Assembly (NCBI RefSeq): GCF_030915485.1
Contig: NZ_CP133266.1
Coordinates: 2,670,001 to 2,734,000, forward strand
Reading direction: 5' to 3'
DNA from: Neobacillus sp. PS3-40
GTDB taxonomy: Bacteria > Bacillota > Bacilli > Bacillales > Cytobacillaceae
DNA: 64,000 nt
Position numbers and translations under genes: made by a program. The notes under the pieces were generated by a model that did no database searches, had not been told where the DNA came from, and saw only the letters and a list, made by a program, of their open reading frames with translations. Shown here piece by piece: positions 1 through 64,000 of the stretch. Within the stretch, counting starts at the first letter, position 1. Every line of letters begins with the position of its first letter.

Positions 1-66
1 GTCTGTTATTAATCCGCTCTTTTTATAGAAAACAACGCATGGGTCGAGTTTACAAAATTGGCAAAA

Positions 67-94
67 TTCATTTTCCTCAATGAATTGATATAAT
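67..94 (+). promoter_or_regulatory. Candidate sigma-A promoter upstream of pruA
   Basis: TTCATT at 67-72 and TATAAT at 89-94 are separated by 16 bp, a reasonable vegetative promoter for the leader and pruA. A TTGGCA at 58-63 recalls the -24 half of a sigma-54 promoter, which drives rocA in B. subtilis, but I see no good -12 partner, so sigma-A is preferred. The assignment rests on consensus matching only. Confidence 0.4.
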
Positions 95-153
95 TAAGAG
101 GAACGTGTTAAAATGAAACTTGGATGTAAATGTATGAGGGAGGGATTGATAGA

Positions 154-237
154 ATGATTCCGCCTTATAAACATGAAAAATGGACTGATTTTTCAGTCGT
201 TGTGACTAGTGTTAAAACAAAACTGAAAGGAACGTGA
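154..237 (+). pseudogene. 27-codon leader ORF resembling the start of a RocA/PutC-type P5C dehydrogenase
   Basis: An ATG at 154 follows a strong ribosome binding site (AGGGAGGG) and opens 27 codons that stop at 235-237, four bases before the pruA start. The peptide begins MIPPYKHEKWTDFS. From memory, the 515-residue RocA/PutC dehydrogenases of Bacillus start with a similar Y-K/A-H-E-P-F-T-D-F block. The similarity ends after about 13 residues. A 14-codon ORF (113-157) overlaps its start as ATGA. Either this is the fossil 5' end of a displaced rocA-type gene whose body was replaced by the 543-residue enzyme, or it is a translated leader peptide. The homology is recognised by eye and is short. 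Confidence 0.4.
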
Positions 238-241
238 AAGT

Positions 242-1873
242 ATGAGTAACGGAATTTTCAATATCCCAACACTAACAAATGAGCCTGGCTATACGTATGC
301 TCCAGGTACAAAACAACGGGAAACATTAAAAGCAGAATTAAAACGACAATCTGATATCGTAATCGACATCCCTGTGATTATTAATGGAAAAGATGTAAAG
401 ACAGATACAGTGAAGCAAGTGGTTATGCCCCATAATCATCAACATGTTTTAGCAAACTATTCCGAAGCTAGTGAAAAAGAGTTGCGTGATGCTGTAGAAG
501 CGGCAATGGCTGCGAAAGAAGCATGGGCAAATATGCCATGGGAACACCGTGCATCTATTTTCTTAAAAGCTGCTGATTTACTCTCTGGCCCATACCGTGA
601 TTTAATCAATGCTTCTACTATGTTAGGACAATCCAAAACAGCTTATCAATCTGAAATTGATGCAGCACAAGAATTAGCAGATTTCTTACGTTATGACGTT
701 GATTGTGCTAATCAAATCTATCAAATTCAACCGAGCAGCATGAAGAATATCTGGAACCGTACAGATTACCGTTCACTTGATGGTTTCGTATTGGCAATTT
801 CTCCATTTAACTTTACATCAATTGGTGGGAACTTACCAGTAGCTCCTGCGATTATGGGGAACGTAGTTGTTTGGAAACCAGCAACAACTGCTATATTATC
901 AAACTACTACTTTATGCGTTTATTAGAAGAAGCAGGATTACCAAAAGGAGTAATTAACTTTGTTCCTTCTCGTGGATCACAAGTATCAGAAGTGGTATTA
1001 AAAGACCCTCGTATGTCTGGATTCCATTTTACTGGATCTACAAATACGTTCCAAACAATTTGGAAAACTGTAGGAGAAAATATTGCAAACTATAAATCTT
1101 ATCCTCGTTTAATTGGGGAAACAGGTGGAAAAGACTTTGTATTTGCTCACGAAACTGCACAAGCAGACAAAGTGGTAGCGGGCCTTGTTCGTGGTTCTTT
1201 TGAATACCAAGGTCAAAAATGTTCAGCAGCCTCTCGTGCTTACATTCCAGCAAGCATGTGGGAAGAAGTAAAAGCAGGTTTAGTAGAAGAAACTGCGAAG
1301 CTTAAAGTAGGGGATATCCAAAACTTTACAAACTTCATGGGTGCAGTAATTGATAAAGCAGCCTTTGATTCGATTACAGGCTATATTGACTATGCTGCAG
1401 CTTCTGAAGAAGCAGAAATTATTGCTGGTGGTACTTATGATGATTCTGTTGGATATTTCGTTCAACCTACAATCATTGTTACGACAAATCCAAATTTCAA
1501 AACAATGGTAGAAGAAATTTTCGGACCAGTGTTAACCATTTATGTATATGAAAATGATAAATTAGAAGAAACATTGGATTCACTTGATTCAGCGTCCATC
1601 TATGCCTTAACGGGTGCTATCTTTGCACAAGATCGCGAGGCAATTATCTACTTAGAACGTCGCTTATCTGGTGCAGCTGGAAACTTCTATATCAATGATA
1701 AACCAACTGGTGCGATGATTGATCAACAACCATTTGGTGGTTCTCGTGGTTCTGGTACAAACGATAAAGCAGGCTCTGTGTTTAACATGATTCGTTGGAC
1801 CAGTCCTCGTGTTATCAAAGAAAACTTTGCACCAACTACAGAAGTTTTATATCCATTTATGGATGCAGAATGA
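242..1873 (+). CDS. pruA: L-glutamate gamma-semialdehyde (delta-1-pyrroline-5-carboxylate) dehydrogenase
   Basis: Cytosolic NAD-dependent oxidation of glutamate semialdehyde to glutamate, the second step of proline catabolism and the end of arginine catabolism. The 543-residue ALDH-fold protein carries the general-base Glu293 in an ETGGKDF block and the nucleophile Cys327 in QGQKCSAASRAY; PFNFTSIGGN is typical of the P5CDH group. Its length and N-terminus match the ALDH4A1-like type rather than the shorter RocA/PutC type usual in Bacillus. The ATG at 242 is preceded by AAAGGA. A terminator follows directly, so it is monocistronic apart from its leader. Its partner, proline dehydrogenase, lies 54 kb away in this window. 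Confidence 0.95.
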   Translation: MSNGIFNIPTLTNEPGYTYAPGTKQRETLKAELKRQSDIVIDIPVIINGKDVKTDTVKQVVMPHNHQHVLANYSEASEKELRDAVEAAMAAKEAWANMPWEHRASIFLKAADLLSGPYRDLINASTMLGQSKTAYQSEIDAAQELADFLRYDVDCANQIYQIQPSSMKNIWNRTDYRSLDGFVLAISPFNFTSIGGNLPVAPAIMGNVVVWKPATTAILSNYYFMRLLEEAGLPKGVINFVPSRGSQVSEVVLKDPRMSGFHFTGSTNTFQTIWKTVGENIANYKSYPRLIGETGGKDFVFAHETAQADKVVAGLVRGSFEYQGQKCSAASRAYIPASMWEEVKAGLVEETAKLKVGDIQNFTNFMGAVIDKAAFDSITGYIDYAAASEEAEIIAGGTYDDSVGYFVQPTIIVTTNPNFKTMVEEIFGPVLTIYVYENDKLEETLDSLDSASIYALTGAIFAQDREAIIYLERRLSGAAGNFYINDKPTGAMIDQQPFGGSRGSGTNDKAGSVFNMIRWTSPRVIKENFAPTTEVLYPFMDAE

Positions 1874-1902
1874 TTTAAAATGTAAAAAAAAGATCCCAAC
1901 AT

Positions 1903-1945
1903 AAAAAGGTAGAACGCTCAGTTATTTGAGCGCTTCTACCTTTTT
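1903..1945 (+). terminator. Rho-independent terminator of pruA
   Basis: An 18-bp stem (AAAAAGGTAGA with ACGCTCA, against TGAGCGCTTCTACCTTTTT, one bulged base) and a short loop are followed by a T run at 1941-1945. The T run also starts the tandem repeat array. Confidence 0.85.
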
Positions 1946-2280
1946 CCACGTTCACCGGGATGATCAGGATCTATTCGGGACAGCATGCGGGCTTTTTTCA
2001 CGATCACAGGGATGATTAGGATCTATTCGGGACAGCATGCGGGCTTTTTTCACGATCACGGGATGATTAGGATCTATTCGGGACAGCATGCGGGCTTTTT
2101 CACAATCACGGGGATGATTAGGCTCTATTCGGGACAGCATGCTGGCTTTTTTCACGATCACAGGGATGATCAGGATCTATTCGGGACAGTATGCGGGCTT
2201 TTTTCACGATCACGGGGATGAATAGGATCTATTCGAGACAGCATGCTGGCTTTTTTCACGTTCACGGGGCTGAACAGGGG
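1941..2280. repeat. Tandem array of a ~52-bp unit, six copies plus a partial
   Basis: The landmark GCATGC (GTATGC once) recurs at 1983, 2035, 2086, 2137, 2189 and 2241, a period of 51 or 52 bp. Each unit contains GGATCTATTCGGGACAG, then GCATGCGGGC, a T5-T6 run and CACGATCACGGGGATGATTA, with only a few substitutions between copies. The alternation of 51 and 52 bp breaks any reading frame, so the array is not coding. A GATCA/TGATC inverted pair lies in some units. The array fills the gap between the pruA terminator and yueI. Confidence 0.9.
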
Positions 2281-2399
2281 GCTTGTACTTTTCTTCTCCT
2301 CATCAGAACTTTTTATAAAGTAAAAGCATACATAGTAATAATCTGAAACTATGGTATGGTGGAAGGCACATCATATTTATTTTGTAAGGAGTGATCTGA

Positions 2400-2846
2400 T
2401 TGAGTAAGCAAACTGTTGATGAAATTTTACAACAGGGAATCCAAGGTCCTAAGGAAATAAAGCCCGAAGAAAGGCGCAGGTTCCTAGGGACATTACGAGA
2501 GAGAATTATTATTGCTCTAAATAAAAACCAAGTAATAGAAAGAGAAATCTACCCACAGGTTGAGAAGTCTATGAAAGAAAATCTCGCCGCCCATCTTTTC
2601 CTTAATGGAAATATTAAATATGAGAAATTATCAAAATATGTTAAGTTAGCAAAAAAATATAAAATAGAACACACGATTGTTACGAATAAAGAGTTTGATA
2701 CAGAAATTGGGCTTGTTTTAGCGATGGATCATGCCATTGACAAAGAGGAAATTTTTATTTTAAAAAATGAACCTAAAACATCTGCACCACCACCAAGAAT
2801 AGAAAAAGCTTCTTTTTTTTCAAAGCTATTTAAGGGATTTAAATAA
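2400..2846 (+). CDS. yueI: YueI family protein (DUF1694)
   Basis: A 148-residue cytosolic protein of unknown function recognised as YueI by its N-terminal block (TVDEILQQGIQGPKEIKPEERRR is characteristic in content) and overall length. It is mostly helical and charged, with a proline-rich linker (about residues 127-133) before a basic C-terminal tail. No catalytic motif is visible. Translation starts at TTG 2400, placed by an AAGGAG site at 2387-2393. In B. subtilis yueI sits beside pncA/pncB; here pncB is 13 kb away. Confidence 0.85.
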   Translation: MSKQTVDEILQQGIQGPKEIKPEERRRFLGTLRERIIIALNKNQVIEREIYPQVEKSMKENLAAHLFLNGNIKYEKLSKYVKLAKKYKIEHTIVTNKEFDTEIGLVLAMDHAIDKEEIFILKNEPKTSAPPPRIEKASFFSKLFKGFK

Positions 2847-2899
2847 AACTTTCCTTTTAGAGGTTGCTTTGGTATATAATAAAAGAAAAAATAGTGATT

Positions 2900-2997
2900 G
2901 GCACTGGGGGAGCTAAGAATTGGCTGGCTGAGATTAAGACCCAAAAAGTCTTTTAACCCTTTTACCTGATCTGGTTAGTACCAGCGGAGGGAAGTGT
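2900..2997 (+). promoter_or_regulatory. TPP riboswitch (THI element) controlling thiW
   Basis: The conserved cores are present in order: ACTGGGGGAGC, GGCTGAGA (2925-2932), ACCCTTT followed by ACCTGATCTGGTTAGTACCAGCGGAGGGAAGT, with the closing stem GCACT/AGTGT. The T-rich hairpin downstream (3018-3047) fits termination in the presence of thiamine pyrophosphate. Confidence 0.96.
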
Positions 2998-3017
2998 GTT
3001 GACTTATGTCTACATAT

Positions 3018-3047
3018 GCAGATTCCTATTGTTGGAGTCTGCTTTTT
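3018..3047 (+). terminator. Riboswitch-controlled terminator before thiW
   Basis: The stem GCAGATTCC/GGAGTCTGC (one G-U pair) with a 7-base loop is followed by TTTTT. It lies between the TPP aptamer and the thiW start, as expected for the expression platform. Confidence 0.8.
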
Positions 3048-3110
3048 CGACTTCAATAATAGATTTAGGTATCCTTCAGTGTTCATGAACGTCTATTGGA
3101 GGATTTTTAT

Positions 3111-3620
3111 ATGAGAAAAACACAGAAGTTGACAATAACAGCAATGTTTATTGCGATAGGAACACTAACGAGCAACTTATTATTTATTCCGGTTGGTGTT
3201 ACCAAGCTGTTTCCGGTCCAGCACTTTATTAATGTTTTATCTGCCGTTATACTTGGCCCTTATTATGCATTAGCGGAAGCTGTTGGTATATCACTTCTCA
3301 GAAACATGATGGGTACTGGTTCTATCTTTGCTTTTCCAGGAAGTATCATTGGGGCTTTACTATCTGCCTTTTTATACAAAAAGACAAAGAAACTTTTCAT
3401 GGCCTTTTTAGGAGAAGTTGTGGGAACAGGGATCTTAGGAGCTATTGCCTCTTACCCAATTTCAACCCTTTTTCTTGGAAAAGAAGCGACCCTTTTTGGA
3501 TTCATTCCCATGTTTATTTTCAGTTCTTTTGCTGGGGCAGCAATTGGCCTTATCATTTTAACTGTTTTCTTAAAAAATAAAGCAGTCGCTAAAATTATCA
3601 TGACCAACTCTAAAAACTGA
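3111..3620 (+). CDS. thiW: ThiW, S-component of an ECF transporter for a thiazole precursor
   Basis: A 169-residue, very hydrophobic membrane protein with about five transmembrane segments, recognised as ThiW by its sequence (MRKTQKLTITAMFIAIG start, FPVQHFINVLSAVILGPYYAL). ThiW family members are substrate-binding S-components that work with a shared energy-coupling module, probably importing hydroxyethylthiazole for thiamine salvage. The upstream TPP riboswitch supports this role. I chose ATG 3111 rather than the upstream TTG 3096 because GGAGG at 3098-3102 is correctly spaced for it. The ECF ATPases and the T-component are not in the window. Confidence 0.92.
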   Translation: MRKTQKLTITAMFIAIGTLTSNLLFIPVGVTKLFPVQHFINVLSAVILGPYYALAEAVGISLLRNMMGTGSIFAFPGSIIGALLSAFLYKKTKKLFMAFLGEVVGTGILGAIASYPISTLFLGKEATLFGFIPMFIFSSFAGAAIGLIILTVFLKNKAVAKIIMTNSKN

Positions 3621-3685
3621 TTTTTCCAAAACAGATCATTGCGGTAGCGTAGAAAAATTTGGTATGATCATTATTATTGAATAAG

Positions 3686-3712
3686 AAAACTTGGCAGAAT
3701 GCCAAGTTTTTC
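3686..3712 (+). terminator. Terminator after thiW
   Basis: AAAACTTGGCA/TGCCAAGTTTT with a 3-base loop and T-rich tail. A near-identical hairpin recurs inside the amino-acid transporter operon (61549-61575). Confidence 0.8.
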
Positions 3713-3754
3713 TTATTAGCAAATAAAAAGACAAACCCGATCGGAGGTAATGAG

Positions 3755-4042
3755 ATGTCGCGAATTTCTACAGAACAGGTGAAACACGTAGCCAACTTGG
3801 CGCGTTTGGCAATTACGGATGATGAAGCTGACAAGTTTATGAAACAGCTAGATGCCATCATGACGTTTGCTGAACAATTAAATGAACTGGATACGGAAAA
3901 TGTTGATCCAACATTCCACGTGCTAGATATGAAGAATGTTTTACGTGAAGATATACCGCAAAAGGGACTTCCGCTCGATGAGGTATTAAAAAATGTTCCA
4001 GAGCATCAAGATGGTCAGGTTAAAGTACCAGCAACATTTTAA
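3755..4042 (+). CDS. gatC: Asp-tRNA(Asn)/Glu-tRNA(Gln) amidotransferase subunit C
   Basis: A 95-residue subunit of the GatCAB amidotransferase, which converts mischarged Glu-tRNA(Gln) and Asp-tRNA(Asn) to their amidated forms. The family pattern is clear: [15 protein letters not shown] near the N-terminus and LREDIP in the C-terminal half. GatC wraps around GatA and stabilises its fold. ATG 3755 is chosen because GGAGG lies 9 bases upstream; the longer frame upstream is not GatC. It is first of a gatC-gatA-gatB operon. Confidence 0.97.
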
Positions 4043-4075
4043 TAGGAAACTGGCAAGTAAGGAGGAGAACAGTAA

Positions 4076-5533
4076 GTGAGTGTGTTTGATAATAAATTAG
4101 CTGAACTACATCAACTTTTACATAAAAAAGATCTTAGTATATCTGATCTTGTCGATGAATCGTATAAACGTATCGCACAAGTAGATAGCAAAGTTCAGGC
4201 ATTTTTAACATTGGATGAAGAACAGGCACGAAAAACTGCGAAATTATTTGATGAAAAGTTAAAAACAGACGAGCGTAAAGGCTTGCTATTTGGAATGCCT
4301 ATTGGGGTTAAGGATAATATTGTCACGAAGGGATTGCGAACAACCTGTGCCAGTAAAATCCTCGAGAATTTTGATCCGATTTATGATGCAACCGTTGTTC
4401 AGAAGCTACAACGTGCTGAAACGATCACGATTGGAAAGTTAAATATGGACGAATTTGCGATGGGATCATCAACTGAGAATTCAGGATTCCAAACGACACG
4501 TAATCCATGGAATCTGGAAACTGTACCAGGTGGCTCTTCAGGTGGCTCAGCAGCTGCAGTTGCTGCAGGCGAGGTATTATTTACTCTTGGTTCTGATACG
4601 GGTGGCTCGATCCGCCAACCTGCTTCATTTTGTGGTGTTGTTGGTTTAAAACCAACATATGGACGTGTTTCTCGTTTTGGGCTTGTTGCATTTGCCTCTT
4701 CACTTGATCAAATTGGCCCAATCACAAGAACAGTTGAAGACAATGCTTATCTTTTACAGGCAATCTCTGGACTTGATCCAATGGATTCTACATCAGCAAA
4801 TGTTGAGGTTCCTAATTTTGTAGAGGCCTTAACAGGTGATGTTAGGGGTTTAAAGATTGCTGTTCCAAAAGAATACCTTGGTGAGGGCGTAAGTGTTACA
4901 GTCCGTCAATCGGTATTAGATGCACTAAAGGTTCTAGAGAAGCTGGGAGCGGTTTGGGAAGAAGTATCATTGCCACACTCTAAGTACGCCCTAGCAACTT
5001 ACTATTTGCTTTCCTCTTCTGAAGCTTCTGCAAACCTTTCACGTTTTGATGGGGTTCGCTACGGTTATAGGACTCCAAATGCGGATAATTTAATCGATTT
5101 ATATAAAAATACGAGGGCAGAAGGCTTTGGGGAAGAAGTCAAACGCAGGATTATGCTTGGAACATTTGCATTAAGCTCTGGATATTATGATGCTTATTAT
5201 AAAAAGGCTCAAAAAGTCCGGACATTGATAAAGAAGGACTTTGAGGATGTTTTTGAAAAGTATGATGTTATCATTGGGCCAACTACTCCAACTCCAGCTT
5301 TCAAAATTGGTGAAAATGTGGACGATCCATTAACAATGTATGCAAATGATATTTTAACCATTCCAGTAAACCTTGCAGGCGTTCCAGGTATCTCTGTTCC
5401 ATGTGGCTTTGATGGAGGCTTACCACTTGGTTTGCAAATTATCGGCAAGCATTTTGATGAAGCAACAGTGTACCGAGTTGCACATGCATTTGAAACAGCA
5501 ACTAATTTTCATAAACAGAAGCCGGAATTGTAG
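4076..5533 (+). CDS. gatA: Asp-tRNA(Asn)/Glu-tRNA(Gln) amidotransferase subunit A (amidase)
   Basis: A 485-residue amidase-signature subunit that hydrolyses glutamine and passes ammonia to GatB. The Ser-cisSer-Lys triad is intact: Lys79 in GVKDNI, Ser154 in PGGSSGGS and Ser178 in DTGGSIRQP. Translation starts at GTG 4076 with AAGGAGGAG upstream. It lies 33 bases after gatC and 13 bases before gatB, so the three subunits are co-expressed. Confidence 0.98.
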
Positions 5534-5546
5534 GGGGCGCAAGAAC

Positions 5547-6974
5547 ATGGAATTTGAAACGATCATTGGACTTGAGGTCCATGTGGAATTAAAAACAGCT
5601 TCGAAGATATTTTCGTCCAGCCCGAACCATTTTGGGGCTGAGCCAAATACGAATACAAATATGGTCGATCTTGGCTATCCTGGAGTCTTGCCGGTCTTAA
5701 ATAGAAAAGTTGTCGATTATGGAATGAAAGCGGCAATGGCAATAAATTGCGAAGTGGCCACAAACACAAAATTTGACCGAAAAAACTACTTTTATCCAGA
5801 TAATCCAAAAGCTTATCAAATTTCGCAATTTGATCAGCCGATCGGTGAACATGGCTGGATTGAAATTGAAGTAAATGGCTATACGAAAAAGATTGGGATT
5901 ACCAGAATCCATCTTGAAGAGGATGCTGGCAAATTAAATCATGGCAATGGGTATTCTCTTGTCGATTATAACCGCCAGGGAACACCGCTCGTTGAGATTG
6001 TATCTGAGCCAGATATCCGTACTCCTGATGAAGCATATGCCTATCTTGAAAAATTAAAATCAATTATCCAATATACAGGTGTTTCAGATTGCAAGATGGA
6101 AGAAGGTTCACTTAGATGTGATGCCAATATTTCAATTCGCCCTGTAGGTCAAGAAGAATTTGGTACAAAAACTGAATTGAAAAACTTGAACTCTTTTAAT
6201 TTTGTCCGCAAAGGGCTTGAGTATGAGGAGAAGCGTCAGCGGGAGGTCGTATTAGCTGGTGGAGTGATCGAGCAGGAGACGCGCCGATTCGATGAAGCAA
6301 CAAACACGACGATTCTAATGAGGGTAAAGGAAGGATCGGATGATTACCGCTATTTCCCTGAGCCAGATTTAATGGGCCTCTTCATTGATGAAGATTGGAA
6401 AGCAAGAGTCCGTGCAGAAATACCTGAGCTACCTGACATGCGTCAAAAGCGTTATGTGGATGAACTTGGATTACCTGCTTATGATGCGAAAGTGCTGACA
6501 GCAACAAGAGAAATGGCCGATTTCTTTGAAACAACGATTAAAGCAGGTGCAGATGCAAAATTGGCATCGAACTGGCTAATGGGGGATGTTTCAGCATATT
6601 TAAATGCTGAGCAAAAGGAACTAGAAGATATCGCGCTAACTCCAGAAAGCCTTGCAGGAATGATTATGCTGATTGAGGATGGGACAATTTCTTCAAAAAT
6701 TGCCAAAACAGTTTTCAAAGAGCTTATTGAAAATGGTGGTAATCCTTCGCAAATTGTGAAGGATAAAGGGCTTGTGCAAATTTCTGATGAAGGTGCCCTT
6801 TTAAAGATTGTTTCAGAAATTCTTGATGCCAACCCGCAATCGATTGAAGATTTCAAGAATGGGAAAAGCAAAGCAGTTGGATTCCTTGTCGGCCAATTAA
6901 TGAAGGCTACAAAAGGACAAGCAAATCCACAGATGGTCAATAAGATTTTACTAGAAGAAATTCAAAAACGATAA
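5547..6974 (+). CDS. gatB: Asp-tRNA(Asn)/Glu-tRNA(Gln) amidotransferase subunit B
   Basis: A 475-residue GatB that binds and phosphorylates the mischarged tRNA before amidation. The cradle domain starts [15 protein letters not shown] and includes the [14 protein letters not shown] segment; the YqeY-like tail domain occupies roughly the last 140 residues. ATG 5547 is chosen (GGGGGCG upstream); the open frame extends upstream into gatA but that part overlaps GatA coding. It is the last gene of gatCAB and is followed by a strong terminator. Confidence 0.98.
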
Positions 6975-6984
6975 CCATTAAAGG

Positions 6985-7018
6985 AATGCTGGCAGAATTC
7001 TCTGCCAGCATTTTTTTG
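6985..7018 (+). terminator. Terminator of gatCAB
   Basis: AATGCTGGCAGA/TCTGCCAGCATT stem followed by seven T. It is immediately followed by a copy of the structured dispersed repeat. Confidence 0.92.
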
Positions 7019-7143
7019 GCTAATAAGAAAGTTTAACTTAGCTAATGCATGAAAGGATGTTCCGAGCGTTTTATTATTAATCAACACTTAAATCGCATAA
7101 GGGCAACTAGGCAATCGCCGGCGCTAACCAAGTTTTCTTTAAA
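7019..7143 (+). repeat. Structured dispersed repeat, copy 1
   Basis: Starts GCTAATAAGAAAGT and ends CGCATAAGGGCAACTAGGC, then ATCGCCGGCGC, AACCAAGTTTTCTTTA. It matches copies at 18787, 42394, 51700, 56783 and 63144, most closely the 63144 copy, which shares the GGCAATCGCCGGCGC version of the middle hairpin. It abuts the gatCAB terminator. No coding potential. Confidence 0.7.
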
Positions 7144-7179
7144 GTATAAAGAGAATATATTAGCAATTTATCTTTTAAT

Positions 7180-7343
7180 AAGGCTCTTTTCTTAAACTTT
7201 GTTGCTATTTGAAGGTAATATGGTGTGTTATATCAGTTTATCGATGAATCAGAAGGCAATTTTTTAGAAAAGAGCACGATATCATAGTAATTACGGGTTT
7301 TAGACTAGGTACGTAAAACAACAATCTGTACGAAAACAGCCTT
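7180..7343. mobile_element. MITE, copy A (164 bp)
   Basis: The ends form terminal inverted repeats, AAGGCTCTTTTC at the left and (complement) AAGGCTGTTTTC at the right, with 20 of the first 25 positions matching. It is flanked by TAAT on both sides (7176-7179 and 7344-7347), a 4-bp target duplication. It is nearly identical to the copy at 32664 and similar to that at 28112. There is no transposase inside, so it is non-autonomous. The rest of this 665-bp gap between gatB and putP shows no gene. Confidence 0.8.
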
Positions 7344-7588
7344 TAATAAAAAATAGCGACAAATTTTTTAAAATGTTCTAGGGAAAAGCTCTCTTTTATA
7401 AAGGGTTCGACCCCTTTTAAATCAAACGTTTGATCAAGAAAAAGAGGGAGAGATATTGGTGATTTATGACGAATAGGAGGGTGTAATTGGTAGATAAAGA
7501 TCCTAACTTTGTAGTTAAAATGTGGGAATAGTAATAAATTACCTTTTAGACTGAGGAAATTTAGAAATGAAAACAACAATTTGAACAG

Positions 7589-7621
7589 CAAAAAACGTTC
7601 GGTATAGAATACCCGAACGTT
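7589..7621 (-). terminator. Terminator of putP
   Basis: On the minus strand AACGTTCGGG/CCGAACGTT forms a stem with a short loop and is followed by a T run (A run at 7589-7595 on the plus strand). It ends 19 bases after the putP stop. Confidence 0.8.
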
Positions 7622-7639
7622 AATTTCACAACAAATTAC

Positions 7640-9136
7640 CTATTTATCACTTTTTAATAATCTGACGCTTTCATTAAATTCTTTTTCGATTGTATCGTTT
7701 TTCTTATAGGTGAATAAGCTTACAACGACTGAAACGATAAAGTTAAAAATGAAGCCTGGTACGATTTCATAAAGACTTTCACCAAAAAGGATATGACCAA
7801 GGTCAGCATTTTTCCAAACAATAACCGTTACAGCTCCAACGATCATTCCGAGAATGGCACCCCAGTTGGTCATCTTTTTCCAGAATAAGCTTAATAGAAT
7901 AATTGGTCCGAAGGATGCTCCGAAACCTGCCCATGCATAAGCAACAAGGCTTAAAATAGTGCTATCTTGTTTAAAGGCTAATACAGCAGCAATGACTGAA
8001 ACAAGAAGAACAGCCATTCTTCCAAGGAATACAAGTTCTTTATCCTTGGCATCTTTGCGAACAACCATTTTGTATAAATCCTCAACTAAAGCACTGGATG
8101 TTACGATTAATTGTGAAGAAATCGTACTCATGATTGCAGCGAGTATCGCAGCTAAGGCAAAACCTGCGAATAGTGGATGGAATAAAATTTGTGAAAGTGT
8201 GATAAACACAGCCTCAGGATTGTCTAATTTATATTGAGGGTTATTATGGAAAAATGCTATTCCAACAAATGCTGTAAGAATTGTTCCGATTAGGGAGAAG
8301 ATCATCCAAGTCATCCCAATGCGGCGAGCACTTTTTGTTTCTTTTACCGTTTTGATAGCCATAAATCTAACGATAATGTGTGGTTGCCCAAAGTAACCAA
8401 GGCCCCAAGCTGCTGCAGAAATAATTCCTATGAAAGTAGTTCCTTTAAAGAAATCAAGGAAATTAGGGTTAACCGAACGGACGGTATCGAATGTAGCTGC
8501 TGGGCCACCAGTTTCGAAGATTCCGATTGCAGGAACAAGAAGGAGTGCAATTAACATCATTAATCCCTGGATAAAGTCCGTGTAACTAACAGCAAGGAAT
8601 CCACCAAACAAGGTGTAGGCAACACAAACGCCGCCAACAATATAAAGGCCTGTATGGTAATCAGTGTGGAAGGAGCTTTCAAAGAAAACTGCGCCGGAAA
8701 CCATTCCAGCTGAAACATATAAAGTAAAGAAAATAAGAATAACAATACCGGATACAACACGAAGCATTTTCGTTTTATCTTTAAAACGGTTTTCTAGAAA
8801 GCTTGGAATGGTAATAGAGTCGTTAGCTACCATTGTATAAGAACGAAGACGAGGAGCAACTAATAACCAATTCAGATAGGCTCCGATGGTTAAGCCAATT
8901 GCAATCCAAGCATCTGCTAAACCTGTTACATAAACTCCTCCTGGTAAGCCCATTAAGAGCCAACCACTCATATCAGCCGCGCCAGCACTCAATGCTGTTA
9001 CAGCAGGTCCTAACGATCGTCCACCAAGCATGTAATCGGTTAGATTACTAGTCTTACGGTAGCTGTACCAGCCGATAAAAAGCATACCAGCAAGGTAAAT
9101 ACCAATCGTGATAAGCTGTAATACTTCCTTTGACAT
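7640..9136 (-). CDS. putP: Sodium/proline symporter (PutP/OpuE type)
   Basis: A 498-residue SSS-family transporter with about 13 transmembrane helices that couples Na+ entry to L-proline uptake. Family blocks include DYMLGGRSLGPAVTALSAGAADMSGW, GLTIGAYLNWLLVAPRLR and WGLGYFGQPHIIVRFMA (cited here only as landmarks). The start MSKEVLQ follows AAGGGGGA. In B. subtilis the osmotically induced proline symporter OpuE sits beside gatCAB, so this may be its orthologue. It could serve osmoprotection, catabolism, or both; the sequence does not decide. It is monocistronic with its own terminator. Confidence 0.93.
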   Translation of the reverse strand: MSKEVLQLITIGIYLAGMLFIGWYSYRKTSNLTDYMLGGRSLGPAVTALSAGAADMSGWLLMGLPGGVYVTGLADAWIAIGLTIGAYLNWLLVAPRLRSYTMVANDSITIPSFLENRFKDKTKMLRVVSGIVILIFFTLYVSAGMVSGAVFFESSFHTDYHTGLYIVGGVCVAYTLFGGFLAVSYTDFIQGLMMLIALLLVPAIGIFETGGPAATFDTVRSVNPNFLDFFKGTTFIGIISAAAWGLGYFGQPHIIVRFMAIKTVKETKSARRIGMTWMIFSLIGTILTAFVGIAFFHNNPQYKLDNPEAVFITLSQILFHPLFAGFALAAILAAIMSTISSQLIVTSSALVEDLYKMVVRKDAKDKELVFLGRMAVLLVSVIAAVLAFKQDSTILSLVAYAWAGFGASFGPIILLSLFWKKMTNWGAILGMIVGAVTVIVWKNADLGHILFGESLYEIVPGFIFNFIVSVVVSLFTYKKNDTIEKEFNESVRLLKSDK

Positions 9137-9323
9137 TCATTTTCCCCCTTTGATTTAGTAGAAAAAATAGTTTATAAATTTATTATTTATAAAATATTCT
9201 ATCAACTCATTTATAATACATTTTTTCCTGTTTAGTCAATAAAATTATTTTTTTAGAATAGAAAATAGCATAGGAAAATAATGGAGTCTCGTCTTTTTAA
9301 AGGCTATTTGCCCATTCGTAAAA

Positions 9324-9938
9324 TTACATAGCTTTTGGAGGAATCCGATCCTTGATGAGGTTTTTATCGTTAACTTTCGGCTCAATTCCAAGGATGAAAT
9401 TACGGAAATTGGAGCGATGAAGGTAAATTAAGAAAAGAAAGAATAATAAAAAGATCGTTTCTAATTCTTGTTGGGATGAAAGGAATGAATAAAGTAGTAA
9501 ACTTAGACCCATTGAGAGAGAACCTAAGAATACATATTTTGTTAAAAAAATAATGAAAAAGAAAATGGTGTAGGCAATTAGAAATAATGGGAAGTTGGCG
9601 ATTAATAATGCACCAGCAGTGGTTGCAATTGCCTTACCTCCTTTAAATCCAGCGAAAATTGGAAAGCAATGCCCTAAAGCAGCTGTGAGACCGAAGTAGA
9701 GTGGATCAGCATCAATGCTAAAATATAAGGGTAGGAAAGAAGCAATCGCACCTTTTCCTACATCCACAATCAGTACAAACAATGCTGCCTTTTTCCCCAA
9801 AACCCTTAAAGAATTTGTGGCACCTGGATTTTTACTCCCATGTTCGCGAATATCCACGTGGAAGAACAACTTGCCCACAATTAAAGCGGTAGGAAAGCTT
9901 CCAATTAAATAAGCTACAATTAATAAGCCCCAGAACAT
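9324..9938 (-). CDS. plsY: Glycerol-3-phosphate acyltransferase PlsY
   Basis: A 204-residue membrane enzyme that transfers the acyl group of acyl-phosphate to glycerol-3-phosphate, the first step of phospholipid synthesis (made by PlsX/PlsY). The diagnostic motifs are present: IGSFPTALIVGK near residues 12-23, HGSKNPGATNSLRVLGKK at about 33-50, and ALGHCFPIFAGFKGGKA at about 86-102. About five transmembrane helices. The C-terminal tail after residue 180 is slightly longer than usual. It stands alone on the minus strand. Confidence 0.95.
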   Translation of the reverse strand: MFWGLLIVAYLIGSFPTALIVGKLFFHVDIREHGSKNPGATNSLRVLGKKAALFVLIVDVGKGAIASFLPLYFSIDADPLYFGLTAALGHCFPIFAGFKGGKAIATTAGALLIANFPLFLIAYTIFFFIIFLTKYVFLGSLSMGLSLLLYSFLSSQQELETIFLLFFLFLIYLHRSNFRNFILGIEPKVNDKNLIKDRIPPKAM

Positions 9939-10405
9939 ATAATCATTCCTTTTATCGTTTTTAAGAGTATATTCCTCCTATATAAGTACTTTACCATATT
10001 AGTAAAAAAATTCTGTAAAATGGATAAGCATATGAGAGAAGGGCACTTATCAAGGAAAGCTTAAAGGCACGAGCGTACAGGAAGTGATCGTTAAGTGGAC
10101 TATGGGAAGTGACTTTAGAAGCCTGAACAAAGTTCAATGAAAAATTCTGAATATCAACGCGGGGTCGGTGAATATCATATTACTATAGCAAACACTTATA
10201 GTGTTCGTTTAAATGCCTTGCAGTAATTTTTAATTGGAATTTTAACGAAAAAAAAACGTCTTGATAATAGTCTGAACCTTTAAGGGCAAAATAATTTTTA
10301 TCGTAAAAAATAACTTTATGATTGTAAGATTGGATGTTAGTTGGTAGAATATAGAAATGACTGTGCGTCCGGAATAAGACAATTTTCAGTTATAGGATGA
10401 TGAGA
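9939..10405. other. Intergenic region between plsY and dagK
   Basis: A 467-bp gap between divergent genes. I see no ORF, repeat copy or RNA motif. It is AT-rich near dagK (10240-10350), where the promoters of dagK presumably lie. A short near-palindrome, ACACTTATAGTGTT (10193-10206), is the only structure noted. Confidence 0.5.
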
Positions 10406-11347
10406 ATGAAAAGAGCAAGACTTATATATAATCCAACATCAGGACGGGAAATTCTAAAACGCAATCTACCGGAAATCCTTGAAAAATTAGAGGTTGCTGG
10501 ATATGAAACATCATGCCATGCAACGACCTGTGCAGGGGATGCAATAAAAGCTGCAAGACTCGCAGTGGACCGTCGGTATGATATTGTGATAGCTGCCGGT
10601 GGCGATGGAACAATACATGAAGTAGTAAATGGACTTGCTGAACAGGAGTATCGCCCAAAAATGGGGATTATCCCTGCTGGAACAACTAACGATTTTGCTC
10701 GCGCTTTGCAGATTCCAAGAGATATAGGAACTGCGGTGGATATTATTACAAAAGGCGATACTATTCCAGTGGATATTGGCAAAATAAATGATAAATATTT
10801 TATTAATATTGCTGGTGGTGGCAGAATTACCGAGCTTACATATGAAGTACCGAGTAGATTAAAAACGATGCTTGGGCAACTTGCTTATTATTTAAAAGGG
10901 ATGGAAATGATACCGTCCATAAAAGCTTCAGAAGTAAGCATAGAATATGATGGTAAGCTTTTTGAAGGGGAAGCAATGCTGTTCCTTGTTGGGCTGACGA
11001 ATTCTATCGGTGGATTCGAAAAACTTGCACCTGATTCATCGATTAATGACGGTTTATTTTCTTTATTAATTTTAAAGAAAATCAATCTTGCGGATTTTAT
11101 CCGTGTTTCTACATTGGCTTTACGCGGAGAACATATCCACGACCCAAATGTAATTTATACACAGGCAAACCACATTAAAGTTTACTCAAGTGAAAAAGTT
11201 CAATTGAACCTTGATGGTGAATTTGGAGGGTTGCTCCCAGCGGTGTTTGAAAACTTATATCGTCATTTAGAGGTGTTTGTACCAATTGATGATATTCGAC
11301 CATTAGATAAACCGATCGATTGGGAGCCTGGAAAAAGATACAGCTAA
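10406..11347 (+). CDS. dagK: Diacylglycerol kinase (soluble, DgkB type)
   Basis: A 313-residue cytosolic lipid kinase that phosphorylates diacylglycerol to phosphatidic acid, recycling the diacylglycerol released by lipoteichoic acid synthesis. The DAGK catalytic domain is clear: YNPTSGRE at residues 8-15, AAGGDGTIHEVVNGL (the nucleotide-binding GGDGT motif) around 61-75 and PAGTTNDFARAL around 90-101. Three ATGs are clustered (10397, 10400, 10406); 10406 gives the usual MKRAR start and good spacing from AGGATG. Its place between gatCAB and rlmCD matches the B. subtilis order with insertions. Confidence 0.95.
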   Translation: MKRARLIYNPTSGREILKRNLPEILEKLEVAGYETSCHATTCAGDAIKAARLAVDRRYDIVIAAGGDGTIHEVVNGLAEQEYRPKMGIIPAGTTNDFARALQIPRDIGTAVDIITKGDTIPVDIGKINDKYFINIAGGGRITELTYEVPSRLKTMLGQLAYYLKGMEMIPSIKASEVSIEYDGKLFEGEAMLFLVGLTNSIGGFEKLAPDSSINDGLFSLLILKKINLADFIRVSTLALRGEHIHDPNVIYTQANHIKVYSSEKVQLNLDGEFGGLLPAVFENLYRHLEVFVPIDDIRPLDKPIDWEPGKRYS

Positions 11348-11381
11348 AAAAGTTCGTTCCAAGTATGGAGCGAACTTTTTT
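11346..11381 (+). terminator. Terminator of dagK
   Basis: AAAAAAGTTCGTTCC/GGAGCGAACTTTTTT stem directly after the stop codon; it is bidirectional in shape but the nearest minus-strand gene ends 75 bp further on. Confidence 0.88.
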
Positions 11382-11454
11382 GGTTTGCATGATAGGTAGG
11401 TCCCTTTAGGTAAAATCATCTCGACCCAATGACGAAGATGATGATAGTGGGATA

Positions 11455-12141
11455 TTACCTTTGTTCAGTTAATTGACCATCTTTCATGACATAGATTCTA
11501 TCGCATATTGGAAGTATTTGTTCATCATGAGTAACAATTATAGCCGATTTATTCTGCTCCTTCACAATCTTCGATATTAGTTCGATGATAGCTATACTTC
11601 GACACGAATCTAAACTGGCTGTTGGCTCATCTGCTAAAATGATGTCTGGATCATTAATAAAGGCTCTGGCAATTGCGATTCTCTGTTTTTCACCACCAGA
11701 TAATTGATGTGGATAAAACTTTGCACGGTGCTCCATTCCTACTGCAACCAACATCTCTGTTATTTTTGACCTTTCTGCTTTAGACCATTTATTGGCCATT
11801 TTTAAAACAAAGCTTAATTGTTCCTGCACCTTTAAATAAGGAACTAAATTAGAGGTTTGAAAAATATAACCAAGATGATTCAACCTTATATCTGCTTTCT
11901 CCACATCACTAAAAGAGGAGATATTTCTTCCATTTACAAATACATTACCTTTATCAGGTGAAAGCAAAGCACCAGCAATTGATAAAAAGGTAGATTTCCC
12001 AGAACCAGATGGACCAATAACGGCTACTACCTCTCCCTTATTCACACTGAAAGATAAATTTTTTACAATATGATTAATTTTATCGCCATCTTTAAACGAT
12101 TTTTCGATATTTTCTAAAACTAAAGGCTCCGTCACTACCAT
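11455..12141 (-). CDS. hrtA: Haem-efflux ABC transporter ATPase HrtA
   Basis: A 228-residue ATPase of the MacB/LolD-like family with Walker [10 protein letters not shown]-loop, signature LSGGEKQRIAIARA, Walker B ILADEPTA and the switch His in VTHDE. It pairs with the FtsX-type permease whose stop overlaps its start by one base. The haem assignment rests on the adjacent HssS/HssR homologues and the HssR-like box upstream of the permease; the ATPase alone could belong to any MacB-like exporter. Role: together with HrtB it removes toxic haem from the membrane. Confidence 0.85.
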   Translation of the reverse strand: MVVTEPLVLENIEKSFKDGDKINHIVKNLSFSVNKGEVVAVIGPSGSGKSTFLSIAGALLSPDKGNVFVNGRNISSFSDVEKADIRLNHLGYIFQTSNLVPYLKVQEQLSFVLKMANKWSKAERSKITEMLVAVGMEHRAKFYPHQLSGGEKQRIAIARAFINDPDIILADEPTASLDSCRSIAIIELISKIVKEQNKSAIIVTHDEQILPICDRIYVMKDGQLTEQR

Positions 12142-13229
12142 TATTCTAACCTCCCCATTGCTTGAACTGGATCTGCTCTTGTGATATTAAATACGGATAG
12201 TAACGATCCAAATATGGATACTAGGAATAATATTCCTGAGAATTTAATGATTTGCATCAAATCAAAGATAAACGGAATATCTATTGGAAGAACAGCCTTA
12301 AATATCCGTGTGAAACCTACTGCAGTTGCGATACTGAAAAGCGTTAATAATATAACCTGAACAATCGTAGACTTGATCAAATAGCTTGATTTTGCACCGA
12401 TGGCTTTCAAAATTCCAAATTGAGAAGTTTTTTGAATGGTCATGATATAAAAGAAAGCAGCTAAGACAAAAACGGCAATAATGATTAGGAACGAAAGCAT
12501 CATCATTAATGAATTTTGTTCCGCTGTGTAACCAGGAACACCTTTGATAACTGTTTCTTTATTTACCCATACACCGCCCTCAACTAATTTAGAAATTTCT
12601 TTTCTTGATACTTTATCGTTATTCTTACTAACAACAGCATTGTATTTGCTATTTTGTGGGCCACCTGATAGAGACCCCCATGTATCAAATGAAACAATCG
12701 CAACTGGTGTATGACTAAAGGTTTGGTCATGAATAAATCCAGAAACCTTCAACTTTATACCAGTCCGTGCATCTTTTACAATGCTACCTATTTTTACCTT
12801 TTCAGACTTTAAGGAGCGATCGAGTAAAACTTCATTTTTCACACCAGTTACGAAATCTTCACCTTCCATAACATCTGGCTTTAAAAATCCATCCTCCTTC
12901 ATCGCTATAAACGTTACATCCAATTGGTTATCAGAACCTACTTGGGACAAGGCACCCATTTGAATACCGATTGGTTCCACACCACTTTTAGATTGCACTT
13001 TTTCCAGATTGATTTGCAGATGGGAACGGTCAATCCGGCCCTCTACATTTTTTTGGAGATAGAAGGAACTTGCAGGCATATTTATAATTGATGAAGCATT
13101 ATTCATCGCTAGTCCATTGGCAAGCCCATTAATAATAAAGACAAGTACAGCTACAAAAAAGATAATAAAGCTTATTAATAAATATCTGACTTTAAAAAAT
13201 GTCATTTCCTTAAACGGTAAGAAGAACAT
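12141..13229 (-). CDS. hrtB: Haem-efflux ABC transporter permease HrtB
   Basis: A 362-residue FtsX/MacB-type permease with one N-terminal transmembrane helix (about residues 14-34), a large extracellular domain (about 40-235) and three C-terminal helices. The sequence after helix one, INGLANGLAMNNAS, matches the HrtB hallmark and is repeated in the second HrtB at 24704. Its own promoter with an HssR-like box lies in the 66-bp gap after hssS, so it can be induced independently of the sensor genes. The ribosome site (GAAGGTGAT) precedes ATG 13229. Confidence 0.86.
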   Translation of the reverse strand: MFFLPFKEMTFFKVRYLLISFIIFFVAVLVFIINGLANGLAMNNASSIINMPASSFYLQKNVEGRIDRSHLQINLEKVQSKSGVEPIGIQMGALSQVGSDNQLDVTFIAMKEDGFLKPDVMEGEDFVTGVKNEVLLDRSLKSEKVKIGSIVKDARTGIKLKVSGFIHDQTFSHTPVAIVSFDTWGSLSGGPQNSKYNAVVSKNNDKVSRKEISKLVEGGVWVNKETVIKGVPGYTAEQNSLMMMLSFLIIIAVFVLAAFFYIMTIQKTSQFGILKAIGAKSSYLIKSTIVQVILLTLFSIATAVGFTRIFKAVLPIDIPFIFDLMQIIKFSGILFLVSIFGSLLSVFNITRADPVQAMGRLE

Positions 13230-13269
13230 TAAAAAATCACCTTCCCTTTCATAAATAAAATACTTTATG

Positions 13270-13289
13270 AATATGAACGGAAGATGAAC
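13270..13289 (-). promoter_or_regulatory. HssR-type direct-repeat operator of hrtBA
   Basis: Read on the minus strand: GTTCATCTT CC GTTCATATT. This differs at one position from the GTTCATATT-N2-GTTCATATT box described for HssR at staphylococcal hrtAB. It ends 40 bases before the hrtB ATG. A similar box lies before the second hrtBA at 24639. Confidence 0.85.
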
Positions 13290-13295
13290 GTTATT

Positions 13296-14681
13296 TTACA
13301 GTTTCGGAAGGGTTATTTTAAATGTAGTCCCTTTCCCTTTTTGACTTTCTACTTCTATTTTTCCACTGTGTAAAGTAACAATTGATTTTACAATGGACAA
13401 CCCTAGCCCCGTTCCATCTACCGAACGAGCTCTAGAGGAATCAGCCCGGTAAAAACGATCAAATATTTTTCCTTTTTCCTGCTGATCTAAACCAATACCA
13501 GTGTCTTTAAAAATCACTTTAACTTCTGAACCTACTGTAGATAATTCAATATCGATGGTTCCATTTTCTTTATTGTACTTTATTGCATTCGTCAACAAGT
13601 TTTCCCAAACAGAATACAACAGGCCAGAATCACCCTTAATCAAGATATCTGGTAGTGAATAACTCATCATGATCCCTTTATCACCTATACTCCACTGAAA
13701 CTGATGGATAACATTTTTCAGCTGTTCCCCTAAGTTAATCGTGGTAATTTCCATTAATTCTTTTTTACTCTCAATCGAAGCTAGAAGCAGCAGTTGTTTT
13801 GTTAAGTTAGATAAACGATTTACTTCTGAATGAACAACTTGAATATATTGCTCCTTTTCCTTGGTACTTATTTGCTGATTTTCAAGTAAATTCATATATC
13901 CCTTTATATTCGTAAGGGGAGTTTGAATATCATGAGAAATATTTGTTAGTAACTCTCTTCTTAATTGATCCACTTTTGCTAATTTATTCGACATGTTGGT
14001 AAAACTGTTTGCCAAATCTCCTAATTCGTCCTTCCGATCAATATCCAGCTTGATCGAAAAATTCCCTTCAGAGATTTCTTTGGTTGCCGCATTTAGTTTC
14101 CTAATAGGATGTACTAAATATTTTGTACTAATAAGAACCATTACAATACTTAATAGAATCGAAAGAAGAAGCAACCACCCAAAAAGAATATGCATTTCAT
14201 TAAACATTAGTTTGATATTTGGTCTAATAAAAAGTGCATATTTTTGCTGATGATATTCGAAAGGAACACCGATTGAATTTGTTAATTCATTTGCAAAAAA
14301 ACCGGTAACAAACGTTTTTCCAGGAAAGTGTTGGATTCCATGATAAACCTTGCCGTGAAATACTTTTTCGATTGCTACATTAGGTAGATTCTTCACCCTG
14401 TAGGAAGCCCCGTAATAGTTCTTTTCCCCTTTTTGATTGACCAAAAGGATTTGGTATCCAATTTCACCGATGTGTTGGAAATAATCAGGGAGGTTAGTCG
14501 GAGTTTGCTTTTTGGCAAAGTCTGCTATTTTCAAAGAAAAATTCAAGATTTTCTCGTCATTTTGCTTTTTCAATGTTATTTGGTAGTAACCATTTGATAA
14601 AAGAAATGAAAATAGGCCACTAAAAATCATAATCATAATCGTAACGAATGCAAATTTTCTATAAAGAGATTTTATTTTCAT
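13296..14681 (-). CDS. hssS: Haem-sensing histidine kinase HssS
   Basis: A 461-residue membrane kinase: transmembrane helix about 10-30, extracellular sensor about 35-160, second helix about 165-186, HAMP about 187-240, HisKA with phospho-acceptor His250 in LLTNISHDIQTPL, and an HATPase domain with N, G1 and G2 boxes (NLLTNAIKYN, DTGIGL, GTGLGLSIVK). The sensor retains segments I recognise from staphylococcal HssS: YFQHIGEIGYQILLVNQKGE, VTGFFANE and FIRPNI. It senses haem stress and phosphorylates HssR. Its start lies one base after the hssR stop codon. Confidence 0.9.
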   Translation of the reverse strand: MKIKSLYRKFAFVTIMIMIFSGLFSFLLSNGYYQITLKKQNDEKILNFSLKIADFAKKQTPTNLPDYFQHIGEIGYQILLVNQKGEKNYYGASYRVKNLPNVAIEKVFHGKVYHGIQHFPGKTFVTGFFANELTNSIGVPFEYHQQKYALFIRPNIKLMFNEMHILFGWLLLLSILLSIVMVLISTKYLVHPIRKLNAATKEISEGNFSIKLDIDRKDELGDLANSFTNMSNKLAKVDQLRRELLTNISHDIQTPLTNIKGYMNLLENQQISTKEKEQYIQVVHSEVNRLSNLTKQLLLLASIESKKELMEITTINLGEQLKNVIHQFQWSIGDKGIMMSYSLPDILIKGDSGLLYSVWENLLTNAIKYNKENGTIDIELSTVGSEVKVIFKDTGIGLDQQEKGKIFDRFYRADSSRARSVDGTGLGLSIVKSIVTLHSGKIEVESQKGKGTTFKITLPKL

Positions 14682-15353
14682 TTAATGGACCTCAAGGGAG
14701 TAGCCAATTCCTCTGACCGTTTTAATAGAAAAATCTTCTGCAATGCTGGTAAACCGTTCCCTTAATCTTTTGATATGAACATCAATCGTTCTTTCGTCAC
14801 CTTCAAAATCAAGACCCCATATTTTTTCAATCAAGTGGTTTCTACTGAAAACTTGGTTTGGGTGTGAGGCAAGAAAAGACAAGAGCTCGAATTCCTTTAA
14901 TGGCAATATATATGTTTTGTTATTGATTTTAATTTCATATCCTTTCTTGTTTATATAAAGGGAGCCTAAGCTAATATTTGCTTCACTTGTTTTTCCATAT
15001 CTTCTTAAAAGAGCATTGACTCTGAAAATTAATTCCTTTGGCTCGAAAGGCTTCACTAAATAATCATCCGTTCCTGATTCAAACCCTTTTTCCTTATCTT
15101 CAATTAGGTTTTTTGCGGTTAATAGAATGATTGGAATGTCATATGATTTTCGAATTTCTTTTGTTAAAAGATACCCATCCATTACAGGCATCATGATATC
15201 CACAATTGCTAAGTCACATAGTTCCTTTTGTAGGACATCAAGGGATTCGGCTCCATTTTCTGCGGTCTTTACTTTAAATCCTTCCTTCATCAACAATTCT
15301 TTAATAAGATACCGGATATGCTCATCATCATCAGCAATTAAGATTGTTTTCAT
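14682..15353 (-). CDS. hssR: Haem-response regulator HssR (OmpR family)
   Basis: A 223-residue regulator with a receiver domain (phospho-acceptor Asp52 in VVDIMMP-like VDIMMPVMDG, Lys in LVKPF) and a C-terminal winged helix (about 125-220). The output domain has LPLKEFELLSFLA, IEKIWGLDFEGDERTIDVHIKRLR, very close to the HssR pattern. It should bind the direct repeats at 13270-13289 and 24639-24658. First gene of hssR-hssS-hrtB-hrtA; AAGGTG precedes ATG 15353. Confidence 0.9.
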   Translation of the reverse strand: MKTILIADDDEHIRYLIKELLMKEGFKVKTAENGAESLDVLQKELCDLAIVDIMMPVMDGYLLTKEIRKSYDIPIILLTAKNLIEDKEKGFESGTDDYLVKPFEPKELIFRVNALLRRYGKTSEANISLGSLYINKKGYEIKINNKTYILPLKEFELLSFLASHPNQVFSRNHLIEKIWGLDFEGDERTIDVHIKRLRERFTSIAEDFSIKTVRGIGYSLEVH

Positions 15354-15857
15354 GCCAAAACACCTTCACTTTTTTCATTCTATTGTTAATTGTAATCAAC
15401 CTTTTGAAATATGGAAAGAGTTTAGGGACTTAATCAAATTTACTTTAGATTCCTTTGTTTCTCCAATTTCTAGTTGCACTATTGGTTATTTTCATTCACC
15501 AAATACTCGGACTTTTCCCACATTCGCCACAATTTGGATGTTTTTAAACCGCAAGAACCAAGTACTAGATGATATAATGACCAAAAGACATGGCAGAAAA
15601 AGGGGACATGATGAATAAGGCGATAATTACTATCGATTAAACATTTACCAGGGAAGACAAATTTGGGCATTGGAACATTTTTTCATCTCGCTTAGGGAAT
15701 GGTTAAATCGTTTTTAAAATGGTAGAATGGACTATAATGGTGAAAATGCTTTTACTTGTGACTAGTTATAAAAGCTAGAGCCTAGATTACTGTCGTGCTT
15801 CGCCACAAAGAATGTGTGAGTGAAAGGGCTTACACCTTTATATTTCGGAGGTCTATT
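15354..15857. other. Intergenic region between hssR and pncB
   Basis: About 500 bp between divergent genes. Small open frames on both strands show no recognisable protein and poor starts. The last 50 bases contain a GTGTGAG/CTTACAC hairpin (about 15812-15835) just before the pncB ribosome binding site, which may affect its translation. No repeat copy seen. Confidence 0.4.
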
Positions 15858-17321
15858 ATGGAACACATATATTCTGATGATAGTTTTACTCTTCACACGG
15901 ATCTTTACCAGATTAATATGGTAGAGACCTATTGGAGAGATGGAATACATAATAAACAAGCGGTTTTTGAATTATTTTTTCGCAAGCTTCCGTTTGGGAA
16001 CGGCTATGCTGTTTTCGTAGGTTTAGATAAGGTTATCGAGTATATTAAAGGGTTCCGCTTTACTGCTGAAGACTTGTCCTACTTGAAAAATGAGGTAGGG
16101 TACAAGGATGATTTTTTGGAATACCTAAAAAATATGCGCTTCACTGGAACAATCCGTTCGATGAAAGAGGGAGAATTGGTTTTTGGTAATGAACCAATTC
16201 TTAGAGTAGATGCCCCCCTCGCTGAAGCACAATTGATTGAAACGGCTATGCTTAACATTGTGAACTATCAAACATTAATCGCAACAAAGGCATCCCGGAT
16301 CAAGCAAGTGATTGGTAGTGAAACGGCAATCGAATTTGGTACAAGAAGAGCTCAAGAAATGGATGCTGCCATCTGGGGAACGAGAGCTGCATATCTCGCG
16401 GGATTTGAAGGAACAAGTAATGTCAGGGCTGGAAAAATGTTTCATATTCCTGTTTCCGGAACGCACGCCCATTCAATGGTACAAGCCTATAAGGATGAAT
16501 ATACTGCCTTTCATAAGTATGCTGAAACGCATAAAGATTGCGTCTTCCTAGTGGATACATATGATACGCTGCGCCTTGGTGTACCAAATGCAATTAAAGT
16601 TGCAAAAGAATTGGGAGATACAATTAATTTTATCGGAATTCGTCTTGATAGTGGCGACCTTGCCTACCTTTCTAAAAAGGCTCGTAAATTGCTCGATGAG
16701 GCTGGATTTACGGAGGCGAAAATTTTCGCATCTAGTGATTTAGATGAGTATACAATTATTAATCTTAAATCCCAGGGTGCAAAAATAGATAGCTGGGGAA
16801 TTGGTACGAAGTTGATTACCGCTTATGACCAAGCCGCACTTGGCGCCGTTTATAAGATTGTTTCAATTGAAGATGAAAATGGCAATATGGAAGATACAAT
16901 TAAAATCTCCTCTAATCCAGAAAAAGTTACAACACCAGGATTAAAGAAAATTTATCGGATTATCAATAATAAGAACCATCATGCCGAAGGGGATTATATT
17001 GCGATGGAGGGCGAAAAGCTGCCAGAAAAACGGCTTAAAATGTTCCATCCAACCCACACCTATATTAATAAGGTTGTTACCAACTTCACGGCACGAGAGC
17101 TTCACGAAGATATTTTTGTAAATGGAAAACTTGTTTATGAAAATCCAAAAATCGAAGAATCAAGGGAATATTTGAAGCAAAATCTTGCTTTCCTATGGGA
17201 AGAGTATAAGCGGATTATGAACCCTGAAGATTATCCAGTGGACCTAAGCCAGAAATGCTGGGAAAATAAAATGCGTAATATTGAAGAGGTTAAAGAGAAA
17301 GTAGCCGAAATGAGAAGTTAA
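15858..17321 (+). CDS. pncB: Nicotinate phosphoribosyltransferase
   Basis: A 487-residue cytosolic enzyme that makes nicotinate mononucleotide from nicotinate and PRPP with ATP, the entry step of NAD salvage. Recognised by LHTDLYQINMVETYW at the start, FEFGTRRAQEMDAAIWGTRAAYLAGFEGTSNV-like segments around residues 155-190, GTHAHSMVQ and IRLDSGDLAYL. I chose ATG 15858 (CGGAGG nine bases upstream) instead of the upstream ATG in the same frame. It is monocistronic and followed by a terminator. Confidence 0.96.
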   Translation: MEHIYSDDSFTLHTDLYQINMVETYWRDGIHNKQAVFELFFRKLPFGNGYAVFVGLDKVIEYIKGFRFTAEDLSYLKNEVGYKDDFLEYLKNMRFTGTIRSMKEGELVFGNEPILRVDAPLAEAQLIETAMLNIVNYQTLIATKASRIKQVIGSETAIEFGTRRAQEMDAAIWGTRAAYLAGFEGTSNVRAGKMFHIPVSGTHAHSMVQAYKDEYTAFHKYAETHKDCVFLVDTYDTLRLGVPNAIKVAKELGDTINFIGIRLDSGDLAYLSKKARKLLDEAGFTEAKIFASSDLDEYTIINLKSQGAKIDSWGIGTKLITAYDQAALGAVYKIVSIEDENGNMEDTIKISSNPEKVTTPGLKKIYRIINNKNHHAEGDYIAMEGEKLPEKRLKMFHPTHTYINKVVTNFTARELHEDIFVNGKLVYENPKIEESREYLKQNLAFLWEEYKRIMNPEDYPVDLSQKCWENKMRNIEEVKEKVAEMRS

Positions 17322-17326
17322 GCTGT

Positions 17327-17356
17327 GGACGTCCAAGTTTGGACGTCTATTTTTTG
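17327..17356 (+). terminator. Terminator of pncB
   Basis: GACGTCCA/TGGACGTC stem with a tight loop followed by ATTTTTT. Confidence 0.85.
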
Positions 17357-17484
17357 TGGAGCCAGAATAAGACAAAAATCTAAAGAGTCGACTTTTTTAA
17401 AATAGAGCCTGCTTCCAGTTAGTCGTTGCACTTAAAACAACGAATCATACAATATAGTAATTTCTTGAAACTAGGAGGAATTAT

Positions 17485-17826
17485 ATGTTCGAGATCAACT
17501 GGTTCGATTTTATTATCGTTTCTTTAGCGGCGTTTCGGATCACTCATTTACTCGTGTTTGATGAAATCGCAAAATTTATTCGAAAGCCATTTATTTCAGA
17601 AATTGAGATAGAAGATGCAACTGGCAATAAAGATATCGTTTTTGAAGCAAGAGGAATTGGCATCCGCCATTTTATTGGGTCGCTCTTGAGCTGTTATTGG
17701 TGTACTGGGTTTTGGGTATCTGTTGGAATTGTGCTTGCGTATTTTTATATTCCTTTTGTTTACCCTATTATTCTTATCTTTGCAGTTGCTGGAGCTGCCG
17801 CATTCATTGAATCACATATTGATTAA
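17485..17826 (+). CDS. DUF1360 membrane protein (YngL-like)
   Basis: A 113-residue protein with an N-terminal hydrophobic segment (about 8-28), a central charged part, and a C-terminal pair of helices after the conserved SCYWCTGFW motif (about residues 70-78). This pattern is that of DUF1360, seen in Bacillus proteins such as YngL, some linked to sporulation. No function can be read from the sequence. Start at ATG 17485 after CTAGGAGG. A terminator follows at 17841. Confidence 0.85.
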   Translation: MFEINWFDFIIVSLAAFRITHLLVFDEIAKFIRKPFISEIEIEDATGNKDIVFEARGIGIRHFIGSLLSCYWCTGFWVSVGIVLAYFYIPFVYPIILIFAVAGAAAFIESHID

Positions 17827-17840
17827 TATTAATGTAAAAT

Positions 17841-17874
17841 GGAGCATCCTTTATAAGGGTGCTCCAAAGTTTTT
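17841..17874 (+). terminator. Terminator of the DUF1360 gene
   Basis: GGAGCATCC-TTTATAA-GGGTGCTCC followed by AAAGTTTTT. Confidence 0.8.
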
Positions 17875-17947
17875 GGGGCCAATCTAGAAGGGTAAAATCA
17901 AGCATAAGTGTCTTTTGTAAAATATTCATTAAGAGTTATTCCTCTTC

Positions 17948-18721
17948 TCAGGTATGACGGGCTTTTATATAATTGTAGTAGGATTCCGTATAGGACTTAA
18001 TCGCACAGCCACTCTTTTCAAATACCTTTTGCATTTTCTCATTGGTTACATGAGTGCTGCCGATGTAATAAGTTGCTCCCATTTCTTTTAAAAAAAGTAA
18101 TGATTGAAGATGTAAAAGTAAACTTTGCCCCTTGCCACGCTCTTCTGGAAGAATTCCAAAATAGAACAGTCTTCCTTCATCTTCGGTTCCGGGCTCAAGA
18201 TGTGGAATTGTGATCCCTAGTGGTTTGTTATTTTTATAAAAAATAATGCAGGACTTCTGCCAGCCTTCCCCAAGTTCACTTTTAATAGAATCTAGATGTT
18301 CTTCCATTGTAAGTGTTGTTGGGTGATTATCAGAATATAACATGCATCTTTTCCAGTACTCCTTAAATTGATCTTCTGACAGACTAGGGTCATCTAGTGA
18401 CTTCCAGTCAAAAGGTAGTTTAGCCCCATCAAAATTCTCTAAATCTTTATAAACCTCCACTCTTGAAGAGTAATGCTCGAAACCATTAAGAAGCAGAAAT
18501 TTTGAAAGATGTTCAAAGTTAACTGAAGTTCTGATTAGCGATGCACCGATTCGCTTTAGTTTCCACTCTGAACAAATTTCTAGTAAGGATTCTATTTTTT
18601 CCTCCCATTTAAAAATTTCATTGGTGGGATCCTTTTGCTCGATCGTAATATAATCTGGCAATCCATTAAGTAGTTTAAATTCGTCTCCAATAAGTTCCGC
18701 TATTGTTGCTAGATCTCTCAA
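17948..18721 (-). CDS. GNAT family N-acetyltransferase (two-lobed)
   Basis: A 257-residue protein. The C-terminal half (about 110-250) is a GNAT fold with the acetyl-CoA loop LPEERGKGQSLLLHLQSL and a terminal YIGSTHVTNEKMQKVFEKSGC strand-helix. The N-terminal half is a divergent GNAT-like lobe. The substrate is unknown. I prefer the TTG at 18721, which has GAAAGGTG at proper spacing, over the GTG at 18733, which lies within that site. It is alone on the minus strand. Confidence 0.8.
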   Translation of the reverse strand: MRDLATIAELIGDEFKLLNGLPDYITIEQKDPTNEIFKWEEKIESLLEICSEWKLKRIGASLIRTSVNFEHLSKFLLLNGFEHYSSRVEVYKDLENFDGAKLPFDWKSLDDPSLSEDQFKEYWKRCMLYSDNHPTTLTMEEHLDSIKSELGEGWQKSCIIFYKNNKPLGITIPHLEPGTEDEGRLFYFGILPEERGKGQSLLLHLQSLLFLKEMGATYYIGSTHVTNEKMQKVFEKSGCAIKSYTESYYNYIKARHT

Positions 18722-18786
18722 GATACACGACACCTTTCATGAATTATCTAGTAAGTTCACTATTTTTATCATAAATCCCTTTTTTT

Positions 18787-18888
18787 AGCTAAGCAGAATT
18801 TATATCCTTAAATTCTGCTAGCGCATAAGGGCAACTACCCCTCTGTCATCGCCCTTGGGGGCTCGCCAATCGGCGAGTTTTCTTTATA
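18787..18888 (+). repeat. Structured dispersed repeat, copy 2
   Basis: Begins GCTAAGCAGAATTTAT, whose left hairpin (CAGAATTTA/TAAATTCTG) is perfect, followed by GCGCATAAGGGCAACTAC, CTCTGTCATCGCCC, and the TCGCCAATCGGCGA hairpin before GTTTTCTTTATA. It sits in the 250-bp gap between the divergent GNAT gene and rlmCD. Confidence 0.85.
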
Positions 18889-18973
18889 GCCTTATTACAC
18901 AAGACCGTTTTCGCATTGTTTGCGGCTTTATGATACAATTTTTCTATTCAAAACGGAGAAAAGGAAGTAAAAC

Positions 18974-20359
18974 ATGAATAGAATAGTGCCGGTTCAAAAA
19001 AATGATTATATAGATGTTGTATTTGAGGATTTAACTCATGATGGGGCAGGAGTAGCAAAAGTGGATGGGTATCCGCTCTTTGTTCCCAATGGGCTCCCTG
19101 GAGAAAAAGCAAAAGTAAAGGTTATTAAAGCCAATAAGGGATACGGATTTGGGCGGTTGATGGAGCTATATGAAAATAGCCCTTACCGTGTTGAGATTGA
19201 GAGTAGTGATACTCATAAATATGGCGGCTGCCAGCTAGAGCATATCAGCTATGACGGTCAGTTGAAGTTTAAGGAAAATCAAGTTCGGCAAGTGCTTGCC
19301 CGGATTGGTAAACTTGAGGATGTGTTGGTGCATCCGATTCTAGGCATGGAGAATCCTTGGCATTACCGAAACAAAGCACAGGTCCCCGTTGGAGAAAAAG
19401 ACGGTAAATTGATTGCGGGATTTTTTAAACAAAGAAGTCATGAAATTGTCGATACAGATGAAAGCCTAATCCAGATTCCAGAAGTGAATGAAGCTGTGCA
19501 AACGGTAAAGGAAATCTGTAATGAGCTTGGCATTCCGGCATATCAGGAGGAGTCACATAAGGGTGTGCTCCGCCATATCATGGCCCGGTACGGAAAGAAA
19601 ACTGGAGAACTCATGGTTGTAGTTATCACCAGAACAGCGGATATTCCACAAAAGAATAAGCTTGTTGAGGAAATCGTTGCACGCCTTCCTAAGGTGAAAT
19701 CGATTGTTCATAATGTGAATTCAAAACGAACAAACGTCATACTAGGTGAAAAAACAAACGTTCTGTGGGGAAATGAAGTTATTTATGATTATATCGGAGA
19801 TGTGAAATTTGCGATTTCAGCGTTGTCCTTTTACCAGATAAACCCTGATCAAACAAAGGTACTTTATGAAAAGGCATTAGAGTACGCAGATTTAAATGGG
19901 GAAGAAACTGTCATCGACGCTTATTGTGGAATCGGGACAATCTCATTATTTTTAGCACAAAAAGCTCGAAAGGTATTTGGCGTAGAAATTGTCCCAGAAG
20001 CAATTGAAGATGCAAAACGGAACGCTGAATTGAACGGAATAACCAATGCTGAATTTGCGGTTGGAGAAGCAGAAGCTGTCATTCCAAAGTGGTATAAGGA
20101 AGGAAACGCAGCTGATGTACTTGTCGTTGACCCACCGCGAAAGGGTTGTGATGAAGCTCTACTTCAGACCATTATCGAAATGAAACCAAAGAAGGTTGTT
20201 TATGTTTCCTGCAATCCGGCAACCTTAGCAAGGGATCTTAGAATTTTGGAAGATGGGGGATATAAAACGGTGGAGGTTCAACCGGTTGACATGTTTCCGC
20301 AGACGACGCATTGTGAGGCAGTTGCGAAGATAGTTTTGAAAGAGGAAGCAGAAGCCTGA
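18974..20359 (+). CDS. rlmCD: 23S rRNA (uracil-5-)-methyltransferase RlmCD
   Basis: A 461-residue SAM-dependent rRNA methyltransferase. It has an N-terminal TRAM RNA-binding domain (about 5-65), a central domain, and a C-terminal Rossmann methyltransferase with [26 protein letters not shown] and the nucleophile in [14 protein letters not shown]. In Bacillus one enzyme (YefA) methylates both U747 and U1939, hence the name; TrmFO-type tRNA activity is excluded by fold. Of the Fe-S cysteines of E. coli RlmD only the one in YGGCQLEH is evident here. Start at ATG 18974 after AGGAAG. Confidence 0.93.
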
Positions 20360-20377
20360 TTAGGTTTCTGTTTTTTT
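20346..20377 (+). terminator. Terminator of rlmCD
   Basis: CAGAAGCCT-GATT-AGGTTTCTG followed by seven T; the stem includes the stop codon. Confidence 0.8.
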
Positions 20378-20564
20378 ATTTGATTCTCTAGCAATTGGGC
20401 TAGGTTGTTGCATAAAAAGTGTAAAGAAAATTGTAAATTGCGAGGGTTTTACTTAAACTAACAGAGCAGGTTCAATAAGATATACTTATGAATTTGTATA
20501 AATAATCCCTAATGTTCCTTATGTTTCGAAATTGATATGTTAAAGAAAAGGAAGGGGAGTTATT

Positions 20565-21308
20565 ATGAGAATTTTTGATGCACATTTTCATATTATTGAT
20601 TTTGACTTTCCAGTTATAGAAAACCAAGGATATTTTCCCCCTAGTTATGTTGTAGAAGATTATCAAAATGAAACGGATGATTTAAATGTATTAGGTGGAG
20701 CTATTGTATCTGGGTCATTCCAAGGATTTGACCAAGAATATTTATTAAAGGCACTTAAGGTATTGGGGTTAACATTTTGTGGAGTAACACAATTGCCTTT
20801 TACAGTGACTGACCAAGAGATAATAAATTTAAATGAAAACGGGGTAAAAGCATTACGTTTTAATATTAAAAGAGGCGGTTCGGAAGATTTATCTAAGCTG
20901 GATTACTTTGCTAGAAGAGTTCATGATTTAGTTGGTTGGCATAGCGAGATTTATATCGATGCAAAAGAGTTACCCGAAATTGTATCCACTATTGAGAAAT
21001 TACCAGCAATATCAATCGACCATTTAGGGTTATCTGAAGACGGGCTACCATACTTATTAAAGCTAGTTGATAAAGGAGTACATGTAAAAGCAACTGGTTT
21101 TGGTCGTGTAGAATTGAATGTTGAGAATGCTTTAAAATTAATTTTTGATATAAACCCAGACGCTCTTATGTTCGGGACAGATTTGCCATCTACAAGAGCA
21201 AAAAGACCTTTTGGATATGCAGATATTGAATTAATCCAACGGATATTTGATGAATCCGCTATCGATAAAATCCTATACACAAATGCTTTCAAATGGTATT
21301 TAAAGTAA
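20565..21308 (+). CDS. Amidohydrolase-family TIM-barrel hydrolase
   Basis: A 247-residue metal-dependent hydrolase of the Amidohydro_2 group. The metal-binding HxH is in FDAHFHI (residues 4-10); a later His in SIDHLGL and an Asp in MFGTDLPST complete the usual ligand set. Related enzymes are lactonases and decarboxylases; the substrate cannot be read here. It is preceded by AAGGGGAG and lies alone; the following ASCH gene is 70 bases away and may be co-transcribed. Confidence 0.75.
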   Translation: MRIFDAHFHIIDFDFPVIENQGYFPPSYVVEDYQNETDDLNVLGGAIVSGSFQGFDQEYLLKALKVLGLTFCGVTQLPFTVTDQEIINLNENGVKALRFNIKRGGSEDLSKLDYFARRVHDLVGWHSEIYIDAKELPEIVSTIEKLPAISIDHLGLSEDGLPYLLKLVDKGVHVKATGFGRVELNVENALKLIFDINPDALMFGTDLPSTRAKRPFGYADIELIQRIFDESAIDKILYTNAFKWYLK

Positions 21309-21378
21309 TTTATCTATTATTTGATTTTTACAATATAAATATCATTTTTAAACTAATAGAAAGTTGGTTGATTTATGT

Positions 21379-21840
21379 ATGAATAATAGCTCCATTGTTC
21401 AATTATGGGAGGAATATCGAAAAATAAATCCAGATGCACCGAAAGATTATGTAGCGTGGGCTTTTGGCAATTCAAAAGAGATGGCAAATGAACTTGCAAA
21501 ATTAGTCTTAGATGGAACAAAAAAAGCAACGGCATCCAATTATATGTTATATGAATTTGAAAACGAGCCATTACCGCATTTTGGTCAATTTAATATTATT
21601 CTTGATGGAGATGGAAATGCTGTTGCAATTATTGAAACCACATCTGTTGAAGTATTCTCTTTTGATGAGGTAACAGCAGAGCATGCGTATTTGGAAGGAG
21701 AAGGTGATCGTTCATTACAATATTGGCGTGATGTTCATGAGCCTTTCTTTAAGAAAGAATTAGAAAATATAAATCAAGAATTCACCTATAAAATACCTGT
21801 TCTATGTGAAAAATTTCAGCTTGTTTTTAAGAAACGATAA
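21379..21840 (+). CDS. ASCH-domain protein
   Basis: A 153-residue protein with the ASCH fold (related to PUA), suggested by LVLDGTKKATAS (residues 39-50), FGQFNIILDGDGNAVAIIETT and the C-terminal EFTYKIPVLCEKFQLV. ASCH proteins are thought to bind RNA or modified nucleosides. Charged and cytosolic, no membrane segment. I place the start at ATG 21379; the upstream TTG in frame lacks a ribosome site. Some relatives hydrolyse N4-acetylcytidine, but no catalytic residue is assigned here. Confidence 0.75.
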   Translation: MNNSSIVQLWEEYRKINPDAPKDYVAWAFGNSKEMANELAKLVLDGTKKATASNYMLYEFENEPLPHFGQFNIILDGDGNAVAIIETTSVEVFSFDEVTAEHAYLEGEGDRSLQYWRDVHEPFFKKELENINQEFTYKIPVLCEKFQLVFKKR

Positions 21841-21880
21841 AACGTAATGAAAACTCATGAAGTACCGTATTCAACAATCT

Positions 21881-21911
21881 GGCGCGTTGATCCAAGAAGG
21901 ATTAACTCGCC
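21881..21911 (+). terminator. Imperfect hairpin after the ASCH gene
   Basis: GGCGCGTTGATCC-AAGAA-GGATTAACTCGCC pairs over 13 positions with two mismatches. It is followed by TTATTCTTG rather than a clean T run, so it may be a weak terminator or a repeat element. Confidence 0.4.
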
Positions 21912-22053
21912 TTATTCTTGAATATTTTCCTAAAGGAGTATTTTACTTCAAGAAGCTAAATTTAAAAGTTGAGAACATATAGTTGAAAGTTCAATTAGAT
22001 ATCATGGCATAATTTTATTATAATTCAAAAAATAGGGAGGGGGAAAATTTGTA

Positions 22054-22605
22054 ATGAGGGTTAATCCAACAGAATTTCATATTAATAATTTAATTTATAT
22101 TATAAGATCTGCAATACAAAAAGATGCGAAAGCCTTGTCTGAAGTAAGATTACAAATAGATGGTGAAACAGAAAATTTAGACAGAGAAAAGGGCGAGGCA
22201 TTCATAGATGAATTTGGTTTTAACCAGATTATTAAAGAAGATACAGAAAGTTTTAATAGCCTATTTTTAGTTGCTGAAATTAATGGTAGAATTGTAGGGT
22301 TTATAAGAGGTGCAGGCAATAAATTGAAAAGAATGTCTCATAGAGTTGAATTTGGAATTGGTGTATTAAAAGAATATTGGGGATATGGAATAGGAAAAAA
22401 CCTTTTAAAAGAACTTATTCATTGGGCAGACTCAAGTGGAATTAGGAAAATAACATTGCATGTTCTCGAAACCAATGATAAAGCTAAGAAGCTATATGAA
22501 AACCATGGTTTTCAAGTAGAAGGTATTTTAAAAGAAGACAAATTTCTATCTGACGGCAATTATTATAATACCATCGTGATGGGAAGGATTAATGATAGGA
22601 ATTAG
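22054..22605 (+). CDS. GNAT family N-acetyltransferase
   Basis: A 183-residue single-domain acetyltransferase. The acetyl-CoA pyrophosphate loop is VLKEYWGYGIGKNLLKEL (about residues 109-126) and the C-terminal strand-helix NDKAKKLYENHGFQVEGILK is typical of the RimI/Ard1-like branch. The substrate is unknown. ATG 22054 follows GGGAGGGGG. It has no obvious operon partner. Confidence 0.85.
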   Translation: MRVNPTEFHINNLIYIIRSAIQKDAKALSEVRLQIDGETENLDREKGEAFIDEFGFNQIIKEDTESFNSLFLVAEINGRIVGFIRGAGNKLKRMSHRVEFGIGVLKEYWGYGIGKNLLKELIHWADSSGIRKITLHVLETNDKAKKLYENHGFQVEGILKEDKFLSDGNYYNTIVMGRINDRN

Positions 22606-22763
22606 TAGATAACTCGAAAATTGTTAAACAAAATGGTAAATACCACTACATCATGAGTACCTGCGACCAACACTCAAGCTATGTGGAGTGTGTCATTCGG
22701 TTCGGTTGAGTAAGAAATAAGAACGATAAAAGCTACAAAAATAAATTTAGGATGGAATTTAAC

Positions 22764-24353
22764 ATGTTAAGAATAAGTAATATTAAGCTTCGTGCGGATT
22801 TTGATCCAAGTAAAGAAAATGAATTTTTAGCTCAAAAGATCCAGAAAATACTAAAGGTAAAACAGGAAAAAATAATGTCTTTTTGTATTTCTAAGAAATC
22901 GATCGACGCAAGGGAAAAAAATAATGTCCAGCTAGTTTATTCTGTTGATGTTGAAATTAAAAACGAGAGATCGTATATAGGAATAAAAGATGTTTCTTCC
23001 CATGAACCATTAGAATACGTGATCAAGGAAACCAAAAAAACCATCCGCCCTGTCGTAGTAGGCAGTGGACCTGCTGGACTTTTCTGCGCCTTGGTATTAG
23101 CAGAACATGGGTTAAACCCAATTGTTGTAGAGCAGGGAATGGACGTTGATCGCAGAAAAATGGCTGTTGAAAAATTTTGGAAAGATGGCGTGCTTGAAAC
23201 GAATAGTAATGTCCAATTTGGTGAAGGTGGAGCAGGAACATTTTCAGATGGTAAATTAACAACGGGCATAAAAAATACTAGAATTCCGAAAGTACTAAAG
23301 GAATTCGTAGAAGCGGGTGCCCCTGGGAAGATTGCATTTTTGTCAAAGCCCCATATTGGAACGGACATTTTGATAACGGTTGTAAGAAATATTCGTCAAA
23401 AAATCGAACGACTAGGTGGGGAAGTGCGTTTCGAAACGAAAATGAAGGAACTTATTATCGAAAATGGTGTAGTTAGAGGCGTGCTACTAGATCAAAAAGG
23501 AGAGTCAGATGTCATAGAAACCGATGCTGTAGTATTGGCGGTAGGGCATAGTGCTCGAGATACTTTTTATATGTTAAGGGATTTAGGTGTAGAGATGATA
23601 CCGAAGGCTTTTGCTGTAGGTGTGCGTATTGAACATCACCAAAAAGCCATCGATTTACAGCAATACGGTAGCTTTGCAAATAATCCACTACTTGGTGCAT
23701 CTGACTATAAGTTGAATGCACATCTTCCTAATGGGCGTGGTGTTTACACGTTTTGTATGTGCCCTGGAGGTCATGTTGTTGCTGCAGCATCAGAAAAAAA
23801 TGCTTTAGTTACAAACGGTATGAGCTATAGCGCAAGAAGTGGCGAGAATGCTAATAGTGCATTGCTTGTTTCTGTCACACCAAAAGATTTTAATGGAGAT
23901 GTTTTGGCGGCTATAGAGTTTCAAAGAAAACTTGAGCGAAAAGCATTTGAACTCGGTGGCAGAAATTATTTTGCACCAGTACAATTGGTCGGAGATTTCT
24001 TAGAAAATAAGGGTAGTAAACAACTTGGAGATATTATCCCAACGTATACCCCGGGTGTTACACCAACGGACTTAAGAGAATGTCTTGATGATTTTATCGT
24101 TGATAGTCTAAAAGACGGGTTGCGAGTAATGGATAAAAAACTTTCGGGTTTTATCAAACATGATGCCGTTTTATCAGCTGTAGAAAGCCGAAGTTCATCA
24201 CCAGTTACAATTAAGCGAAATCCGCTGACATATGAGTCGAACATCAAAGGGTTATACCCATGTGGTGAAGGTGCAGGTTATGCTGGCGGTATTACTTCTA
24301 GTGCTATTGATGGCATAAAATGTGCAGAAGCGTTAATGGAGATTGAAGTTTAG
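22764..24353 (+). CDS. FAD-dependent oxidoreductase (COG2509-type)
   Basis: A 529-residue flavoprotein. An N-terminal domain of about 90 residues precedes the FAD-binding motif VVGSGPAGLFCALVLAE. NVQFGEGGAGTFSDGKLTTG, GVRIEHHQ, FCMCPGGHVV and the C-terminal CGEGAGYAGGITSSAIDGI are hallmarks of a conserved, uncharacterised dehydrogenase group. Substrate and electron acceptor are unknown. ATG 22764 is chosen because AGGATGG lies 8 bases upstream; the ATG at 22752 is part of that site. A terminator follows at 24422. Confidence 0.88.
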   Translation: MLRISNIKLRADFDPSKENEFLAQKIQKILKVKQEKIMSFCISKKSIDAREKNNVQLVYSVDVEIKNERSYIGIKDVSSHEPLEYVIKETKKTIRPVVVGSGPAGLFCALVLAEHGLNPIVVEQGMDVDRRKMAVEKFWKDGVLETNSNVQFGEGGAGTFSDGKLTTGIKNTRIPKVLKEFVEAGAPGKIAFLSKPHIGTDILITVVRNIRQKIERLGGEVRFETKMKELIIENGVVRGVLLDQKGESDVIETDAVVLAVGHSARDTFYMLRDLGVEMIPKAFAVGVRIEHHQKAIDLQQYGSFANNPLLGASDYKLNAHLPNGRGVYTFCMCPGGHVVAAASEKNALVTNGMSYSARSGENANSALLVSVTPKDFNGDVLAAIEFQRKLERKAFELGGRNYFAPVQLVGDFLENKGSKQLGDIIPTYTPGVTPTDLRECLDDFIVDSLKDGLRVMDKKLSGFIKHDAVLSAVESRSSSPVTIKRNPLTYESNIKGLYPCGEGAGYAGGITSSAIDGIKCAEALMEIEV

Positions 24354-24421
24354 TTTTTGATACACACCTGGATTTTCTGTGATAATCATATAACCCACTA
24401 GGAGTAAATATTCGTCGTATC

Positions 24422-24450
24422 AGGCTCAGTCTTAATTGGACTGGGTCTTT
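24422..24450 (+). terminator. Terminator after the flavoprotein gene
   Basis: AGGCTCAGTC-TTAATTG-GACTGGGTCT with a short TTT tail. Confidence 0.7.
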
Positions 24451-24638
24451 GTTGTAATTTGGTAGAAAAATAAGAAAACAGTCAGACATTTAAAATTTTA
24501 TTTTAGCTAGAATTTAGTCGGAAACATCTAACAATTCACCTAAAGCAAATGTTGAATCAGCATGCCTTTCCTGAATCTTCAAGAGATGTATAAGTCTCTG
24601 AATGAATTACTTACCCAAGTTTTTAAATGTAATAACCT

Positions 24639-24658
24639 GTTCATCTTCCATTCATATA
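24639..24658 (+). promoter_or_regulatory. HssR-type operator of the second hrtBA pair
   Basis: GTTCATCTT CC ATTCATATA keeps the nine-base half-sites and two-base spacer of the HssR box with three deviations. The left half and spacer are identical to the box at 13270-13289. It ends 45 bases before the ATG of the permease, almost the same distance as at the first locus (40). Confidence 0.78.
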
Positions 24659-24703
24659 AGGATTATAAACTAAGGATGTCAATAAGAGATTGGAGGAATT
24701 AAG

Positions 24704-25738
24704 ATGAACATTGCTTGGAAAGAAATTAAGAAAAATAAAATGAGGTTTGTCATTTTAGGTTCAATTGTATTTCTTGTTAGTTTATTAACGTTTATTATAT
24801 CTGGTTTAGCAAATGGATTATCACAAGACAATGCAGCATTAATAAAAGATTTACCAAACGGACAATTCTATATGACCAAAAATGCAGAAGAAACCTATAA
24901 TCTCTCAAGAATAGATAAAAGTACTCAGGATAATATGTTACAAAAACAGAAAGATGCTGCAGCATTTTCAATTCAAATGGGATTTTTAAATGATCGTGAT
25001 GGGAAACAACGTGGTGTTGCCTTTGTTACATCGACTAATTCAAATTATTTCCAAAATGTTAAAAAAGGGGAAATTGTACTAGATCGCTCAATGGAAGATA
25101 AAGACATAAAAATCGGGGATACCTTAACGAATAATCAATACAATGGCAAGTTTATCGTAAAAGGTTTTGCGGATCATAGTAAATACAGCCATACTCCTGT
25201 CGCTTATATCAGTAGGGAAGACTATAAAGAAATTTATCGAGTCAATGAAATGCAATTAATTTTTGTTCCAGGTGGGGATTCAACACAAGTAGCAGCAGGA
25301 TTACAATCCTTTTCGAAAAAACAATTCCTAAATACCATTTCAAGTTATAAAGCAGAACAGATGTCCTTGAATATGATTGTTTGGTTTTTAGTTGCCATTA
25401 GTGGTATGTTGTTTGCTATCTTTTTCTACATGATGAACGTTCAAAAAATGGGTCTATACGGTATTCTAAAAGCAATTGGTTTAAAAACAAGTACTTTGTT
25501 CAAAATGATGTGGACCCAGATGGTTTTTATTACGGTCATTGCACTTTGTCTATCAGTTGCAATCAGTCAAGTTTTTAATAGTCTGGCTCCTAAAGAAATG
25601 CCTTTTAGTTTAACACCTGAGGCAACAATGCAATTGTCAATTGTCTTCTTAATTATTGGATTTATTGGAGCTACGCTTTCAGGTATACAAATAAAAAAAG
25701 TCGAACCATTACAAGCTATTCAACAAGGAGAGGTTTAA
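24704..25738 (+). CDS. hrtB: Second haem-efflux-type ABC permease (HrtB paralogue)
   Basis: A 344-residue FtsX-type permease with a helix at about 14-36, an extracellular domain (about 40-222) and three C-terminal helices. FIISGLANGLSQDNAALI corresponds to the hallmark of the first HrtB. The two proteins are clearly related but well diverged, so this is an old duplication or a separate acquisition. No kinase or regulator is next to it. ATG 24704 follows TGGAGG. The ATPase starts one base after the stop codon. Confidence 0.82.
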   Translation: MNIAWKEIKKNKMRFVILGSIVFLVSLLTFIISGLANGLSQDNAALIKDLPNGQFYMTKNAEETYNLSRIDKSTQDNMLQKQKDAAAFSIQMGFLNDRDGKQRGVAFVTSTNSNYFQNVKKGEIVLDRSMEDKDIKIGDTLTNNQYNGKFIVKGFADHSKYSHTPVAYISREDYKEIYRVNEMQLIFVPGGDSTQVAAGLQSFSKKQFLNTISSYKAEQMSLNMIVWFLVAISGMLFAIFFYMMNVQKMGLYGILKAIGLKTSTLFKMMWTQMVFITVIALCLSVAISQVFNSLAPKEMPFSLTPEATMQLSIVFLIIGFIGATLSGIQIKKVEPLQAIQQGEV

Positions 25739-25739
25739 T

Positions 25740-26426
25740 ATGACAATATTTACAATAGATGAAATTAGAAAAACTTTTTCGAATGGTGATGTAAAAGAAG
25801 AAATACTAAAAGGAATTAATCTTTCTCTTCAAGAGGGAGAAGTAACAGCATTAGTGGGTGCCTCCGGTTCCGGTAAAAGTACACTCCTTACCATTGCTGC
25901 TGGACTTCAACCCGCATCAAATGGGCAAATTGTATTTGATGGGAATAATATGACTACCATGAATCCTGAACAAGTTCGAAAAATACGGGCAAGTAAATTT
26001 GGGTTTGTTTTTCAATTTGCACATCTCGTTCCTTTTCTTACAGTAGAAGAGCAACTAATGTTAATGTTGGACGTATCTGAATCAAAAATTATGAAACGTG
26101 AACAAAAGAAGGAAGTTGATAAAATACTAAATTTAGTCGGAATGGACCATCGAAAAAAAGCCTATCCATCCTCGTTATCCGGAGGGGAAAAACAGCGGGT
26201 TGCCATTGCTCGTGCAATTATCCATCAACCTAAAGTTCTCTTTGCAGATGAACCAACTGCAAGTTTAGATTCAAAAAGGTCTAAAGATGTTATGTCATTA
26301 ATACGGTATTTAACTAAAACATTGAATATTACTACACTAATGGTAACCCATGATGAGGAAATGCTTTCCTACGCTGACCATGTCATTAAAATGAGCGATG
26401 GAATGGTTTTGCAGAGTGAAAATTAA
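25740..26426 (+). CDS. hrtA: Second haem-efflux-type ABC ATPase (HrtA paralogue)
   Basis: A 228-residue ATPase, the same length as the first HrtA. Walker A is GASGSGKS, the signature [14 protein letters not shown], Walker B LFADEPTA, and the switch His is in VTHDEEML. It forms a transporter with the permease immediately upstream. Its membership in the HssR regulon is inferred from the box at 24639. Confidence 0.82.
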   Translation: MTIFTIDEIRKTFSNGDVKEEILKGINLSLQEGEVTALVGASGSGKSTLLTIAAGLQPASNGQIVFDGNNMTTMNPEQVRKIRASKFGFVFQFAHLVPFLTVEEQLMLMLDVSESKIMKREQKKEVDKILNLVGMDHRKKAYPSSLSGGEKQRVAIARAIIHQPKVLFADEPTASLDSKRSKDVMSLIRYLTKTLNITTLMVTHDEEMLSYADHVIKMSDGMVLQSEN

Positions 26427-26531
26427 AATTGAGAAACACTTTTTTAAAAAAAGGATTTAGAAGAAAAAAACTTTAGTTATAGACTGATTTATACCTTAAA
26501 TATATAACCAGCGGCTTCCAGTATGAAGAAA

Positions 26532-26741
26532 TTATTGAGGGAATAAAAAGGCAACTTCGAGTTCTTCCTTAACAGATGGCGGAAGAATATTACGTATTTT
26601 ATTTACCCAATTATCCATCTGTACTTTTGAAGGATCAGAATAATCGATCTGTTCGATAAGCTTTTCGTGAACATTCAACTGAAACATAGAAGCTAATAAA
26701 TCAAATACTGGAATGGTATTATATGGTTTCATCATAGTCAA
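26532..26741 (-). pseudogene. Truncated ArsR-like regulator fragment
   Basis: A 69-residue frame resembling only the N-terminal part ([18 protein letters not shown]) of the ~320-residue DUF5937/ArsR-type regulators of Bacillus. The HTH and remaining two-thirds are absent; the frame runs into a stop soon after PPSVKEELEVAFLF. It lies head to head with another gene fragment at 26754, which suggests a deletion junction between two former genes. Recognition is by eye. Confidence 0.45.
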
Positions 26742-26753
26742 ATATCAATTTCG

Positions 26754-27026
26754 ATGTATTCATTAAATACCGTCACTGTGAAACCCGAAACCTCAAAATT
26801 TGATGAATTAAAAATTGTTGCCAGCACCTGGGCGGTATTCGAATCGATTGGACCATTCCCGGAAACACTTCAAAATGTGTGGGGTGGGATATACTCAGAG
26901 TGGCTCCCATCTTCAGGATATGAGGCAGTTGAAGGTCCTGAAATTTTGTGGAATGAGAGTAAGGACACAGAGAATCTAAAGTATAAAAGTGAAATTTGGA
27001 TTCCGGTAAAGAAAAAAGAACACTAA
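26754..27026 (+). pseudogene. C-terminal fragment of an AraC-type regulator (GyrI-like effector domain)
   Basis: The 90-residue frame contains [20 protein letters not shown] and [19 protein letters not shown], typical of the last third of AraC-family proteins with a GyrI-like (effector-binding) domain, ending in a basic IPVKKK. The AraC HTH and the first half of the GyrI domain are missing, and no good ribosome site precedes the ATG. I regard it as a remnant, although a small stand-alone GyrI-like protein is possible. Confidence 0.55.
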
Positions 27027-27049
27027 GTAAATCAAAAATAATGCTTAAA

Positions 27050-27073
27050 GGCACTCCCTAGTGGAGTGTCTTG
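27050..27073 (+). terminator. Terminator after the GyrI-like fragment
   Basis: GCACTCC-CTAGT-GGAGTGTC hairpin with a weak T-rich tail (TTGTT). Confidence 0.6.
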
Positions 27074-27287
27074 TTCGTTATTGTGTTTTGGCTATAAAAC
27101 TAAACAATTGCCCTGACACAAAGTTACATTTAATGAAAAAAACGATTGAAAACAAGTCTTTGTATAGATAAGTTGAATTTTATATCAATACATCATTTGT
27201 TTAATATAGAGAGGTAGTGAAAATTTTTTTCAGTTTATTAGATTTGAGCCGAAATAGTGGCGGATTTTTTACTAGAAGAGGGATAAA

Positions 27288-27527
27288 ATGGTCAAAAATT
27301 ATCACGTTCACATTACCTATGATGCCGGTCCTACTGGATGCGGGGAGCTCATCATGAATTTATTTCTAACAATAAAAAAAATGGAAAAGGGTCAAATTAT
27401 CGAAGTGATATCCTACGACCCGGGTGCAAGGGAGGACTTGCCTGCTTGGTGCAGAATGCAAAATCACACTCTTTTGGCTCGTGAGGATGAAGGGTATATT
27501 AGTCATTACTTTATTGAAAAAGGCTGA
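27288..27527 (+). CDS. TusA-family sulfur carrier-like protein
   Basis: A 79-residue TusA/SirA-fold protein. The carrier cysteine of TusA normally sits in a CPxP motif; here it is Cys18 in TGCGEL, so the two prolines are replaced. A second Cys55 lies in EDLPAWCRMQNH, a block shared almost exactly with the N-terminal domain of the fusion at 28505 (EDLPAWCRMVNH). TusA proteins pass persulfide sulfur, or in some organisms selenium, between partners. Its neighbours are DsrE-like, OsmC-like and MetE-like proteins. ATG 27288 follows AGAGGG. Partner and product are unknown. Confidence 0.75.
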   Translation: MVKNYHVHITYDAGPTGCGELIMNLFLTIKKMEKGQIIEVISYDPGAREDLPAWCRMQNHTLLAREDEGYISHYFIEKG

Positions 27528-27747
27528 ATTAACCCCTGTTCAAACCAAAATAACGTAAAAGAAGTGTTTTCGAGGGAGTGGCCCAATCTTAGGAAGATAG
27601 TGTATGCAACTAGGGAAAGCTTCCGGAGCATTTCCATCTCAGTCGAAAAGACATTGTTCTTTAGTCGAACTGCGCCCTATGAAACGCCCTAACGGGTAAA
27701 CATTCGGCGAGTTTACTATAAAAATAATCTGTGGGAGGTATTATTGA

Positions 27748-28110
27748 ATGGCAGGTAAATTTCTAGTAAGCTTAACAAATGCAAAAAATGATCCGGATAA
27801 AGCAACAGTAGGCTTTGTCGTGGCAAATGCAGCAGTGGCATCAGGCCAGGAAACAGTGATTTTTCTTAATGTGGAAGGTGCTTACCTAGCATCAAAAGGA
27901 TATGCAGAAGAGATACATGAAGATGGCTTCGCTCCTCTAAAACAGTTAATGGATCAATTCGTGGAAGCTGGCGGCACCATTTGGGTATGCAGCCCATGCT
28001 TCAAAAAACGCAATCTTTCGGAAGAAAGTTTAATCGAAGGTGCTACCATTGTTGGCGGAGCTAAACTAGTAGAATTCTTGAGCCAAGGTGCAGCTTCAAT
28101 TACTTATTAA
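27748..28110 (+). CDS. DsrE-family sulfur-relay-like protein
   Basis: A 120-residue protein with the DsrE/DsrF fold: FLVSLTNAKNDPDKATVGFVVA at the start, a long central helix region, and a CxxC at Cys81 and Cys84 in IWVCSPCFKKRN. In DsrE-type proteins a cysteine at this place carries persulfide. GTGGGAGG precedes ATG 27748. It lies 220 bp after the TusA-like gene and 394 bp before the TusA-OsmC fusion, the latter gap enlarged by a MITE. Confidence 0.8.
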   Translation: MAGKFLVSLTNAKNDPDKATVGFVVANAAVASGQETVIFLNVEGAYLASKGYAEEIHEDGFAPLKQLMDQFVEAGGTIWVCSPCFKKRNLSEESLIEGATIVGGAKLVEFLSQGAASITY

Positions 28111-28111
28111 A

Positions 28112-28277
28112 AAGGCTTTTTTCTTAAACTTTGTTGCTAGTTGAAACTAAATTTGAATGGGATTCCAGTTTACCGATGAAAACCGTAGGAAGTTTTTAAG
28201 AAAAGAGCACGATACTATTGTTATTTCGGGTTTTTAGACTAGGTACGAAAAACAACAATCTATGCGAAAACAGCCAT
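28112..28277. mobile_element. MITE, copy B
   Basis: Begins AAGGCTTTTTTCTTAAACTT and ends GAAAACAGCCAT. It matches copies A and C at both ends and in the middle (TAAGAAAAGAGCACGATA, TTTTAGACTAGGTACG) but its internal left arm has diverged, so it is an older insertion. It starts one base after the DsrE stop codon and separates dsrE from the TusA-OsmC gene. The target duplication is not exact (TAAA with one extra base). Confidence 0.72.
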
Positions 28278-28412
28278 TTAAAAAAACTCAAAGGCGCTTA
28301 GCTTTAGGCGACAAACACATGCCGCTACAACTAGAGTGGCTTGTGACCTTATGCTGATGATGCCTTTCCTGCTAGAGTGTTCCTTTCTTATCTATCAAAA
28401 AATGTGAACCCT

Positions 28413-28447
28413 GCTCAGCGACGCCCCCTTTGTTGCTGGGCTCTTTT
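28413..28447 (+). terminator. Hairpin upstream of the TusA-OsmC gene
   Basis: GCTCAGCGAC and GTTGCTGGGC pair over 10 positions including G-U pairs, with a C-rich loop, then TCTTTT. It may end transcription from the DsrE side. The rest of this 394-bp gap is the MITE and unremarkable sequence. Confidence 0.6.
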
Positions 28448-28504
28448 AAAGTCTAATCAGATTTTAGTTCATAATTATAAATTTTTCCGTAAAAAGGTGA
28501 TTTT

Positions 28505-29218
28505 ATGATAGTACCGCAAGCTGTATGTGATGGTGGAGATTTGGATTGTGGCTCAGGGCTACTTTTGATTATTAAAAAAGCAATGGACCCATTGTCAGGC
28601 GGCCAGGTATTGGAGGTCCGCAGTCGTGAGAGAACAGTTGCCGAAGACTTGCCGGCTTGGTGCCGTATGGTCAATCATGAGTTTCTTGGTAGCGAACCAG
28701 GTGAAAACACAACCCGCTTTTTTCTGAGAAAAGGATCTAATCAAGCTGAACTTCAGCGGGATCTGCAGGCAGCCAAAGGATATGAGTGGAGCGTCAGGGG
28801 CCAGGGCGGCAAGGAATTGTCAGCAAAGGTCCATTCGCGAAATCATACCTTCATGGTCGGACAACCTGCTGATTTCAGTCCAAAGGTCAATGCACCAAGT
28901 GCAATTGATTATTTTCTAGGGGCGCTGGCTTCCTGCCTGACTGTAGGATTTAAAGCCCAGGCGTCAAAGAGGAACGTCGAGATCGACCACATGGAGGTTT
29001 CATTGAAAGCTGGACTTGAAAATGTTTTGTATCATATGGAATTAGAGGACGTTGGTAGCCCTCGGTTGCGTGAGATAAAAGGGAATTTCTATGTTTCTTC
29101 GCCTGCTGAAGAAGAAGTTCTTCAAGAATTGTGGGAGAACACGCTTAAGCGCTCACCGATTTACCAGACGTTAGTTCAAGGAACGAAAATAAATATTTCG
29201 TTTTCAATCGTTTTTTAA
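28505..29218 (+). CDS. TusA-OsmC fusion protein
   Basis: A 237-residue two-domain protein. Residues 1-75 are TusA-like with Cys15 in DCGSG, in place of CPxP, and Cys53 in DLPAWCRM. Residues about 95-237 are OsmC/Ohr-like: PSAIDYFLGALASC retains the first peroxidatic cysteine (Cys144), but the usual second cysteine (CPV) is replaced by Ser217 in KRSPIYQTL. A classical peroxidase cycle with two cysteines is therefore unlikely; a single thiol may receive sulfur from the carrier domain. The MetE-like gene begins 17 bases downstream. AAAAAGGTG precedes ATG 28505. Confidence 0.82.
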   Translation: MIVPQAVCDGGDLDCGSGLLLIIKKAMDPLSGGQVLEVRSRERTVAEDLPAWCRMVNHEFLGSEPGENTTRFFLRKGSNQAELQRDLQAAKGYEWSVRGQGGKELSAKVHSRNHTFMVGQPADFSPKVNAPSAIDYFLGALASCLTVGFKAQASKRNVEIDHMEVSLKAGLENVLYHMELEDVGSPRLREIKGNFYVSSPAEEEVLQELWENTLKRSPIYQTLVQGTKINISFSIVF

Positions 29219-29235
29219 ACGGGGAGGGTTCTTTT

Positions 29236-30399
29236 ATGTCATTACCAAAATTCCCAACAACGGTCATTGGCAGCTGGCCAAGGTCGAAGGAAGTTCAACG
29301 GGCAATGCGTAATAAGCGCGCAGGTCGAATTACCGATGAGGAATTCCAAACAATTGCAGATCAATCTATATTGCAGATCTTAAAATGGCAAGAGGAAGCT
29401 AGCATTGATATTGTTTCTGACGGGGAGCAACGCCGTGACAATTATATTTCATTCGTTGCCGAGCACCTGAATAATGTTCGGATGCTTAGCGTATCGGAAT
29501 TGCTTGATTATGTCGAGGATAAGGCAAGCTTTGAGGAGATTCTTGGGACTCTCGATGTTCCGGCATTTTCAATGTCCAATCCAGCAGCTGAAGGAAAAAT
29601 TAGCCGAAAAAAGCCGCTCGTTCTCAATGACTTCTTATTTTTAAAAAAACATACAGACAAAGCCGTCAAGGTTGCTTTGCCTGGGCCATACCTCTTAACA
29701 AGGTCGATGTGGGTGGAGGGTTTATCGAAGGATGCCTACCCGACAAAAGAGGATTTGGCTGTTGATATTGTAAAGGTTTTGCGGGAAGAGCTTGAGGATT
29801 TGATTGCTTCAGGAGCAGAATTCGTACAGTTTGATGAACCTGTGCTGACAGAAATTGTTTTTACAAAGAAAAATGCAAATCGGACATTTATGTGCGGTGC
29901 CTTGACTGCCAAGGCTGATGCAGAGGAAGAAATCGCATTTGCATTGGGGCTGATGAATCAGGTAACTGAGGGAATGCTTGGAAGAGGGACAAGAATTAGC
30001 GTTCATGTTTGCCGAGGAAACTGGAGCACTCAGGATGAAATTTTGCTTCGAGGACCTTATTATCCTTTGATTCCTTATCTTTCGAATGTAAAAGTGGATC
30101 AGATCGCACTTGAATATGCTACGCCAAGGGCAGGAGAAATTGATGCAGTAAGTGAATTGGGCGGCAAGGCACTTGGATTTGGCTGTGTTAATCCTAGAAC
30201 TGAAAGAGTTGAAACAGTTGATGAGATTGTTGCCCGTATCCAAGAAGTAAGAAAATATATTCCTGATGAAAACATCTTTTTAAATCCGGATTGTGGCTTC
30301 GGCACGTTTGCCCAGCGACCTATGAATAGTGACCAGATTGCCATTGAAAAGCTGAAAGCAATGGCGGAGGCAGCACAGAAGCTAAGAGAAATGAACTAA
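29236..30399 (+). CDS. Cobalamin-independent methionine synthase-like protein (MetE C-terminal core)
   Basis: A 387-residue protein corresponding to the catalytic C-terminal barrel of MetE, without the N-terminal half. It begins FPTTVIGSWPR. The zinc ligands appear intact: His257 and Cys259 in VHVCRGNW, Glu293 in ALEYATP and Cys353 in NPDCGFGTF. Core-MetE enzymes move methyl or alkyl groups between a donor and a zinc-bound thiol. Being in one unit with TusA-OsmC suggests a thiol or sulfur substrate other than ordinary homocysteine, but that is inference. No SAM riboswitch or T-box is visible upstream. GGGGAGGG precedes ATG 29236. Confidence 0.82.
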   Translation: MSLPKFPTTVIGSWPRSKEVQRAMRNKRAGRITDEEFQTIADQSILQILKWQEEASIDIVSDGEQRRDNYISFVAEHLNNVRMLSVSELLDYVEDKASFEEILGTLDVPAFSMSNPAAEGKISRKKPLVLNDFLFLKKHTDKAVKVALPGPYLLTRSMWVEGLSKDAYPTKEDLAVDIVKVLREELEDLIASGAEFVQFDEPVLTEIVFTKKNANRTFMCGALTAKADAEEEIAFALGLMNQVTEGMLGRGTRISVHVCRGNWSTQDEILLRGPYYPLIPYLSNVKVDQIALEYATPRAGEIDAVSELGGKALGFGCVNPRTERVETVDEIVARIQEVRKYIPDENIFLNPDCGFGTFAQRPMNSDQIAIEKLKAMAEAAQKLREMN

Positions 30400-30746
30400 C
30401 TAAGCATAGCTACTAACCAGTTGAAAGCATTCTATTGCTATTGATTGGTAAACACTAATACATCTTATTTATCTGCCATCACCACGCAAGCCACGTTGAG
30501 TGCGTAGTGAGGATAGAGAAGAAATATCTTGATATCATAGGATTTAAAGGTTTTTAAATGAAAATTGAAGTGTATTTTACGTTCCCTCAGACTATGTTTG
30601 GGGGAATTTTTTTTTTGAGCCGGCCTGCTGCATGAAGGTTTGGATTTTGCAGATCGTATTAGGTTTACATAAGTTGCCACCTGGCCGCCATTTAGAATTA
30701 ATAAAGTTTAGACTTACGTATATTTTTTGTATATGAAAAATAACTC
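30400..30746. other. Intergenic region after the MetE-core gene
   Basis: This stretch holds the terminator at 30582-30616. At 30449-30515 there is a diverged copy of a sequence also found at 22633-22700 (both run GGTAAA, TACATC, CTGC, CAAGC, GAGTG). No gene was recognised. Confidence 0.5.
30582..30616 (+). terminator. Terminator of the TusA-OsmC/MetE-core unit
   Basis: TTCCCTCAGAC-TAT-GTTTGGGGGAA (with G-U pairs) followed by ten T. Confidence 0.85.
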
Positions 30747-30777
30747 TTGCACCTAACCTTACGTAAGGTTATATGAT
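30747..30777 (+). promoter_or_regulatory. MerR-type promoter with operator in a 19-bp spacer
   Basis: TTGCAC (30747-30752) and TATGAT (30772-30777) are separated by 19 bp, two more than normal, and the spacer contains the perfect 16-bp palindrome AACCTTACGTAAGGTT (30755-30770). This is the arrangement through which MerR-family activators untwist the promoter. The MerR gene is the second gene of the unit, so autoregulation is likely. Confidence 0.9.
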
Positions 30778-30795
30778 TTATTTACTATCTACTAA

Positions 30796-30811
30796 AACCT
30801 TACGTAAGATT
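30796..30811 (+). promoter_or_regulatory. Second MerR-type operator
   Basis: AACCTTACGTAAGATT matches the operator at 30755-30770 at 15 of 16 positions. It is centred 41 bp downstream, about four helical turns, and falls after the expected transcription start. It could serve as a repression site. Confidence 0.75.
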
Positions 30812-30877
30812 TGAAGAAGTAACTTGGGAGATTATCCATGTAAAACAGTAAACTAAAAGATTTAGAAAGGAATATAA

Positions 30878-31738
30878 ATGAAAATGAAAAACTATGTTTT
30901 AAAAACATTAGCCTATAATAAACAAGTACGCATTTTTTTCTTGGAAAATACAGATATGATAAAAGAGATCTGTAATCACGGTAACATAAGTAAGTCTTTA
31001 AAAACTGCACTAGGAAAAACTGTATCAATAGCAACTTTACTATCAGGAACCTTAAAAGGGAATCAGAGAGTCAGTATAAAGATTAATGCAAGCAATCGAA
31101 ATTATAAACTTTTTGCAGACGTGGATTCAATGGGAAATATCCGTGGTTATATTAATGATGCTTTATTAAATACACCTTTAGACAATAAAAATAAATTGTC
31201 CGTTGAGGAATTAATAGGGGACAAAGGGTATATTCAAGTATTGAAGGATTTAGGAATGCACAGTATTTTTACCGGCACAACAGATATGCCCTATGGAAAT
31301 ATTGTTGATGATTTTTCTTATTATTTCAAACAAAGTGAGCAGACCGATTCTTTTTTCTCAGTAAATATGGTATATGATGGAAATGGTGAAATTGCTTTAT
31401 GTAGAGGTATAATGGCACAACTGCTTCCTGGTGCTCCTAGTATTCTTATTGATACCATCAAAGAAATTATTTCTGAAAATCAAACAATTCTAGGAGAGAG
31501 TGAGAATTTTAAAGAAATCCCTTACTTATTATTTAGAGATATTGAAGTAGTTGAACAATTTCCTGTTCAATTTCTTTGCGGATGCTCGAAAGAAGTTTTT
31601 TATCCTATGCTATATTCGCTAAATAAGGAAGAGCTGGTTGAAGCATATAAAAGTGAAAAGCCAATGGAGATTGTATGTAATGTTTGTGGCAAGAAATACT
31701 CTTTTAGTTCGCAGGAGATAAAAGGTCTTGTACAATAG
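30878..31738 (+). CDS. Hsp33-family redox chaperone (HslO paralogue)
   Basis: A 286-residue protein of Hsp33 length and layout. The zinc-binding redox switch is present: CxC at Cys234 and Cys236 and CxxC at Cys267 and Cys270. The N-terminal domain has ALGKTVSIATLLSGTLKGNQRVSIKI and GNIRGYINDAL, typical of the family. Hsp33 is a cytosolic holdase activated by disulfide formation. This copy is divergent and under a MerR promoter, unlike the housekeeping hslO, so it is probably a second, inducible paralogue. ATG 30878 follows AGAAAGGA. Confidence 0.85.
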   Translation: MKMKNYVLKTLAYNKQVRIFFLENTDMIKEICNHGNISKSLKTALGKTVSIATLLSGTLKGNQRVSIKINASNRNYKLFADVDSMGNIRGYINDALLNTPLDNKNKLSVEELIGDKGYIQVLKDLGMHSIFTGTTDMPYGNIVDDFSYYFKQSEQTDSFFSVNMVYDGNGEIALCRGIMAQLLPGAPSILIDTIKEIISENQTILGESENFKEIPYLLFRDIEVVEQFPVQFLCGCSKEVFYPMLYSLNKEELVEAYKSEKPMEIVCNVCGKKYSFSSQEIKGLVQ

Positions 31739-31765
31739 GTAAAAGATTGGAAGGGTGTGACTATA

Positions 31766-32494
31766 GTGCAGAATAGAACCTGGAAGGTAGGTGAACTATC
31801 TAAGCTTACAGGGCTTACAATAAGAACTCTTCACCATTACGATGAAATTGGGCTTTTGTGCCCCACGTCTCGTACGAGCACTGGACATCGTTTGTATGGA
31901 GAAGATAATATCGTAAAACTTCAGCAAATTATGTCATTGAAGGAATTGGATTTTTCTTTGAATGAAATTAAAGAGTTTTTTGAGAATCCTGAATATAATC
32001 CTAAGGAAATTCTTGAGATGCAAATTGAACGGTTAAGCAAAGAAATTATGCTGAAAGAAGAATTAAAGCAGCAGCTGCAGGAACTATGGGAGGTTTTCCA
32101 CTCGTGGAAAAAACCAAATTTAGAACAATTTATTAATTCAATAGAATTGATTAAAAATCAAAAGGAATACTTTACCCAGGATCAAATCAATCGGATGAAA
32201 AGGCAATATGACAAACTAAATAGCATTGAAGCAGATAAGTTTGCTAATAGTTGGATTCAATTGAACACTTTATTTCAATCTGAAATGGAAAAGGGTACAT
32301 CCGTAGATAATCCGAGAGTGGCTGAATTGGCAATAAAATGGAAGGAGGGAATGGATTTTTTTACTGGGGGAGATACAGGGATTGTAAACTCAGCTGAACG
32401 CTATTATACAGATAATCCACATGCAGCAAAAGGAAGCGGCATGAGTGCAGAGCTTTACAAATACATTAAAGATGCTCTATCAAATATAAAATAG
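31766..32494 (+). CDS. MerR-family regulator with TipAS domain
   Basis: A 242-residue activator. The N-terminal winged helix (WKVGELSKLTGLTIRTLHHYDEIGLL, about residues 5-30) is standard MerR; a dimerisation coiled coil follows at about 75-120; residues about 125-242 form a TipAS-like domain (YFTQDQINRMKRQYD, AHPH-like DNPHAAKGSGMSAEL). TipAS domains bind bulky drugs such as thiopeptides. It ends the unit begun by the Hsp33 gene (27-bp gap) and probably binds AACCTTACGTAAGGTT. GTG 31766 is preferred over GTG 31757 because GGAAGGG is then properly spaced. Confidence 0.87.
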   Translation: MQNRTWKVGELSKLTGLTIRTLHHYDEIGLLCPTSRTSTGHRLYGEDNIVKLQQIMSLKELDFSLNEIKEFFENPEYNPKEILEMQIERLSKEIMLKEELKQQLQELWEVFHSWKKPNLEQFINSIELIKNQKEYFTQDQINRMKRQYDKLNSIEADKFANSWIQLNTLFQSEMEKGTSVDNPRVAELAIKWKEGMDFFTGGDTGIVNSAERYYTDNPHAAKGSGMSAELYKYIKDALSNIK

Positions 32495-32663
32495 CACTTA
32501 AATTGTGTAAATATATGGAATTCAAGCTATTAGCACGGGCTATGGGGAACTTTAAGAGGGAATCGGACGTAGATAGTGCGATATTAGGAGCTTTTAATTG
32601 TTTAAGAGTATATTATTTTGCCCTTTCGCTAAGTTTGAGATCAGGGATCAGGCATCTTTCTTT

Positions 32664-32826
32664 AAGGATCTTTTCTTAAACTTTGTTGCTATTTGAAGGT
32701 AATATGGTGTGTTAATCAGTTTATCGATGAATCAGTAGGCAATTTTTAAGAAAAGAGCATGATATCATAGTAATTACGGGTTTTAGACTAGGTACATAAA
32801 ACAACAATCTGTACGAAAACAGCCTT
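32664..32826. mobile_element. MITE, copy C (163 bp)
   Basis: Nearly identical to copy A at 7180, including TTTGTTGCTATTTGAAGG and the end ACGAAAACAGCCTT. It is flanked by CTTT on both sides (32660-32663 and 32827-32830), an exact 4-bp target duplication. It lies in the 541-bp gap between the MerR gene and the cupin gene. A weak hairpin (about 32838-32895) follows; nothing else was recognised in the gap. Confidence 0.8.
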
Positions 32827-33035
32827 CTTTAAAGAATAAGCAGAAGGAGCCGCGAATAGGTAAAAGATACTCGGATTCCGATCTGCTTTTATTTCAATTC
32901 GTTCAATTAGTCGATGAAATTCTTCCATATCCATGAATTTCTAAATTTGTTACCCTGTACAAACTCATGACTACATTGTGCTTCGATTTGACCCCTTGCA
33001 CTATTCTCCTATTCATTTGTAAAAAACGTTGCTTA

Positions 33036-33374
33036 CTATTCAGCCCTTTTTACCATAAAGCAAACTAGCATACACGGCTCACTGCCATTATTAATGCACC
33101 AATGCTCCTCACCAGCTGGGATCAGTGTTGCTTCCCCAGCCTTTTCCACGCTGTATTCACCATCACAATATGTATTCACTTCTCCGCTGATAATATAGGA
33201 ATACTCATCCTCGTCATGACAGCTCATACCCACAGCAGGAATTCGTTCGCCAGATGTGAGTGAAATGACACTCATGCTCACTTCTTTAAAATCACCCTGC
33301 TTAATGAAAAATTTTTTCATTTCATAAAGTGGCATGCCAATGGGCTCTATCTGATTAATATTGATTTTTTCCAT
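33036..33374 (-). CDS. Small cupin-domain protein
   Basis: A 112-residue single-domain cupin. Metal-binding residues are in MSCHDEDEYSYIISGE (His, Glu) and AGEEHWC (His). It is the last gene of the peptide-transporter operon (13 bp after the permease) whose first gene is a regulator with a cupin ligand domain, so both may respond to the same small ligand. The C-terminus is Cys-containing (PCMLVCFMV). Enzymatic role unknown. Confidence 0.8.
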   Translation of the reverse strand: MEKININQIEPIGMPLYEMKKFFIKQGDFKEVSMSVISLTSGERIPAVGMSCHDEDEYSYIISGEVNTYCDGEYSVEKAGEATLIPAGEEHWCINNGSEPCMLVCFMVKRAE

Positions 33375-33387
33375 TTCAATTTCCCAC

Positions 33388-34221
33388 CTATTCTTTTTTT
33401 AGTTTCGGATCTAGATAGTCTCGTAGACCATCGCCTACGAAGTTAGCACCTACAGAAATTGAGAAAATTGCTAAACCTGGGAAGGTAGATACCCACCAAT
33501 TTTGAATAACCTTTGCCCCACTTGATACCATTGAACCCCACTCAGGTGTAGGTGGTTGTGTTCCTAGTCCAAGGAAGCTTAGTCCAGAGAACATCAAGAT
33601 TGCATTCCCAAGATCAAGTGTTGCCATAACCAATAATGGACCAAAGCTATTCGGTAAAATTTCAAAAAATAGAACTCGAATATGTGAAGCACCCATAACG
33701 CGAGAAGCAGTAACATACTCGCTTTCTTTTAAGGAAATAACCATGGATCGCATTAATCTCGCATAATTTGGCCACCAGATAATGGCCATTGCAAGTACTG
33801 AGTTTAGGATACTTGGTCCGAGTGCAGCAGCGATTACCATTGCCAAAATAAGTGGTGGAAATGCCATAATAAGCTCTGAGAAACGCATCATCGCTTCGTC
33901 CACTAATCCACCTTTATATCCTGCTATTCCTCCAAATAGGATACCGAAGGCAAAAGCACTAATAACTGTAATAATACCTGCTGTTAAAGAGATTCTAGAG
34001 CCATACATAACCCGCGAGAATACATCACGACCCAACTCGTCAGTTCCAAAGAAGTGTGAAAAGCTTGGAGATTGGTATCTAATGGATAGATCCTGTGCTG
34101 TTGTACTGTTTGTAGCGATTAACGGTGCAAAAATGGCAACGAGAATCCACAATGTACAAATGATTAATCCTAGTTTAAAAAGAAATCCTTTTTGAGAGAT
34201 AAAAGATGTAAATGTTCTCAT
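33388..34221 (-). CDS. oppC: Peptide/nickel-type ABC permease (OppC/DppC)
   Basis: A 277-residue inner-membrane permease with six predicted helices. The N-terminal OppC domain is followed by the BPD_transp_1 region with the EAA-loop SLKESEYVTASRVMGASHIRVLFFEILPNS. HFFGTDELGRDVFSRVMYGSRISL is characteristic of DppC/OppC. Its start overlaps the stop of oppB by one base. It forms the channel with OppB. Confidence 0.93.
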   Translation of the reverse strand: MRTFTSFISQKGFLFKLGLIICTLWILVAIFAPLIATNSTTAQDLSIRYQSPSFSHFFGTDELGRDVFSRVMYGSRISLTAGIITVISAFAFGILFGGIAGYKGGLVDEAMMRFSELIMAFPPLILAMVIAAALGPSILNSVLAMAIIWWPNYARLMRSMVISLKESEYVTASRVMGASHIRVLFFEILPNSFGPLLVMATLDLGNAILMFSGLSFLGLGTQPPTPEWGSMVSSGAKVIQNWWVSTFPGLAIFSISVGANFVGDGLRDYLDPKLKKE

Positions 34222-35234
34222 TATCGATACCTCACTCTCGGATCAATAACCCCATAAAGGATATCAATTAGTAGATTGATAACAACATAAATAAATGCGA
34301 TTAATAATGAGACGCCGCATATAGCGGGGAAGTCTAGTGAAACGGCAGAAAGATAGGCATATTGACCAATACCTGGCCATGCAAAAATGTTCTCAACAAG
34401 CACCATTCCGCCCAGGAGATTACAAAATCCCATTCCGGCAACTGTAATGACAGGTATCATTGAATTAGAAAGCGCATGCTTAATGATGACAGCTGATTCT
34501 TTCTGACCCTTTGATCTAGCAGTACGAATATAATCCAAAGACATCACTTCAAGTAGATTAGACCTTGTTTGACGAGCAATTAATCCCATTGTAAAGAATC
34601 CTAGCACGGTCCCTGGTAGAATCAAGTGCATCACTACATCACTAAATAATTGAAAGTTCCCGCTAATAAGTGAATCAAACAGTAATAGCCCTGTTCCCCC
34701 TTCTGGAGTTGCTGCTCGTGAATCAATTCGCCCTGGTCCTGGTGTTATCCCAAGGACCGAAGAGAAAACATTGAGCATAATTAAAGCAAACCAAAAGCTT
34801 GGTATGGAAACCCCGCTAATGGAAATAGTACGAATAACATGATCAATAGACTTATTTCGATAAATTGCAGAGATGATCCCAAATAGAATCCCGAGAATTA
34901 AGGCAATGGCCATAGCTACTATAGATAATTCAAATGTTGCTGGAAAGAACTGCCTTAAGTCATTCAACACAGGGTTGCCTGTTCGAATAGAGGTACCTAA
35001 ATCACCAGTCAATAAGTGTTGGAAGTACAGAATTAATTGCCTAAATAGCGACCGATCGAGCCCCCACTTTTCTTTAAAAGCAGCAACAATTTCAGGATTA
35101 TTCATTGCACTTTGGCTTAAATTCGCAGCAACTGGATCACTGGGCACTAAATGCGAAAGAATAAAAACGAAAAGCGCCACACCAAATAATAAGAAAAGCA
35201 GAAACAATAGACGTCTACCAATAAATCTAAGCAA
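34221..35234 (-). CDS. oppB: Peptide/nickel-type ABC permease (OppB/DppB)
   Basis: A 337-residue permease with six helices and the EAA-loop SLDYIRTARSKGQKESAVIIKHALSNSMIP. GLDRSLFRQ near residue 58 and GDLGTSIRTG near 96 are typical of OppB/DppB. It lies 130 bp after the binding-protein gene, separated by a strong hairpin (35318-35341). The substrate cannot be told from permeases; peptides, nickel chelates and glutathione are all carried by relatives. Confidence 0.93.
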   Translation of the reverse strand: MLRFIGRRLLFLLFLLFGVALFVFILSHLVPSDPVAANLSQSAMNNPEIVAAFKEKWGLDRSLFRQLILYFQHLLTGDLGTSIRTGNPVLNDLRQFFPATFELSIVAMAIALILGILFGIISAIYRNKSIDHVIRTISISGVSIPSFWFALIMLNVFSSVLGITPGPGRIDSRAATPEGGTGLLLFDSLISGNFQLFSDVVMHLILPGTVLGFFTMGLIARQTRSNLLEVMSLDYIRTARSKGQKESAVIIKHALSNSMIPVITVAGMGFCNLLGGMVLVENIFAWPGIGQYAYLSAVSLDFPAICGVSLLIAFIYVVINLLIDILYGVIDPRVRYR

Positions 35235-35317
35235 TTTGGATCACACTCCAGACTAAATAACAACTGACTATTAATCTCAAAAATTTTAAAAAATCAATAT
35301 TGAATATGAATAACTAC

Positions 35318-35341
35318 CGTAGGTAGTGGTCTACCTACGGA
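35318..35341 (-). promoter_or_regulatory. Perfect hairpin between oppA and oppB
   Basis: CCGTAGGTAG-TGGT-CTACCTACGG is a perfect 10-bp stem with a 4-base loop. On the coding strand it has no T tail, so it probably stabilises the oppA transcript against 3' decay, allowing more binding protein than permease. An operator role is possible because the sequence is also a DNA palindrome. Confidence 0.7.
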
Positions 35342-35364
35342 TAGCTTTCAGCTGATTCTACTAA

Positions 35365-36969
35365 TTATTTAGAGAGTTTTAAATCATTTAAATGCAACTT
35401 GCAAAGATCATTATAAGCAACACCTTCAAGTTTAGAGCTAACAGCAAATGATTTAGGGTGCTGCACTAAGAATGCATAAGGGCTATTCTCAGCCATTATG
35501 TCTTGCATCTTACTAGAAATCTCTGCACGTTTTGTATCATCAATTTCTACCTTCGCTTGTTCAGCTAAACTAACTAATTCAGAATTAGCTGCTGGGTCCC
35601 AGTTAGCGCGTTTTCCTACAATATCGCCTGGGATAAATGCTAATTGGTTGTTTAAATCATAGTAGTCAGGTGACCAGTGCATTACTATGAATGGAGCTTT
35701 ACCATTTCTATAATCATCGATTACAACGCCAATTTCTCCAGTTTTAATTTCTACCTTGATATTAATTTTTGCAAGATCTTCTTTTACCTTTTCAGCTATT
35801 GTTATCCATGAAAGTCCTTCAGAATCGTAGTTAGCGGCTGTAAGAGGTACTGTAAAGCCATTCTCAAACCCTGCTTGCTTCATCAATTCCTTTGCCTTTT
35901 CAATGTTTTGATAATTATCTGGTCTTGATTTAGCACCAACAAATCCTTTTTGAACAAAAGACAATGGTAGCAGAGCTCCATCACCTGCTAATTGTTGGAA
36001 TCCTTTATAGTCAAGTGCATATCGGACAGCTTGCTGAACAAGTGGATTTGCCATTTCTTTACTGATTTCAGGCTTATTATTCATTAATAAAAATGAAATT
36101 GTTGAAGTTGGTGAAGATACAACCTTTGATTTTCCACCAGCTTTAATGCTTTTCACTTGGTCAGGTCCAACGCTTAATGCAACGTCAATATCCCCTTTTT
36201 CAAGTGCTTGAATTTGTGTGTTTGGATCAGGCATTTCTTTGATTATAATTTTACTTGCATTCACAGTTCCCTTATAATTTGGATTCTTTTCAAGAACCAT
36301 CTCAGTATTTGCAGTCCACTTCTTCAATACATAAGGACCACTACCAGCAGATGCTCCATCAAGGTAAGCAGATGCTTTATCTGATGTGCTTGCATCAGCT
36401 GCATCAGAACCGCCTTTTTCCTTCACAACTTTGCTATCTAGAACTGCAAAGGCATTTCCCGTGATTTTTGAAAGAAATGATGCGTCCTTTGCTTTAAGTG
36501 TGACAACAACAGTTTTGTCATCTTTTGCTTCCACTTTTGCAACGCCTTCTGTAAGAGCAGCAGCATTACCTTTTATATTTTTTGTACGATTAAAACTGAA
36601 AACAACATCATTTGCAGTTACAGGATTTCCACTTGAAAATTTATGTCCCTCGTCAAGCTTGAATGTATACACAAGTCCTGAATCATCTACTGTGTATTCT
36701 TTAGCAAGGACTGGCTTTGGAGTTAGATCTGACCCTTCCACCATATATAAATTCTCATATGTTGCATAAAAATAGAAATTTCCGTACACCTCATAAGCAC
36801 GAGCTGGATCCATTGTTTTCCAGTCGGACGCTACCCCAATAACGATTGTATCAGCATTGGATGCAGATGTACCTCCAGTTGCAATGTTGTTACCTTCCTT
36901 CTTGCTACATGCGAAAAGTGATAGAGCCAACATCAATGTAATGGCCAGTAAACCAGTTTTTTTCATCAT
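35365..36969 (-). CDS. oppA: Peptide-type ABC transporter substrate-binding lipoprotein
   Basis: A 534-residue SBP_bac_5 protein. A signal peptide of about 20 residues ends in the lipobox LSLFACSKK, so it is anchored outside the membrane by a lipidated cysteine. DPARAYEVYGNFYFYATYENLY and YTFKLDEGHKFSSGNPVTANDVVFSF are the conserved family blocks. The start is placed at ATG 36969 after AAGGGG; the open frame upstream overlaps the ATPase gene. Order oppD-oppF-oppA-oppB-oppC, with oppA followed by a stabilising hairpin. Confidence 0.93.
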   Translation of the reverse strand: MMKKTGLLAITLMLALSLFACSKKEGNNIATGGTSASNADTIVIGVASDWKTMDPARAYEVYGNFYFYATYENLYMVEGSDLTPKPVLAKEYTVDDSGLVYTFKLDEGHKFSSGNPVTANDVVFSFNRTKNIKGNAAALTEGVAKVEAKDDKTVVVTLKAKDASFLSKITGNAFAVLDSKVVKEKGGSDAADASTSDKASAYLDGASAGSGPYVLKKWTANTEMVLEKNPNYKGTVNASKIIIKEMPDPNTQIQALEKGDIDVALSVGPDQVKSIKAGGKSKVVSSPTSTISFLLMNNKPEISKEMANPLVQQAVRYALDYKGFQQLAGDGALLPLSFVQKGFVGAKSRPDNYQNIEKAKELMKQAGFENGFTVPLTAANYDSEGLSWITIAEKVKEDLAKINIKVEIKTGEIGVVIDDYRNGKAPFIVMHWSPDYYDLNNQLAFIPGDIVGKRANWDPAANSELVSLAEQAKVEIDDTKRAEISSKMQDIMAENSPYAFLVQHPKSFAVSSKLEGVAYNDLCKLHLNDLKLSK

Positions 36970-37000
36970 CCAAAACCCCTTTTTTAAAAAATTTATAGAA

Positions 37001-38005
37001 TCATTTTGTGCATAAATGACATGCAACAAAGTGGTTACCACCTGTTTGAATAAAATCTGGTACCTCAGTTTTGCATATATCCATCACTGCAGGGCATCTT
37101 GTGTGAAACCGACAGCCAGATGGTGGATTAGAAGGGCTTGGTATATCCCCTGTAAGAATAATCTTCTCTTGATGATTTCCGCCTGCATCTGGAATAGATG
37201 AGAGAAGCGCCTTCGTATATGGGTGTTGCGTTTTTTCATATAGATTATCGCGAGTTGTCAGCTCAACAATTTTACCTAAATACATAACTGCGATTCGATC
37301 ACTAATATGGTGAACCACGCTTAAATCATGTGAGATAAATAGATAGGTAAGGTTTAATTGTTTCTGCAGGTCCTCTAGTAAGTTAATTACCTGTGCTTGT
37401 ATCGACACATCTAAAGCCGAGACAGGTTCGTCACACACAATAAATTCTGGACCCAGTGCCAATGCCCTAGCAATCCCCACCCTTTGTTTCTGCCCACCTG
37501 ACATTTCATGAGGAAATCTATCCAAAAAGCGACTTGCTAGACCGACCATATCCATCAGTTCAGTAATTTTCGCTTCAGCATTTTCGATTTTATGAATTTT
37601 GAAGGGTTCTAATAAAATTTGCTTGATGGTTCTACGTGGATTTAAGCAAGCAGAGGGGTCTTGGAAAATTAGTTGTGCCTTCTTGGTGAAATTTTTCTGC
37701 TTTGATTTAGAAATATTGGTAATATCCTCGCCATTGAAAATAATTTTAGATCCATGATCTGACGCATAAAGACCAAGCAATGTCCTGCCTAACGTACTTT
37801 TACCACATCCACTTTCACCGACAAGACTAAATGTTTCACCCTTTTTAATCGTAAAAGAGACATCATCTACTGCTCTAAGCAAGCCTTTTTTTCCATTAGG
37901 GCTTTTAATATGAAAGGACTTCTTTAAGTGTGAAACCTCTAAAATGTTTTCAGAGGAATAATAGTTTGATGCCGTTGCGATGCTATTAGTATCATTTTGT
38001 GGCAT
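37001..38005 (-). CDS. oppF: Peptide-type ABC ATPase (OppF/DppF)
   Basis: A 334-residue ATPase: Walker A GESGCGKS, signature [14 protein letters not shown], Walker B FIVCDEPVSALD, switch His in FISHDL. The C-terminal oligopeptide domain has the cysteine-rich CRFHTRCPAVMDIC segment typical of OppF. Its start overlaps oppD by 14 bases, indicating translational coupling. Confidence 0.93.
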   Translation of the reverse strand: MPQNDTNSIATASNYYSSENILEVSHLKKSFHIKSPNGKKGLLRAVDDVSFTIKKGETFSLVGESGCGKSTLGRTLLGLYASDHGSKIIFNGEDITNISKSKQKNFTKKAQLIFQDPSACLNPRRTIKQILLEPFKIHKIENAEAKITELMDMVGLASRFLDRFPHEMSGGQKQRVGIARALALGPEFIVCDEPVSALDVSIQAQVINLLEDLQKQLNLTYLFISHDLSVVHHISDRIAVMYLGKIVELTTRDNLYEKTQHPYTKALLSSIPDAGGNHQEKIILTGDIPSPSNPPSGCRFHTRCPAVMDICKTEVPDFIQTGGNHFVACHLCTK

Positions 38006-38990
38006 TTACATCATCAACCTTTTCTGCTACGTCATAAATGAAGCATCTTACTTCACGACCATCTTCTTGTTTAAATAATGGAGGCGCTACTAGTTTGCAT
38101 TTTTCTGTTGCATATTTGCAACGCGGATGAAAGCTGCAACCACTTGGCATTTTCAACGCATCAGGGACAGTGCCTTCAATCGCCTCAAGTCTTGCTACTT
38201 TACTAGAGATTTTCGGTATGGCATTTAGCAATCCCTTCGTATACGGATGAAGCGGATCAGCAAACACCAACTCAGTTGGACTTTTTTCAACTATTTGACC
38301 CGTGTACATGACGACCACTTTCTCACACATTTCTTTCACAACACCTAAATCATGGGTGATCATGATAATACTCATATCTCTCTTTTTCTTAAGGTTGTTC
38401 ATTAAATCTAGAATTTGTGCTTGGATAGTAACATCTAATGCAGTAGTAGGCTCATCCGCAATTAATAGTTTTGTATTACAAGCCAACGCAATGGCAATCA
38501 TGATTCTTTGTCGCATTCCGCCTGACATTTGATGCGGATATTCATGAAATCTCTGCTCAGGGGAAGGAATACCAACCATTCTCAGCATCTCAATTGCATA
38601 TTTTTTTGCATTTTGCTTGCTTACATCTTTTTGGTGAATCAGAATTGGCTCCATGATTTGCTTGCCACAAGTATGTAGAGGATTAAGTGAGGTCATCGGC
38701 TCTTGAAATATCATTGATACAGACTTTCCTCTAATTTTTCGCATTTCATCAGGTGAAAGTTTTAACAAATTTACGCCATCAAAATTAATTTTTCCAGTTA
38801 TTTCAGCGTTAGCATTTTGCAAAAGTCCCATTATAGAGAGAGAGGTAACACTCTTGCCACTTCCACTTTCACCAACGATTCCTAGTGAACTACCTTGTTC
38901 CAATTCAAAGCTTAAACTATCAACTGCTTTGACAACACCCTGACGCGATTTGAACTTAATCGTCAAATCTTCTACTTTTAGTAATGTCAT
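37992..38990 (-). CDS. oppD: Peptide-type ABC ATPase (OppD/DppD)
   Basis: A 332-residue ATPase: Walker A GESGSGKS, signature MSGGMRQRIMIAIA, Walker B LLIADEPTTALD, switch His in MITHDL, and a C-terminal CSFHPRCKYATEKC segment. ATG 38990 is chosen (AAAGGTGAGG upstream); the longer frame adds 18 unsupported residues. It is the first transport gene after the XRE regulator. Confidence 0.93.
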   Translation of the reverse strand: MTLLKVEDLTIKFKSRQGVVKAVDSLSFELEQGSSLGIVGESGSGKSVTSLSIMGLLQNANAEITGKINFDGVNLLKLSPDEMRKIRGKSVSMIFQEPMTSLNPLHTCGKQIMEPILIHQKDVSKQNAKKYAIEMLRMVGIPSPEQRFHEYPHQMSGGMRQRIMIAIALACNTKLLIADEPTTALDVTIQAQILDLMNNLKKKRDMSIIMITHDLGVVKEMCEKVVVMYTGQIVEKSPTELVFADPLHPYTKGLLNAIPKISSKVARLEAIEGTVPDALKMPSGCSFHPRCKYATEKCKLVAPPLFKQEDGREVRCFIYDVAEKVDDVNATK

Positions 38991-39070
38991 AAGCCTCACC
39001 TTTTTCAAATGTATTGTTAAATGATTGCTAAAGTTTAGATACACTTTAGTAATTTATGAAATTAATTTAT

Positions 39071-39616
39071 TTAGTTAAAAATAACTGGAGTGATCACAGA
39101 AAGTAATATCGTTTCCTTATCAAGCGGATTCTCCCATATATGTGGAAGTGTTGACGGGAAATGGATTGCTTCTCCTTCTCGCAAATAATATTCCGTCTGA
39201 TCGACAGTAAATAATACAGCCCCTTTTAGAACATAATAAAATTCTTCGCCAGGATGTTTAACTGGTTCATTTTCTTTTTGGTGCGGCTTTATTGTTACGA
39301 GAAATGGCTCTATTTTTCTATCTGTAAAGTTATTGCTTAACCTAATATAAGTAGAATCAGAACTTTCTATTTTAAAAGGTTTTTGTTCTTGCTTTTTCAC
39401 TGCGTAATTTAAATTTTCTGTCTCCTCGAAGAAATGAATCATCTTTACACCAAACGCGTCAGCAATTTTTTTTAATGATGTGATTGCGAGTGATGATGTA
39501 CCTCTCTCTATTTGGGATAAAAAACTTACAGACAAATCTGTCCTTTCACTTAAGTCCTTTAAAGTCATACCTTGTTCGAATCGTAATTGCTTAATTTTTT
39601 GAAAAATTTCTTCCAT
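39071..39616 (-). CDS. XRE-cupin transcriptional regulator
   Basis: A 181-residue regulator: an N-terminal HTH_3 domain (IKQLRFEQGMTLKDLSERTDLSVSFLSQIERG, about residues 7-39) and a C-terminal cupin (about 105-175) with HPGEEFYYVLKG and PSTLPHIWEN. Proteins of this build sense small metabolites and control adjacent transport or amine/peptide-use genes. It lies 80 bp upstream of oppD on the same strand and is likely the local regulator of the operon. Confidence 0.88.
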   Translation of the reverse strand: MEEIFQKIKQLRFEQGMTLKDLSERTDLSVSFLSQIERGTSSLAITSLKKIADAFGVKMIHFFEETENLNYAVKKQEQKPFKIESSDSTYIRLSNNFTDRKIEPFLVTIKPHQKENEPVKHPGEEFYYVLKGAVLFTVDQTEYYLREGEAIHFPSTLPHIWENPLDKETILLSVITPVIFN

Positions 39617-39736
39617 GACTTAATCCCTTTCCTTTAACTGAGGAATAATTACTGTATTACTGTAATTAATTATGATTTTATCATACTTTTCTTCAATGTA
39701 AATGAATATTTAAAATATTTTTTATATTCGCAATAG

Positions 39737-39770
39737 GAAGCGCAGGGACGGTTCGTGCGCTTCTTTATTT
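39737..39770 (+). terminator. Hairpin with GGGACGGTTC motif
   Basis: GAAGCGCA and TGCGCTTC form an 8-bp stem enclosing GGGACGGTTCG, followed by TTTATTT. The loop shares GGGACGGTTC with the long inverted repeat at 53084-53147, so it may be a degraded member of that family that also works as a terminator. Confidence 0.6.
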
Positions 39771-39885
39771 ATACATGTCCTAATTTTGAAGGCTTTAACG
39801 AATAACTCCTTTCCATTAAAAGCAGGAGAAACAATTAAATTGGTAGAATAATGTAAATGATTAATTCGGATTCAGGTGTGATTAT

Positions 39886-40461
39886 ATGAAATTAGTAAAT
39901 GAAGAAGACTTTATCCGAGAAATAAAAAAAGATGAATGGATGATACAAATTTTAACGACTGTAAAATCATTAAATCTTCCTGACTGGTGGATTTGTGCTG
40001 GGTTTGTCCGCTCAAAAATTTGGGATTTAATACATGATTTTGATAGTAGAACTCCGCTTTCAGATATTGATGTTATATTTTTCGATAAAAAAAACACGAA
40101 TGAAGTAACAGAAAAGAAAATTGAAGAGAAGCTAAAAGTTCTAATGTATGATGTTCCTTGGTCAGTCAAAAATCAGGCAAGAATGCACATCAAAAGTAAT
40201 CTACCACCATATTCTTCTTCAGTTGATGGAATTTCAAAATTCCCAGAAACCGTTACTGCATTAGGGGTTAAGGTAGATGAAAAAAATAATGTTATATTAA
40301 CTGCCCCCTGGGGAGTTCAAGACGTTCTTAACCTTGAAGTCAAACCCACTCCTTATTTTCTTGAGGGAAAAGAACAGGCGGAAATTTATAAAAATAGAGT
40401 AGTAAATAAAAATTGGAAAGCGGTTTGGCCAAGGGTGAAAATCTACAATATGGATTATTAA
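39886..40461 (+). CDS. Nucleotidyltransferase-fold protein (NTP_transf_6/DUF925)
   Basis: A 191-residue protein with the nucleotidyltransferase fold. LPDWWICAGFVRSKIWDLIHDF precedes the metal-binding SDIDVIFFDKK (Asp-x-Asp, about residues 65-69). The C-terminal WGVQDVLNLEVKPTPYF is also family-typical. Biological substrate unknown; no antitoxin-like partner is adjacent. It opens the accessory stretch from 39.9 to 44.4 kb. Confidence 0.8.
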   Translation: MKLVNEEDFIREIKKDEWMIQILTTVKSLNLPDWWICAGFVRSKIWDLIHDFDSRTPLSDIDVIFFDKKNTNEVTEKKIEEKLKVLMYDVPWSVKNQARMHIKSNLPPYSSSVDGISKFPETVTALGVKVDEKNNVILTAPWGVQDVLNLEVKPTPYFLEGKEQAEIYKNRVVNKNWKAVWPRVKIYNMDY

Positions 40462-40574
40462 TGAACTACAAACCGGTGTATTTTTCAGTGATAAATAATG
40501 AATCAGGGAAAGATTGATTCTAAAAGAATATTATTGTTTTTCGTTTAAAAATGCTGGAAGAAAAGGAAGAGAAT

Positions 40575-40919
40575 ATGAATATAGAATTAACAAGATTTAG
40601 AGTGAAAAAGGGCAAATCTGAACAAGTAGACGAATGGTTGAAGTTTTTAGATGAAAATATGAAAGATGTTTTAATAACCTTGGAAAGTGAAAAAATGTAT
40701 GTCGAAACAATATTTAGAGAACATCTATTTGGTGACGAATATTTATATTGGTATTCGATTCAAGGTGAGGGTGGTCAAGAAATACAGGATTCAGAACATT
40801 GGATAGATAAAAGACATTTAGAATATTGGTATGAATGTATTGATGAAACATATAAACCTGAAAATTTGAAATCAGAAGTAGTAATGATTCCAGAAAAGGT
40901 TCGAAAAAGTATGGAGTAA
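40575..40919 (+). CDS. DUF6176 family protein
   Basis: A 114-residue acidic cytosolic protein beginning MNIELTRFRVKKGKSEQVDEWL, which I recognise as the DUF6176 pattern; a ferredoxin-like fold of the NIPSNAP/ABM kind is plausible. No catalytic motif is evident. ATG 40575 follows AAGGAAGAG; the upstream ATG in frame overlaps this site. Confidence 0.65.
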   Translation: MNIELTRFRVKKGKSEQVDEWLKFLDENMKDVLITLESEKMYVETIFREHLFGDEYLYWYSIQGEGGQEIQDSEHWIDKRHLEYWYECIDETYKPENLKSEVVMIPEKVRKSME

Positions 40920-40960
40920 TTGAACCTTTATATAAGCCAAATTGGTTAAGGGGGAATAAA

Positions 40961-41722
40961 ATGAAACAAAATGTTGGTACAGAAGAAGCAATTAAAAGAT
41001 GGGATAGATTTGCAGATACATATTCTGCAAATCATAATGAACAAGGAGATATACATAAAGAGGTATTTTTAAATCCAACTCTATTTACATTAATGGGAAC
41101 AGTTAAGAATAAGAGGGTTTTAGATGCTGGGTGTGGTGAAGGGTACTTAAGTAGACTTTTAGCTAAGTCTGAAGCCATTGTAACGGCTGTTGATTCTTCA
41201 CCAAGAATGATAGAAATTGCTAAGGAAAGAACTCCAAATGATTTACTAATTGATTATAAAAAAGGTAATTGCGAAGGATTAAATTTTTTAGAGGATAATA
41301 GTTTTGATTTAATAGTTTCCAATATGGTTTTTCAAGATCTTGAAAATTATGAAAAGGCTTTTCAAGAAATGTATCGGTTATTAGCTGATGGGGGCTATTT
41401 TATTTTTTCGATATTACATCCTTGTTTTGTTACACCAGAAAGTGGCTGGGAGAAAACAATAGATGGTAAAAAATTGCATTGGAATGTAGATAAATATTTT
41501 TATGAGGGTGCGTATGAACAACGTTTAGGTGATAAAGAAAAAATGTTATTCTTCCATAGAACCCTAACAAGTTATGTAAATACGTTAATTAAAACAGGTT
41601 TTTATTTGGAAAGCATAGTAGAACCGAAGCCATCAGATGAGATGCTGAAAATATATCCTACTTTTGAAGAAGATTTTAGATGCCCTGATTTTATTGTTTT
41701 TAAATTAAAAAGAAAAAGTTAA
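40961..41722 (+). CDS. Class I SAM-dependent methyltransferase
   Basis: A 253-residue Rossmann methyltransferase. Motif I is VLDAGCGEGYLSRLL (about residues 46-60), motif II AVDSSPRMIEIAKER, and the post-motif SNMVFQDLENYEKAFQEMYRLLADGGYFIFSI is standard for small-molecule methyltransferases of the UbiE-like type. Substrate unknown. Start ATG 40961 follows AAGGGGG. It probably shares a transcript with the GNAT gene that follows. Confidence 0.87.
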   Translation: MKQNVGTEEAIKRWDRFADTYSANHNEQGDIHKEVFLNPTLFTLMGTVKNKRVLDAGCGEGYLSRLLAKSEAIVTAVDSSPRMIEIAKERTPNDLLIDYKKGNCEGLNFLEDNSFDLIVSNMVFQDLENYEKAFQEMYRLLADGGYFIFSILHPCFVTPESGWEKTIDGKKLHWNVDKYFYEGAYEQRLGDKEKMLFFHRTLTSYVNTLIKTGFYLESIVEPKPSDEMLKIYPTFEEDFRCPDFIVFKLKRKS

Positions 41723-41786
41723 TTTAATGATGAAAACTCATTACAGTTGTGCAAAAGGATTCAGTATTAACGAGAGGGGAAGAATC

Positions 41787-42335
41787 ATGTTTGTATTTAA
41801 AATTGATGAAGATGTATCTTTAAGATTGATTGAATTAAATGATGCGAAAAAAATTTTTAAGCTAACAGATAAATCAAGAACTTATTTGAGAGAATGGTTA
41901 CCATGGCTTGATAGTACGGCAAAGGTTGATGATACCAAAGGTTTTATTCAAGGTTGTTTAAAAGGTTATGCGGAGAATAAAAGTATCACTACCGTTATTT
42001 TATTTGATGGAGAAATTGTTGGGGTTGCTGGCTTTAATAGTATAGATTGGTCAAACAAAACAGCATACATTGGTTATTGGCTGGGGGAGGAATTTCAAGG
42101 AAAAGGAATCATGACGAAAGTTGCTAAAGCATTGAATGATTATGCTTTTAGCTATCTAAACTTAAGTAAGGTTGAAATTCGGGCTGCTTCGGGCAATAAA
42201 AAGAGCAGAAGTATTCCTGAAAGACTTGGCTTTGTAAAGGAAGGATGTATTAGGAGAGCGGAGTGGTTATATGACCATCACGTAGACCATATTGTTTACG
42301 GGATGTTAGCAGAAGAATGGAGTAGCCATAAATAA
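41787..42335 (+). CDS. RimJ/RimL-type N-acetyltransferase
   Basis: A 182-residue GNAT protein with LRLIELNDAKKIFKLTDKSRTYLREWLPWLD at the start, typical of the RimL/YdaF branch, an acetyl-CoA loop WLGEEFQGKGIMTKVAKAL, and a terminal NKKSRSIPERLGFVKEGCIRRAEWL. These enzymes acetylate ribosomal protein N-termini or small amines. ATG 41787 (GAGGGGA upstream) is preferred over the first ATG at 41727, which would add 20 atypical residues. Confidence 0.87.
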   Translation: MFVFKIDEDVSLRLIELNDAKKIFKLTDKSRTYLREWLPWLDSTAKVDDTKGFIQGCLKGYAENKSITTVILFDGEIVGVAGFNSIDWSNKTAYIGYWLGEEFQGKGIMTKVAKALNDYAFSYLNLSKVEIRAASGNKKSRSIPERLGFVKEGCIRRAEWLYDHHVDHIVYGMLAEEWSSHK

Positions 42336-42393
42336 TTTTTACTATCTATTTTATGGAGGTGCATTTTCTTTAAAAAAGAGAAGTGCCCTTTTT

Positions 42394-42471
42394 TGACTAA
42401 CCAGAATTTATACCCATAAATTCTGCTAGCGCATAAATGCAACTACGCCTCTGTCATCGCCCTTAAGGGCT
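42394..42471 (+). repeat. Structured dispersed repeat, copy 3 (3'-truncated)
   Basis: Begins GACTAACCAGAATTTAT with the CAGAATTTAT/ATAAATTCTG hairpin and runs through GCGCATAAATGCAACTACGCC, CTCTGTCATCGCCCTTAAGGGCTC. The usual ending (GCCAATCGGCGAGTTTTCTTTA) is missing and is replaced by the retropepsin-like remnant. Confidence 0.85.
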
Positions 42472-42806
42472 CTTCCGACATTGTTGAAGAATTAGGTATT
42501 TATTTTGAAAATAGAGATTCTCTCGTTAGTGCTTATTGAATTGGTGATGAAGAATACTCTTTTCGAAAACCAGTTGATTGTATTAAGCTAGAAAATCATG
42601 AAACATCTAATATAAAGCTCGACTTCGGAAATTTAGAAGATTGGGGTATCAATATTCTAATAGGACTTGATATCTTAATGGATGGGAAGTTTATCATTGA
42701 TTTAGATGAATTGAATCCATTTTTAGAGCCTAAGCATGCAGAAATAGAAAAGTTAGTTCGCCCAATTCAAACTGTGAGAAGTACAAAGGAATTTATTAAA
42801 GAATAA
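42472..42806 (+). pseudogene. Remnant of a retropepsin-like aspartyl protease gene
   Basis: Reading from 42472, the frame gives SDIVEELGIYFENRDSLVSAY, then TGA, then IGDEEYSFRKPVDCIKL and SNIKLDFGNLEDWGINILIGLDILMDGKF. The last block (LIGLDIL...IIDL) is typical of bacterial retropepsin-like domains. The N-terminal catalytic DTGA half is gone, and a UGA stop replaces what appears to be a glycine codon. The 5' break coincides with the end of a truncated repeat copy, so an insertion or deletion at the repeat probably destroyed the gene. Confidence 0.65.
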
Positions 42807-42825
42807 AACAATTTTAACTTGAAAA

Positions 42826-42868
42826 AAGACGATGATTTCTAATGCTAAGGAATCATCGTCTTTAATTT
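42826..42868 (+). terminator. Terminator after the protease remnant
   Basis: AAAGACGATGATT/AATCATCGTCTTT, a perfect 13-bp stem with a 12-base loop and T-rich tail. Confidence 0.85.
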
Positions 42869-43013
42869 TTCCATTTTTAATATATAACGAATCAACAAAT
42901 TAGATAATTTGACAATCAATACATTTTCATTTAAAATAATCTCGAATCAAAGATATGTCAGTTAGAGATATATTAATTAAGGATAAGATATAAACTTAGG
43001 AGGCTATATAGTT

Positions 43014-43613
43014 ATGTCAAAAGACTTTTTCACAGTATTGAAAGAAAGACGTTCATATTATGGAATCAATAAAGAGATACAGGTTTCTGATGAAAGAATA
43101 AAAGAAATTGTTGAATTTGCTGTAAAACATACACCATCAGCATTTAATTCTCAAACTGCTCGCCTTGTTGTCTTGACAGGAGAAGCACATAACAAATTAT
43201 GGGACATTACAACTGATTCATTAAGAAAAGTTATTGGAGATGGTGATTTCTCAGGAACTCAGCAAAAAATGGAATCTTTTAAAGCTGGATACGGAACAGT
43301 ATTATTCTTTGAAGACGAAGCAATTGTGAAATCTCTACAAGAGCAATTCGCATTATATGCTGACAATTTCCCGATTTGGTCACAACAAGCATCTGGTATG
43401 CACCAATTAGTGGTATGGACAGCATTAGAAGCAGAGGGATTAGGAGCATCTTTACAACATTATAATCCACTAATTGATGACGAAGTAAAAAATAAATGGA
43501 ATATCCCAGGCAACTGGAAACTGATTGCTCAAATGCCATTCGGAAATCCAACCGCTCCAGTGGGTGAAAAACAATTCCAACCACTTGAAGATCGTGTGAA
43601 ATTTTACAAATAA
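43014..43613 (+). CDS. Nitroreductase-family protein (Frm2/fatty-acid-repression type)
   Basis: A 199-residue FMN-dependent nitroreductase-like enzyme. LKERRSYYGINKEI gives the FMN-phosphate-binding arginines near the N-terminus; TPSAFNSQTARLVVL and TALEAEGLGASLQHYNP are the family blocks, the latter with the Gly-Ala-Ser FMN contact. The 200-residue length and missing second subdomain fit the Frm2/HBN1 branch rather than NfsB. The physiological substrate is unknown. TAGGAGG precedes ATG 43014; a terminator follows. Confidence 0.88.
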   Translation: MSKDFFTVLKERRSYYGINKEIQVSDERIKEIVEFAVKHTPSAFNSQTARLVVLTGEAHNKLWDITTDSLRKVIGDGDFSGTQQKMESFKAGYGTVLFFEDEAIVKSLQEQFALYADNFPIWSQQASGMHQLVVWTALEAEGLGASLQHYNPLIDDEVKNKWNIPGNWKLIAQMPFGNPTAPVGEKQFQPLEDRVKFYK

Positions 43614-43640
43614 TTAGTTGCCATGTGTATGATATATTCT

Positions 43641-43672
43641 AAACCAGTTTCCTATCGGAGCTGGTTTTTTTA
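43641..43672 (+). terminator. Terminator of the nitroreductase gene
   Basis: AACCAGTTTCC-TATC-GGAGCTGGTT followed by TTTTTT. Confidence 0.85.
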
Positions 43673-43926
43673 ATGATGATTCATATATTGATACATCTCT
43701 TAACCTTATATTTGTTGTTAATCATATCTTTACAAAGGAATAGAATATTATTATTAATGACTGGGCTTTTTTACATGTTAGAAGAGAGGGGGAGAACAAA
43801 AGATTATATCATTTTATATTTATTTTCAAACGCTGGCTGTGAAAGATTTAATTCTTCGGAGGCTTTTGTAAAACTTTTATGTTTTGCGACTGTTTGGCAG
43901 TGTTTTTATCTCTGGAATTGCCCTTA

Positions 43927-44421
43927 TTATCGTAGGAGGCATAGCCTACTGCGCATTAGCAAGCGGGAAGGAAAAAGAGCCTCGCCATGCCGCACTCGTT
44001 GGTTTAAGATAGCACTTTTTAATATATGGAATTGTTCTTGACGGTTTTTGTCATTATCCCAGGATGAAAAATCCACCTCAATCCAATTAAGATTGCTCTT
44101 ATTAAATAAGGTGCTTAATTTCATGAGCACCTCTTTTTCTTCCATATATTTCGTAGCAGTTAAGGTTTGCAACGCAAATAAAATATTGTTTTGCTCCTCC
44201 TCAGTTAATACGGACTTATCTAAAACATAATTATCTAATAAGGTAATACCCCCACCTTTCCCTTGTGTCGCATAGATTGGAATGTTTGCCGAAGTAAGTG
44301 TATCAATATCTCGATAAATGGTTCGAATAGACACTTCGAAATGTTCTGCTAATTCTTTGGCTGTCACTGATTTTCTGTTAACTAAAATATATACCACCTC
44401 AAATAACCTATTCATCTTCAT
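43927..44421 (-). pseudogene. Truncated YafY/WYL-type transcriptional regulator
   Basis: The 164-residue frame starts with a DeoR-like HTH (RLFEVVYILVNRKSVTAKELAEHFEVSIRTIYRDI) and the linker GKGGGITLLDNYVLDKSVLTEEEQ, as in YafY-type regulators of ~300 residues. Similarity stops at SAILNQRV (about 44005); the WYL ligand-binding domain is missing and the last 25 residues are unrelated. On the plus strand the adjoining 43872-44012 could encode a membrane-protein tail (SGIALIIVGGIAYCALASG) without a start. The junction thus joins two broken genes. The HTH piece may still be expressed. Confidence 0.65.
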
Positions 44422-45245
44422 AAGCTAACCTCAATTATTTTTTTTATTTTTTTATGTAGTAGAGAATTAATGCAGCAACCCTATGCATTTATTGATACAT
44501 TTCCTATTCTAAACATAGAAACATCCTATTAGACAAATATATCTAAAGGGATTACATTGTACAGCCATTATAGGCAGCATTAAGATAGAATGCCTTCAAT
44601 TTTTATTTTTTAGGAAGTCTGAAGTGGTGAAAAAAGAATTGAATAGGAGTTTGTGAAATTAAACTACACAAGGCAAGTTGGTCATCAAATAAATTAGGCT
44701 TAAACCTATTGGTATCAATGTTTTGAGCCTTTCTTTATGAGCCAATTATCAAATTAGCAAAAAAACAGTCCCTTCATACTTTCTAATTCCCCCTTAAATT
44801 CATTACTTAATCCTATTTTTCCCTAGAAGGTTCGCAAGTAAAACGATACGAATTCATGAAAATCATTCGTTATAAAACTAGCATTGATTGGAAATTTGTA
44901 TGTTTCTTTTGAGAGACTTTTCATAATCAATTTTAATAAAATATGAAATTGCTATTTTATCAAATGTTTTTGTATCTAAGGCACTAATGTTAATTTATTT
45001 TGTCACATTTTGTCACATATTTTACATTATTTTAGCTATTTTACGTGATAAAAGTTGCAGTGTAAATTTTCCAAGAAAATTAATATTTAGTGTATGGAAA
45101 TAAAAACCTGCGTTTTTACAAAAACAGGTGCACAGAATGTAAATATGGTTGTTTCAAAACAACAGTTCAACAAAGTCAATATACAGGTATTTCAACTTGA
45201 AAAAAAGCACATTATATAGGTTTTTGTGATGGAGTCAGATTAATT
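44422..45245. other. Long intergenic region upstream of fdhD
   Basis: More than 800 bp without a recognisable gene. It contains a hairpin (44697-44732, GGCTTAAAC/GTTTTGAGCC) and a tandem 10-bp direct repeat TGTCACATTT TGTCACATAT at 45001-45020. It is AT-rich, and the last 250 bases include T-rich stretches likely to hold the promoter of the formate dehydrogenase genes. Confidence 0.5.
45001..45020 (+). promoter_or_regulatory. Candidate regulatory direct repeat of the formate dehydrogenase locus
   Basis: TGTCACATTT is followed at once by TGTCACATAT, one helical turn apart. TGTCACA resembles half-sites of Fnr/Crp-type or ResD-type regulators of anaerobic genes (TGTGA/TCACA), but it is not the Fnr palindrome. 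It is 226 bp upstream of the fdhD start. Confidence 0.35.
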
Positions 45246-46115
45246 TTGGACAACCTCTATAATTTTTTTAGTAGGGTGCGTCTATCATGTCATGATCTAT
45301 TGCAGACGTGGAAAGCTGGTTCTTTAAACTATCAGACAATTTATCTATATGGAGGGACTTCAGCAATGCACAACAAAGGTATTCCTGATGAATATCCGAT
45401 TACTTTAGTATTAAATGGCTTTGAGGTTGCCGTATTTCAATTAACAAAACTAGATTTAGAGGATTGGGCCTATGGATATTTATATTCAGAAGGATTTATC
45501 CAAACCACCGAGGATATAGGGTCGGTCTTGATTCGCGATGATATTGGAAGAATTGATGTTGTTCTTACAAATAAATTTAACATTGATCAATGGTTTGGGA
45601 AAAAGAAACATTATACTGCAGGCTGTGGTCGTGGCGTCACATTTTTTTCGATGACAGATGTAAAAAATTTTACTCCTGTTCATTCAACTACTAACTATGC
45701 ACTTAGCTATCTATTAAAAAAACAAAGTGAGTTTGCTCAAAATTCACCACTTTATTTGAAAACAGGCGGAATGCATGGGGCATGTATTGTTGATGAGTAC
45801 GGTTTAATCACTGTACGTGAGGATATTGGGCGCCATAATGCCGTTGATAAAATAATCGGCTATGCCTTAAGAAATCATTTGAATCCAAATGGGTTGATCC
45901 TGCTCACAACTGGAAGAGTTTCTTATGAAATGCTTTCCAAAGCAGCGAAATTTGGTTTTGCCGTGATTGGTTCACGAACTGCAGCAACTAGGCAGGCATT
46001 GCAGCTAGCCCACTTTTTAAACATAGAGGTAGTCGGATATCTAAGGGGAAAAAAAGCAGTAGTCTATACCTCAACAGATAGAGTACAAGACGACCTAAAG
46101 GAAAAGTTCGCCTAA
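45246..46115 (+). CDS. fdhD: Formate dehydrogenase accessory sulfurtransferase FdhD
   Basis: FdhD delivers sulfur from a cysteine desulfurase to the molybdenum cofactor of formate dehydrogenase, which needs a terminal sulfido ligand. The 289-residue protein has the family's cofactor loop with Cys in TAGCGRGVTFF (about residue 124), and TGGMHGACIVD, VREDIGRHNAVDKIIGYAL and LLTTGRVSYEMLSKAAKFGFAVIGSRTAAT. E. coli FdhD has CxxC at the active loop; here only one of these cysteines is present. It starts at TTG 45246; the first ~40 residues are not well conserved, so the start could lie further in, for example at the ATG of SAMHNKG. It is the first gene of the formate dehydrogenase locus. Confidence 0.9.
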   Translation: MDNLYNFFSRVRLSCHDLLQTWKAGSLNYQTIYLYGGTSAMHNKGIPDEYPITLVLNGFEVAVFQLTKLDLEDWAYGYLYSEGFIQTTEDIGSVLIRDDIGRIDVVLTNKFNIDQWFGKKKHYTAGCGRGVTFFSMTDVKNFTPVHSTTNYALSYLLKKQSEFAQNSPLYLKTGGMHGACIVDEYGLITVREDIGRHNAVDKIIGYALRNHLNPNGLILLTTGRVSYEMLSKAAKFGFAVIGSRTAATRQALQLAHFLNIEVVGYLRGKKAVVYTSTDRVQDDLKEKFA

Positions 46116-46211
46116 AAATATTGAAAGGAGTGATTATAGAAAATTCAGAAGAGTAGAAAAATGGTGTTCTTAGATTAGAGATAAACACCTAAGATGGGAA
46201 GGAGAAAAGAG

Positions 46212-49208
46212 ATGGAAGAGATAGAAGTGAGGAATCTTAGCCGGCGGCAATTTTTAAAACTATCCGGAGCTGCAGCCGCAACCTTGGCCATTGCTGAGCT
46301 TGGCTTCAATGAAAAGAAAGCGTATGCACAGACAAAAGGGTTCAAGATTGCAAAGACAACCGTTACACCAACAATCTGCTGCTATTGTGGTGTTGGCTGT
46401 GGCATATTGATCCACACAAAGAATAACTCAGTTGTCTACACCGAAGGGGATCCCGATCACCCAATTAATGAAGGAAAACTTTGTAGCAAAGGAACAGCGA
46501 TTAGGCAATTGTATACATCTGAAAAGAGATTAACCAAACCTTTATACCGTGCACCTGGAAGCAATAAATGGGTTGAAAAGGATTGGAATTGGATGCTTGA
46601 TACGATTGCAAAGCGTGCTAAAGAAACACGGGACAAATCGTTTGTTGAAGTAGAAAACGGGGTTACTGTAAATAAGACGGAGAAAATTGCAAGTCTTGGT
46701 GGTGCCGCGCTTGATAATGAAGAAACGTATTTATTATCAAAATTAATGAGAGGGCTTGGTGTCACTTACTTAGAGCATCAGGCACGAATATGACATAGTT
46801 CTACGGTTGCCGGTCTGGCACCTACATTTGGTCGTGGAGCAATGACTAACCACTGGAATGATCTTCAGCATACTGATTGTGCCTTAATTATGGGTGCAAA
46901 CCCAGCTGAAAACCATCCGATCAGCTTTAGATGGCTGATGAAAGCTAGAGAAAACGGCGGAAAAATTATTTCGGTCGACCCCCGCTTTACAAGAACATCT
47001 TCTCAAGCCGATGTGTATGCACCGCTTCGCTCTGGAACAGATATAGCGTTCCTTGGGGGAATGATAAATTATGCAATCCAAAATAATTTAATTCACAAAG
47101 AGTATGTTGCTAATTATACAAATGCTTCGTTTATTGTGAAGGAAGATTTTAATTTCAATGATGGTTTATTTACAGGCTATGATGCTGCAACACGTATATA
47201 TGATAAAACAAAATGGGCGCTCGAAACAACTCCGGACGGCAAACAGGTCAAGGATGAAACATTAGAACATCCGCGCTCCGTCTTCCAGCTAATGAAAAAA
47301 CACTTTTCCCGTTACGATGTTGATACCGTAACAAGTATGACTGGAACGCCAAAAGAAGATTATCTAAAAGTGTGTGAAGCATTCTGTTCAACAAGTAAGG
47401 TTGGAAAGTCAGGTACAATTATGTATGCGATGGGTACAACCCAGCATACGGTTGGAACACAAAATGTTCGTTCATTTGCCATTTTACAGCTTTTACTAGG
47501 AAACATTGGCTTACCTGGCGGCGGAATCAATGCAATGCGGGGCGAGTCGAATGTACAAGGCTCAACAGATTTCGCTTTATTGTATGATAACCTGCCTGGA
47601 TACCTTGTTTCTCCAAAAGCAACTGTACCTGAGCATGCAACCTTGAAAGGCTATTTGGATAAAGAAACACCAAAAACAGGCTATTGGAGCAACAAGCCGA
47701 AATTTGTCGTTAGCCTGCTTAAAGCATGGTATGGCGAAAACGGAACAAAAGACAATGAGTTTGGCTATCAATTCTTGCCAAAAGGAAATAAAAACTATTC
47801 ACATATTAACCTTTTTAAAGCCATGTATGAGGGACAATTAGACGGAGCATTCCTGTTTGGCACCAATCCAGTTGTCGGTGGTCCAAATGCCGGCAAAGAA
47901 AAAGAAGCCCTCGCAAACCTAAAATGGATGGTGGCAATGGATCTTTGGGAAACAGAAACATCGGCATTTTGGCAAAAAGAAGCAGGTAGTAACCCGACTT
48001 CAATTAATACAGAAGTATTCCTGCTCCCTGCATCATCTTCCTATGAAAAAGAAGGCAGTATTTCAAATAGTGGCCGTTGGATGCAATATCGGTGGAAAGC
48101 AATTGATTCAAGGGGCGAAGCAAGACCTGACCTTGAAGTCATTCATGAGCTTGCAATTCGAATTAAAAAGTTATATGCAGGCAGCACGAAGCCTAAGGAC
48201 AAGCCAATCCAAGCTCTTACTTGGAACTTCGGAACTGGCGATGAAGTGGATATTGACCTAGTAGCAAGAGAAATCAATGGCTATGATCTCAAAACCGGAA
48301 AATTGCTTGCTGGCTTTGGGGCTTTGTTGGAGGATGGTTCAACTACGAGTGGTAACTGGGTTTATTCCGGCTTCTATCCGGCAGAAGGTAAAAACCTTTC
48401 AAAACGCCGTGATAACAAAGACACAGGTAACGCAAACTTCTTGAACTGGTCGTTTGCATGGCCGATGAATCGCCGCATCATTTATAACCGTGCTGCAGCA
48501 GACCCAAGTGGTAAGCCCTGGAGCAAGGAAAAAGCGGTTATTTGGTGGGACGAACTCCAGGGAAAATGGATTGGTAACGATGTTCCTGACTTTAAACCAG
48601 TCATCGCACCATCAGATCCAGGTGGAACAGGCGCCTTTATGATGAACAAAGATGGTGTCGCGTTATTATTTGCACCAACATTAAATGATGGGCCATTCCC
48701 AGAACACTATGAACCGTTTGAAAGCCCGATTGGTAAAAATCTATTTTCGAGTCAGCAACTTAACCCTGCTACAGTCATAATTGAAGGCGATTTCAATAAA
48801 AAAGGCGATAGGAAAAAATTCCCGATTGTTGCGACAAATTACCGTGTAAGTGAACACTGGCAATCCGGTTCAATGACAAGAAACCAAGAATGGCTATCGG
48901 AACTTGCGGGGCATATGTTCATTGAAATGAGTGAAGAATTGGCAAAAGAAAAAGGCATCAAAAATAAAGATATGGTCTTTGTCAGTTCTGCACGCGGAGA
49001 AATTAAAGCGCATGCAATGGTGACAAAACGCTTTAAACCTTTTACCATAAATGGACAAAAGGTACACCAAATCGGGATGCCATGGCATTTTGGATACAAA
49101 GGCATTGCAACAGGGGATTCAGCAAATCGCTTGACACCACATGTTGGGGATGCAAATACAACGATTCCGGAATTTAAGGCATTCCTTTGTAATGTAAGGA
49201 GGGCTTAA
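46212..49208 (+). CDS. fdnG: Selenocysteine-containing formate dehydrogenase-N catalytic subunit (UGA decoded at residue 194)
   Basis: A molybdo-bis-MGD enzyme that oxidises formate to CO2 on the outer face of the membrane. ORF 46212-46790 and its in-frame continuation from 46794 are joined through a UGA at 46791-46793. The join reads EHQARI-U-HSSTVAGLAPTFGRGAM, the exact context of Sec in E. coli FdnG/FdoG. Total length 998 residues, like FdnG. The N-terminus has a Tat signal LSRRQFLK (residues 9-16), then the [4Fe-4S] ligands Cys56, Cys59, Cys63 and Cys91. A SECIS-like hairpin follows the UGA. ATG 46212 is preferred over 46194 because AAGGAG then has correct spacing. A conventional annotator would split it into two genes or call it a pseudogene. 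Confidence 0.95.
46791..46830 (+). promoter_or_regulatory. Bacterial SECIS element with UGA-Sec codon
   Basis: UGA at 46791-46793 is followed 14 nt later by a hairpin TGCC-GGTCT-GGCA (46808-46820). The GGTCT apical loop and its distance are those of the SelB-binding SECIS of E. coli fdhF and fdnG. SelB bound here with Sec-tRNA would insert selenocysteine. Confidence 0.88.
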
Positions 49209-49210
49209 GA

Positions 49211-50038
49211 ATGACAGATTATGTAAAATTTGTTGATGTCACCAAATGTGATGGCTGCCGGGCCTGCATGGTTGCCTGCAAAAACTGGAATGATCTTCCG
49301 GCTGAACCGCAGGAATTCCTAGGCAGTGTTCAATCTCATAAAAAAGTTTCTGCAGATACATGGAATGTTTTGGAGTATATTGAGCATGAGAATGGCCGAG
49401 GTGATCTGGAATACCTATTCCGCCATTCATCCTGCTTCCATTGTCATGATGCAGCATGTGAAAAGGTTTGCCCTGAAGATGCGATCAGTCATTCAAAATT
49501 TGGAACTGTTGTGATTGATCATGACAAATGTGTCGGCTGCGGCTACTGCGTGCAAAACTGTCCATTTGAAGTTATTTCCTTAAAAACCTATAAGGATAAA
49601 AATGGAAAAGAATATCGAAAATCACAAAAATGCACAATGTGTACGGATCGATTGGAAGAAGGTCTACAACCTGCTTGTGTAACAACCTGTCATACTGGTG
49701 CAATGCAATTTGGTCAAAGAAATGCCATGCTTCAAAAAGCACAGCAGCGTTTGCAGGAAGTAAAAGGCCGTTTCCCAAATGCCCAAATCTATAATCCAAC
49801 AGGTGTCGGCGGAACGAATACCATTTATGTATTAGGTGAAAAACCTACTGTATATGGACTTCCTGAAACTCCAAAGGTTCCAATTTCTGCATTAGCTTGG
49901 AAGGATTATGCACAGCCAGTGGGCAAGATGATGCTCGGGGCAACCACGATGGCGGTTGTAGGTGCGTTCATCACAAACAGACTGTTTAATAAAGAAGGCA
50001 AGGGTCATCAGGAAAATGGAGGTGATAGAAATGAGTAA
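49211..50038 (+). CDS. fdnH: Formate dehydrogenase-N iron-sulfur subunit FdnH
   Basis: A 275-residue electron-transfer subunit with four ferredoxin-like cysteine clusters: CDGCRACMVAC, CFHCHDAACEKVC, CVGCGYCVQNC and CTMC...CVTTC, for four [4Fe-4S] centres. A C-terminal helix (about 235-258, KMMLGATTMAVVGAFITN) anchors it to the membrane next to the cytochrome subunit. It passes electrons from FdnG to FdnI. It starts 2 bases after fdnG (AGGAGG) and overlaps fdnI by 8 bases. Confidence 0.95.
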   Translation: MTDYVKFVDVTKCDGCRACMVACKNWNDLPAEPQEFLGSVQSHKKVSADTWNVLEYIEHENGRGDLEYLFRHSSCFHCHDAACEKVCPEDAISHSKFGTVVIDHDKCVGCGYCVQNCPFEVISLKTYKDKNGKEYRKSQKCTMCTDRLEEGLQPACVTTCHTGAMQFGQRNAMLQKAQQRLQEVKGRFPNAQIYNPTGVGGTNTIYVLGEKPTVYGLPETPKVPISALAWKDYAQPVGKMMLGATTMAVVGAFITNRLFNKEGKGHQENGGDRNE

Positions 50039-50738
50039 GCAAAATACACCAGATTTGAAAGTGCGTCGTTTTTCAAAGGGATTTGTTATAGCGCATGCGG
50101 TAAATGCTATTTCGTTCTTGGCACTTTATATCACAGCATTGCCAATGTACGCTAATTCCTTTAATTGGCTGTATTCTGTTCTTGGCGGCCCAGCAAATGC
50201 CAGGATGCTTCACCGAGTTTTTGCTTGCATCTTTGTTACGCCAACAATTATCTACTTGATTATGGATCCGAAAGGCTTATTCCTTTGGACGAAAGAGCTA
50301 ATAACGTGGAAAAGAAGAGATCTTCAGTTTTTTACAGAGTTTGTTAAGGACTTATTTGGCTTTAAATTTAAACATATTAGACAAACATTCTATAATGCCG
50401 GAGAAAAAGTAAACTCGATCCTCCAAATTTTGTGTGCACTTATGATTATTTGCTCAGGATTTACAATGTGGTTCCCGCAATTCTTTCCAAGAGTGGTTAC
50501 CCAGTGGGGATACTTTTTCCACAATGTTGGTTTTGGCGTTGCTTTTGCAGTTGTGGTTGGCCACGTTTACTTAAGCGTCATTCATGTAAACTCAAGAGCT
50601 GGATATACCGGAATTCTTTCGGGAATGGTTCCAGCCTCATGGGCTAGTGAGCATCACACTGACTGGTACGATGAAGAAGTAGCAAAAGGAAATTTCCCGA
50701 ATTTAGGAAAAAAATCAAAGAAAAAATTAGGTGCTTAA
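50031..50738 (+). CDS. fdnI: Formate dehydrogenase-N cytochrome b subunit FdnI
   Basis: A 235-residue membrane cytochrome b-556 with four transmembrane helices; haem-ligand histidines are in IAHAVNAISF, MLHRVFA, GYFFHNVG and VVGHVYLSVIHV. It reduces menaquinone with electrons from FdnH. The ATG 50031, with GGAGGTGAT upstream, overlaps the end of fdnH. The C-terminus is lysine-rich, as expected inside the cell. Haem efflux pumps elsewhere in the window would act on the same cofactor pool. Confidence 0.93.
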   Translation: MSKQNTPDLKVRRFSKGFVIAHAVNAISFLALYITALPMYANSFNWLYSVLGGPANARMLHRVFACIFVTPTIIYLIMDPKGLFLWTKELITWKRRDLQFFTEFVKDLFGFKFKHIRQTFYNAGEKVNSILQILCALMIICSGFTMWFPQFFPRVVTQWGYFFHNVGFGVAFAVVVGHVYLSVIHVNSRAGYTGILSGMVPASWASEHHTDWYDEEVAKGNFPNLGKKSKKKLGA

Positions 50739-50761
50739 GTTTAAGTATGTAATGGATATGA

Positions 50762-50798
50762 AAAGGGAATGGCTGAGAAAATAGTAGCCATTCCTTTA
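50762..50798 (+). terminator. Hairpin between fdnI and fdhE
   Basis: AAAGGGAATGGCT/AGCCATTCCTTT forms a 12-bp stem with an 11-base loop, followed by ACTAATC rather than T. It may be a partial terminator giving less FdhE and TatA than enzyme, or an RNA-processing stabiliser. Confidence 0.6.
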
Positions 50799-50823
50799 CT
50801 AATCATAGAAGGGATAATGGGCG

Positions 50824-51642
50824 ATGAAAACAACTGTTGTAACGAAGGAGTATCAAGAACTTCATCAAACCATCCAGCATTTGCAAAGGGAATGGAAAAG
50901 ACAATTAAACCCGGAAGCAGTCCAGCCAAATCTGGACAAGACGGCCCTTCAATCAGGTATTCCTGTTGCAGCATTAACTCATTTTCAGATTGATACCACT
51001 CAATATATAAAATGGGTAAATGAATTAGCCGAGATTTTAAGTACAAAAAATCAGAGCCTTACGGGTAAGGAACTCTCTTTAAAAAATTTAATGAATGAAG
51101 AAACAGCACAAAGTTGGATGGAAGCCGCAATAGCATCTAATCATTTGTACTTTATTGAGTTTGGTGAAAAAAATCATCTTGATGAGTGGTTTTCGCCTTT
51201 TATTGCTGAAATGGCCGTTCGTCCGTATTTACAATTGCTTGCGGAAAAATTTAAAAATAAGATTGACTCTTTTGTTCCAGGCGCGGGCTGTCCCGTTTGC
51301 GGTGAACCGGTAAGACTTGCACAGCTTGAAGAAGATGGGAAAAAGGTAGCCCATTGCCCCCGCTGTCTTTTTTATTGGCATTTAAATCGATTAACATGTT
51401 CTCACTGTGGAAACGAAAATCACGAGTCAACTCGGTTTCTCACCATTGAGGAGGATCCAGCATCGCAAATTCAAGTTTGTGAAGAGTGTCATGGATATAC
51501 AAAATTGATTGATACGAGACAATATCTTGAAAAACCCGAAGCATCTTTACTGGATTTGACAACAATCCATCTTGATTTTGTTGCCCAGGAAAATGGTTAT
51601 CTGGCGGCAGTTGAGAAAAGGGATTTAAATAAAACATGTTGA
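50824..51642 (+). CDS. fdhE: Formate dehydrogenase maturation protein FdhE
   Basis: A 272-residue cytosolic protein required to make active membrane formate dehydrogenases, thought to assist metal-cofactor assembly before Tat export. The rubredoxin-like C-terminal half carries four CxxC pairs: CPVCG, CPRC, CSHC and CEEC (about residues 157-222), as in FdhE family proteins. The N-terminal part is helical and less conserved. It follows fdnI after 85 bp and precedes tatA, so maturation and export genes are together. Confidence 0.93.
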   Translation: MKTTVVTKEYQELHQTIQHLQREWKRQLNPEAVQPNLDKTALQSGIPVAALTHFQIDTTQYIKWVNELAEILSTKNQSLTGKELSLKNLMNEETAQSWMEAAIASNHLYFIEFGEKNHLDEWFSPFIAEMAVRPYLQLLAEKFKNKIDSFVPGAGCPVCGEPVRLAQLEEDGKKVAHCPRCLFYWHLNRLTCSHCGNENHESTRFLTIEEDPASQIQVCEECHGYTKLIDTRQYLEKPEASLLDLTTIHLDFVAQENGYLAAVEKRDLNKTC

Positions 51643-51699
51643 ATCACGTTTGACCACAATCGCTTAAAACAGCTGGAGAATAGAAATTCTGTCTATTTT

Positions 51700-51801
51700 A
51701 GCTAATCAGAATTTATATCCATAAATTTTGCTAGCGAATAAGTGCAACTACGCCTCTGTCATCGCCCTTAGGGGCTTGCCAATCGGCGAGTTTTCTTTAT
51801 A
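51700..51801 (+). repeat. Structured dispersed repeat, copy 4
   Basis: Starts GCTAATCAGAATTTATATCC with the CAGAATTTAT hairpin and ends GGCGAGTTTTCTTTATA. It has the GCGAATAAGTGCAACTACGCC, CTCTGTCATCGCCC core and lies between fdhE and tatA, separating the Tat gene from the rest of the operon. Confidence 0.85.
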
Positions 51802-51852
51802 AAAGAGAAGGATTTTTTCCTACTAATCCATCATTTGAAGGAGAGTATGAAT

Positions 51853-52059
51853 ATGATATCAAATATTGGTGTTCCAGGTTTTATTATCATCTTAATAATT
51901 GCACTTGTCATTTTTGGCCCTAAAAAGTTGCCAGAGCTTGGCAAGGCTGTTGGACAAACTTTAAGGGAATTCAAGCGCTCCACACAAGGCTTGATGGAAG
52001 ATGAAAAAGAAACTATCAAAGCAACTGTAAAATCAGAACATGAACCAAGTCCTAAATAA
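51853..52059 (+). CDS. tatA: Twin-arginine translocase subunit TatA
   Basis: A 68-residue TatA/TatE-family pore subunit: a single N-terminal helix (about 4-20), a hinge [17 protein letters not shown] and an amphipathic helix, then an acidic tail (EDEKETI). ATG 51853 is chosen; AAGGAG is then nine bases upstream. Being beside a Tat-dependent formate dehydrogenase, it is likely a dedicated pore component for this enzyme. The TatC partner is not in the window. Confidence 0.93.
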
Positions 52060-52510
52060 TAAATGAACATAGTTCAATCAATTGTTGAACTGATCTGATC
52101 AACACCTAAAACGTAAGTTGTAAATCTGGTCGATTTTATTACCCCGATTGTTGAATTTCTTTTTTAAACTATTCTGTTATGTAGGACATCTTAAACAAAA
52201 AGGGCCTCACCATCAACCGGTGGTGTGTTAAAATAATCCGGAACAAATAGAAAGGCTGGCTCAAAATGGTCAATTTTCACAGGCCTTTTGAGTCAGCCTT
52301 TTAGTGATTAGTTTCTTACTTAGTAATGGAATTGGCTGAACAATTGGGAGTAGAGAGAGGAGCTCCCTGGAAATCATAGTAAGGAGCTTGCTGGAAGATT
52401 GAGATCAAAAATAGAATCATAACTTTAACAAAGGATATGATAAAATGGCTCATAAAGAACAAATAAATCCGCGTTTTCATGGAATGCTATGATTTAAAGG
52501 GGCGAAGAAA
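52060..52510. other. Intergenic region with hairpins after tatA
   Basis: A 451-bp gap. A terminator-like hairpin AAAGGCTGGCTCAAAA/TTTTGAGTCAGCCTTT (52251-52303) and an inverted repeat CACCATCAACCGGTGGTG (52209-52226) lie in it. The rest shows no gene. The second repeat resembles ends of insertion sequences, but no transposase remnant is identifiable. Confidence 0.5.
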
Positions 52511-53074
52511 ATGAGTATAAATAGTGGTTTATTTCATTCATTAGAGGGTAAAAATATCTACTTCAAAGCACTAAGTATAGAAGATGTTCAAGAGATACAT
52601 GATTATGCGTCAGATAAAGACGTCTCACGATTTATTGGCTGGAATTTAATGAATACTTTGAATGAAACTCGTGAGCTCATTGAAATCATGATAAAACGTG
52701 AGTCGGAGGGTACTCATTTATATGCCTCCATTGTTCAAAAATCAACTCAAACAATTATCGGGACCGCCATGATTTTCAATTTTGATCATGAAGCAAATCA
52801 AGCTGAAGTGGGTTATGTTTTTCATAAAGATCATTGGGGTAAAGGGTACGGCACGGAGATCGTTACCTTGATGAGTGAGTTTGCATTTACAACACTTAAT
52901 CTTCACAAACTCCATGCTAGTGTAGTGGATGCAAATATTGGTTCTGCCCGGATTCTCGAAAAGAACGAGTATGAGCTAGAAGGACGACTAAAAGATCACT
53001 ATTTTATAGAGGATAAATATTATGATTCCTTGCTTTTTGGCAAAATTACAAACCTGCAATCTCGCAAAATATAA
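52511..53074 (+). CDS. RimJ/RimL-type N-acetyltransferase
   Basis: A 187-residue GNAT with [28 protein letters not shown] at the start, acetyl-CoA loop [22 protein letters not shown] and terminal [21 protein letters not shown], as in ribosomal-protein acetyltransferases and small-amine relatives. Substrate unknown. GGGGCG precedes ATG 52511. A large inverted repeat begins just after its stop codon. Confidence 0.87.
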
Positions 53075-53083
53075 AAAACGAAG

Positions 53084-53147
53084 AAAACACAGGGACGGTT
53101 CTTATGCTTTCAAATTGAAAGCAAGAGAACCGTCCCTGTGTTTTTAC
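53084..53147. repeat. Long inverted repeat with GGGACGGTTC arms
   Basis: AAAACACAGGGACGGTTCT and AGAACCGTCCCTGTGTTTT form a near-perfect arm pair around an inner hairpin CTTTC-AAATT-GAAAG. A poly-T tail at 53142-53146 gives it terminator form in the forward direction. GGGACGGTTC hairpins of this kind are scattered in many Firmicutes genomes. A diverged partner lies at 39737. Confidence 0.85.
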
Positions 53148-53210
53148 ATAGAATTCCACACAAATGAAAAAACTAGGATACAGAATGACAAAAAAAGAAA
53201 GGGAGTTATG

Positions 53211-54680
53211 ATGACAAAAGACATAATAGAAACAGGTTGGAACTTTGATAACAGTTATGCTCGTCTCTCGAAATCATTTTTCACTAGCCACAATCCAACC
53301 CCTGTACGCTCACCGAAGTTGGTCATTCTCAATGATCCGCTGGCAACAACCCTGGGGTTGAACGTTGAAGAGCTACAAAGTGAAGAGGGTGTTGCGATGC
53401 TTGCTGGTAACCAGATTCCCGAAGGCGCTTCGCCTCTTGCTCAAGCTTACGCGGGACATCAATTTGGGCATTTTACTATGTTAGGGGACGGTCGGGCAAT
53501 ACTTATAGGTGAGCAGATCACTCCACTAGGTGAACGGGTTGATATTCAACTTAAGGGTTCAGGTAGAACGCCGTACTCGCGCGGGGGTGATGGCCGAGCG
53601 ACACTTGGTCCGATGCTGCGTGAATATATCATCAGTGAAGCTATGCATGCGCTGGGTATCCCTACCACCCGCAGTCTAGCAGTAGTTACAACCGGGGAGT
53701 CTGTTATCCGTGAAACCAACCTACCTGGTGCAATTTTGACCCGTGTGGCTTCCAGTCATTTGCGCGTAGGTACCTTTCAATACGTAGCAAAATGGGGCAC
53801 AGCCCAGGAACTCCAAATTCTTGCTGACTATACACTAAACCGTCATTTTCCAGACATTGAGGCTAATGAGGGTCGATATCTTTCGTTGCTTCAGGAGGTT
53901 ATCAAGCGCCAAGCATTACTAATTACCAAATGGCAACTGGTTGGTTTTATACATGGGGTGATGAACACTGATAACATGGCGATTAGCGGAGAAACCATTG
54001 ATTATGGCCCTTGTGCTTTCATGGATATCTATGATCCAGCAACGGTATTCAGTTCCATTGATATTCAAGGCCGATACGCCTATGGCAATCAGCCATCTAT
54101 TGCAGTGTGGAATCTCGCGCGATTTGCTGAGACTCTATTGCCACTGCTACACGAAGACCAGGAGCAGGCTGTCAGACTGGCCCAAGATGAGATTTCGAAA
54201 TTTACTGAGTTGTATCATCGTAATTGGCTTATGGGAATGAGAGCAAAACTGGGAATTTTTAATGAAGAGTTGGAGGATGACTCCCTTATTAAAGATCTTC
54301 TCAGTATGATGCAAAAGTACCGAGTGGATTATACCAATACCTTCCTGGCATTCACTTTTGAAAGACATGAGGATACAATCCTGTCTGGGACCCCAGAATT
54401 TGCACAGTGGCATGAGCTATGGCGGGCGAGACTAGAGAGACAGGCAGAATCGAAAGCCTTCGTGAGTCAGTTGATGCAAGACAGCAATCCTGCAGTAATC
54501 CCTCGGAATCAACTGGTAGAAGCCGCACTAGAAGCGGCAGTAGAACAAGGAGACTACAGTGTGATGGAGCGGCTTCTTGATGTTCTATCAAAACCTTACG
54601 CGCACTCTCCCGAACAGGCTGATTACTCTACACCGCCTGCGCCATCAAGCCGTCCGTACCGAACCTTTTGTGGTACATGA
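53211..54680 (+). CDS. selO: Protein adenylyltransferase SelO (YdiU)
   Basis: A 489-residue pseudokinase-fold enzyme that transfers AMP from ATP to protein hydroxyl groups, linked to oxidative-stress response. Family blocks: [74 protein letters not shown] and [20 protein letters not shown], the last two with nucleotide-binding residues. The C-terminus is RPYRTFCGT; eukaryotic SelO has Sec near this end, but here the residue is an ordinary cysteine and UGA follows as a stop. I chose ATG 53211; ATG 53208 is equally possible. Confidence 0.93.
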
Positions 54681-54711
54681 TATAAAAGATTTAGGAGGGA
54701 AATAAACATAC

Positions 54712-54763
54712 AGAAGCACTTTGAACTCGTTGATATGGCGAGGGAAAAGTGCTTCTTTTTTTC
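54712..54763 (+). terminator. Terminator after selO
   Basis: AGAAGCACTTT and AAAGTGCTTCT form an 11-bp stem with a 23-base loop, followed by TTTTTTT. Confidence 0.82.
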
Positions 54764-54961
54764 TACTAATGTTGTAATGTAGGATAGGTTAAACTTCTGT
54801 TAAATTTGTGAAAAGTGTTAGTTAAGTCAAAAATCTCCTGGTTTTAATAGGCTATCGATATTTCCACTTCTTAGTTGATTGATCATATTTAGTAGAAATG
54901 TGAATCATAATGGTAAAATAAAAAATAGGGGTTACAGAAACCAAGAAAGAAGGTCCGATAC

Positions 54962-55489
54962 ATGGCATATAGAGTAAAAGACATCATGATTACAGAAACA
55001 GAAATTAAACAAAGAGTAAAGAAAATAGCAGAAGAAATTGAAAATGATTTTAACAATGAAGCAATTGTCCTTATCATTGTTCTTAAAGGATCTTTTGTAT
55101 TCGCTGCCGACTTAATTCGTGAGCTGAAGGGAGATATTAAAATCGATTTCATCTCGGTTTCCAGCTACGGAAATGATACAGAAACGACTGGGAAAGTAAG
55201 GCTTTTGAAGGATTTAGATGCTAATATTACCAATCAGAATGTAGTGGTGGTAGAAGATATTATAGATAGTGGACTTACACTAAATTTCTTGAGGGGCCAT
55301 TTGCAAACTCATAAACCGAAACAAATTAAAATTTGCTCTCTCTTAGACAAGCCCGAAAGAAGAAGAGTAGAATTGCCTGTTGATTATGTTGGCTTCGTTA
55401 TCCCGGATGAATTTATTGTAGGTTATGGCATTGACTACGCACAAAATTACCGGAATTTACCTTATATCGCAACTGTGGAAGAATGTTAG
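54962..55489 (+). CDS. hpt: Hypoxanthine phosphoribosyltransferase
   Basis: A 175-residue purine salvage enzyme converting hypoxanthine or guanine with PRPP to IMP/GMP. The PRPP-binding motif is VVVVEDIIDSGLTLN (about residues 93-107), the flexible loop VSSYGNDTETTGKV (about 66-79), and the base-binding PDEFIVGYGIDYAQNYRNLPY is typical. In Bacillus hpt usually sits between tilS and ftsH; this copy stands alone, so it may be a second one. ATG 54962 follows GAAGGTCC, a weak ribosome site. Confidence 0.94.
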   Translation: MAYRVKDIMITETEIKQRVKKIAEEIENDFNNEAIVLIIVLKGSFVFAADLIRELKGDIKIDFISVSSYGNDTETTGKVRLLKDLDANITNQNVVVVEDIIDSGLTLNFLRGHLQTHKPKQIKICSLLDKPERRRVELPVDYVGFVIPDEFIVGYGIDYAQNYRNLPYIATVEEC

Positions 55490-55651
55490 ATATTATTCTA
55501 AAAAAACATTATAACAATTTTTACCTTTTTGTGTAAATTTATGTATAAATTTAAGAGGGAATATCAAATAGATACTAGAGCTATGAAGAAGTGAAGGATA
55601 TGTTGTGAAGAAATTGATAATATATTGGGAAAATTCACAAAACAATTTTTA

Positions 55652-55666
55652 TTGAAAACGTATGCT
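55652..55666 (+). promoter_or_regulatory. CcpA cre site before the proline dehydrogenase gene
   Basis: TTGAAAACGTATGCT fits the consensus WTGNAANCGNWNNCW at every position. It directly precedes and touches the -10-like TATAAT at 55666-55671, so CcpA bound here should block the promoter when glucose is plentiful. Confidence 0.75.
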
Positions 55667-55708
55667 ATAATAATATTATGAAAAAACAAATAATAGGGAG
55701 GAATTGCT

Positions 55709-56686
55709 TTGTTAAAAGATTTTTTTATTGCTCTGTCTCAAAATCAATTTCTTAATAGTTCAGCTAAAAAGTACGGATTAAAATTAGGAGCACAAAGTGT
55801 CGTCGCTGGAACGAATATACCAGAAGTGATGAAAAGTATTAAAGAACTTAACTCACATGGAATCTCTTGTACAGTTGATAATTTAGGAGAGTTTGTCTTC
55901 AAAAAAGAAGAAGCTACAGCAGCGAAAGAAAATATTCTCAAAGTAATTGAAGCTATAAATGAAAATAAAGTAGATGCTCATATTTCTTTAAAACCAACTC
56001 AATTAGGGTTGGATATTGATTTTGACTTTGCCTTAAGCAATGTTAAAGAAGTTGTTGATAAAGCAAGCAGATATGATATGTTTGTCAACATTGATATGGA
56101 GGATTCTAGCCATTTAGAGACTACTCTTAATCTATTGGACAAGCTTTCAGCGGAATATGATAATGTAGGTACAGTGCTTCAATCCTATTTCCGTAATACA
56201 CAAGAATATCTTGAAAAGTACAGAAATCTACGTATTCGTCTTGTAAAAGGTGCATATAAAGAGCCGGAAGAAATTGCATATCTAGATAAGAAAGATATTG
56301 ATGAAAACTATATTAAACTTACCGAATGGCATCTATTAAACGGTAAATTTACTTCTATTGCAACACATGATCATAGAATCATTAACCATATAAAAGAATT
56401 TGTTAAAAAGAACGATATTTCGAAAGATAAATTTGAGTTCCAAATGCTTTATGGATTTAGAAGAGAGCTTCAACTTCAATTGGCAAGCGAAGGCTATAAC
56501 TTCTGTACCTATGTTCCATTCGGTAATGACTGGTATGGTTATTTCATGAGGCGTCTTGCTGAAAGACCGCAAAATTTAAAGATTGTTGGCAAGCAAGTAT
56601 TTAATAAAAAGACAAACACCATGATTGGTATGGCAGCAGGAGCATTTCTATTAGGAAGAGCATCTAAGAAGAAAAAACGTAAGTAA
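55709..56686 (+). CDS. putB: Proline dehydrogenase
   Basis: A 325-residue FAD-dependent TIM-barrel enzyme that oxidises proline to pyrroline-5-carboxylate and donates electrons to the quinone pool. Conserved blocks: NIDMEDSSHLETTLNLLDKL (Asp, Glu), RLVKGAYKEPEEIAY, TSIATHDHRIINHIKEF, FQMLYGFRRELQLQLASEGYNFCTYVPFGNDWYGYFMRRLAERP. The last holds the substrate-binding arginine pair. It starts at TTG 55709 after AGGGAGG. Its C-terminal basic tail is ARS-KKKKRK. Together with pruA (242) and putP (7640) it completes proline use, though in separate transcription units. Confidence 0.95.
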   Translation: MLKDFFIALSQNQFLNSSAKKYGLKLGAQSVVAGTNIPEVMKSIKELNSHGISCTVDNLGEFVFKKEEATAAKENILKVIEAINENKVDAHISLKPTQLGLDIDFDFALSNVKEVVDKASRYDMFVNIDMEDSSHLETTLNLLDKLSAEYDNVGTVLQSYFRNTQEYLEKYRNLRIRLVKGAYKEPEEIAYLDKKDIDENYIKLTEWHLLNGKFTSIATHDHRIINHIKEFVKKNDISKDKFEFQMLYGFRRELQLQLASEGYNFCTYVPFGNDWYGYFMRRLAERPQNLKIVGKQVFNKKTNTMIGMAAGAFLLGRASKKKKRK

Positions 56687-56746
56687 ATTAGTTCAACGTA
56701 TAGACAAGTAGTTAAGCGTTGTTAAAAAAGCGTTTGATAAAGTGTA

Positions 56747-56781
56747 AAACCTCTCATTGGAAGCAAATGGGAGGTTTTTTT
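56747..56781 (+). terminator. Terminator of putB
   Basis: AAACCTCTCATT-GGAAGC-AAATGGGAGGTTTTTTT stem-loop with seven T; it is followed immediately by a copy of the structured repeat. Confidence 0.88.
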
Positions 56782-56782
56782 C

Positions 56783-56887
56783 GGCTAATCAGAAATAATA
56801 TTTATAATTCCTGATGTCGCATAAGGGTAACTATGCCTCAGTCTTCCCCTTTAGGGGCTCGCTATCTAGTAGGCAAGTATTCTTTAA
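56783..56887 (+). repeat. Structured dispersed repeat, copy 5
   Basis: GGCTAATCAGAAATAATATTT, GTCGCATAAGGGTAACTATGCC, CTCAGTCTTCCCCTTTAGGGGCTCG, then AGGCAAGTATTCTTTAA. It is the most diverged full-length copy: the TCGCC/GGCGA hairpin is disrupted. It sits between the putB terminator and nnr. Confidence 0.75.
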
Positions 56888-56946
56888 GAAGGAATCTGCA
56901 TAGTAAAACAGAATAAGTAAAATGTAGATAAAGGAGGGGTTTTAAG

Positions 56947-58515
56947 ATGTTTGTAGCCGGACAAAAGGAAATGCAGCAAATGGATCAGTATACGATGGAT
57001 AAGATCGGATTACCAGGAGTTGTATTAATGGAAAATGCAGGAGCAAAAGTGGTGGAGGAGATTCTTGCAAGTTCACCATGTAAGAATCCGAGAGTAATTA
57101 TATTCGCTGGTGGGGGCAATAATGGCGGCGACGGGTTTGTTATTGCCCGCAGATTGTTCGATTTAGGCTTGGAACCTCTTCTTTGTTTGTTAGTAAACCC
57201 TGATCGTATCAAGGGGGATGCAAAATCTCATTTTGATGTTTATATCAATCGGGGATTACCCATATTCTATTTTCAAGAAGATAATGCACTTACACTTCGG
57301 GATAAATTGAATCAAGCGGATATAATTATAGATGCTATGTTAGGAACGGGTATTAATGGTCCTGTACGAGAACCTTTTGACCAGGTTATCTCGATTGTAA
57401 ATGAATACAAGGGAAAGAGATTAGTTATCTCTGTTGATATCCCATCTGGTGTTAGTAGCGATAGTGGAAAAGTTGAAGGACTTGCCATAAAAGCAACAAA
57501 AACAATTACCTTTGTATTTCCGAAAAAAGGTTTTTTTCTAAATGATGGTCCAAAGTATATCGGAGAGTGGAAGGTAGTTGATATTTCCGTGCCGCCTTCA
57601 ATTGTAAAGGATTTGGGCCTCAATATGCCGCAATTAATTACAAAACCACTTGTTAAATCGCTATTACCAGCACGTCCGCAATATGGTCATAAAGGGACTT
57701 TCGGTCATGCTCTTGTCCTAGGTGGGTCCCGTCAGTATGTAGGAGCTCCCATTTTTGCAGCAAAGGCGGCTTTATTTTCTGGGGCAGGGTTAGTAACGTT
57801 AGCTGTCCCCAATAGTATTTATCCAATGGTGGCCAGTCAAAATCCGGAATCCTTACTTTTACCATTATCAGAAAGTGATGGTCATTTTGCAGAAAAGGCA
57901 ATTGAAGAAATTACCTCACGCCTTCATCAATTTAATAGTATAGCGATTGGACCTGGGATGAGTAGGTTTGATGGTGGTGAAGAATGGATTAAATCTTTGA
58001 TAGCTTCGCTAACAAATCAGCCAATTGTCATTGATGCTGATGCCCTCTATTTACTTCGAAATGAATTGGATCTAGTACGACAGTATAGGGGGTCCATGAT
58101 TTTCACTCCTCACCCTGGAGAAATGGCCAGTTTAGTAAATAAAACAGTAAAAGAAGTTGAAGCCAATCGAATTGAAATAGCTAGTACTTTTGCAAAGGAC
58201 TTTCGTGTTTATTTGCTATTAAAAGGACATCGGTCTATCGTTGCAACTCCAGGTGGGGAAGTGTACATAAACCCGTACGGTCATGACGCCCTAGGAAAAG
58301 GTGGAAGTGGAGATGTGCTGACAGGGCTTATCGCTTCCTTTCTTGCCCAAGGAGCGCCAACATTAAATGCTCTTATTACGGCAAGCTATTTACATGCGCG
58401 GGCTGGGGAAGAAAAGGCAAAAACGTTATCCCATTATGGAGTAATGCCTCTAGATATTATTGATGGGGTAAGAGATCAACTAAACCAGATCAAATTTAGT
58501 TTGCCAAAGGATTAA
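56947..58515 (+). CDS. nnr: Bifunctional NAD(P)H-hydrate repair enzyme Nnr
   Basis: A 522-residue fusion of NAD(P)HX epimerase (YjeF_N, about 1-215) and ADP-dependent NAD(P)HX dehydratase (about 225-515). The first has FAGGGNNGGDGFVIARRL; the second has GGSRQYVGAPIFAAKAALFSGAGLVTLA, TPHPGEMASL and HDALGKGGSGDVLTGLIASFLAQG. It restores damaged NADH and NADPH, so it fits a metabolic housekeeping role. AAAGGAGG precedes ATG 56947. Confidence 0.95.
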   Translation: MFVAGQKEMQQMDQYTMDKIGLPGVVLMENAGAKVVEEILASSPCKNPRVIIFAGGGNNGGDGFVIARRLFDLGLEPLLCLLVNPDRIKGDAKSHFDVYINRGLPIFYFQEDNALTLRDKLNQADIIIDAMLGTGINGPVREPFDQVISIVNEYKGKRLVISVDIPSGVSSDSGKVEGLAIKATKTITFVFPKKGFFLNDGPKYIGEWKVVDISVPPSIVKDLGLNMPQLITKPLVKSLLPARPQYGHKGTFGHALVLGGSRQYVGAPIFAAKAALFSGAGLVTLAVPNSIYPMVASQNPESLLLPLSESDGHFAEKAIEEITSRLHQFNSIAIGPGMSRFDGGEEWIKSLIASLTNQPIVIDADALYLLRNELDLVRQYRGSMIFTPHPGEMASLVNKTVKEVEANRIEIASTFAKDFRVYLLLKGHRSIVATPGGEVYINPYGHDALGKGGSGDVLTGLIASFLAQGAPTLNALITASYLHARAGEEKAKTLSHYGVMPLDIIDGVRDQLNQIKFSLPKD

Positions 58516-58657
58516 ATCAACACATCTGTATAGCTTGAAGCTGGTGTTCATACCATTTAAAATGCTGGTATATAGTACTAGATCATTTGCACCCACTAGA
58601 AAAGGTGGATTACTTAATTGAAGACATATTATGTATTAATTTTAGGAGGAACTTCAA

Positions 58658-60352
58658 ATGGTCCAAAATAAAAAGTGGTGGAAAGAAAGCGTCGTATATC
58701 AAATTTATCCAAGAAGTTTTATGGATAGCAATGGCGATGGAATTGGTGATATTCCTGGAATCATTTCGAAGCTAGATTATTTAAAAGAATTGGGGATAGA
58801 TGTGGTTTGGTTATCCCCGGTTTATCAATCTCCTAATGACGATAATGGATATGATATAAGCGATTATCAAAGAATTATGAATGAGTTTGGAACAATGGAG
58901 GACTGGGAAGGACTTCTATATGAAATGCATCAAAGAGGAATCAGATTAGTGATGGATTTAGTTATCAATCATTCCTCTGATGAACATGAATGGTTTATCG
59001 AAGCAAGAAAATCAAAGGATCATGCATTCAGAGATTATTATATTTGGAGACCAGCAATCGATGGAAAAGCGCCGACAGATTGGCAAGGAGTGTTTGGAGG
59101 GTCTGCTTGGGAATACACCCCAGAAACAAACGAATATTATCTTCACATGTTCTCTAAAAAACAACCAGATTTAAACTGGGAAAATCCGAAGCTTCGTGAG
59201 TCAATTTATTCTATGATGAAATTTTGGCTGGATAAAGGTGTTGATGGCTTTAGAATGGATGTCATTAATATGATTTCAAAAAAAGAATTCCTACCAACAT
59301 ATCGAGAATGGTCTAATGGGAATCATGAATATCAACCATATAGCCCAAATGGGGAAAGTGTTCATGATTATTTGCATGAAATGAATCGGGAAGTCCTATC
59401 AAAATACGATATTATGACAGTTGGAGAATGTCCAAATGTTACTCCTGAGCAAGCAAAGCTTTACACATCTGAGGATCGTAGTGAGCTAAACATGGTCTTT
59501 CAATTCGAACATATGGGTCTGGATAACCAACCAGATAAAAGTAAATGGGATTTAAAGCTCTTAGATTTAAGAGATTTAAAGGAAAATCTTTCCAAGTGGC
59601 AAAAGCAATTAGAGAAAAGCGGATGGAACAGTTTATATTGGAATAACCACGACCAGCCTCGAATCGTTTCCCGTTTTGGAAATGATGGAAAGTATCGAGT
59701 TGAATCAGCAAAAATGCTCGGAACATTGTTGCACTTTATGCAAGGGACTCCGTATATTTATCAAGGTGAAGAGATTGGGATGACAAATGTCTCGTTCCCT
59801 TCCATAGAAGATTATCAAGATATTGAATTGAAAAATATGTACCAAGAAAGAGTGTTTGAATTAGGGAATGACCCGAAAGATGTGATGGAGTCCATATATG
59901 CAAAGGGTCGTGACAACGCACGTACGCCGATGCAGTGGGATATGAGTCAAAATGCCGGTTTTACTACTGGATCGCCCTGGTTAAAAGTTAACCCTAATTA
60001 CACTTCTATTAATGTTAAGAACTCCATAGAGGATACAAAATCAATTTTTTACCATTATAAAAAATTGATAGAACTTCGGAAACAACATAAAACCATGGTG
60101 TACGGAAACTATGATTTGATCTTGCATGACCACCCTGCTATTTTTGCCTATACTCGTTTGTTAGATGATGAGATACTCTTAGTAGTAAACAACTTTTACG
60201 AACATGAGGTTCAGTTTGAACTGCCAGGAAATATAGATTTCGTTACATGTGAACGCTTAATTGGGAACTATTATACTGATTTTCCCTTAGATATTTCTAA
60301 CTTTACTTTACGCCCCTATGAATCGGTAGTATATAAGTTAACAGGAAAATAA
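58658..60352 (+). CDS. malL: Oligo-1,6-glucosidase (GH13)
   Basis: A 564-residue cytosolic alpha-glucosidase. The four GH13 regions are visible: DLVINHSSDEHEWF, GFRMDVINMISKKEF with nucleophile Asp201, VGECPN with acid Glu257, and NNHDQPRIV with the third Asp. Val202 just after the nucleophile is the residue associated with alpha-1,6 (isomaltose-type) specificity, rather than Ala (maltose-type). No signal peptide, so it acts on imported oligosaccharides. AGGAGG precedes ATG 58658. It is not next to a sugar transporter or regulator. Confidence 0.94.
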   Translation: MVQNKKWWKESVVYQIYPRSFMDSNGDGIGDIPGIISKLDYLKELGIDVVWLSPVYQSPNDDNGYDISDYQRIMNEFGTMEDWEGLLYEMHQRGIRLVMDLVINHSSDEHEWFIEARKSKDHAFRDYYIWRPAIDGKAPTDWQGVFGGSAWEYTPETNEYYLHMFSKKQPDLNWENPKLRESIYSMMKFWLDKGVDGFRMDVINMISKKEFLPTYREWSNGNHEYQPYSPNGESVHDYLHEMNREVLSKYDIMTVGECPNVTPEQAKLYTSEDRSELNMVFQFEHMGLDNQPDKSKWDLKLLDLRDLKENLSKWQKQLEKSGWNSLYWNNHDQPRIVSRFGNDGKYRVESAKMLGTLLHFMQGTPYIYQGEEIGMTNVSFPSIEDYQDIELKNMYQERVFELGNDPKDVMESIYAKGRDNARTPMQWDMSQNAGFTTGSPWLKVNPNYTSINVKNSIEDTKSIFYHYKKLIELRKQHKTMVYGNYDLILHDHPAIFAYTRLLDDEILLVVNNFYEHEVQFELPGNIDFVTCERLIGNYYTDFPLDISNFTLRPYESVVYKLTGK

Positions 60353-60719
60353 TCTCAACTAATAAATTATAGGTGCCTGATCCCTGAATGGTAACATACT
60401 TGGGGGTAGGCACTTTATTCATAATCGATAATTTATAAAGACTCATCTACTTGTATAAAATAATAATTTTGGTTTGGCTTTTTCAAGATTAATTTATATT
60501 TAATTAGATGAAATGCTATTTAAATATGAATAAGCGAGGCTAGAAACACAGTGAAATGGATATTAAATTGTTGGTGTTTAGGCGATTGTAATCGTTTTCA
60601 TTATTGGAAAAAATTAATTACTTTATATTCCAATAATTAAATCTTTTATATTGTTGTATATTTATGCTATAGTAGATACATGCAACTAAGGAAACATTAA
60701 TGAAAAAGGAGCGGTTTAC
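60353..60719. other. Intergenic region before the amino-acid transporter
   Basis: Besides a hairpin at 60372-60418 (GTGCCTGATCCC/GGGGGTAGGCAC), this 367-bp AT-rich region shows no gene. Promoter-like sequence lies at 60640-60685. An ArgR-like box was sought but not convincingly found. Confidence 0.5.
60372..60418 (+). terminator. Hairpin after malL
   Basis: GTGCCTGATCCC and GGGGGTAGGCAC pair with a few mismatches around a 21-base loop; the T tail is weak (TTTATTC). Confidence 0.55.
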
Positions 60720-61490
60720 ATGAAGAAATATGGTTTATTTTGTTTGGTTCTAATCCTTACTCTTTTAATCTCTGCTTGTGGAACTAGCAACACAGCAAAT
60801 GATAAGAGCAAAGGTGAAAAGATATATAAAGTTGGCGTGGATACAACTTATCCTCCGTTTGAATTTAAAGATGGAAATGACTATAAGGGGATTGATATTG
60901 ATTTAATCAATGCAATCGCGAAAAACCAAGGCTTTAAAATTGAACTTTCTCCAATGGACTTTGGGGGAATTATCCCAGCTATGCAAGCAAATCAACTTGA
61001 TGTTGCTATCGCAGGAATGAGTATTACGGATGAAAGAAAAAAGATTGTTGATTTCTCAGATCCTTATTTTGATGCAGGATTAATAGTCGTCGTTAAGAAC
61101 GATAATACAACAATTAAATCAGCTGATGACCTTAAAGGTAAAACAGTTGCAGTTAAAAAGGGAACATCTGGTGCTAAATTCGCTGAGGACAATGCTGTGA
61201 AATTAGGCTATAAAGTAGTACAATTTAACGATAGTCCAGCTATGTTCCAAGAAGTGTCAAATGGGAATGCTGATGCACTTTTGGAAGATTATCCTGTAAT
61301 CAGTTATGCAATCGCCCAAAAAGACCTTGGTTTAAAAACTGTTGGTGATCGATTAAATGGAGATCAGTATGGAATTGCTCTATTAAAAGGGCAAAACACA
61401 GATCTTTTGAAAAAAATTGATGCAGGTCTTGCCGAACTTAAAAAAGATGGAACATATGATAAAATTATCAAAAAGTATCTTGGTAAATAA
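60720..61490 (+). CDS. Polar/basic amino-acid ABC transporter substrate-binding lipoprotein
   Basis: A 256-residue SBP_bac_3 protein anchored by a lipidated Cys20 (lipobox LISAC). Ligand-binding family blocks are YKVGVDTTYPPFEFKDGNDYKGIDIDLINAIAKNQGF, VAIAGMSITDERKKIVDFSDPYF and AGLAELKKDGTYDKIIKKYLG. It gathers an amino acid (arginine or glutamine are usual) outside the cell. The upstream ribosome site is AAGGAG. A hairpin separates it from the permease, so it is likely made in excess. Confidence 0.92.
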   Translation: MKKYGLFCLVLILTLLISACGTSNTANDKSKGEKIYKVGVDTTYPPFEFKDGNDYKGIDIDLINAIAKNQGFKIELSPMDFGGIIPAMQANQLDVAIAGMSITDERKKIVDFSDPYFDAGLIVVVKNDNTTIKSADDLKGKTVAVKKGTSGAKFAEDNAVKLGYKVVQFNDSPAMFQEVSNGNADALLEDYPVISYAIAQKDLGLKTVGDRLNGDQYGIALLKGQNTDLLKKIDAGLAELKKDGTYDKIIKKYLGK

Positions 61491-61548
61491 TAACTCATCA
61501 AATTATGTGCTTAGTAGCTAATAAGAATAAAGAGTCTAAATGCATATG

Positions 61549-61575
61549 AAAAACTTGGCGAAGGCCAAGTTTTTC
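61549..61575 (+). terminator. Attenuating hairpin between binding-protein and permease genes
   Basis: AAAACTTGGC-GAA-GGCCAAGTTTTT with T tail. The stem nearly equals that after thiW (AAAACTTGGCA/TGCCAAGTTTT, 3686). Partial termination here would give more binding protein than permease. Confidence 0.78.
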
Positions 61576-61597
61576 TAATTGAAAGGAGATGAATCGG

Positions 61598-62242
61598 GTG
61601 GATGTAATGATTGCCGCCTTGCCTATTTTACTTCAAGGGCTTAAGGTAACCCTTTATATATTTGTTTTAGCAATTACTTTAGGCTTTCTGCTTGGTTTAG
61701 TGGTGGCATTATTGAGACTTGCACCATTTAAGATTTTGAACTGGATAGCAAAGATTTATGTTGATGCCATCCGCGGAACACCTTTTATTGTTCAATTGTT
61801 TTTTATTTACTTTGGGATCAATTCGTTCCATATCATTTCATTAAACAGTACAACCGCGGGAATTGTCACTGTTGCGATTAATGCAGGGGCTTACTTTGCC
61901 GAGATTATCAGGGCTGGCATTCAGTCCATTGATAAGGGGCAAACAGAAGCTGCGAGATCAATTGGTCTAACTGGTGCACAAACGATGCTACATGTGGTAT
62001 TGCCTCAAGCATTTAGAAGAATGCTTCCTACTATTACGAATCAATCCATCATTAGCTTAAAAGATACTTCTCTTTTATCCATTATTGGGATAGCTGACTT
62101 AACACAGCAAGGGCAAATCCAAGCTGCAGCAACCTTTGAAGTATTCAAGATTTGGCTTGCTGTAGGTATCATTTACTTTATCGTCATTTATTTATTATCT
62201 GTGCTTGCTAATTTCGTCGAGAGGAGGTTTGAGCTACGATGA
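61598..62242 (+). CDS. Polar amino-acid ABC permease
   Basis: A 214-residue HisM/GlnP-type permease with five helices and the EAA-loop [50 protein letters not shown] is diagnostic of the amino-acid branch. GTG 61598 is chosen since AAAGGAG then has a 9-base spacer; the ATG at 61589 would sit directly on that site. The ATPase overlaps its end as ATGA. Confidence 0.92.
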
Positions 62243-62967
62243 ACATTATAACCGTAAAGAACCTGAGAAAGTCTTTTGGAAATGTAGAAGTGTTAAAAGA
62301 TATTAATGCAGAAGTGAAAGAAAAAGAGGTAGTATGTGTTATTGGTCCATCTGGTTCAGGAAAAAGTACATTCCTGCGTTGCTTAAACCGACTTGAAGAT
62401 ATTTCGGGCGGCCATGTGATTATAAATGGGCATGATATTACTGATTCAAAGATCAATATTAATAAAGTGAGACAAGAAGTTGGGATGGTTTTCCAATCCT
62501 TTAATCTTTTTCCACATAAAACGGTTCTACAAAACATCACGCTTGGTCCAATTAAGGTTCGTGCGACTGCGAAAGAGGCAGCTGAAAAGGTAGCACTTGA
62601 ATTGCTAGATAAAGTAGGACTACGAGAAAAAGCAAATAGTTATCCAGGAGAATTATCTGGGGGGCAAAAGCAACGGGTTGCAATTGCGAGAGCATTAGCG
62701 ATGAATCCGAAAATTATGCTGTTTGACGAACCGACTTCAGCCTTAGACCCAGAGATGGTTGGAGATGTACTAGAGGTCATGAAGCAGCTTGCAAAAGAGG
62801 GAATGACCATGGTCGTTGTTACCCATGAAATGGGATTCGCACGAGAAGTCGGTGACCGAGTGATCTTCATGGACGGCGGTTATATTGTTGAGGAAAATGA
62901 ACCAAATGAATTATTCAGCAACCCGCAGCATAACCGGACAAAAGCGTTCTTAAGTAAGGTGCTTTAG
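62239..62967 (+). CDS. Polar amino-acid ABC ATPase
   Basis: A 242-residue GlnQ/ArtM-type ATPase: Walker A GPSGSGKS, signature [14 protein letters not shown], Walker [17 protein letters not shown], switch His in [20 protein letters not shown]. The start overlaps the permease stop by four bases (ATGA), indicating translational coupling. The final residues KAFLSKVL are typical. Downstream a very strong terminator ends the operon. Confidence 0.93.
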
Positions 62968-63086
62968 AGGTAGGATTTACTATTTTAATTTAAATTTTAG
63001 GCTATGATTAAGTTCCTGGATTTTTCTTGAAAAATCGGGGGAAGCGAAATACAACCTAAAAAAGCAACTGAAAAAGAGCCAAAAAT

Positions 63087-63144
63087 AAGCAGATGGGTTT
63101 CAAAGAATCGGAAAGGATTCTTTGAAACCCATCTGCTTTTATTT
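63087..63144 (+). terminator. Very long perfect terminator after the amino-acid transporter
   Basis: A 23-bp perfect stem (63087-63109 with 63116-63138, arms starting AAGCAGATGGGTTTC) and a 6-base loop, ending TTTTATTT. It serves the transporter operon and, because it is symmetric, may also stop transcription arriving from the minus-strand gene downstream. Confidence 0.9.
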
Positions 63145-63219
63145 GCTAATAGGAAAGTATAAGTGCAACTAGGCTATCGCCGGCGCCTTAAGGCTTGGCG
63201 CTAGCCAAGTTTTCTTTAA
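63144..63219 (+). repeat. Structured dispersed repeat, copy 6
   Basis: GCTAATAGGAAAGTATAAGTGCAACTAGGCTATCGCCGGCGCC, TTAAGGCTTGGCGCTAGCCAAGTTTTCTTTAA. It begins where the strong terminator ends and shares its middle with copy 1, including the GGCTAT/GCCGGC hairpins; it lacks the left CAGAATTTAT hairpin. Confidence 0.75.
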
Positions 63220-63274
63220 TAGTTTTTTTCTCATCCATGAACACCAAAAACGGTTAATAGCCCATTATGTTTTC

Positions 63275-64000
63275 TTATTCATAACGAATTCTTGTCATCC
63301 CAATCACGAGAAATGTGAGAGAGAATGCTAATAACACGCATACAGGTGCAACAATATCCATGACTGAACCACCCCGTGCTATCAATTCAGTAAAGCCCTT
63401 CATCGCCCATGTTTGTGGAATAAATTCAGCTATTTTTTGCATGAATTTTGGCACAATATCTAATGGCCAATAAACGCCAGCAAGCATACAGGTAGCGGTA
63501 ATAACGACACTTCCGAGGGCACTTTGCTGTTCTGTTGTTTTCACAAAGCTAGAGATGAAAAGGCCAAGTCCAACAACACATAATAACAAGGATGATACTA
63601 GGACAAAGATACCTATTGGATTTCCCCAATGAACCCCAAAAAGTAGGGTAGAAGAAGCCATTAGAATTCCAAACTGAATCCATCCAATTAAAAAGAAGGA
63701 TAGAAAATATCCGGCCATTAGTTGAAGTCTTGTAGTTGGTGTTGATAGTAGCCGGTACCATACGCCTGTTTTTCGAGCATCTAATAAAACACCTGTTACA
63801 CTCATCATCACAATCATTACAAACATGATGGAAAAGCCTGCTGACCTGGCTGACATGTTACTCATTTCTTCTGTCTTTTTATTTTTTGTGATTGAGATTT
63901 TTTGAATAGCTGGAGGGGATGTTGCTATCTCATTATCCAATACACTGTACATTTCTTCCCATGATTTTTTACTGTACTTGTTCCAAATTGTCGAGGCCTT
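63275..64000 (-). CDS. ABC-2-type transporter permease (N-terminus outside the window)
   Basis: The open frame continues past the window end, so only the last ~240 residues are seen. It has six hydrophobic segments and the YadH/ABC-2 pattern GVWYRLLSTPTTRLQLMAGYFLSFFLIGWIQFGILM and LGLFISSFVKTTEQQSALGSVVITATCMLAGVYWPL. Such permeases pair with an ATPase and export drugs or polysaccharides. The apparent ATG at 63952 is internal. The last base of coding is followed by the repeat at 63144-63219. Confidence 0.85.
   Translation of the reverse strand, partial: KASTIWNKYSKKSWEEMYSVLDNEIATSPPAIQKISITKNKKTEEMSNMSARSAGFSIMFVMIVMMSVTGVLLDARKTGVWYRLLSTPTTRLQLMAGYFLSFFLIGWIQFGILMASSTLLFGVHWGNPIGIFVLVSSLLLCVVGLGLFISSFVKTTEQQSALGSVVITATCMLAGVYWPLDIVPKFMQKIAEFIPQTWAMKGFTELIARGGSVMDIVAPVCVLLAFSLTFLVIGMTRIRYE

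Follow-up and report, generated by a model that had tools for sequence, protein, structure and literature searches.

Four neighbouring genes in a 64,000-nucleotide stretch of the Neobacillus sp. PS3-40 genome (contig NZ_CP133266.1, positions 2,670,001 to 2,734,000; hereafter the window) form an operon whose conservation extends across Bacillus relatives, Acidobacteria, Planctomycetes and Paracoccus and which is strongly tied to selenium use by several independent lines of evidence. Small cysteine proteins of the operon are the probable carriers of selenium, which would be coupled to a MetE-like enzyme. No published description of this combination, selenium carriers with a stripped-down zinc-binding MetE-like enzyme, was found in the open-licence literature, in which no paper brings OsmC, DsrE and TusA together; two papers on selenium candidate genes (PMC5322559, PMC13188914) do not mention methionine synthase. 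The four open reading frames, whose products all score above the Pfam gathering threshold, and the other features of the window referred to below are as follows.

27288..27527, plus strand: tusA1, stand-alone TusA-like protein of 79 aa (PF01206, 47.8 bits)
27528..27747, plus strand: tusA1–dsrE gap of 220 nt (median across 77 orthologous loci, 29 nt)
27748..28110, plus strand: dsrE, DsrE family protein of 120 aa (PF02635, 65.9 bits)
28111..28286, plus strand: MITE-like repeat of ~176 bp between dsrE and tusA-osmC (whole-genome DNA search)
28505..29218, plus strand: tusA-osmC, fusion protein of 237 aa (TusA 36.6 bits, OsmC 56.4 bits)
29236..30399, plus strand: core-metE, catalytic half of MetE, 387 aa (PF01717, Meth_synt_2, 147.9 bits)
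46194..49208, plus strand: selenocysteine formate dehydrogenase alpha subunit (TIGR01553, 1018.8 bits; one in-frame TGA)

A preliminary description of the window had named the four frames and their key residues (Cys18 in TusA1; Cys15, Cys144 and Ser217 in the fusion; His257, Cys259, Glu293 and Cys353 in core-MetE), all of them correctly. The MITE that it placed between the two gene pairs is a local insertion interrupting the window's copy of the operon, with 42 further genomic copies of ~165–178 bp and 90–98% identity. It had also proposed a linked pathway, with rarity of co-occurrence among the four families named beforehand as a possible refutation. The families do occur together: dsrE, tusA-osmC and core-metE follow one another on one strand in 80/80 fetched loci, which span several Bacillota families, Acidobacteriota, Planctomycetota and NC10, and tusA1 precedes dsrE in 77 of the 80. 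Recurring in every homologous locus, the gene order is beyond chance. On Paracoccus plasmids, TusA is joined directly to core-MetE in one protein (order on pFER4: tusA, dsrE, two genes, TusA-coreMetE fusion, selA, trxB) and a SufS-type desulfurase adjoins the operon; with the constant gene order, this fusion bears out the claim of linkage. Phage records gave no match to the operon, and a phage origin was rejected on that ground.

selD was found in 58/60 operon-bearing genomes overall. It exceeded the cutoff in 39/41 operon genomes vs 159/291 operon-free Bacillales (Fisher p 9e-8), and was present in 19/19 further operon genomes vs 38/61 Acidobacteriota (Fisher p 9e-4), these counts ignoring phylogeny and many of the operon genomes being Neobacillus or Robertmurraya. 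Near the operon, 27 loci carry LysR genes, 28 in all, and every one matches NF040786, the LysR regulator of selenium metabolism (LysR_Se), with E ≤ 1e-74. In Siminovitchia fortis (L061), selD lies 196 bp from core-metE and is followed by selA and selB, and selA follows the fusion gene on the annotated Paracoccus plasmid (L145). Neither sel genes nor LysR_Se were seen beside the window's own operon copy; its genome also carries selD and selA, and the in-frame TGA of the formate dehydrogenase gene, whose frame stays open when the TGA is read as U, shows that the organism decodes Sec. This gene is the selenocysteine enzyme that had been noticed in the window. In line with the selenium link, S. 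fordii has no selD and a truncated core-metE. Two genomes depart from the pattern: core-metE is broken in one selD-positive genome (L063), and the B. methanolicus DE0196 draft (L038) has an intact operon and LysR_Se with selD not found. Selenium transfer, originally offered as the alternative, is strongly supported by selD co-occurrence, the selenium LysR and the neighbouring selA, selD and selB, and is now more probable than the first proposal of sulfur being passed on to a zinc-thiol methyl transferase. The choice of selenium over plain sulfur was made on counts.

Both TusA-type proteins keep the TusA fold with altered first-cysteine motifs. In TusA1, Cys18 (27339–27341, within DAGPTGCGEL) occupies the CPxP site and is kept in every aligned ortholog, and Cys55 (within DLPAWCRM) in all except one (L070); in the TusA part of the fusion (aa 1–78, motif CDGGDLDCGSG), Cys15 and Cys53 are invariant. 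Replacement of CPxP by Cys-Gly at Cys18 and Cys15, as originally noted, holds across all aligned orthologs (CGE/CGD-L in TusA1, CGSG in the fusion). The block DLPAWCRMxNH, which had been called unusual, is instead the canonical second-Cys block of TusA, aligning with DIPGFCTFMEH of E. coli TusA (in agreement with the PDB alignment). An AlphaFold model of the TusA part of the fusion matches 3lvj (Z 12.7 over 76 residues), and the TusA fold with its DIPxFC second-Cys block is recovered by PF01206, the 3lvj match and the alignment alike. The system resembles the E. coli TusA-TusBCD relay in this fold, the second-Cys block and a DsrE-family partner, but differs in the loss of CPxP and in its selenium gene context, and no TusE/MnmA link was seen.

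A closer parallel is offered by YedF (TIGR03527), a selenium-linked TusA+DsrE protein with a strong link to selD (PMC5322559), which shares with the operon its TusA-like and DsrE-like parts and the selD association. The C81-S-P-C84 motif of DsrE sits at the CxxC position of YedF's DsrE half, and neither cysteine varies among 41 sequences, 3 of them YedF-half proteins, to which the operon DsrE is only 14–18% identical. Whereas YedF is a single protein partnered with the transporter YedE, the operon has two separate proteins, CG for CPxP, and additionally TusA-OsmC and core-MetE; the YedF profile (cut-off 110 bits, TusA and DsrE in one protein) gives 1.9e-5 at best in the window's genome. YedE and YedF-half genes are present elsewhere in some operon-bearing genomes. 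A role of the operon as a YedF replacement was rejected, YedF-half proteins being commoner with the operon (23/41) than in selD-positive operon-free genomes (5/39).

The OsmC part (aa 88–237 of the fusion) has a single cysteine, Cys144, and Ser217, and its AlphaFold model matches OsmC 1lql (Z 16.3). Despite this fold, shared with OsmC/Ohr peroxidases, 41/43 family sequences have Ser in place of the second catalytic Cys, and 31/43 keep the first, the other 12 having Asp, Ala, Ser or Glu. Judged by these substitutions, the domain does not qualify as a two-Cys peroxidase; with the cysteines lost, a thiol peroxidase or relay function was rejected, and the suggested relay through Cys144 did not hold up.

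In core-MetE, the zinc ligands H257, C259, E293 and C353 are invariant in 40/40 sequences, and the MetE profile TIGR01371 scores 127 bits vs a cut-off of 930, the folate-binding N-terminal half being absent; both features had been reported from the first reading. The homocysteine-binding residues S13, E64 and D200 (E. coli S433, E484 and D599, placed by alignment to MetE) are likewise invariant in 40/40 sequences from several phyla, and because they stay invariant, a homocysteine-like amino acid is presumably still bound and used. The best fold matches of the core-MetE model are 3rpd (Z 38.8; MesD with selenomethionine) and 1xdj (Z 36.9; MetE with Zn and homocysteine). Like the core methionine synthases MesA–MesD (e.g. 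MesD structure 3rpd; PMC7857596), the protein is a catalytic barrel without the folate half that retains the HCEC zinc ligands and the three homocysteine-binding residues, but it is 28% identical to 3rpd and has its own TusA/OsmC partners and Cys220 (29893–29895), which is invariant in 40/40 sequences and in a core-MetE paralog and absent from other core-MetEs. Rather than an ordinary methionine synthase, which had been named as a finding that would undo the linked pathway, it forms a discrete family: in 299 Bacillales genomes, core-MetE scores 650+ bits, the paralog ~490, and nothing else above 136.

We tentatively favour, at somewhat less than an even chance, an accessory selenium-handling system for the SelD/selenocysteine pathway, with core-MetE passing methyl from TusA-held selenium to homocysteine. 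TusA1 and DsrE would correspond to the selenium-linked YedF divided into two proteins, carrying selenium as a Cys-bound perselenide, and the second TusA, fused to OsmC here and to the enzyme in Paracoccus, would present selenium to core-MetE. The latter may bind homocysteine as a zinc thiolate and, having no folate-binding half, exchange an alkyl group, methyl, with selenium bound either to the cysteine of TusA or to Cys220 of core-MetE itself (CH3-Se-carrier + homocysteine → methionine + Se-carrier), by which selenium lost as methylselenol or methylselenide could be recovered for SelD. The observations establish the operon's conservation, its tie to selenium, the pairing of TusA with MetE and an intact zinc/homocysteine site; selenium as the cargo on cysteine residues, methyl as the group moved and the direction of the reaction are what we infer. 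There is precedent in corrinoid methyltransferases, which supply selenium by demethylating methyl-selenium (PMC11097638, PMC10418091), but methyl transfer from a protein-carried selenide by a MetE fold is chemically unproven, which weighs against this best explanation.

A more specific version, possible but on balance doubtful, is that core-MetE is a cobalamin- and folate-independent methyl-selenide demethylase of MetE fold, passing the methyl of TusA-held selenium to homocysteine to give methionine and carrier-bound selenium for SelD; it would be a mostly aerobic counterpart of the anaerobes' corrinoid system and would bring the core-MetE families to five, its methyl donor being of a new type. 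The corrinoid methyl-selenide demethylases of anaerobes (Type I mlp clusters and SdmABC; PMC10418091, PMC11097638) are similarly methyltransferase operons linked to Sec machinery with a proposed recovery of methylated selenium, but here a MetE-fold enzyme and TusA/DsrE carriers take their place. No corrinoid protein or Mlp methyltransferase was found in the window's operon or among the neighbours scanned. Unlike mlp/SdmABC, the operon occurs mostly in lineages that we take to be aerobic or facultative.

All of the selenium linkage, and the TusA-MetE fusion beside selA, would also fit a delivery or storage system without methyl chemistry, in which the zinc site binds selenide, perselenide or selenohomocysteine and the enzyme serves as a selenium transferase between TusA/DsrE and SelD, methionine being no product; we regard this as rather unlikely, as the invariance of S13, E64 and D200 in 40 sequences implies use of a homocysteine-like substrate. 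The intact zinc/homocysteine site and the closeness of the MesD fold are also compatible with a folate-independent methionine synthase resembling MesD with MesX, its methyl donor arriving via TusA-OsmC/DsrE and its selenium association secondary, and one genome (G316, L049) lacks both MetH and full MetE. This reading is distinctly unlikely: it leaves the selenium regulator and sel genes unexplained, complete MetH is present in 29/41 operon genomes and full MetE in ~10, and no SAM riboswitch was found in the window or in the four loci searched. No gene of the MesX kind was seen in the operon. Replacement of metH or metE by the operon was tested first, by counting, and no such pattern appeared; as most operon genomes have MetH, they can make methionine without the operon, an observation that says nothing about the direction of the reaction. 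Betaine was dropped as methyl donor, a BCCT transporter lying near the operon in 4 loci only (L036, L061, L063, L065; by eye).

The same parts could run in the opposite direction, methylating selenium so that it leaves the cell in volatile form, and methylation is a known selenium detoxification (PMC11097638). The remaining links are all assimilatory (selA, selD, selB, LysR_Se) rather than to oxyanion reduction or efflux genes, and the operon has no methyl donor enzyme, so that this direction seems improbable. Methionine is, moreover, a poor methyl donor. We consider equally improbable an ordinary sulfur relay, for tRNA thiolation or for molybdenum cofactor sulfuration of the formate dehydrogenase, with core-MetE as a passenger: TusA and DsrE homology, the formate dehydrogenase within the window and the desulfurase beside the Paracoccus operon speak for it, but core-MetE is constant in the 80 loci and TusA-fused in Paracoccus, CG motifs replace CPxP, and selenium genes adjoin.

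How SelD is supplied in vivo with selenide, which is toxic and scarce, has long been a question, and the operon offers candidate proteins for it. We know of no established route for the recovery of methylated selenium by aerobic bacteria. The selenium regulator, the carriers and the enzyme, whose fold is known, are candidates for both questions, and methyl transfer from carried selenium, if true, would define a new core methionine synthase family whose partner is a protein-bound chalcogen, not folate or corrinoid. No paper on a link of the paralog cluster to Rv1679–1681 was found in the open-licence literature. The core-MetE paralog, with its stand-alone OsmC, adjoins acyl-CoA-dehydrogenase-like and binding-protein-like genes, neighbours without a proven selenium role that were counted against the methyl-transfer account.

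The four open reading frames located in the preliminary description were confirmed at their positions, each scoring above its Pfam gathering score, and the residues cited there are correct for the window sequence:

27288–27527, + strand, tusA1
27748–28110, + strand, dsrE
28505–29218, + strand, tusA-osmC fusion
29236–30399, + strand, core-metE (catalytic half of cobalamin-independent methionine synthase, without the folate-binding N-terminal half)

The gap between dsrE and tusA-osmC starts with a MITE-like repeat of ~176 bp (28111–28286), of which the genome carries 42 more copies at 90–98% identity. As median intergenic gaps in orthologous loci are only 29, 18.5 and 17.5 nt, the long gaps in the window represent local insertions into the operon. 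A TPP riboswitch (69.9 bits) lies at 2896–3009.

Among 299 Bacillales genomes, the TusA-OsmC fusion was found in 8, from three genera, every time with all four genes in order. A TusA-OsmC scan of 84,980 species genomes gave 131 candidates, the best 80 of which were kept as loci, spanning several Bacillota families (including Alicyclobacillus and Sulfobacillus), Acidobacteriota, Planctomycetota and NC10. Although this selection rested on TusA-OsmC alone, with the other operon genes forming no part of the query, dsrE, tusA-osmC and core-metE are ordered on one strand in all 80 of these best loci, preceded by tusA1 in 77, and the proposed co-occurrence of the four families is thereby upheld. Of the 299 Bacillales, the 8 operon genomes and no others encode core-MetE proteins of the operon family (650+ bits); a paralogue scores ~490 bits in three genomes and all remaining proteins score ≤136 bits. 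These gaps and this restriction mark a discrete family rather than a stray methionine synthase, contrary to the possibility, raised earlier, of an ordinary one.

Of 41 operon genomes, picked before selD was examined, 39 have a selD above the curated cut-off, as do 19/19 further distant operon genomes (L090 being outside the count). Background frequencies were 159/291 in operon-free Bacillales (167/299 less the 8 operon genomes, all positive) and 38/61 in Acidobacteriota sampled at intervals, so that Fisher tests give p = 9e-8 for the first set and 9e-4 for the second, on species counts uncorrected for phylogeny. One of the two exceptions is L038, a draft genome of B. methanolicus DE0196. The other is Siminovitchia fordii (L065); in this genome, which lacks selD, core-metE (L065:10060–10430) is truncated after ~95 matching residues, as if the operon decays once selenium use is lost.

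Selenium genes also occur beside the operon. A LysR gene adjoins it or lies within a few genes in 27 loci, and all 28 LysR proteins (two of them on either side of the operon in Paenibacillus thalictri) match the family NF040786, 'selenium metabolism-associated LysR' (examples 290–304 bits; cut-off 250). This is the regulator that Lin et al. call LysR_Se and report exclusively from organisms with SelD (PMC5322559). In S. fortis (L061), selD follows core-metE by 196 bp, and selA, selB and another LysR_Se come next. No sel genes adjoin the operon copy in the window, whose genome decodes Sec, with a selD containing an in-frame TGA, selA and, inside the window, a Sec formate dehydrogenase. The operon-bearing Neobacillus vireti has a second, classical selenium locus (L099:5324–7168; YedE/FdhT, 572 bits, then a stand-alone YedF DsrE half). 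A ~220-aa membrane protein with weak similarity to the DsbD portion of the selenoprotein TsoB adjoins the operon in four loci (L056, L068, L069 and L089).

As annotated, the locus on Paracoccus ferrooxidans plasmid pFER4 (L145) comprises, in order, a transglutaminase, a SufS-type cysteine desulfurase (opposite strand), tusA and dsrE, then two proteins that match no family, an annotated methyltransferase of 493 aa, selA and trxB. The 493-aa protein joins TusA directly to core-MetE, without OsmC; its two parts share 52% identity with the second TusA of the window and 43% with the window's core-MetE. The same fusion is present on two P. versutus plasmids (98–99% identity). The Paracoccus transglutaminase lies at L145:3121–4227; a secreted transglutaminase-like protein of ~368 aa is found upstream of the operon in 11 distant loci (L071, L072, L079 and L082 among these).

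Fold matches of the predicted core-MetE structure (pLDDT 88) are, over 324 residues, the core methionine synthase MesD with selenomethionine (3rpd; Z 38.8) and, over 331 residues, the Zn- and homocysteine-containing MetE of T. maritima (1xdj; Z 36.9), both at rmsd 2.3. The predicted Zn ligands H257, C259, E293 and C353 and the predicted homocysteine-binding S13, E64 and D200, with roles taken from Price et al. (PMC7857596), are invariant across 40 core-MetE sequences. Cys220 (motif FMC) follows D200 in a loop modelled with low confidence; the family and its paralogue have it without exception, and the other core-MetEs aligned lack it.

The block DLPAWCRMxNH, previously considered unusual, is what TusA proteins ordinarily have around their second Cys, aligning with E. 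coli DIPGFCTFMEH; the unusual feature is the loss of CPxP, replaced by CGEL and CGSG. In the TusA part of tusA-osmC, Cys15 and Cys53 are present in 43/43 orthologues and Cys8 in 42/43. Cys144 of the OsmC part, named earlier, is indeed present in the window, but is conserved in only 31/43 orthologues (otherwise Asp, Ala, Ser or Glu). The domain is predicted to have an OsmC fold (Z 16.3); as aligned orthologues show no conserved catalytic cysteines and Paracoccus dispenses with it, its role is probably structural. DsrE retains C81-x-x-C84, which aligns with the CxxC in the DsrE half of YedF, a selenium-linked TusA+DsrE protein.

Taken together, the TusA-MetE fusion, the selenium regulator and the selA/selD linkage suggest that TusA-bound selenium may be brought to homocysteine at the MetE site. 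A link of the operon to selenium is very probable, and a direct TusA-MetE partnership is likely, if slightly less so. As MetE enzymes methylate homocysteine and this one lacks the folate half, the simplest reaction would be to take a methyl group off selenium and pass it to homocysteine, a proposal that we hold tentatively and consider somewhat doubtful. General methionine supply as the purpose is argued against by the presence of MetH in 29/41 operon genomes. Such a reaction would answer a biological need, as selenide becomes methylated both spontaneously and through detoxifying enzymes, and it has a precedent in the corrinoid methyltransferases by which anaerobes regain the selenium (PMC10418091; PMC11097638), a system with 87% co-occurrence with Sec machinery (PMC10418091). 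Recovery by the present operon would need no cobalamin. The component families are all known already; in the open-licence literature searched, we found no description of the gene set, its selenium link or the TusA-core-MetE fusion. We place the operon among selenium-metabolism clusters; it would combine the action of YedF with that of a methyl-selenide demethylase, but belongs to neither.

A second, stand-alone OsmC (~150 aa), absent from the window, directly follows core-metE in 29 Bacillaceae loci (e.g. L015:11912–12364); both cysteines are kept in two examples read, and the best NCBIfam match of one was an OsmC-related (seleno)protein family, below the family cut-off. The core-MetE paralogue (47% identity) lies in a second conserved cluster (L139:9692–13408, L140 and L141:7394–11100) with an Rv1679-like acyl-CoA dehydrogenase, an Rv1680-like binding protein (weakly matching a putative selenate-binding protein) and a stand-alone OsmC. 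Core-MetE and OsmC are a recurring pair.
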